IMG/VR virus record: IMGVR_UViG_3300031857_001534
Coordinates: 1-22,292 of that record
Length of the DNA stretch: 22,292 nucleotides
Strand: one strand, 5' to 3'
From: a virus
Below, in pieces: positions 1 to 22,292 of this stretch (within the stretch, counting starts at the first letter, position 1; every line of letters starts with the position of its first letter). Made by a program: the position numbers and the translations under genes. Below the pieces are notes generated by a model. That model was not told the origin of the DNA, did not search any database, and worked only from the letters and a program-made list of their open reading frames with translations.

Positions 1-7
1 CCCAAGG

Positions 8-703
8 TTAAGAATCAAACCAGGCACTCGCATAATTTGGTCGATTCTCTTTGAGCCATGGCAGCGCATCCTCATGCAGTTTTTGTGCATTCATGCCAAT
101 GGTGTTTGAGCCAATGTGGTGGACATAACTAGCACTCACATAATGGCCATAGCCTTTTTGGATTAAGTCCATACAATGCACATCGTCACTGTACCAATTC
201 AGAGGAGGAAACTTTGCCTCCCCAAATGCATCACTTGATATCCATGCAAAGATTGGGCTGATCTCTTGGACCAGTTTGATGTGGGACTCAGAGGGGAATT
301 TGTAGAAGTTGAGCCTTTCATTTGGCTCACTGATCCGCACATTTTGACAAGGTCTGGCCGCATCGCACCTTGCCGCCACCCACCCCGCTTTGTAGCTGTT
401 CATGGTCCTGACAATGGCCACATCCTCCATCAGCACCTTCACGCTGGTGGGGGTCAGCACAATGTCGTCATTGGCCACAATGCAAGATGACCAATCTTTC
501 ATGGCCGCTTCAATGATCTCGTTATAGTCCTCGCCAAAGTTCCTTGGCTGGCCATAAATCTTCAGATCGGCTTGGAAATTCTCAATCACCGACTCTGGGC
601 CGCGCAGATAGACCGGACACTCTGGCGCGTATTGCTTGATGGATTCCAGCAGCACCGCCAACCCGTGGCCCTTGACAGTGGCAATGACAATTGGACAAAT
701 CAT
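8..703 (-). CDS. GT-A-type (family 2-like) glycosyltransferase
   Basis: This 231-residue protein resembles small phage glycosyltransferases with a GT-A fold, which transfer a sugar from a nucleotide-sugar. In this position it may modify a virion protein, DNA or the host surface; the acceptor cannot be told from sequence. The N-terminus is a beta strand (PIVIATVKG, residues 4-12) as in family 2 enzymes. An acidic motif ANDDIVLTP at about residues 77-85 fits the metal/nucleotide-binding DXD-like site. A second acidic motif, WYSDDVHCMDL, lies near residues 168-178 and is followed by an HH pair, a usual C-terminal pattern. Its ATG overlaps the stop of the DUF6321 gene as ATGA, so it is translated as the last visible gene of the leftward operon. 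Family assignment is by pattern only; sugar and target are unknown. Confidence 0.72.
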   Translation of the reverse strand: MICPIVIATVKGHGLAVLLESIKQYAPECPVYLRGPESVIENFQADLKIYGQPRNFGEDYNEIIEAAMKDWSSCIVANDDIVLTPTSVKVLMEDVAIVRTMNSYKAGWVAARCDAARPCQNVRISEPNERLNFYKFPSESHIKLVQEISPIFAWISSDAFGEAKFPPLNWYSDDVHCMDLIQKGYGHYVSASYVHHIGSNTIGMNAQKLHEDALPWLKENRPNYASAWFDS

Positions 704-996
704 TTTTTCGCCTTGTTTCTCGCACTGATCGCAGCTGCCTTGGCTTTGGCATCAGCCTTAGAGCTTGCGCCCCATGCCTTGAGTGATAGCAGCAGCCGTG
801 TCGGCTCACCGCCCTTCATCTCAGGACCAGGCATATTGCCCATGCGTGCCAAGAATGATGCGCGTCTTGGGTTGTCGCCAGCCTTGACTGGCGCTTTCAA
901 GTTCATCCCCTCGGCCTTTGCACTGGCCCGACCCTTGGCATTTAAGCCGCCAGACGGGCTTTTGCCCTCTTTACGCTGCCAAGCTGGGGTCTTCAT
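700..996 (-). CDS. DUF6321-like small basic phage protein
   Basis: A 98-residue lysine-rich protein of unknown function. It begins with a pattern (WQRKEGKSPSGGLNAKGRAS) that I recognise from the DUF6321 family, followed by NLKAPV and a RRASFLARMGNMPGP block at about residues 44-58. Such proteins occur next to terminase and structural genes in many phages. The net charge is strongly basic, so nucleic-acid contact or a minor virion role is possible, but no function is known. The start ATG overlaps the upstream stop (ATGA) and the stop overlaps the glycosyltransferase start in the same way. The C-terminus ends NKAKK, almost the same as the DUF6496 protein nearby, and the codons for it carry the ribosome-binding site of the next gene. 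Confidence 0.75.
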   Translation of the reverse strand: MKTPAWQRKEGKSPSGGLNAKGRASAKAEGMNLKAPVKAGDNPRRASFLARMGNMPGPEMKGGEPTRLLLSLKAWGASSKADAKAKAAAISARNKAKK

Positions 997-1145
997 TTCT
1001 TTTTCACTGGCTTGGCGGTTTTAGCCGCTGCTTTAAAGTCTGAAGCGCTTGGAGCGCCTTTTGCCCCAGGCTTTCGCATTTTCTCTTTGCTGCCAGCAGC
1101 AATTCTTTCGCGTTTTGCATGAATGTTTGCATACAAACCTTTCAT
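993..1145 (-). CDS. 50-residue basic phage protein
   Basis: A small gene recovered by following the overlap chain. Translation from the ATG at 1145 gives 50 residues starting MKGLYANIHAKRERIAAG, with a middle block EKMRKPGAKGAPSASDFKAA and a lysine-rich tail. This sequence type (GLYANI.AKR.RIA.GS.EKMRKPG) is recurrent in phages as a short conserved basic protein of unknown function. An AGAGGA ribosome-binding site lies just upstream. Its ATG overlaps the stop of the 160-residue gene as ATGA, and its own stop overlaps the next ATG the same way, which strongly supports it being translated. It might bind DNA or a virion component, given its charge, but that is inference. A longer reading frame overlapping this place in another frame is a shadow. 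Confidence 0.8.
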   Translation of the reverse strand: MKGLYANIHAKRERIAAGSKEKMRKPGAKGAPSASDFKAAAKTAKPVKKK

Positions 1146-1624
1146 TCCTCTTCTCCCTCTTCATAGTCTTCGGATTCTTCGCCTTCAGCCTCTTCGCCCG
1201 TATTGGGGCCACCGACCACCCATGCATCACAAGTGCGACTGGCTGCACACTTGAAATCAAAGATTTCGCAGTAACCCAGATCGGCCAACTTGATTGTTCC
1301 CCATGGGTCTGCTTCCATGCCAATGCCTTGGGCAATGCACTCTTTGATCTTGTCAGACACGTTGAATGCCGCGCAGTTACCGCATAGAGACTGCTTTGCG
1401 TCATCCATGCTCACATCCCACTGATCAGCCTTCTTTCGCCAAAAAGCCTCATTGGGCAGTTTGGGATTCTCAGGACCATAGCCCGCGCTGGTGATTGCCT
1501 TTGCGCGGTTTTTCAGGTTGAGGGTAATGTCTTGCGTTGGCATTGGGCAGTTCTCGCCACCCTCCATGTCCTCGCCTTCCTCTTTGTCCATGACCTGTTC
1601 CATGGTGCGTTTTAGAGTAGCCAT
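1142..1624 (-). CDS. Acidic protein with a cysteine cluster, possibly metal-binding
   Basis: A 160-residue protein not assigned to a named family. Its middle holds a cysteine array: C81 and C84 (CGNC), C96, then C119 (GYC), C126 and C132 within GYCEIFDFKCAASRTCDAW. Spacing of this sort suggests a zinc or iron-sulfur site, but no ligand set can be fixed from one sequence. The N-terminal 25 residues and C-terminal 20 residues are both strongly acidic and look disordered. The gene sits between the DUF6496 gene (stop/start share one base, TAATG) and the 50-residue gene (ATGA), in the leftward operon downstream of the large terminase. Related proteins near terminase and portal genes exist in other phages, which suggests a virion or assembly role. 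Confidence is high that it is a gene and low for function. Confidence 0.82.
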   Translation of the reverse strand: MATLKRTMEQVMDKEEGEDMEGGENCPMPTQDITLNLKNRAKAITSAGYGPENPKLPNEAFWRKKADQWDVSMDDAKQSLCGNCAAFNVSDKIKECIAQGIGMEADPWGTIKLADLGYCEIFDFKCAASRTCDAWVVGGPNTGEEAEGEESEDYEEGEEE

Positions 1625-1812
1625 TATTTTTTCGCCTTATTCTTTGCTGTGCGCTGACCGCGCATGGGCATCTTTGCCTCAGACATTGCAATGGCAATGG
1701 CCTGCTTGGGATTCTTGACCACTGGGCCACCCTTGCCACTGTGCAGTTTGCCAGAGCCAAACTCTTTCATTACTGAGCCGACCTTCTTTTGCGCTTTACT
1801 CATTGCCTTCAT
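1624..1812 (-). CDS. DUF6496-like small phage protein
   Basis: A 62-residue basic protein beginning MKAMSKAQKKVGSVMKEF, followed by GKLHSGKGGPVVKNPKQAIAIAMSEA. This is the DUF6496 pattern (KKVGKVM.EFK.GKLHSG..V.. KQAIAIA.SEA), found in many phages and bacteria with no known function. I chose the ATG at 1812 because a GGGGGA ribosome-binding site sits about seven bases upstream and it follows the terminase stop by 32 bases. An earlier in-frame ATG at 1887 would add 25 residues that do not fit the family and would overlap the terminase end by 43 bases. The gene ends KNKAKK, and that codon run provides AAGG for translating the next gene, which starts within the shared TAATG. Confidence 0.82.
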   Translation of the reverse strand: MKAMSKAQKKVGSVMKEFGSGKLHSGKGGPVVKNPKQAIAIAMSEAKMPMRGQRTAKNKAKK

Positions 1813-1844
1813 AGGTTTCCCCCATTGGTTTGTCAATACCCGAA

Positions 1845-3251
1845 TTATGCAACCCGCGACAAGTTTCTGCGCAGGGGCTGGCTCCACTTGCTTGAGCCAC
1901 TGCTGCCGTACATCCCCATGATTGCATCACTTGCAAAGGTCAGGACAAAGGCATCAGCCTTGTCTGGGCTTGGCAGGCCGCGTCTCTTGATCTCATCCTT
2001 CCCCTCAATGGCGATCTTGCCATTACTGGTGAATGAGTACCGCACTGTGGCCAGCTCGGCAATAAGCACATCATCCCGCGGCATCTTGCAGTCCCGAGCT
2101 TCGAGCCAGGCTCTGGCCCTGTACCAAAGCTCTGCCTTCAAGTTCCTGTAAGTCCCGCCCATGGCTGGGCTTTCACTCACGTTGATCCCTCTGGCCGGCA
2201 GGCCAAGCTCTCTGAGCCTGTCCACCACCCCAGCACCTAATCCAATCGAGTCCACCAGTATTTCCTTTGGCTGCTGACTCGGTGCAAGCGCCTGGTACTC
2301 GGCCACCACCGCGCCAGTCAGTTGCATCAGGTCCAGATTCTTCCAAGTCTTAATGCTCTCAGTCACCGCATTGCCTTGGCGCTTGCATAGCGCTGATCTG
2401 TCCGATCCAAATCTTGCCACATCCAAGCCCCAGATCATGGGCGCGTACTCGCTGGCGGCCACATCGCGGTTCAATGCACTCTCCAGCAAGTCCATGGCAA
2501 TGACAGTGTCGTCATCTCCCTTTGGAAACTCACCGACCACCCTGATCCGGTAGACGTTACTCTCCTCACCATAGCGCATGGCCATCTCTTTGACGTACTC
2601 ATCGCTCACCCTTGGCGAGTCAGTGCAGGCCACTTGGAATGTGGTCCACTCATCTGCTAATCGCGTGTGGGTGTCGTAGAAAAACCCACTGGACCTCACC
2701 GGATTCCCCAGTAACAGCGTCACCGCGTTATGGCCAGACATCGAGCCAGCCGCGGCCTCGAACACTTGCTCTGGCACACCAGAAGCCTCATCGGCCACCA
2801 GCATCACATTCTCTGAGTGAATCCCCTGCAAAGCCTCTGGCTGCTCTGCTCGACTTGTCCTGGCACTGATAAACATCTCAGTCGGTGCGGCATTGAACTC
2901 AATCCTCTCTTGCTTGACAGTCAAGAGTCCCTGCAAAGGCAAAGGCATCGCATTGATCCAGCGCTTCAGCTCTGCAAACATCGCGTCATAAAGCTGAGAG
3001 CTTGTCGGTGCAGTCACCACCACCTTGACTGGCGATCTGGTCATAAAGTACCAGAGCATGGCCCAGCTGCTTGCAGTGGATTTGCCCACCCCGTGGCCAC
3101 TTCTGACACTTATCTTCCTATCCCCACGGGCTATTGCCCCAAGAAACTTCACTTGCCATGGGTCAGGGTCTACCCCTAAAACCTCTTGCACAAACAACAC
3201 CGGATCAGGCTGATACCGGTCCACCCACTGAGCAAAAACATTTTCTTTCAT
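1845..3251 (-). CDS. terL: Terminase large subunit (packaging ATPase-nuclease)
   Basis: A 468-residue DNA-packaging motor. The ATPase half has a Walker A motif (SGHGVGKST, residues 51-59), a Walker B with catalytic acid (VMLVADEAS, 149-157) and a coupling motif (LLLGNP, 179-184). The RNase H-like nuclease half starts with WGLDVARFGSDRSA at about 274-287, where the first Asp (277) should bind metal. ILVDSIGLGAG (about 331-341) and SPDKADAF (about 429-436) supply the later acidic residues. Length is typical for phage large terminases. It cuts concatemeric DNA and pumps it into the prohead through the portal. Its ATG overlaps the preceding 67-residue gene (ATGA), with no clear Shine-Dalgarno, so translational coupling is likely. 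The small subunit (4513-5028) is separated by five tiny genes and a regulatory gap. Confidence 0.96.
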   Translation of the reverse strand: MKENVFAQWVDRYQPDPVLFVQEVLGVDPDPWQVKFLGAIARGDRKISVRSGHGVGKSTASSWAMLWYFMTRSPVKVVVTAPTSSQLYDAMFAELKRWINAMPLPLQGLLTVKQERIEFNAAPTEMFISARTSRAEQPEALQGIHSENVMLVADEASGVPEQVFEAAAGSMSGHNAVTLLLGNPVRSSGFFYDTHTRLADEWTTFQVACTDSPRVSDEYVKEMAMRYGEESNVYRIRVVGEFPKGDDDTVIAMDLLESALNRDVAASEYAPMIWGLDVARFGSDRSALCKRQGNAVTESIKTWKNLDLMQLTGAVVAEYQALAPSQQPKEILVDSIGLGAGVVDRLRELGLPARGINVSESPAMGGTYRNLKAELWYRARAWLEARDCKMPRDDVLIAELATVRYSFTSNGKIAIEGKDEIKRRGLPSPDKADAFVLTFASDAIMGMYGSSGSSKWSQPLRRNLSRVA

Positions 3252-3451
3252 GGGTGGATGGTCTCATAAATCTTCCACGCACTAGGACTCATCGCCCACT
3301 TGTGCGCTTGAAGCTCATCAGTCCTGACCAGTATCAGCAAGTGATACGTCATCGCCAAATCAAACCGATCCTCCTCAATGGCCTCCATCATCCGAATCTT
3401 CAAATCCAGCAACATCACCGACAAGTGCAGCGCCGTCAATAAATCAGTCAT
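3248..3451 (-). CDS. Small alpha-helical protein upstream of terL
   Basis: A 67-residue protein starting MTDLLTALHLSVMLLDLKIR, predicted by eye to be mostly helical, with no recognised domain. I took the ATG at 3451 because it overlaps the stop of the zinc-ribbon gene as ATGA and is preceded by GAGGA at a fitting distance. A longer in-frame version reaching 3568 would overlap the neighbour by 121 bases and looks wrong. Its stop overlaps the terminase start, so the two are probably translated together. Small helical proteins beside terL can be terminase regulators, but nothing in the sequence shows this. Confidence 0.75.
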   Translation of the reverse strand: MTDLLTALHLSVMLLDLKIRMMEAIEEDRFDLAMTYHLLILVRTDELQAHKWAMSPSAWKIYETIHP

Positions 3452-3645
3452 GTCATCCTCGCTTGCTTTAAGTTCTGACTCGTCACCCGATTGGTCCAGC
3501 ACGATGCACACAACCACCTCGTTGCACTCATCTCCACCCCACCCTCTGGCGGCTTCATCACAGCGCATTTATTACAAAGCTGCAATTTGTGGCCATGGCA
3601 GTTGCCGTTCAGTCTCACATGATTGTTTACAAAATTACTCTTCAT
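3448..3645 (-). CDS. Small zinc-ribbon-like protein
   Basis: A 65-residue protein with two CXXC pairs: C24-C27 (LCNKC) and C46-C49 (LCASCW). They are separated by a loop containing KPPEGGVEMSATRW. This is the layout of a four-cysteine zinc ribbon. The tail is basic and polar. Small zinc ribbons in phages often bind DNA or partner proteins; no specific function can be claimed. The ATG at 3645 overlaps the stop of the membrane-anchored gene as ATGA, which decides the start. An in-frame GTG at 3699 would make it 83 residues but would overlap its neighbour by 58 bases. The stop overlaps the next start likewise. Confidence 0.78.
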   Translation of the reverse strand: MKSNFVNNHVRLNGNCHGHKLQLCNKCAVMKPPEGGVEMSATRWLCASCWTNRVTSQNLKQARMT

Positions 3646-3866
3646 TTTCTTGCCGGACAAGTTCTGCCCTGATTGCAGTTCCCATGACATGGTGGACACT
3701 TCCTGTCAATGAACTCCACATCATTGACCCATGTCCTCAAAACCAGCCCACAGGCCGGACCAGTGTCTGGTGTTTCTGGTGTCTCTTCCGGTTTCATTGA
3801 ATACCTATAAACCAACCAAGCAATCAACAAAACATTGAATATCAGTATTAAATAAATAATAATCAC
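3642..3866 (-). CDS. Single-pass membrane protein with cysteine-rich tail
   Basis: A 74-residue protein. Residues 1-21 (IIIYLILIFNVLLIAWLVY) form a hydrophobic membrane segment directly at the N-terminus, followed by a Pro/Glu/Thr linker. A C-terminal patch has C39, C57, C60, C64 and C70 (RKCPPCHGNCNQGRTCPARK). The start codon is GTG at 3866, which overlaps the upstream TGA as GTGA; an in-frame stop lies seven codons upstream, so no longer start exists. The likely topology is a membrane anchor with a small cytoplasmic or periplasmic metal-binding knob. A lysis or membrane-regulating role is conceivable but unsupported. The CNQGR-CPARK ending is one I associate with phages of betaproteobacteria, without a known function. 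Confidence 0.74.
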   Translation of the reverse strand: MIIIYLILIFNVLLIAWLVYRYSMKPEETPETPDTGPACGLVLRTWVNDVEFIDRKCPPCHGNCNQGRTCPARK

Positions 3867-4024
3867 TGTATTTTTTGAATTTGATTATGTGGGTGCGTTA
3901 ACCACCTATCACCCAATATTCTCAATGCCTTAATATACTGCCTCTGATTATGTCTATTCGTGCTACGCGGCACATAATCAACATTAAATAATTGCCTGAC
4001 TTTAGTTAATAACGTGATATTCAT
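3863..4024 (-). CDS. 53-residue conserved phage protein
   Basis: A short gene read directly from the minus strand. It starts at the ATG at 4024 and ends in TGA at 3863-3865. The product begins MNITLLTKVRQLFNVDYVPR and continues STNRHNQRQYIKALRILGDR, then WLTHPHNQIQKIQ. It is basic and probably helical. Overlaps at both ends (ATGA with the 54-residue gene, GTGA with the membrane protein gene) support real translation. The RHNQRQYIKALRILGDRWL block resembles short proteins I have seen in other phages, but no function is known. Confidence 0.76.
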   Translation of the reverse strand: MNITLLTKVRQLFNVDYVPRSTNRHNQRQYIKALRILGDRWLTHPHNQIQKIQ

Positions 4025-4185
4025 ATTATCCCCACGATCTGGTTAATGTCCACCCAAGTGTGCCAAACAATTGTGCCATCCAAGCTCATCAGCTTGCAGA
4101 AGATTTTTTTGTCTTTGGACTCATCAGTGTCCAACACAATCCACTCCTGGTCATTGATCACCACTGTCGCCTGCTTCGTTTTCAT
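4021..4185 (-). CDS. 54-residue small phage protein, first gene of the terL operon
   Basis: A short gene from the ATG at 4185 to the TGA at 4021-4023. The product begins MKTKQATVVINDQEWIVLDT and ends WHTWVDINQIVGII, suggesting a small beta-rich fold. A GGAG sequence lies about eight bases upstream of the ATG. The gene sits immediately downstream of the promoter candidate at 4215-4244, so it is probably the first gene of the leftward packaging operon. Its stop overlaps the next start as ATGA. No domain is recognised and no function is proposed. Being first in a strong operon hints at an early-expressed or regulatory product, which is inference only. Confidence 0.74.
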   Translation of the reverse strand: MKTKQATVVINDQEWIVLDTDESKDKKIFCKLMSLDGTIVWHTWVDINQIVGII

Positions 4186-4214
4186 AGGTTTGCTCCGTTG
4201 TTTGTGGAGTAGAG

Positions 4215-4276
4215 ATTGTCGGTGCTTTTTGCGCTTTATGTCAACTAGGTCAAAATTTTTTTAAAAAATTTTTTTT
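4215..4276 (-). promoter_or_regulatory. Sigma70-type promoter with upstream A-tract (UP-like element)
   Basis: On the minus strand a perfect -35 TTGACA (4239-4244) is followed after 18 bases by GACAAT (4215-4220), a 4/6 match to the -10 box. Just upstream of the -35 is a run of alternating A and T tracts (4252-4276), the position where an UP element contacts the RNA polymerase alpha subunit. A second TTGAC precedes the -35 by nine bases. Transcription would start near 4207 and enter the 54-residue gene, so this probably drives the leftward operon containing terL. Confidence 0.6.
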
Positions 4277-4305
4277 GTAGGTGTTTAGTGCCGCCACTGC
4301 CGCCC

Positions 4306-4356
4306 CCGCCAAGCCGGCCATGGGGGGGGTCGCGGCCACCGACCGCCAGCCGGCCA
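4306..4356. repeat. Imperfect direct repeat in GC-rich island
   Basis: CCGCCAAGCCGGCCA at 4306-4320 recurs as CCGCCAGCCGGCCA at 4343-4356, with one base missing. Each copy contains the palindrome GCCGGC. The island differs strongly in composition from its surroundings. The unit could be a protein-binding site or a fold in RNA; neither is shown. Confidence 0.55.
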
Positions 4357-4387
4357 CCGCCGACTTGTCCCCAGATTTTGGCCAACC

Positions 4388-4465
4388 TTATCCACAGATT
4401 CCTGTGCATAACTGTCGATGTAATACTTTGATGCACTTAATTCTGTGGATAACGACTTATCCACT
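4388..4465. promoter_or_regulatory. Cluster of four DnaA boxes
   Basis: The DnaA consensus is TTATNCACA. Matches are TTATCCACA at 4388-4396 (+), TTATGCACA at 4403-4411 (-), TTATCCACA at 4444-4452 (-) and TTATCCACT at 4457-4465 (+, last base off). The first and fourth point right, the middle two left. Three perfect matches in 78 bases are not expected by chance. They lie in non-coding DNA, so codon use does not explain them. They may load host DnaA for replication, or titrate it, or control transcription. Confidence 0.72.
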
Positions 4466-4512
4466 TAACATAATGGTCGTTGTATAAAGTGACTGAATGC
4501 TTCGGTATTCAT

Positions 4513-5028
4513 TTACTCAGAATCGTCTACCGATACGATGCTGCGCTTGCGCAGGGCATCGAGCGCCATGCTTCCCAGGTCGATGTTGACCAGGGGTTGC
4601 TGCTTGTCACCATACTCGTCTGGCGCTTGCTTAGAGGCCAGCCAGCGCCTTGTGTCCACTCTCAGCTTGGCCACCTGTGCCTCTTGAGGCGTGGCCGTGT
4701 CTGCAATTTCGAGGGTCTGCTCTGCTAAACTTCTGCCACCTCGCGTGCGTGCGCGTGCGAGGAGTTCTCCCCGCTTGGCATCTTTTTCGATCCATTTGTA
4801 GAAACCACCGATGCTGATGTCCAGAGACTTAATCACTGAATCGGTTGTTTTCCCTTGTGAAATATGGTCAAAGAGCATGGCTTCACCACCAAATGCGTGA
4901 ATTTTCTTATTGATTCCTGACATCTCTTTGCGATCAATTGCAGCCTGGTCACGCAGTGTGAGCTGGCGCTCTGCAATGTTGTCAGCCAGTTCACTCAATG
5001 TCTTTGCACTCTTCTTTGGTTTTGCCAT
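4513..5028 (-). CDS. terS: Terminase small subunit
   Basis: A 171-residue protein. It matches phage small terminases with an N-terminal helix-turn-helix: LFDHISQGKTTDSVIKSLDISIGGFYKWIEKD at about residues 52-83 follows the family pattern of a helix, a specificity helix and a YKW.. motif. A helical oligomerisation region follows (RARTRGGRSLAEQTLEIADTA, then AKLRVDTRRWLASKQAPDEYGDK at about 119-141), which is characteristic. The small subunit recognises the packaging site and hands DNA to the large subunit. The ATG at 5028 has an excellent GAGGAG site about eight bases upstream. It overlaps the end of the VRR-NUC gene by 38 bases. It is unusual in being separated from terL by a promoter, a possible origin and five tiny genes. 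Confidence 0.88.
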   Translation of the reverse strand: MAKPKKSAKTLSELADNIAERQLTLRDQAAIDRKEMSGINKKIHAFGGEAMLFDHISQGKTTDSVIKSLDISIGGFYKWIEKDAKRGELLARARTRGGRSLAEQTLEIADTATPQEAQVAKLRVDTRRWLASKQAPDEYGDKQQPLVNIDLGSMALDALRKRSIVSVDDSE

Positions 5029-5389
5029 TCAGATACTCCTCGATTGTTTTGATTGCTTCGGCTGCTGATCTGGCGATCACTGACCGATACCCTTTTGCAT
5101 TTAACTGCAAACCCACAGCGCTTTGTTTGGCTGAGACCACACCGGCCTTGGTCTTCATTTCCACAAATAGCGCATGAAACCCGTTTTTAGGCTCTAGAAC
5201 GCAAAGATCAGGCATCCCTGCCAATACCCCTTCAGAATGCAATCTGACGCGCTCTGAGGCCGTTCTATCGCCACCATTGGGTATTGCCGCGATGATGATG
5301 TCCGGATAGAAAGCGCGAAAGTGTTGCACCACCTTGACCTGGTCAATGTGTTCAATGCTTTTTCTTTTGCGTTTTAAGTCAACCACCAA
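4991..5389 (-). CDS. VRR-NUC domain nuclease
   Basis: A 132-residue nuclease of the PD-(D/E)XK type. The signature is visible in order: a helix with E13 (SIEHIDQVKVV), PNGGDRT at about 37-43, GVLAGMPDLCV with Asp61, then LFVEMKTKAG with E77 and K79, and Q89 in the following helix. VRR-NUC proteins act as structure-specific or Holliday-junction nucleases. In phages they sit in replication-recombination modules and may resolve branched DNA before packaging, which fits its place just ahead of terS. There is no ATG near the start; the codon is TTG at 5389 or, more likely, GTG at 5386, read by coupling from the upstream gene that it overlaps by 16 (or 13) bases. Length is typical. Confidence 0.9.
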   Translation of the reverse strand: MVVDLKRKRKSIEHIDQVKVVQHFRAFYPDIIIAAIPNGGDRTASERVRLHSEGVLAGMPDLCVLEPKNGFHALFVEMKTKAGVVSAKQSAVGLQLNAKGYRSVIARSAAEAIKTIEEYLNGKTKEECKDIE

Positions 5390-5715
5390 TCAGATTCTAC
5401 AACCGAGGGTTTGGTCTGAAACATGTGGCATCGGTGTTTGACATCGCTTGGGAATGCGGCCAGTCCTGTTTGGCCGCATTGATGTTCGGACCATGTGACT
5501 GTTGCCCATCCATTACGAATCTTTGCCTGGTCAAACATCCACTGCAATGGTTTTGAGTTGACCTTTCGATGACGTTCCATCTGCTCTGCTGGCATGGACT
5601 GGCGCTGCTCCACATTTACCGCATTACTGCACTGATGGCAGAAAACGCGCTCATCTTCCACAAACTTCTCTAATTGTGGATAACTTGTGGATAACTGTTC
5701 AACTTGTTGGACCAT
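5374..5715 (-). CDS. Cysteine-containing protein of unknown function beside the iterons
   Basis: A 113-residue protein with a possible zinc site: C26-C29 (FCHQC), C80 (EHQCG) and C96 within KHRCHMF. The spread-out layout, CXXC then two single cysteines beside histidines, resembles a treble-clef or degenerate zinc finger, but no family is recognised. GGAG lies eight bases before the ATG at 5715. Two DnaA boxes (5675-5694) and one iteron copy (5617-5628) lie inside the coding sequence near its N-terminal end, so the gene partly overlaps the putative origin. Its location next to repeated sites makes it one candidate for the iteron-binding protein; that is inference. Its end overlaps the VRR-NUC start. 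Confidence 0.75.
   Translation of the reverse strand: MVQQVEQLSTSYPQLEKFVEDERVFCHQCSNAVNVEQRQSMPAEQMERHRKVNSKPLQWMFDQAKIRNGWATVTWSEHQCGQTGLAAFPSDVKHRCHMFQTKPSVVESDWWLT
5675..5694 (-). promoter_or_regulatory. Two tandem perfect DnaA boxes
   Basis: TTATCCACA is present on the minus strand at 5675-5683 and 5686-5694, in the same orientation and 11 bases apart, about one helical turn. They fall within the early codons of the 113-residue gene and encode part of LSTSYPQ. A third perfect box lies at 5818-5826. Confidence 0.7.
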
Positions 5716-5741
5716 TGCTTTTCTCCAAAAACATCAAAAAG

Positions 5742-5923
5742 TAATCCGGTATGACCAAAGGAAATCTACCGCATTACCGCATTACTTTCGTACCATCCAA
5801 AAACACCGAGACTGGCCTGTGGATAAATGGGTCTAAAGACCCCATTTAATCCACAAGACCCAGCCATTGTCTAATCCGGTATACCGCATTACTACCGCAT
5901 TACTACCGCATTACCGCATTACT
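5742..5923. repeat. Iteron array (TACCGCATTACT), candidate origin
   Basis: The 11-base core TACCGCATTAC occurs at 5767-5777, 5775-5785, 5882-5892, 5893-5903, 5904-5914 and 5912-5922, and once more at 5617-5627 inside the upstream gene. Spacings are 11, 11 and 8 bases in the main block and 8 in the short block, so copies lie on nearly one face of the helix or overlap by TAC. Inverted near-copies reading TAATCCGGTA (one mismatch from the reverse complement) sit at 5742-5751 and 5872-5881. The last iteron covers the stop codon of the primase-helicase. Plasmid-like iterons bind an initiator protein; the protein here is unknown. This is not a CRISPR array: the units are too short and have no spacers. 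Confidence 0.85.
5818..5855. repeat. Long dyad containing a DnaA box
   Basis: The left arm TGTGGATAAATGGGTCT (5818-5834) pairs with the right arm AGACCCCATTTAATCCACA (5837-5855), leaving a two-base centre and two single-base bulges. The left arm begins with a perfect DnaA box (5818-5826) and the right arm ends with a one-base-expanded copy. No T-run follows on either strand, so it does not look like a terminator. It lies between the two iteron blocks, where origins often carry a dyad. Confidence 0.72.
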
Positions 5924-8081
5924 TTAATTGCACCCACCCAAAGCCCTCATGGTCCTGTGCAAAGCGCTGGAATATGGCAGCGCCAACTGCCCGTCTTGAG
6001 TAGCTTTGGTTGGCTTGTGGCACTGCTTGATAAATCGCTGGCCACTCCAGCTGGTGCATCCCTTGGAGTTCTTTGGGGACAATTGGGCGACCTGGCCCTT
6101 TGCGCATAATGACCTGACCATGCTGGTTAATGATGGACTGGACATGGTTGCAGGCTTGGTCACAAATGTCTTGGACTTGCTGTTGTTTCTTATCGCTTTG
6201 GCGTTCAGCAGCTGCCTGCCTTCGGTCTTCTTCCGATGACATGGCTGGAACGACCAATAAGACCATCTGCTCTTGGATATCCCCATCTTCATCCAGCACT
6301 GTGTCGGCAAAGATATCTGACTGAAACTTGATTTCTCTGAAGTTGGGCTGGTAACGGGTCTTGACCAGGCGCATATAACGGGTCTTGGTCTCGTCTTCAA
6401 ACAAAACACCCGTGAGGGTTGCATCACCAGTAAATGCGCTTGCTCCACGGGCTGTGGCATCTGAGTCGGCCTTGCTGATGGTCTTATTGGTGTGTGTGAT
6501 GATGCAGACTGGCGTGTCCAGTTGGATGTAGATGGTCTGCTTTAAGGCGGCAATATATGCACCCACCTCGCTATTATCATTCTCATTATCAATATCCATT
6601 GTGGCATTGGCCGTGTCCAAAACTAATAATGGCCTGACATTATCAATCGTGTGATTTATTACATTATGCGCAAGCATGAGTAAATCCTTCACATTAGATC
6701 GCTTGGCATCGATGATGACAAACCATTGGGATAATGCAGAAGCACTAATCCCATAATGGCGCGCATATCCAGTCAGAGTTCTTTCGACTTGGTCCGAGTC
6801 TTCAGTCACGATGATTGTTTTGCGCTTTTTGGTGGCAGTAAGTTCGCAGTCCTTGGCCTGTAAGCCTGCCATGACCATGCACAGACTGATGACCGCGGTG
6901 GTCTTGCCAATGCCAGGCTGACCGGCCAGCACCATAAAGCTGTGCGCCCAGAAGCCTTTGACCATGTAGCGGATGGGTTTGATCTGGCCAATGGATAGAT
7001 GGCGCTCTGGCCAGCCTTGTGGGACATCGGTGGCCACTGGCGCTTGGGCAATCACCGCTGCAAAGTCTTCCACCGCTGACTTGCGCTCGGTCTGCTTGGT
7101 TGGAGTTTCCCACCCGCAATCCTTGGCGTGTTTGTAGAGTGTGCCAAGCCCCACACCTTTGCCCTGGTGAAAGCTCTTCCAGTGGGTCTCAATGTCTTTA
7201 GTGCCTTGGTACTTCTGGCCAGCCATGGACCATGTCATCCATGGGCCAAGACCGGCTTCTCCAAATTCGGTGTGCAGCGCTTGGCCCAGCTCTATCCACT
7301 GGTCATAGTCGCAGTCTGGGGAAATATGGTGCAAAGCCTTGACGGCACGATCAAGATCGCTGTCTTCAAGCCTTGAGCCTAATTGCGTGAAGTCAAATGA
7401 TTGGCTTGGTGGTGCAGGCTTTGGCTCTTGCAGCTGGTGCTGCTCGATGATGCCCCAGTCCATTAAAAGTTCATGCAAATTGACGGCCTCTTGGAATTCA
7501 CCGACCACCGCATTGCCAGAAAGTAGCACTGACTTGCCGGCACTGTTTGGTAGGCCAAATACCTCAAGCTCTTGGCCACCGCCCAGCTTGTACTTGGGCA
7601 GCACTTGGTCAGATTCTTTGGGTGGTTGGACCCATAAGAAAACATGGCGCCCACGGCCTGAGACAGAAACCTCGGTCAGCATCTGCTTTTGTTTCACATA
7701 TTTGGCCATGCGCTGGATGGCCACATTGGTTGGGCCACTAGCGTGCTTCATGTCCACATCGAGGCAAACCAGATAGTTACCTGATGCGCTGATGATGGGG
7801 CGCTGCTGGACTAGGCCAAGGTACTGGCCATGTGGGGCTTGCTCCATGGTCCAGACGTCTTCAGCGTTGTAGAGATCACTTGGGTCTGTATCCCGTGCCA
7901 CACCTTGGCCAGATCGCTTGTAGGGGATTTTTTTAGAGCCTTGCAGGGCAAAGGTACAGAACACCGCATCGGGGGCCACAGCGCCTATTTTGCAGGCAAC
8001 AGACTGGGACTGCTGAAATGTGTCGTTTTGGGGTGTTTCAGTTATGATTGGCACTGAAATTCCTTTAGTTGGGGGTTTCAT
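5919..8081 (-). CDS. PrimPol-type primase fused to RecA-like replicative helicase
   Basis: A 720-residue replication protein with recognisable parts. Residues about 30-215 form a primase-polymerase domain: LVCLDVDM (104-111) gives the metal-binding Asps, SGRGRHVFLW (141-150) the Gly-His motif, and ELEVF with LLSGNA (171-191) the third motif. Residues about 242-325 match the PriCT-2 helical linker. Residues about 365-560 are a RecA-like ATPase of the AAA_25 type, with Walker A AGQPGIGKTT (386-395), Walker B LLVLDTANA (485-493) and a sensor IITHTNKT (527-534). The C-terminal 100 residues look like a basic winged helix. It should lay primers and unwind DNA at the fork. The ATG at 8081 has no Shine-Dalgarno; a GTG at 8054 has AAAGGA six bases upstream and may be the true start. 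The iteron block covers its stop codon. Confidence 0.88.
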   Translation of the reverse strand: MKPPTKGISVPIITETPQNDTFQQSQSVACKIGAVAPDAVFCTFALQGSKKIPYKRSGQGVARDTDPSDLYNAEDVWTMEQAPHGQYLGLVQQRPIISASGNYLVCLDVDMKHASGPTNVAIQRMAKYVKQKQMLTEVSVSGRGRHVFLWVQPPKESDQVLPKYKLGGGQELEVFGLPNSAGKSVLLSGNAVVGEFQEAVNLHELLMDWGIIEQHQLQEPKPAPPSQSFDFTQLGSRLEDSDLDRAVKALHHISPDCDYDQWIELGQALHTEFGEAGLGPWMTWSMAGQKYQGTKDIETHWKSFHQGKGVGLGTLYKHAKDCGWETPTKQTERKSAVEDFAAVIAQAPVATDVPQGWPERHLSIGQIKPIRYMVKGFWAHSFMVLAGQPGIGKTTAVISLCMVMAGLQAKDCELTATKKRKTIIVTEDSDQVERTLTGYARHYGISASALSQWFVIIDAKRSNVKDLLMLAHNVINHTIDNVRPLLVLDTANATMDIDNENDNSEVGAYIAALKQTIYIQLDTPVCIITHTNKTISKADSDATARGASAFTGDATLTGVLFEDETKTRYMRLVKTRYQPNFREIKFQSDIFADTVLDEDGDIQEQMVLLVVPAMSSEEDRRQAAAERQSDKKQQQVQDICDQACNHVQSIINQHGQVIMRKGPGRPIVPKELQGMHQLEWPAIYQAVPQANQSYSRRAVGAAIFQRFAQDHEGFGWVQLK

Positions 8082-8095
8082 TTGTTAGTTGCCAT
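8078..8095 (-). other. Possible five-codon leader peptide coupled to the primase-helicase
   Basis: AAAGG is followed after nine bases by ATG GCA ACT AAC AAA TGA (8095 to 8078). The TGA overlaps the ATG at 8081 as ATGA, the same arrangement as between full genes here. It could couple translation to the long gene, whose own ATG lacks a ribosome-binding site. With only five codons it could easily be chance. Confidence 0.3.
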
Positions 8096-8109
8096 GAGAG
8101 TTGACCTTT

Positions 8110-8147
8110 AGCCTGGTAGCGTTTACGCGCTATCAGGCTTTTCTTTT
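8110..8147 (+). terminator. Terminator-like hairpin, plus-strand orientation
   Basis: AGCCTGGTAGCG (8110-8121) pairs with CGCTATCAGGCT (8128-8139) through a 12-bp stem with one G-U pair and a six-base loop, followed by TTTTCTTTT (8139-8147). This reads as an intrinsic terminator only on the plus strand, yet all genes around are leftward. On the minus strand the stem has an A-C mismatch and no T-run, so leftward transcription should pass. It may stop antisense transcription or act as an RNA element in the 82-base leader of the primase-helicase. Confidence 0.5.
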
Positions 8148-8163
8148 GGCAGGGATGTGAATT

Positions 8164-8361
8164 CTATTCCTTGGACCTTACTCGGATAGCGGTGGCACAA
8201 CCCTCAAAGTTCAAGCCCTCCTGAAGTCGGCCTTCACAGACCTTTGCACACGCCTCACGCTCATGCTGGGCCACCAGCTTGGCAAATGTTTCCAAAAACT
8301 TAGGCGTTGCATCAAAGCCACCCGCCTGCCTAGTTATCTCAATGATTTCATCTTGTGTCAT
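8164..8361 (-). CDS. Small helical phage protein, paralogue of the 80-residue gene at 12106
   Basis: A 65-residue protein starting MTQDEIIEITRQAGGFDATP, then a helix FLETFAKLVAQHEREACAKV and a tail ending CATAIRVRSKE. The block LE.FA.LVA..EREACAKVCE followed by an AIR.R tail is a frequent short phage protein of unknown function. It is also found, changed, in the 80-residue gene at 12106-12348. The ATG overlaps the DUF2800 stop as ATGA, and the preceding AAGGAG site lies within the DUF2800 C-terminal codons, so the start is firm. Two cysteines are present (38 and 42), spaced as in its relatives. Its place between a nuclease and the primase-helicase suggests an accessory of replication; this is not shown. 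Confidence 0.8.
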   Translation of the reverse strand: MTQDEIIEITRQAGGFDATPKFLETFAKLVAQHEREACAKVCEGRLQEGLNFEGCATAIRVRSKE

Positions 8362-9365
8362 TCTTTGCTCCTTACCAATGAAGACGCAGCCACCTTCTCA
8401 CCAACTAGGTCTTCGGACACCTCGACACCAAGTTTTAAGACGGCACTGGGGCTTTTGAGTTCCCAAGCAATGAGCAAGTCTTTGAATGCTTCTTGGACCA
8501 GCGCCTCGTCTTTCCAAAATTTTGTCTTACGGCCAATGCGCATGGTCCAGCCTTGGATTGACTTGCCACTGGCCAACTGCTCTTTGGCAGCAGCCTGCAC
8601 TGCATCGGCCCATGCGGCCACTAGGACCGCGTCATCGAGCATCTCAGGGGTGACAGTCGTGTCAGGCATGAAATCGCTTCTAGCGGCTTCCTGAACCTTC
8701 TCACGCATGGATGGGCAAATGGTCTTGGCCTTGCAATACCGGCAGGCATCGGGAGAGGGGTTTGTAGGTGCATCGCCTGAGAGCGCCAGCTCGGCTGCCG
8801 ACTGCAAGCGCCTGCCGTGAAGCTCCAGACGCAGGCCAGACACTGTCCACTTGCTGTGGCCAACCCGAGGCTGGTAGATGTGCATGGTGCATTCAATGGT
8901 GCTTGGCGCTTTGAGCTGTCGCATCGCACCAAGGGCATAGGTCAGCAGCTGCTTGTTGTCCTCGGCCTCTACGGCCACCCTGCCCGTTTTTAAATCAATT
9001 ATGTGCAAATGATTCCCATCAACAAGGACTGCATCAGCAGTGCCACCAAGCGCTGGGTGCAAAGACTTTAAGCCTTCATCCAAGTTGACCTCGATGAGCT
9101 TCTTTCTGGGGTTTTCCACCAGCGTGTTGACAAAGTTGGCATACCCTTGGGCCATAGATAGATGGTCCGGATCAGTGCCGGCTGGGACTTCTTTGCCAGA
9201 CAGAATGATCTCTGACAGCTCATGGATGGCAGTGCCAATAGCAGCCGCTTCGCCTGCTGGCTCATAGGGCATGAGGGATTCAAGCCTGTAGCTGCCTGGG
9301 CATTGCATGAATCGGTCTGTGCGTGATGCTGAGAGTCGAGCGTGTTTTCTGGTTTCGTGTTGCAT
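8358..9365 (-). CDS. DUF2800 family RecB/Cas4-like nuclease
   Basis: A 335-residue protein of the PD-(D/E)XK superfamily, DUF2800 type. Family motifs are in order: HARLSASRTDRFMQCPGS (8-25), GTAIHELSE with His48, GGTADAVLVDG with Asp111, and LHIIDLKTGR (120-129) with Asp124 and Lys126, then NKQLLTYA with Gln139. Cysteines C22, C208, C211 and C217 (DACRYCKAKTICP) have the order and spacing of the iron-sulfur ligands in Cas4 and AddB. The protein should be a metal-dependent exonuclease on DNA ends in phage recombination or replication. It follows the SNF2 helicase gene by 15 bases, with GGAG before the ATG. DUF2800 and DUF2815 genes are a usual phage pair; here they lie on opposite strands either side of the SNF2 gene. 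Confidence 0.9.
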   Translation of the reverse strand: MQHETRKHARLSASRTDRFMQCPGSYRLESLMPYEPAGEAAAIGTAIHELSEIILSGKEVPAGTDPDHLSMAQGYANFVNTLVENPRKKLIEVNLDEGLKSLHPALGGTADAVLVDGNHLHIIDLKTGRVAVEAEDNKQLLTYALGAMRQLKAPSTIECTMHIYQPRVGHSKWTVSGLRLELHGRRLQSAAELALSGDAPTNPSPDACRYCKAKTICPSMREKVQEAARSDFMPDTTVTPEMLDDAVLVAAWADAVQAAAKEQLASGKSIQGWTMRIGRKTKFWKDEALVQEAFKDLLIAWELKSPSAVLKLGVEVSEDLVGEKVAASSLVRSKE

Positions 9366-9380
9366 GGTTTTTTCTCCTGG

Positions 9381-10607
9381 TTAAATGATTTGATTGACGA
9401 TGTTCAATTTTTTAAGCACCTTGGCCAAGACTGTATGGTCCAAGCTGGCCTTGATGGTCAGAATGTAGATCATGGGTGGGATGCCTGATTTGTTAATGTT
9501 CTCGACCCTGCTGCTGGCCTGCTCCAGTGCTGATGTGGACCAAGTGCATTCGACAAAGACAATGGTGTCGGCAGCACTTAGGTCCACACCTTCGGACATG
9601 GCAGCGATATTCCCGATGATGAGCTTGGTCTGGCCAGACTGGAAATCTGCAATGGCCTTGTCGCGCTTGGCCCGTGCGGTATCACCCACCACGATCACGG
9701 GCTTATGGGTTTTGAGTTCATCTTGCAGGGCTTGGACCACATCCTTATGGTGCGCAAAGACCACCACCGGCTCATTGGATTGGAGCAAGTCATCGATGAA
9801 TTCACTGGCGGCCTTGACCTTGCGCATGCCAGCCTCGCGCATGATCTCGGCCAGACCCTCAAAGGCCAGCAAGGCATTGGGGTTTGCCATCAAGGCATCG
9901 GCATCAAAGGCTTGCTCGCGTTTGTCGTTTGGTAGGTCAAACGTGATCAGGCTGACTTGCGGCTCTTTGTAGTCTTTGAAGATGTTTTCTTTTTTGCGTC
10001 TCAGGACATGGGGCTTCATCAGTTCTTTGAGTTCGACCAGGTTAGATGCCCCACTGGTATCCAAGCCCCATGGCGCTGACCACATCTTTGCGTATCTGGC
10101 CGCAAAGTCAAACCAGCCGCCCCGATAAATGCCAAGGCCGTGCAAGATGGGCCACAGCTCAATGGGCCTGTTTGGGATGGGCGTGCCACTGAGGGCATAC
10201 ACATGGTCCACTTTCTTCATGGCCAGCATTGCAGCCTTGGTCCTTTGCGCTTTTGGATTCTTAATTCTGTGGCACTCATCCAAAACTAGGGTGTTATATC
10301 TGTCCACATTCGTAATGCCGTATTGCAAAACATCGTAGTTGATGATGGTGATATCGGCACTGTTTACCTCTGAAGCCTCGCGTTTTCCATTGACCACATT
10401 GACTGAGACGTTTGGCGCCAGCCTAGCAAAGGCAGACTCCCAGACTGTCTTGGCAATAGCAGGGCAGACGATGAGGGCTGGTAGGTTTTCAAGTGCAGCA
10501 GCTGCTGTGGGTAGCGTCTTACCAACCCGTGGCTGGTCGGCCAGTATGGCCCTGCGCTTGGACAGCAAGAAGAGCTTGGCCTCTTGCTGATGGGGGAATA
10601 GTTGCAT
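9381..10607 (-). CDS. SNF2-family DEAD/DEAH helicase-translocase
   Basis: A 408-residue superfamily 2 ATPase, compact for the SNF2 group. Motif I is ADQPRVGKT (23-31), motif II LDECH (109-113), motif III SGTPIPN (140-146), and motif V GNIAAMSEGVDL (332-343). Motif VI reads QASSRVEN (363-370). The first arginine is Arg367, but the second arginine expected three residues later is Asn370, an odd change in a residue that usually contacts ATP. Phage SNF2 proteins accompany DUF2800, DUF2815 and VRR-NUC genes and probably remodel protein-DNA or branched structures during replication. It is the first gene of the leftward replication operon: GAGGA precedes its ATG and a good promoter lies at 10636-10663. 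Confidence 0.9.
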   Translation of the reverse strand: MQLFPHQQEAKLFLLSKRRAILADQPRVGKTLPTAAAALENLPALIVCPAIAKTVWESAFARLAPNVSVNVVNGKREASEVNSADITIINYDVLQYGITNVDRYNTLVLDECHRIKNPKAQRTKAAMLAMKKVDHVYALSGTPIPNRPIELWPILHGLGIYRGGWFDFAARYAKMWSAPWGLDTSGASNLVELKELMKPHVLRRKKENIFKDYKEPQVSLITFDLPNDKREQAFDADALMANPNALLAFEGLAEIMREAGMRKVKAASEFIDDLLQSNEPVVVFAHHKDVVQALQDELKTHKPVIVVGDTARAKRDKAIADFQSGQTKLIIGNIAAMSEGVDLSAADTIVFVECTWSTSALEQASSRVENINKSGIPPMIYILTIKASLDHTVLAKVLKKLNIVNQII

Positions 10608-10635
10608 TTCGTTTTCCTCGTTTTAACTTGTCAGC

Positions 10636-10663
10636 ATCATATCTGATTTGTGCTAAAGTGCAA
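10636..10663 (-). promoter_or_regulatory. Leftward sigma70-type promoter for the replication operon
   Basis: On the minus strand TTGCAC (10658-10663, 4/6 match to TTGACA) is followed after 16 bases by TATGAT (10636-10641, 5/6 match). Transcription would begin about 20 bases ahead of the SNF2 ATG at 10607 and cover SNF2, DUF2800, the 65-residue gene and the primase-helicase. The -35 abuts the dyad at 10664-10681, a fitting place for a repressor. Confidence 0.6.
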
Positions 10664-10695
10664 TTTCTGCAATCGCAGAAAACGATTAAATCGTT
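10664..10695. promoter_or_regulatory. Two adjoining dyads in the divergent intergenic region
   Basis: TTTCTGC-N4-GCAGAAA spans 10664-10681. It directly joins AACGATT-N1-AATCGTT at 10681-10695. They lie between the leftward promoter and the DUF2815 gene, so a repressor here could govern both directions. The 66-residue HTH protein or the winged-helix protein are candidates to bind; this is untested. Confidence 0.55.
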
Positions 10696-10725
10696 AAAAC
10701 GTGTAAACCTTAAAAGGAAAAAACC

Positions 10726-11292
10726 ATGACCAGAGTTGTAACCGGTAAAGTTCGCTTCTCTTATTTCTCAGCATTAACTGCTCGCAAGAATGAGATGAAC
10801 GGCAAAGAAGAGTTCAGCACACAAGTGCTTGTCCCCAAGACAGATACCGAGACTGTCAATCAATTAAAAGCGGCAGCCAAGGCCGCATTGACCGCCAAGT
10901 TCGGGGACAAGATTCCCAAGACAGTGCGCAATCCCTTGCGTGATGGCGACACTGAAGTCAAATCTGATGGATCACCACTAGGGGCTGAATATGCAGGCCA
11001 TTACTTTTTCAACACCAAAAGCACCAATAAGCCTGGCGCAGTGGATGCCCATGGCCATGACATTCTTGGATCACAAGATATTGTCTCTGGCGACTATGGC
11101 CGTGTTTCTTTGAATGCCTATGCCTATGACCAGGCAGGCAACAAGGGTGTGTCGTATGGCCTCAACAACATCATGCTTTTGTCTAAGGGTGACTCGCTGG
11201 GTGGTGCAAAGCCATCAGCGGCCAGTGACTTTGGCGTGGTGGCCGGTAAGAGCGCGCCATCTGCTGCCGAGTCAGTCGATAGCGACTGGTGA
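10726..11292 (+). CDS. DUF2815 family single-stranded DNA-binding protein
   Basis: A 188-residue protein with the DUF2815 pattern: TGKVRFSYFSALTARKNEMN near the start, then EFSTQVLVPKTD, NPLRDGDTE with SDGSPLGAEYAGHYFFNTKS in the middle, and YGRVSLNAYAYDQAGNKGVSYGLNNIMLL at about residues 125-153. The family is related to T7 gp2.5-type single-strand DNA-binding proteins with an OB fold. The C-terminus ends in an acidic stretch, ESVDSDW, as in such proteins where the tail contacts partners. It would coat single strands at forks and work with the primase-helicase and DUF2800 nuclease. AAAAGGA lies eight bases before the ATG. It is the first rightward gene, divergent from SNF2. Its end overlaps the opposing HTH gene by 21 bases. 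Confidence 0.92.
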   Translation: MTRVVTGKVRFSYFSALTARKNEMNGKEEFSTQVLVPKTDTETVNQLKAAAKAALTAKFGDKIPKTVRNPLRDGDTEVKSDGSPLGAEYAGHYFFNTKSTNKPGAVDAHGHDILGSQDIVSGDYGRVSLNAYAYDQAGNKGVSYGLNNIMLLSKGDSLGGAKPSAASDFGVVAGKSAPSAAESVDSDW

Positions 11293-11472
11293 TCTGTCGA
11301 TCAGTTTCTCAAGCGCCAAGTGCAATTGATTGACTGATGTCCAGAGTGGCTCAACAGTCCCAGACAGCCACCGGCTCACCTGGGACTGTTGGATGCCAGC
11401 CTCATTGCATACGGCAGACATGGTGATCTTGTGAGCCTTGGCCTTTGCCTTGATATCGTGAATTGATTGCAT
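11272..11472 (-). CDS. Small Cro/CI-like helix-turn-helix regulator
   Basis: A 66-residue protein. Residues 16-50 (ITMSAVCNEAGIQQSQVSRW, then LSGTVEPLWTSVNQLHLAL) give a complete XRE-type helix-turn-helix: helix 2 TMSAVCNEAG, turn IQQ, recognition helix SQVSRWLSG. Cro-sized repressors of this kind bind short palindromes as dimers. It is the only leftward gene between 10726 and 13861, lying tail to tail with DUF2815 (21-base overlap) and head to head with the gene at 11589. It has no strong ribosome-binding site before the ATG at 11472, suggesting low expression. Dyads at 11475-11547 are likely self-operators. Rightward transcription through DUF2815 would produce RNA antisense to it. Whether it sets lysogeny or only timing cannot be decided. 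Confidence 0.85.
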   Translation of the reverse strand: MQSIHDIKAKAKAHKITMSAVCNEAGIQQSQVSRWLSGTVEPLWTSVNQLHLALEKLIDRSPVAID

Positions 11473-11474
11473 TA

Positions 11475-11554
11475 GCGCATTCTAATTGCGCTTTATGTAT
11501 AAAAACAACACATAAAAAATAATTCTTTACAGATAGTTTATTTCTGTCATCATT
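11475..11554. promoter_or_regulatory. Divergent control region with three dyads and a rightward promoter candidate
   Basis: Between the HTH gene and the 127-residue gene lie GCGCA-N7-TGCGC (11475-11491), TTTATGT-N11-ACATAAA (11492-11516) and ACAGA-N9-TCTGT (11529-11547). The second looks most like a repressor operator. A rightward promoter may consist of TTTACA (11526-11531) and CATCAT (11548-11553), spaced 16 bases. The third dyad sits within that spacer. The promoter match is modest. Confidence 0.45.
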
Positions 11555-11588
11555 CGTTTGTCCATATCACTTAAACGAAAGAAACGAA

Positions 11589-11972
11589 ATGAAAAACACA
11601 ACTTTTACCGCCTCAGTAGCTTCTGATCTCTTTAACGCTGGCTATTCTTGTGATGGTCATCCATTCATTGCAGAGCAGTTTTATGTGGTCATCGAGAATG
11701 ACGCTGGTAAGCGTTTTCGTCATCAAGCCATTTTTAATGGCACTCAGCAAGTTATTTGTGAAGAGACTGGTGACGCTTATTTTCCAGATTTACGCGCAGA
11801 GGCTTCAGCCAAAGCAGATCGTTTAGCCGCCCGTGTTAATGCAGCGCTTGAAGCTGGCAAGTTTATTTCTCCTACATTTTGGGATGAGATCGATCCAGCT
11901 TATGGCTCTGATGAGTATGCAGATCAAGGCACAGAAGCCAAGCGCTTATTTGCCGAGAAAGCCGCAGCCTAA
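11589..11972 (+). CDS. Hypothetical phage protein
   Basis: A 127-residue protein with no domain I can name. The middle (EQFYVVIENDAGKRFRHQAI) looks beta-rich, and a helical stretch follows (DLRAEASAKADRLAARVNAALEAG). The end, with WDEIDPAYGSDEYADQGTEA, resembles a C-terminal motif in other small phage proteins. It is the first gene after the HTH control region. The leader before the ATG is AAACGAAAGAAACGAA, lacking a clear Shine-Dalgarno, and the same leader recurs before the 31-residue gene at 12014. It probably belongs to an early transcription unit. Function is unknown. Confidence 0.8.
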   Translation: MKNTTFTASVASDLFNAGYSCDGHPFIAEQFYVVIENDAGKRFRHQAIFNGTQQVICEETGDAYFPDLRAEASAKADRLAARVNAALEAGKFISPTFWDEIDPAYGSDEYADQGTEAKRLFAEKAAA

Positions 11973-11982
11973 TTAAACCCAC

Positions 11983-11996
11983 GGGGCTTCGGCCCC
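11983..11996. promoter_or_regulatory. UUCG tetraloop hairpin between genes
   Basis: GGGGC-TTCG-GCCCC (11983-11996) would form a very stable five-pair stem closed by the UUCG loop in the rightward RNA. It lies ten bases after the stop of the 127-residue gene. No T-run follows on the plus strand, so it is more likely an RNA-processing or 3'-end-protecting hairpin than a full terminator. Confidence 0.5.
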
Positions 11997-12013
11997 ATTA
12001 ACGAAAGAAACCA

Positions 12014-12109
12014 ATGAAACCGCAAACCGAAACCCTCTTGGATTATTTAACCGCCTTGGCCATTGGCGTTGGCATGGCTGCACTCTTGGTGGCATGGTGG
12101 TCGTCATGA
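12014..12109 (+). CDS. 31-residue single-pass membrane peptide
   Basis: A tiny gene read from the ATG at 12014 to TGA at 12107-12109. The product starts MKPQTETLLDYLTALAIGVG and continues MAALLVAWWSS: a short polar N-terminus followed by about 18 hydrophobic residues and a WW end at the membrane border. The next gene's ATG overlaps its stop as ATGA, which supports translation. The leader is AACGAAAGAAACC, near-identical to the one before the 127-residue gene. Short phage membrane peptides can act in host takeover, membrane targeting or lysis timing; nothing here distinguishes these. Confidence 0.68.
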   Translation: MKPQTETLLDYLTALAIGVGMAALLVAWWSS

Positions 12110-12348
12110 ACAAAAAAGACATCATCCTCATGGCCCAAAAGGCACAGTTTTTTGTCAAAGACAATGAAGCCTACAGCCCATCAAATCAAGAAGACTTTGA
12201 GTTGACTGAATGCCTTGAGCGCTTTGCCGGCCTTGTTGCTGCTGCCGAGCGTGAGGAGTGTGCAAATTTATGTAAAGAAATGTATTTGTCAGGTGACATG
12301 GATACTGGTTTGGCAGAGGAAGCCATCCGAGCAAGGGGACAAACATGA
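12106..12348 (+). CDS. 80-residue helical phage protein, paralogue of the gene at 8164
   Basis: Starts MNKKDIILMAQKAQFFVKDN; the middle is CLERFAGLVAAAEREECANL and the end LAEEAIRARGQT. The LERFAGLVA..EREECANLC block followed by an AIR.R tail matches the 65-residue protein at 8164-8361 (LETFAKLVA..EREACAKVC, AIRVRS). I chose the ATG at 12106, which overlaps the 31-residue gene stop as ATGA. An in-frame start at 12094 would add four residues (MVVV) with no support. The stop overlaps the next ATG in the same way. Function is unknown; two copies in two opposite-strand operons suggest separately regulated versions. Confidence 0.8.
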   Translation: MNKKDIILMAQKAQFFVKDNEAYSPSNQEDFELTECLERFAGLVAAAEREECANLCKEMYLSGDMDTGLAEEAIRARGQT

Positions 12349-12626
12349 ACTACGGCCCAACACCCAATTGCCCCAAAGACTTGTTCCAGTTCGCCTGCTC
12401 AGTAGAAGATGTCGATCTGGTCTGCTTCCTCGAATACAGCCCAGAAGAGAAAGGCTCGACAGATTACATTGCCTTGCCTTATGAGCCTGACTATGATGAG
12501 TGCATGACCCTCAACAACGCATATATCGCTGGCACTGATGTGGACATTGCCCACATGATCTTGCAGTCCATGGTGGACCACATTGAAGTGTCTGCGCTGG
12601 AAAAATACAAGGATAGTGATCTGTGA
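12345..12626 (+). CDS. Acidic hypothetical protein
   Basis: A 93-residue acidic protein of no recognised family. It begins MNYGPTPNCPKDLFQFACSV and has many Asp and Glu residues (about one residue in five), with a helical end HMILQSMVDHIEVSALEKY. It might mimic DNA or bind a basic partner, since small acidic early phage proteins often do, but that is only inference from charge. Overlaps at both ends (ATGA with the 80-residue gene and GTGA with the methylase-like gene) support it as a true gene. Confidence 0.78.
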   Translation: MNYGPTPNCPKDLFQFACSVEDVDLVCFLEYSPEEKGSTDYIALPYEPDYDECMTLNNAYIAGTDVDIAHMILQSMVDHIEVSALEKYKDSDL

Positions 12627-13204
12627 AAGTTCTTATCGCCTGCGAATACTCTGGTCGCGTTAGAGATGAATTTCTCAAACTTGGCCATGAGGCAATGAGT
12701 TGTGATTTGCTTCCAACTGACGCAGCTGGTCCACACTATCAGGGTGATGTGCGTGATGTCTTGGACTATCCTTGGGACATGATGATTGCCCACCCACCAT
12801 GCACTGATCTGGCCGTTTCTGGCGCTGCATGGTTTGCCAAGAAAAAAATGGCCGGACAGCAGCAGGCCAGCGCATCATTTTTTATGATGCTGGCCAAGGC
12901 TGACATTCCACAGATCGTGATTGAAAACCCAGTTTGCGTGATGTCATCTTTGTGGCGTAAACCTGATCAGACAATCCAGCCTTGGATGTTTGGCCATACA
13001 GAGCAAAAAGCCACTTGCCTGTGGCTAAAGAACACCCCCCCCCTAGCACCAACAAATATTGTGAAAGATGAAATGATGCTTTTGCCCAGGAACCAAAGAG
13101 AGCGCCTGCACTATTTGCCGCCAAGTGCTGACCGCTGGAAACTGCGCAGTGAGACCTATCTTGGCATCGCGCAGGCCATGGCCAGTCAGTGGGGCAAGCA
13201 ATGA
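12623..13204 (+). CDS. DNA (cytosine-5) methylase-like protein, single domain
   Basis: A 193-residue protein resembling a phage lineage of cytosine-5 methyltransferase-like proteins. MKVLIACEYSGRVRDEF (1-17) stands in for the SAM-binding motif I, CDLLPTDAAGPHYQGDV (27-43) for the acidic motifs, and HPPCTDLAVSG (57-67) carries the PPC loop with the catalytic cysteine (Cys60). IVIENP (98-103) is the ENV-like motif. The usual target-recognition domain is absent, so specificity or activity is uncertain. It could protect phage DNA from restriction. The start is GTG, overlapping the upstream TGA. A run of nine C (13035-13043) lies in codons 138-141 and could allow slippage; as sequenced the frame is intact. 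Confidence 0.82.
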   Translation: MKVLIACEYSGRVRDEFLKLGHEAMSCDLLPTDAAGPHYQGDVRDVLDYPWDMMIAHPPCTDLAVSGAAWFAKKKMAGQQQASASFFMMLAKADIPQIVIENPVCVMSSLWRKPDQTIQPWMFGHTEQKATCLWLKNTPPLAPTNIVKDEMMLLPRNQRERLHYLPPSADRWKLRSETYLGIAQAMASQWGKQ

Positions 13205-13380
13205 ACCAAGACCTCCCACCGGCCATCGATGCCTGTCTCGACCTGGTCAAAGACTTACTCCACCCAGAAGTTTATGGCCATGCAATCCCTGATGAAGTCA
13301 AAGCCCGTGCATTCGTGGTCAAAACAATGCTGGAGCGCTTGAAAGCCCGAATGGAGACCAGCACATGGCCAGAGGCTTAA
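13201..13380 (+). CDS. 59-residue small helical protein
   Basis: The protein starts MNQDLPPAIDACLDLVKDLL and ends MLERLKARMETSTWPEA, mostly helical. No family is recognised. The ATG at 13201 overlaps the methylase stop as ATGA, which argues against an earlier in-frame start at 13189. It overlaps the following winged-helix gene by 16 bases. Such a short helical partner between a methylase-like and a winged-helix gene could be a cofactor, but this is not supported by any motif. Confidence 0.75.
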   Translation: MNQDLPPAIDACLDLVKDLLHPEVYGHAIPDEVKARAFVVKTMLERLKARMETSTWPEA

Positions 13381-13751
13381 AGCCCCGTGTAGAGCCTGCC
13401 ATTGAGGCAGCACTACAAAAGAAAGGCAATCTGTCTGATGTGGACTTGGCCAAGCTGTGCTTTTGTGCCAGGAGAAGTGCAGCGCGAATCCTGTTTGACT
13501 TGCACCGCCATGGTCTGGTCCACATCTCAGGACACACCAAGGTCCATGCCAATGGCCAGTGGCGGCCTCTGTGGTCTTGGGGGGATGGGGTTGATGCCAT
13601 AGCGCCTGGGCCAGTGCCAGGCTCTGAGCGCATCAAAAAATACCGCGACAAGATGAGTGCAGACGACAAAGACTTTGACGCTGCCAGACGTAGACAGAAA
13701 AGACGGGTCGTCAAAAGAGACCCTCTTGTTGCTGCGTTTTTTGGGGGTTGA
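13365..13751 (+). CDS. Winged helix-turn-helix DNA-binding protein
   Basis: A 128-residue protein. Residues about 12-50 contain a three-helix unit (IEAALQKKGNLSDVDLAKLC, then CARRSAARILFDLHRHGLVH) and residues 51-70 a wing (ISGHTKVHANGQWRPLWSW), the outline of a winged helix seen in MarR- or GntR-like regulators and in many phage proteins. The C-terminal third is strongly basic (ARRRQKRRVVKRD), adding non-specific DNA contact. It may regulate early or late genes or bind the repeated sites at the origin; neither is shown. Overlap with the upstream gene decides the ATG at 13365. The next gene starts two bases after its stop. Confidence 0.76.
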   Translation: MARGLKPRVEPAIEAALQKKGNLSDVDLAKLCFCARRSAARILFDLHRHGLVHISGHTKVHANGQWRPLWSWGDGVDAIAPGPVPGSERIKKYRDKMSADDKDFDAARRRQKRRVVKRDPLVAAFFGG

Positions 13752-13752
13752 T

Positions 13753-13935
13753 ATGGAAATTGAAATACTTAAAAGATTGCTTGAGCAAGCTCAAATCATT
13801 GAAGCGGAAACCGGACAAGCTCCAACAGCTGTTGAAGCTCTATCCTGGGCCATTGATGAAATCACTCACCAAAGAATGACTCATAAGCCAGCAGACCGCC
13901 ACCACTTGCAGCAGCCAGAGCAGCTGCCAGTTTAG
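13753..13935 (+). CDS. 60-residue small helical protein at the convergent end
   Basis: The protein starts MEIEILKRLLEQAQIIEAET; GQAPTAVEALSWAIDEITHQ follows and the tail is polar, rich in His and Gln. The ATG at 13753 has a GGGGGTTGAT leader. The first 40 residues are a plausible small helical domain. The last 25 residues are encoded antisense to the C-terminus of the leftward 475-residue gene (74-base overlap), so that tail may be a passive extension. No function is recognised. It is the last rightward gene and no T-tailed hairpin follows, so the two convergent transcripts may overlap. Confidence 0.65.
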   Translation: MEIEILKRLLEQAQIIEAETGQAPTAVEALSWAIDEITHQRMTHKPADRHHLQQPEQLPV

Positions 13936-15289
13936 GGTCTACAAATCCGGCATGGGCTTGGCCGCGAATGATCATGTCCCGTGCAGTCTCTGGGGTTACA
14001 TTCATTCGCTTGGCAGCCTTGTCAATTTGCTGAGACAGCAATTCCAACTTAGACGCTCCAATTGGTGATGTCACACCAGTTGCACCAGAGCCAGCACCCC
14101 ATACAATAGCTTGCGCAGGCACTGCCTCAAGATTCATTGGGCCGGCCACTTCATTCTTCCACCATGGCCCAAGCGCTGTCATCTCTGGAACGCTGGCGCT
14201 TGCATTTGGTACTGATGGCACGCCTTTTTTAGTTGTAGCGCCACGCACATCAGGCAGGCCCACTAAGCGTGACCAGTGCGCGTCACCCACCGGCCACTGG
14301 GTTTGGAATCCGGTTTGTGGCACACCAGACGCATGGATATAGCTTGGCACTTTGGCTGATCCCATATCAAGAGCGCCAGACTCCACATACTTTGACATTG
14401 GTCCACTGTGCGCAGTGCTGTGATACGGGTGGCCAATGATGGCACGCATATCTTGGGGGAAATCCTTACCCCTTCTAAATTCAGCCAAACCACCAAACTT
14501 TTGGAAATCAGCAAATCGACCTTGGTTGGCCAACCAGTTGGCAGCAGTTCCTCGATTGAATTCAGTCAAAACCTCACTGCCTGGTGAGGCCATGCCAGTC
14601 AATGCGTTGAATTTGTTGTATTCAGCAATTGCTTGTTGTGGACCATAGATTTGTTCAAAGCGTTTAAATAGGGGGTCCATGGTGTACCAAGCACCCATGC
14701 CCTTGTACAGTTCTGGATATTGCTCTGCTTCGCCAATGATGTTTTGCAGGCGCTGAGTGTTGCGTGGGTTTGTGACTTCGCCAGCATGAGCTGCACCCTT
14801 CGCACTTGCAGCCGCTTTAAATGGCCTGTTTGTGATGTTGCCTTGGCGCTGGCCTTGTTGTGACATTTGCCAAAGATCATCTCTGGTCACACCAAAAAGC
14901 TGCTTCATTATTGGGTCTTCTGGGGCTACCCGTTTTGCAGCTTCAGCAACAAGCTCTTTGGGATTTTTATAAATCTCAGGGTAAGCCAGGCGCTGTGGTC
15001 GCATGACAGTTGCGTCTTTTTTGGTGATGCCTTTAGTCATGCCAACTGGCGCAAATGCCATTGGACCAGCCATGGCCATCTCTGTCAGTTCAGACAAAGC
15101 CTTCTTGTTTGTGACTTTGGCTATATTTTTGGGGTCGCCAAATGCTTTGTCATATAGGTCTTGAAACTTTTTGTCTTTCTCTTCAATACTCAGCAGACCT
15201 TGCTGGATTGCTCTGCCCGTACCCTGCAATTGCTGAGTGCGTCTGGGGTCTTGCATCCAGCCCAAAACATCATCAAGTAAGCCAGCCAT
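13862..15289 (-). CDS. Virion-operon protein of unknown function
   Basis: A 475-residue protein, last of the leftward virion genes. It is rich in short polar helices, then a central block YNKFNALTGMASPGSEVLTEF with NRGTAANWLANQGRFADFQK (about residues 224-265) that I recall as conserved in podovirus-like internal or accessory proteins. A histidine-bearing segment (GHPYHSTAHSGPMSKYVESG at about 288-307) follows. The C-terminus is Ala/Gly-rich and hydrophobic (AAALAAASGGGLLAYESFFG). AAGGAG precedes the ATG. The context, after two or three ejection-type proteins, suggests packaging inside the capsid or an enzyme acting during entry; no catalytic motif can be named with confidence. Confidence 0.75.
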   Translation of the reverse strand: MAGLLDDVLGWMQDPRRTQQLQGTGRAIQQGLLSIEEKDKKFQDLYDKAFGDPKNIAKVTNKKALSELTEMAMAGPMAFAPVGMTKGITKKDATVMRPQRLAYPEIYKNPKELVAEAAKRVAPEDPIMKQLFGVTRDDLWQMSQQGQRQGNITNRPFKAAASAKGAAHAGEVTNPRNTQRLQNIIGEAEQYPELYKGMGAWYTMDPLFKRFEQIYGPQQAIAEYNKFNALTGMASPGSEVLTEFNRGTAANWLANQGRFADFQKFGGLAEFRRGKDFPQDMRAIIGHPYHSTAHSGPMSKYVESGALDMGSAKVPSYIHASGVPQTGFQTQWPVGDAHWSRLVGLPDVRGATTKKGVPSVPNASASVPEMTALGPWWKNEVAGPMNLEAVPAQAIVWGAGSGATGVTSPIGASKLELLSQQIDKAAKRMNVTPETARDMIIRGQAHAGFVDPKLAAALAAASGGGLLAYESFFGE

Positions 15290-15298
15290 GTTTACTCC

Positions 15299-17338
15299 TT
15301 ATTGGCCGTAGATAGGTCTTGGCGCTGTTGCACCAATGTAGCTTGCACCATAAGGCACAGTCTTTTCAAGCATTCTCGCACCAGCCGCCACGGCCTGCTG
15401 CAATCTGGCCATGCCGCTTTCATCACGCAATGCTTTGCGCACAATCTCTGGGTCTTCTGAGATCAGAATCTGGGCCACTCGCTGGCGGTCCTGTTCCGAC
15501 ATCCCCTTGTTTGCATCACCCAGCATTTTGCTAACCACTCGGAATGCAGCCATGGGGCTTCCACTGGCCGCGCTGGCCAGATCGTCAGCAGTAAGTGTTG
15601 AGCCAGTACGCGCTGCCTGCATTACCGATGACGCTGTATCCGACCCGCCAAGAACCCTATTTTTAGCAGCCTGCGACTGGGCAGCTGTGCCAATGCGGGT
15701 CAAGATGCCATCAAGCTCGTCACCAGGATAAATGGTGCGCAAGATAGCGCCTTGTTTGGTATCAGGACTGGCCAGCACACCCATCATTGACTTGGCGCGA
15801 CCTGACCCCATCTGATTGCGAATGGCATCCATAGCGCCAGCCCTAAACGCATTGACTGCGCCAGGGTTGCTGGCCATGTCTTCCATCATTATTTGGACTT
15901 CGTCTGCGCTCTTGCCAAAGATGGTGCGGCCTTCTTTGAATGCATCCCTGGCGCTTCTAAGCTGTGAGGCTTCAGCACGGGTTGCAGCCAGTCTTGGTGA
16001 TGATGAGTCAATGGCATCTCTCAAAGCGTTTTCAACGGGTTTAAGCGCTGCTCCAACACCACCCTTGCCACTTGTAAAGGCAGAGTCAATTGAAGTCTGG
16101 ATGCCTCGTCTGACAACTTCAGCATCCTCCAATGTTGGCGCTTTGGCAAACACAATGTTGCCATCTTTGTCAAAAGAGAAAAATGGTTTCTTACCTGTCT
16201 GGGCTGTGTAGATCGCGTTGATGTCGGCAATGGCCGTTGGTGATCTTTGTAGTGCGTCTTTAAGACTTACCAATAAATCTTGGCCAATGATGCCGCCACT
16301 GCCATAAGCGTCTTTGTAGGCTTGGTTTTCCAATGTCTTTGCTTCGTCATTGGTTGATCGGTAGAAACGCAAAACATTTTCATTCTGTGGGCGTGGTCCA
16401 ACAAAGTTGGGATTGAGACCGCTGACCAGCTTCTGCTGCATATCTGTCAATGCTTCTTTGCGCAGTGTGTCTGGGCGTGTAGATAAAGCGCCTTGAATTG
16501 TTGTCGATGCCTTGCCGCCTTGGGTGTACAGGCCACGCACAGCTTGCAGTAATGTTTGGTTTTCAGCCAAGATTTCGCCATTGGCAATGCGTTGCACAAT
16601 CTCATCTGTGGTGAGACCTGTCTCGCCTGCAAGACGCTGAATCTCAGCCTCTGCTGCCCTGCCACCGCGACCACCGGTCATGCGTCTGGCAGCATCGAGC
16701 GCCATGTCTGTGAGCTTGCCAACACCCATGAAGCCAGCCTGCACCACTGGGGCAATGGATGCGCCCATTATGGTTGAGCCTGGCACTCTGGCCGCACGGG
16801 CTGCAAAGTCGCCTTCACCAGTCATAAAGCCTGTGATGCCGCCTTGAAGACCGCCAAGCGCTGAAGTGCCTGCCAGTGCCTTAACCAATGGTGCGACACT
16901 GGCCGCCATGCGTGGACCAGTCAATGGCGCAGCTGTGCCACCAGTGGCCGCAGTCAATGCAGCCGCTGATCCAACACCGCCCAATGCCTCATAGCCTAAT
17001 GCTTCATAAGGTGACTGGGCCTGATAAGCCTTCATCTTGCCTTGAATTTCAGAAAGCACTTTGCCGTAGTCTTCGCCAGTGACTGATGCGCGCAGACGCG
17101 CTTCCATCTCATCAGCAGAGCCAAGGGTCACGCCCTGCGCAATAGAGCGCAGGCGTTGGGTTGGCGCTTGTGGCAGTGGTTGGGACAATGCTGGCGCTGG
17201 TGCTTGGCGATCAATGTCCAGACTCTGCGACAAAATGCCTTGGAGAATTTGAAGTTTTTCATTAGACAAGCCAGAGACATCTCCAGCCTTAATCTTGAGT
17301 AGCTCTTCGTTTGTGAAGCCTTCTAGTCCGGTGCTCAT
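15299..17338 (-). CDS. Candidate DNA-ejection (internal virion) protein
   Basis: A 679-residue protein. It begins with a helical N-terminus (GFTNEELLKIKAGDVSGLSN), then LRSIAQGVTLGSADEMEARL (63-82), a stretch common in phage virion proteins next to tail and ejection genes. Residues about 115-215 are Gly/Ala-rich with repeated small residues (GGVGSAAALTAATGG and GGLQGGITGF), as in amphipathic membrane-inserting segments. The rest is long helical material. This suits proteins that leave the virion and form a channel through the cell envelope, like T7 gp15/gp16 or P22 gp16/gp20, though no sequence match is claimed. The start at 17338 has GGAGGT inside the end of the preceding gene and overlaps its stop (ATGA). 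Confidence 0.75.
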   Translation of the reverse strand: MSTGLEGFTNEELLKIKAGDVSGLSNEKLQILQGILSQSLDIDRQAPAPALSQPLPQAPTQRLRSIAQGVTLGSADEMEARLRASVTGEDYGKVLSEIQGKMKAYQAQSPYEALGYEALGGVGSAAALTAATGGTAAPLTGPRMAASVAPLVKALAGTSALGGLQGGITGFMTGEGDFAARAARVPGSTIMGASIAPVVQAGFMGVGKLTDMALDAARRMTGGRGGRAAEAEIQRLAGETGLTTDEIVQRIANGEILAENQTLLQAVRGLYTQGGKASTTIQGALSTRPDTLRKEALTDMQQKLVSGLNPNFVGPRPQNENVLRFYRSTNDEAKTLENQAYKDAYGSGGIIGQDLLVSLKDALQRSPTAIADINAIYTAQTGKKPFFSFDKDGNIVFAKAPTLEDAEVVRRGIQTSIDSAFTSGKGGVGAALKPVENALRDAIDSSSPRLAATRAEASQLRSARDAFKEGRTIFGKSADEVQIMMEDMASNPGAVNAFRAGAMDAIRNQMGSGRAKSMMGVLASPDTKQGAILRTIYPGDELDGILTRIGTAAQSQAAKNRVLGGSDTASSVMQAARTGSTLTADDLASAASGSPMAAFRVVSKMLGDANKGMSEQDRQRVAQILISEDPEIVRKALRDESGMARLQQAVAAGARMLEKTVPYGASYIGATAPRPIYGQ

Positions 17339-18696
17339 TGCTGACCTCCAGAAGAATTCAATTGCAATTGTCTGTTAATAGCATCTAGCAATGGATTTCC
17401 ACCACCACCACTTGGTCCACGACGCATCAATGAGGGGATAGTGGCTGGAACGCCAAGGGCTGTATTAAGGTTTTTAAAGCCATAAGCATTACCAAATTGC
17501 TCATACTCACTGCGCTTTTGGTTGTATGCCTGACCAGCGGCTGCATACAGTTCATTGGACAAAGCCTTGAAATCTTCACGTTGAGTCGGTGTGAGCTTCT
17601 GGCCGGTCATCATGTTGTTGAAATAGTTGTTCAGTCGGTCCATGCGGCCAGCAGCGGCCATGGCAATGCCAAGCTCAGTCTCACGCACCACAGAGCCTGG
17701 GTCTAGCAATTTCATAACCTTGGTTGCACCAGCCACATCACCAATTGGTGTGCCTTGGCTTAAAGATGAAACCACCTGGCCAAAAGAAGACTTCATGTCG
17801 CTGAAGTCTTTGTAAATTGGCTCTTGCTTAAATGCACTGGCCAGCTTCATTTCATTCTCAAAGCCTTTTTGGCCACCAGTCATATCAATCACTGGTTTCA
17901 CATCCACACGGGTGGCAATCTGCTGACGATACTTGCCGACATCTTCTATACCTGGTTGGCCAGTTCCAGCCAATGGCCGGCCACTGATGTACTCAACGGC
18001 ACGAATGTCAGGTGACTGTGGCTCGTATGGCATAGCACCTTGGGCAATGCGTGGTTGGCCTTGCTTGTTGTACTGGACCATGACAGTCTTGCCATTCATC
18101 ACCACGGGCGTTGGAGCGCCATATTCAGCTTGTGATTGTGCAATCTTCAATACTTCTGGCAAACCTTCTTTGCGTGGCATTCCACCAATTAAGGCGCGTT
18201 GTGTTGGATTAAGGAATGCCAATGGGTCTGTGGAAGTTGCCACTGGTGTCGGCATTTGTGCGGCTAATTCAGCACGGGCGACTTTTGGACCAACTGGGCC
18301 GGCAACAGATACAGGCGCAGCCAAGGCCGCTTGCTCTGGAGTCAATGCAGTTGTTGGCTGAGTTTTGCCACCAATTAAATTTTTCCAAGACTCATTGCCA
18401 GCAGCTTCTGTTTGCATTTCTTTGAGTTTTGCACCCAAAAGCAAATTTTGAAAAGCACCAGAAGTGCCTTTCTCATAAGCACTTTGGCCAGCTTGCAGGG
18501 CAGAGCCAAGTGCTTGGCCCAGACCAATACGCTGGGGGCTTCGGCCACTGGCTTGAAGCAATGCGGCAGCAGCAGCCATTGTTGACTGCAAACCCAATTG
18601 CTCTTTTTGTTTGGTGGTCAATAACTTTTCAAGTTCACTATCACCACCACCGCCAAACAAATTGCCCAGTAGCCCATCAAAATTTAATTCAGCCAT
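17335..18696 (-). CDS. Candidate internal virion/ejection protein
   Basis: A 453-residue protein. The N-terminal region (QSTMAAAAALLQASGRSPQR, then GLGQALGSALQAGQSAYEKG, about residues 37-76) is a phage-typical Ala-rich helix pair found in virion operons. The middle is proline-rich and flexible, and the C-terminal half is helical (KSSFGQVVSSLSQGTPIGDV, NNYFNNMMTGQKLTPTQRED, and FKALSNELYAAAGQAYNQKR). Together with the two adjacent proteins it forms a probable three-protein ejection set. AAGGGG precedes the ATG. Role is inferred from position and composition only. Confidence 0.75.
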   Translation of the reverse strand: MAELNFDGLLGNLFGGGGDSELEKLLTTKQKEQLGLQSTMAAAAALLQASGRSPQRIGLGQALGSALQAGQSAYEKGTSGAFQNLLLGAKLKEMQTEAAGNESWKNLIGGKTQPTTALTPEQAALAAPVSVAGPVGPKVARAELAAQMPTPVATSTDPLAFLNPTQRALIGGMPRKEGLPEVLKIAQSQAEYGAPTPVVMNGKTVMVQYNKQGQPRIAQGAMPYEPQSPDIRAVEYISGRPLAGTGQPGIEDVGKYRQQIATRVDVKPVIDMTGGQKGFENEMKLASAFKQEPIYKDFSDMKSSFGQVVSSLSQGTPIGDVAGATKVMKLLDPGSVVRETELGIAMAAAGRMDRLNNYFNNMMTGQKLTPTQREDFKALSNELYAAAGQAYNQKRSEYEQFGNAYGFKNLNTALGVPATIPSLMRRGPSGGGGNPLLDAINRQLQLNSSGGQQ

Positions 18697-18706
18697 TTTT
18701 TACCCC

Positions 18707-19666
18707 TTAACCAATTAGGCCAAGAATGCCACCACCAATTGCTCCCAATGCCGTGCCAACACCTGGCACAACACTGCCTAGTTTTGCACCAGCCAATGCA
18801 CCACCTAAAGCGCCAGACGCTGGGTTTGAATACTGGGGCGTTGTGGCCACCATCCCAAGATTGGCAGGCTGCGCACCCAGTGAAGACTGGACCACACCAA
18901 GGCGCTGGAGGCCAATGTTGCGGATTGCATCCATTTGTTGCTGGTCCAATGCCTGACGCGCACCACCAGCGCCCATGACCGCTTGAGCGCCACCAAGACG
19001 CAATGCTTGTTGCTGTGCAGCCAAATTACCGAGCTGGCTTGCACCGCCTAGCCTCAATTGCGCACCTTGCAAGCCAGCTTGCTGATTGGCAATGTCGGCT
19101 GCTGATCTGCGTGCAATGTCTTGACCCTGCAAAGCCACTGCCTGGTTAAATGCCTGCTCGTTTAATGTTGCCCCAAGATTTGCAGCCTGCTTGGCAAACC
19201 CTTGGTTAGTCAAGCTCTCGGCCACACCTTGGCGTGATCCACCAAATGCACGGGCTTGTGTGGCACGTTCACCAGTCTGCTGGATGGCAGCGCGTCTTGC
19301 TGATTCCAAGTCAGCCAATGCGTTGGTGCGCACTTGCTCTGTAAATGGATTCATGTAAGAGCCAATAGTGCCTGCACCTTGGCCAAGACCTAGATTAGTC
19401 TGCTGCGCTGTGATCTGACCAGGCTGATAGACACCGCCATAAGCCGCCATTTGAGCTGCCAAGTCTGTGCCAGTAATGCCTGGGCCAGCGAGGGCCGTGT
19501 TGACCAGAGCCTCCTCGCCTGCCTGGTACATTGGGTTATAGCCAGCAAACTGCTGGACCGGCAATGCACCAGCGACCCCTTGGGCCTGCTGAAAGTTGGC
19601 CAAGAATGCCTCTTTGATCTGAGGATCAATCGAGCTTGTCGATGTAGTTGTTCCACCTTTTGACAT
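18707..19666 (-). CDS. Ala/Gln-rich internal virion protein with glycine-zipper tail
   Basis: A 319-residue protein. It carries a long Ala/Gln-rich helical region (about 110-230) with phage motifs YMNPFTEQVRTNALADLESA and RAFGGSRQGVAESLTNQGFA. The last 40 residues form a glycine-zipper-like hydrophobic segment (GALGGALAGAKLGSVVPGVG, then TALGAIGGGILGLIG), which could insert in or oligomerise at a membrane. Such proteins are small partners in the ejectosome of short-tailed phages; by layout it may correspond to T7 gp14 or P22 gp7, without sequence evidence. AAGGTGG precedes the ATG. It lies in the leftward order repeat protein, this gene, then the 453- and 679-residue genes. Confidence 0.78.
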   Translation of the reverse strand: MSKGGTTTSTSSIDPQIKEAFLANFQQAQGVAGALPVQQFAGYNPMYQAGEEALVNTALAGPGITGTDLAAQMAAYGGVYQPGQITAQQTNLGLGQGAGTIGSYMNPFTEQVRTNALADLESARRAAIQQTGERATQARAFGGSRQGVAESLTNQGFAKQAANLGATLNEQAFNQAVALQGQDIARRSAADIANQQAGLQGAQLRLGGASQLGNLAAQQQALRLGGAQAVMGAGGARQALDQQQMDAIRNIGLQRLGVVQSSLGAQPANLGMVATTPQYSNPASGALGGALAGAKLGSVVPGVGTALGAIGGGILGLIG

Positions 19667-19675
19667 ATTGCCACC

Positions 19676-20941
19676 TTATCCGAGTAAAGATTTCATTTTC
19701 TTGGCAGGCACTTTGCCTTCATTGATCATGTCCAGAAGTCCACGGCCATACTTATTGACTGAAGATTTCTTGATCACATACTCGCCACGATCTAGGTATC
19801 CAGCGCCATCATCTGGACCAGGAGGGTTCATGCCAAACAGGCCATCGACCATGCCGCCTTGGTTATAAGTGCCACTGACACTTTCACCAACGCCACCATC
19901 AGGGCCACTAGGTCCATCACCACCGCTTTCAACAATAGTATTGCCAGTGGCCAGTTTTGCCGCCTCGGCCTTGGCCGCATTAGCAGCCGCGATCTGGTCA
20001 TAGAGACCAGGGTTATAGCCACCCATGGGCAGATTGGCCACAACATTTTGGTAAGGATTGCCCACTGGTCTCATCTGGCCCATGATCTGGCCATAAGGCG
20101 ATCCAGTGCCACCCACTGCAAATGGGTTGTATTGAGCGCCAATTGGAATGGATTGATAGTTATTGAAGTTCTCGGCAAAGCCTTGTGTCGCACCAGCAAA
20201 TGGCGTAGTCGCTCTGAAACGATTTCCAACATCAGTTTCTGACACACCAGTCAGGCCAGACACTTGGCCAGTCGTAATGCCAAGACGATTCATCTCGGCT
20301 GCAATCTGCTGGTCAGTCAAGCCTGGAGTGGACTTGAGCCAGTTTGTGAATGTGCTGAAGTTGGCCTGATTTCCTGTTGTTGTTTTATTCAGTCCAGCCA
20401 GTCTTGCCGCTTCTGCTGCTCTAGCATTGGCCGCATTCAAAGCAGCTTGCGAATTAGCCAATGCCGTGGCATCAGCAGCCGCTTTAGCGTCGGCAGCCGT
20501 TTGCGTTGAAATTAGATTCAATCTAGCATTGATCTCATTGACCGGCACACCAGTCATTTTGGAAATTTGGTCAGCTTTTAATCCAAGACGATTAACTTCA
20601 CCAGCAATTTGCTTGTCGGTTAGACCAGGCGTTTGCAAGAAGTTATAGAGCGCAGTCTCTTGGGATGTGCCAAATGTTGGGGTTGTTGCACCACCACCAG
20701 TCGTGCCACCGCCACCACCACCACCACCACCACCACCACCAGTGTCGCCAGCAGCCGCTGTGCCACCTACTGTATTGGTGGGTGAAGCCAGCCTAGACTG
20801 GACAAGATCAAGTGGCACACCAGTGAGCTGCGACACTTGGGCGGCCGAGACACCTAATCGGTTGACTTCGTTGGCAATCTGCGTGTCTGTCAGACCAGGA
20901 GTCTGCAAATATGCAAGTAGTTGTTCGGTATTTGTGGCCAT
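19676..20941 (-). CDS. Virion-operon protein with three HTH-like repeats and polyglycine linker
   Basis: A 421-residue protein. Three similar units of about 44 residues occur at about 8-51 (LAYLQTPGLTDTQIANEVNR followed by LGVSAAQVSQLTGVPL), 98-141 (FLQTPGLTDKQIAGEVNRLG) and 200-242 (STPGLTDQQIAAEMNRLGIT). Each is a helix pair with a loop, outwardly like a DNA-binding HTH. The first two are separated by a Gly run of 12 (about 68-79), the others by an Ala-rich coiled segment. The C-terminal part has YLDRGEYVIKKSSVNKYGRG at about 382-401, a GEYVI motif common at the end of phage structural proteins. I chose the ATG at 20941, preceded by AGGGGA, over an in-frame start at 20968 inside the upstream gene. 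Confidence 0.78.
   Translation of the reverse strand: MATNTEQLLAYLQTPGLTDTQIANEVNRLGVSAAQVSQLTGVPLDLVQSRLASPTNTVGGTAAAGDTGGGGGGGGGGGGTTGGGATTPTFGTSQETALYNFLQTPGLTDKQIAGEVNRLGLKADQISKMTGVPVNEINARLNLISTQTAADAKAAADATALANSQAALNAANARAAEAARLAGLNKTTTGNQANFSTFTNWLKSTPGLTDQQIAAEMNRLGITTGQVSGLTGVSETDVGNRFRATTPFAGATQGFAENFNNYQSIPIGAQYNPFAVGGTGSPYGQIMGQMRPVGNPYQNVVANLPMGGYNPGLYDQIAAANAAKAEAAKLATGNTIVESGGDGPSGPDGGVGESVSGTYNQGGMVDGLFGMNPPGPDDGAGYLDRGEYVIKKSSVNKYGRGLLDMINEGKVPAKKMKSLLG
20705..20742. repeat. Trinucleotide (CCA)n tract
   Basis: A CCA/GCC repeat on the plus strand (20705-20742) encodes the polyglycine run of the repeat protein. Being a perfect triplet tract it can lengthen or shorten without shifting the frame, so linker length between HTH-like units may vary among related phages. 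Not a CRISPR feature. Confidence 0.85.
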
Positions 20942-20951
20942 ATCTATTCCC

Positions 20952-21320
20952 CTATAAATCCTTTGCAAGCACAGCCCATTGTGGACTGTAGCCTTCGTCT
21001 TTCAAAAATGTCTTTGACCAGCCTCTTCGGCCTGCCAAAGTCACCCTGGTGCAACCAATTGACTTGCCCCAGGATTCGATCAATGGTCGCATCCGTGAGA
21101 GTTCGTCTAGGTCTCCACCAGCTAAGAAGTAATGCAAATTCTTTAGCCTGGGATAGACAACGATCTCGGTTAATACCACTGAGTCCTTGGCCGGCCACAG
21201 CTGTAATCTGTGATCCTCGACCATCTCAGCGACATCGTCAAAATTATGTGTGCCTCCACTGTATTCTAAGGCAGCCTCCACATGATGGCGCAGCCTGTCC
21301 AATTGTTCTTGGTCGCTCAT
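20952..21320 (-). CDS. Acetyltransferase-like (GNAT) phage protein
   Basis: A 122-residue protein. The pattern EAALEYSGGTHNFDDVAEMV, then VLTEIVVYPRLKNLHYFLAG, LDELSRMRPLIESWGKSIGC, and a GRRGW.K turn at the end is that of small GNAT-like proteins frequently located among phage head and tail genes. GNAT enzymes move an acetyl group from acetyl-CoA. Here the canonical acetyl-CoA loop is poorly kept (AGRRGWSKTF), so enzymatic activity is uncertain and a structural role is possible. Its ATG overlaps the upstream tail-protein stop (ATGA); the repeat-protein ATG lies 10 bases beyond its own stop. Confidence 0.7.
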   Translation of the reverse strand: MSDQEQLDRLRHHVEAALEYSGGTHNFDDVAEMVEDHRLQLWPAKDSVVLTEIVVYPRLKNLHYFLAGGDLDELSRMRPLIESWGKSIGCTRVTLAGRRGWSKTFLKDEGYSPQWAVLAKDL

Positions 21321-22292
21321 CGCTTGCCACTTGGGACTGCATCGAGTCTAAAGATGCCCACCCGCCAGTCAGCCAATACCGCACCAGTCACCTTCACATT
21401 GACCTGACGGGCTGCAAACCGGACATCAGTCGGGTTGGCTGCCGTGTATGGTCCAAACGTGGACTGAGTCCCAGTGGGGTAATTTCGGGTTTTGAATGAA
21501 ACCACCGCCTCACCCAAGGTCTGCTCGTCTGGGACAACTTGGCGCACTGACATGATGTTGTCGCCATTGCCCAATTGCACTGGGCCAGACTCAGCATAAA
21601 GGCTGGCGCTGTCATAGGCAAAACCGACCTCATGCTCATAGATGTAACCATCAGTTGAAACCATCAACGGGTTAGTGAACACTCCAGCATCAGTGCCAGC
21701 AGTTCTGGCTAGTGAGCCGATGTTCCAGTGGTTTTCTCTGTAGTTGAAAGTGACATAGCTGTCATTCTCATTGCTGCCACTGCTTGGGTAATACCACCAG
21801 ATTTCACCAAATTGGCTGTTGTGGACCGCATAGACTTTGGATGCCTGATTGAAGTTGATATTGCCAAAGACATAGTCAGACACATCGCTTGGCAGTGGCT
21901 TGACATACCCGTCATAAATCCAGAAACCAGACTTAGACATCCAAATGGCAGCAGTGTCAATGGCCGCCACCGCTTGGGCCGAAATGAGACCGCAGCCAGA
22001 GCCAGCCTTCTCAAAGCCATAGACAAATGGAGCGCCAACATATTGGGCCGTGTGGACATCCACATCTGTAAACAGTAGGTTTACACCCTTGACCCGCTTG
22101 CCGGCCAGAAGTGAGCCAGGCGTTGCCAGTTCATAGTCGCCTGCCTGGTTGTCGCCTGCCGGTGTCCAAACTGTATTGTTCTCTTGGTCGCACCACTGCA
22201 CTTTGCGTGGATTCCCACCAGCGCCAAGGGCAAACAAAATTCGCTCGGCAGTCACCAAGACCGCCTTATTGCCTGTAGGCGCATTGGTAATA
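21317..22292 (-). CDS. Tail/hub-like structural protein, 5'-truncated by window edge
   Basis: The frame is open through the right edge: codons beyond 22258 read ITNAPTGNKAVLVTAERILF, so the apparent start TTG at 22258 is not the real start and the gene begins outside. The visible part (325 codons including the stop) has repeated beta-propeller-like stretches: LLFTDVDVHTAQYVGAPFVY, WMSKSGFWIYDGYVKPLPSD, AVHNSQFGEIWWYYPSSGSN and NYRENHWNIGSLARTAG. This series is one I recognise from tail-tube or hub proteins of short-tailed phages of proteobacteria, but the exact role is inferred. It is upstream of the acetyltransferase-like gene in the leftward virion operon and overlaps it as ATGA. Confidence 0.78.
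   Translation of the reverse strand, partial: ITNAPTGNKAVLVTAERILFALGAGGNPRKVQWCDQENNTVWTPAGDNQAGDYELATPGSLLAGKRVKGVNLLFTDVDVHTAQYVGAPFVYGFEKAGSGCGLISAQAVAAIDTAAIWMSKSGFWIYDGYVKPLPSDVSDYVFGNINFNQASKVYAVHNSQFGEIWWYYPSSGSNENDSYVTFNYRENHWNIGSLARTAGTDAGVFTNPLMVSTDGYIYEHEVGFAYDSASLYAESGPVQLGNGDNIMSVRQVVPDEQTLGEAVVSFKTRNYPTGTQSTFGPYTAANPTDVRFAARQVNVKVTGAVLADWRVGIFRLDAVPSGKR

Follow-up and report, generated by a model that had tools for sequence, protein, structure and literature searches.

Why would a phage place three helix-turn-helix (HTH)-like units, one after another, in a protein encoded within a virion-type operon? The preliminary description of this DNA, a 22,292-base virus record that was analysed whole and is referred to here as the window, proposed that the units could organise DNA inside the capsid or bind repeated host targets. 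The units form the N-terminal half of what is termed here the bead protein:

19676-20941, minus strand: bead protein, 421 residues, open frame starting MATNTEQ
20783-20920, minus strand: HTH-like unit 1, residues 8-53 (profile match, AlphaFold2 model of residues 1-53, shuffle test)
20516-20650, minus strand: HTH-like unit 2, residues 98-142 (profile match, shuffle test)
20210-20350, minus strand: HTH-like unit 3, residues 198-244 (profile match, shuffle test)

The tandem repetition is real. All three units, each about 46 residues long, carry PGLTDxQIAxExNRLG exactly, and their pairwise Smith-Waterman scores of 140, 104, and 107 stand against maxima of 46, 41, and 43 in 2000 shuffles each (z of 27, 20, and 22), at identities of 55, 51, and 45%. 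Profile scores for units 1, 2, and 3 are 78.3, 75.4, and 79.9 bits, from a profile seeded with the three units themselves, so these scores are not independent. Of the second motif originally described, V..LTGV, units 1 and 3 have exact copies; unit 2 has ISKMTGV. The units are under purifying selection, with a pN/pS of 0.32-0.36; this and all further pN/pS values derive from 16 multi-HTH sequences picked by hand.

The fold of one unit is, by prediction, HTH-like, as had been supposed from the letters alone. The AlphaFold2 model of residues 1-53, built on a 31-row alignment, has a pLDDT of 92.5 and is all-helical, with four helices (4-12, 19-29, 33-40, and 44-52). Among its best structural matches by VIA-align are the DNA-binding subdomains of ParB, Spo0J, and KorB (1vz0, 6s6h, 6t1f, and 1r71, with Z of 6.3, 6.2, 6.1, and 5.0), which cover 52-53 of the 53 residues. 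The N-domain of PEX14 (6s7m, Z 6.0 over 52 residues) and the uncharacterised protein 3rms (Z 5.4) also match, and all VIA-align matches of the unit lie below Z 8, where a match may reflect a common arrangement only. Sigma region 4 is likewise among the fold matches. The PEX14 N-domain is a peptide binder, and because it scores equal to ParB, the fold alone does not imply DNA binding. Foldseek of the unit against the PDB gives nothing significant (best E 0.85, to Spo0J); in a viral library the top match is A0A6J5M2G7, from an uncultured phage (E 0.034, probability 1.00).

HTH sequence-profile matches are recurrent and sub-threshold. Against curated HTH profiles, the window protein reaches 18.0 bits with Sigma70_r4_2, and the best simple HTH score among ten other proteins is 23.9 bits (L038), both below the cut-off of 25.7. 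Kinship of the units with DNA-binding HTH families is plausible. Several other candidates were rejected. DprA_WH in L132 (30.1 bits, cut-off 22.9) and the non-HTH family LEM in L047 (29.0 bits, cut-off 24) are sums over copies in which no single stretch passes. The PDB profile match to 8vd6 ("CAP REPEAT", E 2.5e-7) consists of five repeats of 5 bits each, from which no kinship is drawn, and kinship with carbamoyl phosphate synthetase (E 0.00095) was dismissed.

Do the units bind DNA? Three tethered HTH domains that hold DNA, either that of the phage inside the capsid or that of the host once ejection has occurred, would account for the fold and its ParB/Spo0J/KorB matches, for the recurrent weak HTH profile matches, and for the last 37 residues of the protein, which are basic (9 K/R vs 3 D/E). 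Such a role is nevertheless improbable given the charge of the units. Across 134 non-redundant units the net charge averages -0.8 per 50 residues (range -4 to +1), with 12 units positive, and at six recognition-face positions, placeable in 126 of the 134, only 5 of 756 residues are K/R against 110 D/E. Arginine occupies HTH position 18 in 118/126 units. A basic DNA-contact surface, judged from sequence positions only, was not found on the units. Seven control HTH domains (LacI, PurR, region 4 of RpoD and of RpoS, SopB, an XRE-like ORF of the window, and an HTH protein of MW202879) range from +0.9 to +5.3 per 50 residues, the lowest, LacI, overlapping the highest unit at +1.0; the last two are DNA binders by prediction only. 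The small XRE-like ORF lies at 11272-11472 on the minus strand, opposite to the ORF at 10726-11292, matches HTH_3 at 21.6 bits (cut-off 23), and is a possible regulator. Uncharged recognition helices occur in some real DNA binders, such as the 434 repressor.

A further point against DNA-binding beads is that relatives of the protein replace them with beads of another repeat, labelled NPDV in this analysis, that has no detectable relation to the HTH bead (hhalign probability 6%). Taken from sequence, DNA binding by the beads appears unlikely, and the bead protein is most likely no organiser of capsid DNA; on the charge of the units and of their recognition face, that role was dropped as the best reading. 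The preliminary description had named two properties that would speak against its proposal, the lack of a trihelical fold and an acidic recognition face. The second largely applies, while an HTH-like fold is predicted.

The units are separated by two linkers of different character:

20651-20782, minus strand: linker 1, residues 54-97, low complexity
20706-20741, minus strand: 12-Gly run, residues 68-79, from 12 copies of a CCA (plus strand) microsatellite
20351-20515, minus strand: linker 2, residues 143-197, Ala-rich, mostly predicted helix

The idea of flexible tethers suits linker 1, and residues 53-86 of the full-length model have a pLDDT below 50. It does not suit linker 2, most of which is spanned by one long predicted helix (residues 134-184). 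The full-length model has a mean pLDDT of 56.8; beyond the units and linker 2 its quality is poor. The polyglycine encoded by the CCA array occurs in linker 1 only. A Gly run of at least 8 before the core occurs in 3/79 family members, one of them the protein of the window and the other two near-copies, so the polyglycine is best seen as a local accident. Both linkers are less constrained than the units, with a pN/pS of 0.58 for linker 1 and 0.70 for linker 2 against 0.32-0.36.

The remainder of the protein is a conserved core:

19679-20206, minus strand: conserved C-terminal core, residues 246-421
19721-19786, minus strand: GEYVIKKSSVNKYGRGLLDMIN motif, residues 386-407, with weak likeness to tape measure protein stretches

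Core pN/pS is 0.24-0.31 (0.24 in the opening part), except at residues 331-360, where it is 0.75. The GEYV-type stretch resembles tape measure proteins weakly (E 0.009-0.3), with a tape measure annotation in 20 of the 30 records listed out of 39 matching; matches to tape measure PHROGs have E 1e-3 to 2e-5 at best. The model of the core is unreliable, with pLDDT mostly below 50. Since part of the core weakly resembles tape measure proteins, the C-terminal half may dock the bead protein in the tail or ejection apparatus. In one relative, L038 (3483-5012), a Hint/intein-like insert splits the C-terminal half; its profile scores, obtained for L038 only, are 27.4 bits (NF038136) and 23.6 bits (PF14890), both sub-cut-off. 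Longer bead proteins with a split core match, as in L038, are also seen in L036, L039, L040, and L124.

The phage is podovirus-like, of the LUZ24/phiM5 neighbourhood, and the genes around the bead gene support the virion-type operon that was first claimed:

21317-22258, minus strand: virion structural protein, phrog_3287 (E 9e-59); the frame may extend beyond the window end
20952-21320, minus strand: 122-residue neighbour, phrog_22172 (E 9e-9)
18707-19666, minus strand: 319-residue protein, weak match to phrog_4287 (DNA ejection, E 6e-4)
15299-18696, minus strand: two ORFs of 453 and 679 residues, phrog_13634 and phrog_5880 (function-unknown families)

The phrog_3287 protein has relatives in named phages under the names stabilisation, structural, tail, or hypothetical protein. 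It is taken here as probably of the P22 gp10/tail-tube-B type; a portion of the Sulfitobacter phage PhiGT1 paper gives the P22 tail tube B as gp10, partly beta-propeller (PMC10386132). The counterpart of the 122-residue protein in MW202879, a likeness judged by eye, is annotated as a putative acetyltransferase. The 319-residue protein is partly similar to gene 27 of Sinorhizobium phage phiM5 (38% over 28% of length, E 1e-6), a gene marked in that record as detected in particles. Other relatives of the 319-residue protein, in L141 (16228-17634), L142 (10394-11632), and L143 (13231-14136), carry annotations such as tailspike or chaperone of endosialidase, names that apparently stem from a C-terminal part absent in the window's protein. 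The 453- and 679-residue ORFs are ejection-like by position only. The bead gene is thus encoded beside ejection-type genes whose own identification is weak, as with the phrog_4287 match above, and among the 8 PHROGs listed for the bead protein at E <= 0.1 there is no ejection-protein family.

The slot of the gene is firmly held within the family. Among 78 other members examined, a homologue of the 122-residue protein lies directly upstream in 76/76 and a homologue of the 319-residue protein directly downstream in 61/61 with enough flank. MW202879 is the closest named genome (terminase 76%, stabilisation protein 71%), and its slot is taken by a Gly-rich ORF of 218 residues that has no annotation (L140, 17069-17725, minus strand), a mechanical ORF unrelated to the bead protein. 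In phiM5 there is no gene in the slot, and genes 26 and 27 overlap. Because the slot differs in the one and is empty in the other, the bead gene is considered accessory and dispensable in the wider group. The 217-residue gp17 of Octadecabacter DB2, which sits between an acetyltransferase gene and gp18, was dropped as a slot replacement; by eye it resembles the N-terminal portion of a protein of the phiM5 gene 27 type.

A position beside ejection-like genes, together with sigma region 4 and ParB among the fold matches, could also fit an ejected modulator, a protein that would reach the cell along with the ejection proteins and whose beads would mimic sigma region 4 or ParB so as to act on the transcription or partition proteins of the host. 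Such mimicry is very improbable: no conserved interaction surface was identified on the beads, and the NPDV beads that take their place show no relation to them.

How variable is the bead string? Relatives were collected in two scans of viral contigs, from the best 80 of 237 tblastn-confirmed relatives and the best 80 of 119 confirmed relatives, which together with the window gave 79 non-redundant proteins that share the C-terminal core. Near-copies persist among these, so counts are not of independent events. L087, L099, and L123 have units without the core, as their frames reach the contig end, and were excluded; L098 and L106 begin at the locus edge and may be incomplete. Two to six HTH units are present in 50/79 members (exactly three in 44) and one in 24, 20 of these divergent, so that bead number ranges from 1 to 6 across the family. 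Two members have NPDV repeats alone, two are chimeras (L100, with HTH, NPDV-like, and NPDV; L117, with NPDV, HTH, and NPDV), and one, L054, has neither. Coiled coils also occur in this N-terminal swap zone. NPDV beads match the PDB at E 0.0087 at best, over short stretches, and kinship between HTH and NPDV beads was rejected on the hhalign comparison given above.

The C-terminal half and the two neighbouring genes persist across the 79 members, while the N-terminus varies. On the core tree, at least 10 changes of architecture are needed (the minimum possible is 4), and the multi-HTH label alone requires 7 changes, of which well-supported branches force 5. The tree is drawn from the first 125 core residues, with few columns, for 78/79 rows (L098 omitted); 20/68 inner branches are open, and L047, L064, L100, and L054 form long branches. 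Of the 132 units in the 44 three-unit proteins, 121 have their nearest counterpart elsewhere (<= 95% identical) at the same position, and the three-unit layout reads as an old triplication with its order retained.

These patterns bear on a further explanation, in which the beads are a passive spacer or assembly module that packs on the 319-residue protein or tube B, or fills volume, with no host contact. Retention of the slot with both neighbours, poorly constrained linkers, and variation in bead number would all suit a filler. The clear purifying selection on the units would not, and swaps made while the neighbours stay the same would be strange if the beads formed an interface with one of these conserved proteins. 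A purely passive role is accordingly regarded as rather unlikely.

The family is found in viral contigs. Two scans of bacterial genome contigs gave 18 and 51 pattern matches with 0 confirmed relatives, and the whole bead protein has no match at E 1e-3 in 50,697 phage records. A single-unit query against named phages gave 3 matches at E about 6, which were set aside; the one inspected lies on the opposite strand to an annotated gene.

HTH beads are also carried by other proteins, in phages of other types, and the unit profiles from the bead protein and from these proteins align with an hhalign probability of 99.5. A bead opens frames of 613-742 residues in L131 and L133-138, and L132 has three beads in a 914-residue frame. 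The L132 protein is homologous to gp25 of Puniceispirillum phage HMO-2011 and gp35 of Roseobacter phage CRP-1; in its HMO-2011-type homologues (CRP-1, HMO-2011, and MW202701) no units were found. L133 and L131 have no match among named phages. In L130 (1470-3344), a weak DUF4214 match (20.7 bits, cut-off 23.2) is followed by one HTH bead. Surroundings were profiled for four of the loci: a tail-fibre-assembly gene lies directly upstream of the bead gene in L135, a tail-fibre gene four ORFs upstream in L131, an endolysin gene directly upstream in L132, with a tail-fibre-like gene more distant, and a tail-fibre-like gene downstream in L130. A third small module, of the GDI...FNLTDADL type, is common to L054 and L132 (z 11.8); it occurs in L054, L064-L066, and L132, joining the bead family and the HMO-2011-type protein, and the likeness between L132 and L065 is weak (score 47, no higher than the shuffle maximum).

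Strong unit matches are confined to one frame per record in 15/16 virus records searched, and G014 has one further unit match of 15 bits. Separate ORFs that look fibre-like by eye are present in the relative L004 (L150, 4820-5542 and 5555-7603). The bead protein is therefore unlikely to be the sole receptor-binding protein and is probably not the only adhesin.

The preferred explanation, held tentatively and at a little under even confidence, is that the bead protein is an accessory tail- or ejection-cassette protein with exchangeable protein- or envelope-binding beads, and not a DNA organiser. The C-terminal half would stay docked, and the N-terminal string of beads would make weak multivalent contacts with a host protein or envelope component, or with a variable part of the virion, and swapping of beads may tune infection of different hosts. 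The binding of repeated host targets, the earlier alternative, lies nearer to what module swapping would suggest. Counting against the tail/ejection-cassette explanation are the dispensability of the gene in the wider group, the recurrent sub-threshold HTH signals, the weak tape-measure likeness, the unreliable core model, and the uncharged recognition helices of some real DNA binders.

A broader proposal, possible and on the doubtful side, is that the HTH fold has been diverted from DNA binding into an exchangeable adhesion or peptide-binding bead, which several unrelated proteins from phage virion clusters combine in strings with beads of other types, tuning contact with the host envelope. 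Such beads would parallel BACON and Ig-like decorations in helical form, presented by the tail or ejection apparatus and not by fibres. If true, a shape usually read as that of a DNA-binding regulator would serve as a host-contact or assembly bead in phages of a group that metagenomes have revealed almost exclusively, and the swap zone would mark a little-studied interaction site beside the ejection machinery.

The bead protein can be compared with several known systems. The HTH subdomain of ParB, Spo0J, and KorB has a predicted fold alike over the whole unit; the unit differs in its 12-19% identity, its lack of a basic DNA face, and its location in a virion-type cassette. The PEX14 N-terminal domain shares the fold and shows that such a small helical shape is able to bind peptides. 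PEX14 is a eukaryotic peroxisome protein, at 12% identity to the unit, and kinship is not evident. The ejection (internal virion) proteins of podoviruses, gp14/15/16 of T7 and gp7/20/16 of P22 in the sections of a paper drawn on here (PMC8954989), occupy a neighbouring operon position; unlike them, the bead protein has no profile match to any ejection-protein family. Exchange of domains between unrelated phage proteins is described, in part of another study, as recent and tied to host interaction, and the HTH domains named there belong to regulators, integrases, transposases, and DNA-binding proteins (PMC10684548); here, in comparison with the carriers in those sections, HTH-shaped beads are found in a tail/ejection-cassette protein. 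Nothing comparable appears in open-licence PMC titles and abstracts on HTH repeats in virion or ejection proteins or on phage DUF4214. BACON is carbohydrate-associated by name, and no BACON domain is found in the window protein among Pfam families listed up to E 1, the unit model being all-helical. In the work on crAss-like phages, BACON tandem repeats are small domains associated with tail proteins, with a proposed host-binding role, and evolve via duplication and horizontal transfer of single domains (PMC6949934). The bead protein shares with them its tandem small domains and an association with the phage tail that the neighbouring genes suggest, and differs in its HTH-like helices. Because a conserved half joined to exchangeable domains matches the pattern in both studies (PMC6949934 and PMC10684548), weak multivalent binding is favoured, and by analogy the bead protein may function like tandem BACON modules, but with an HTH-shaped bead.
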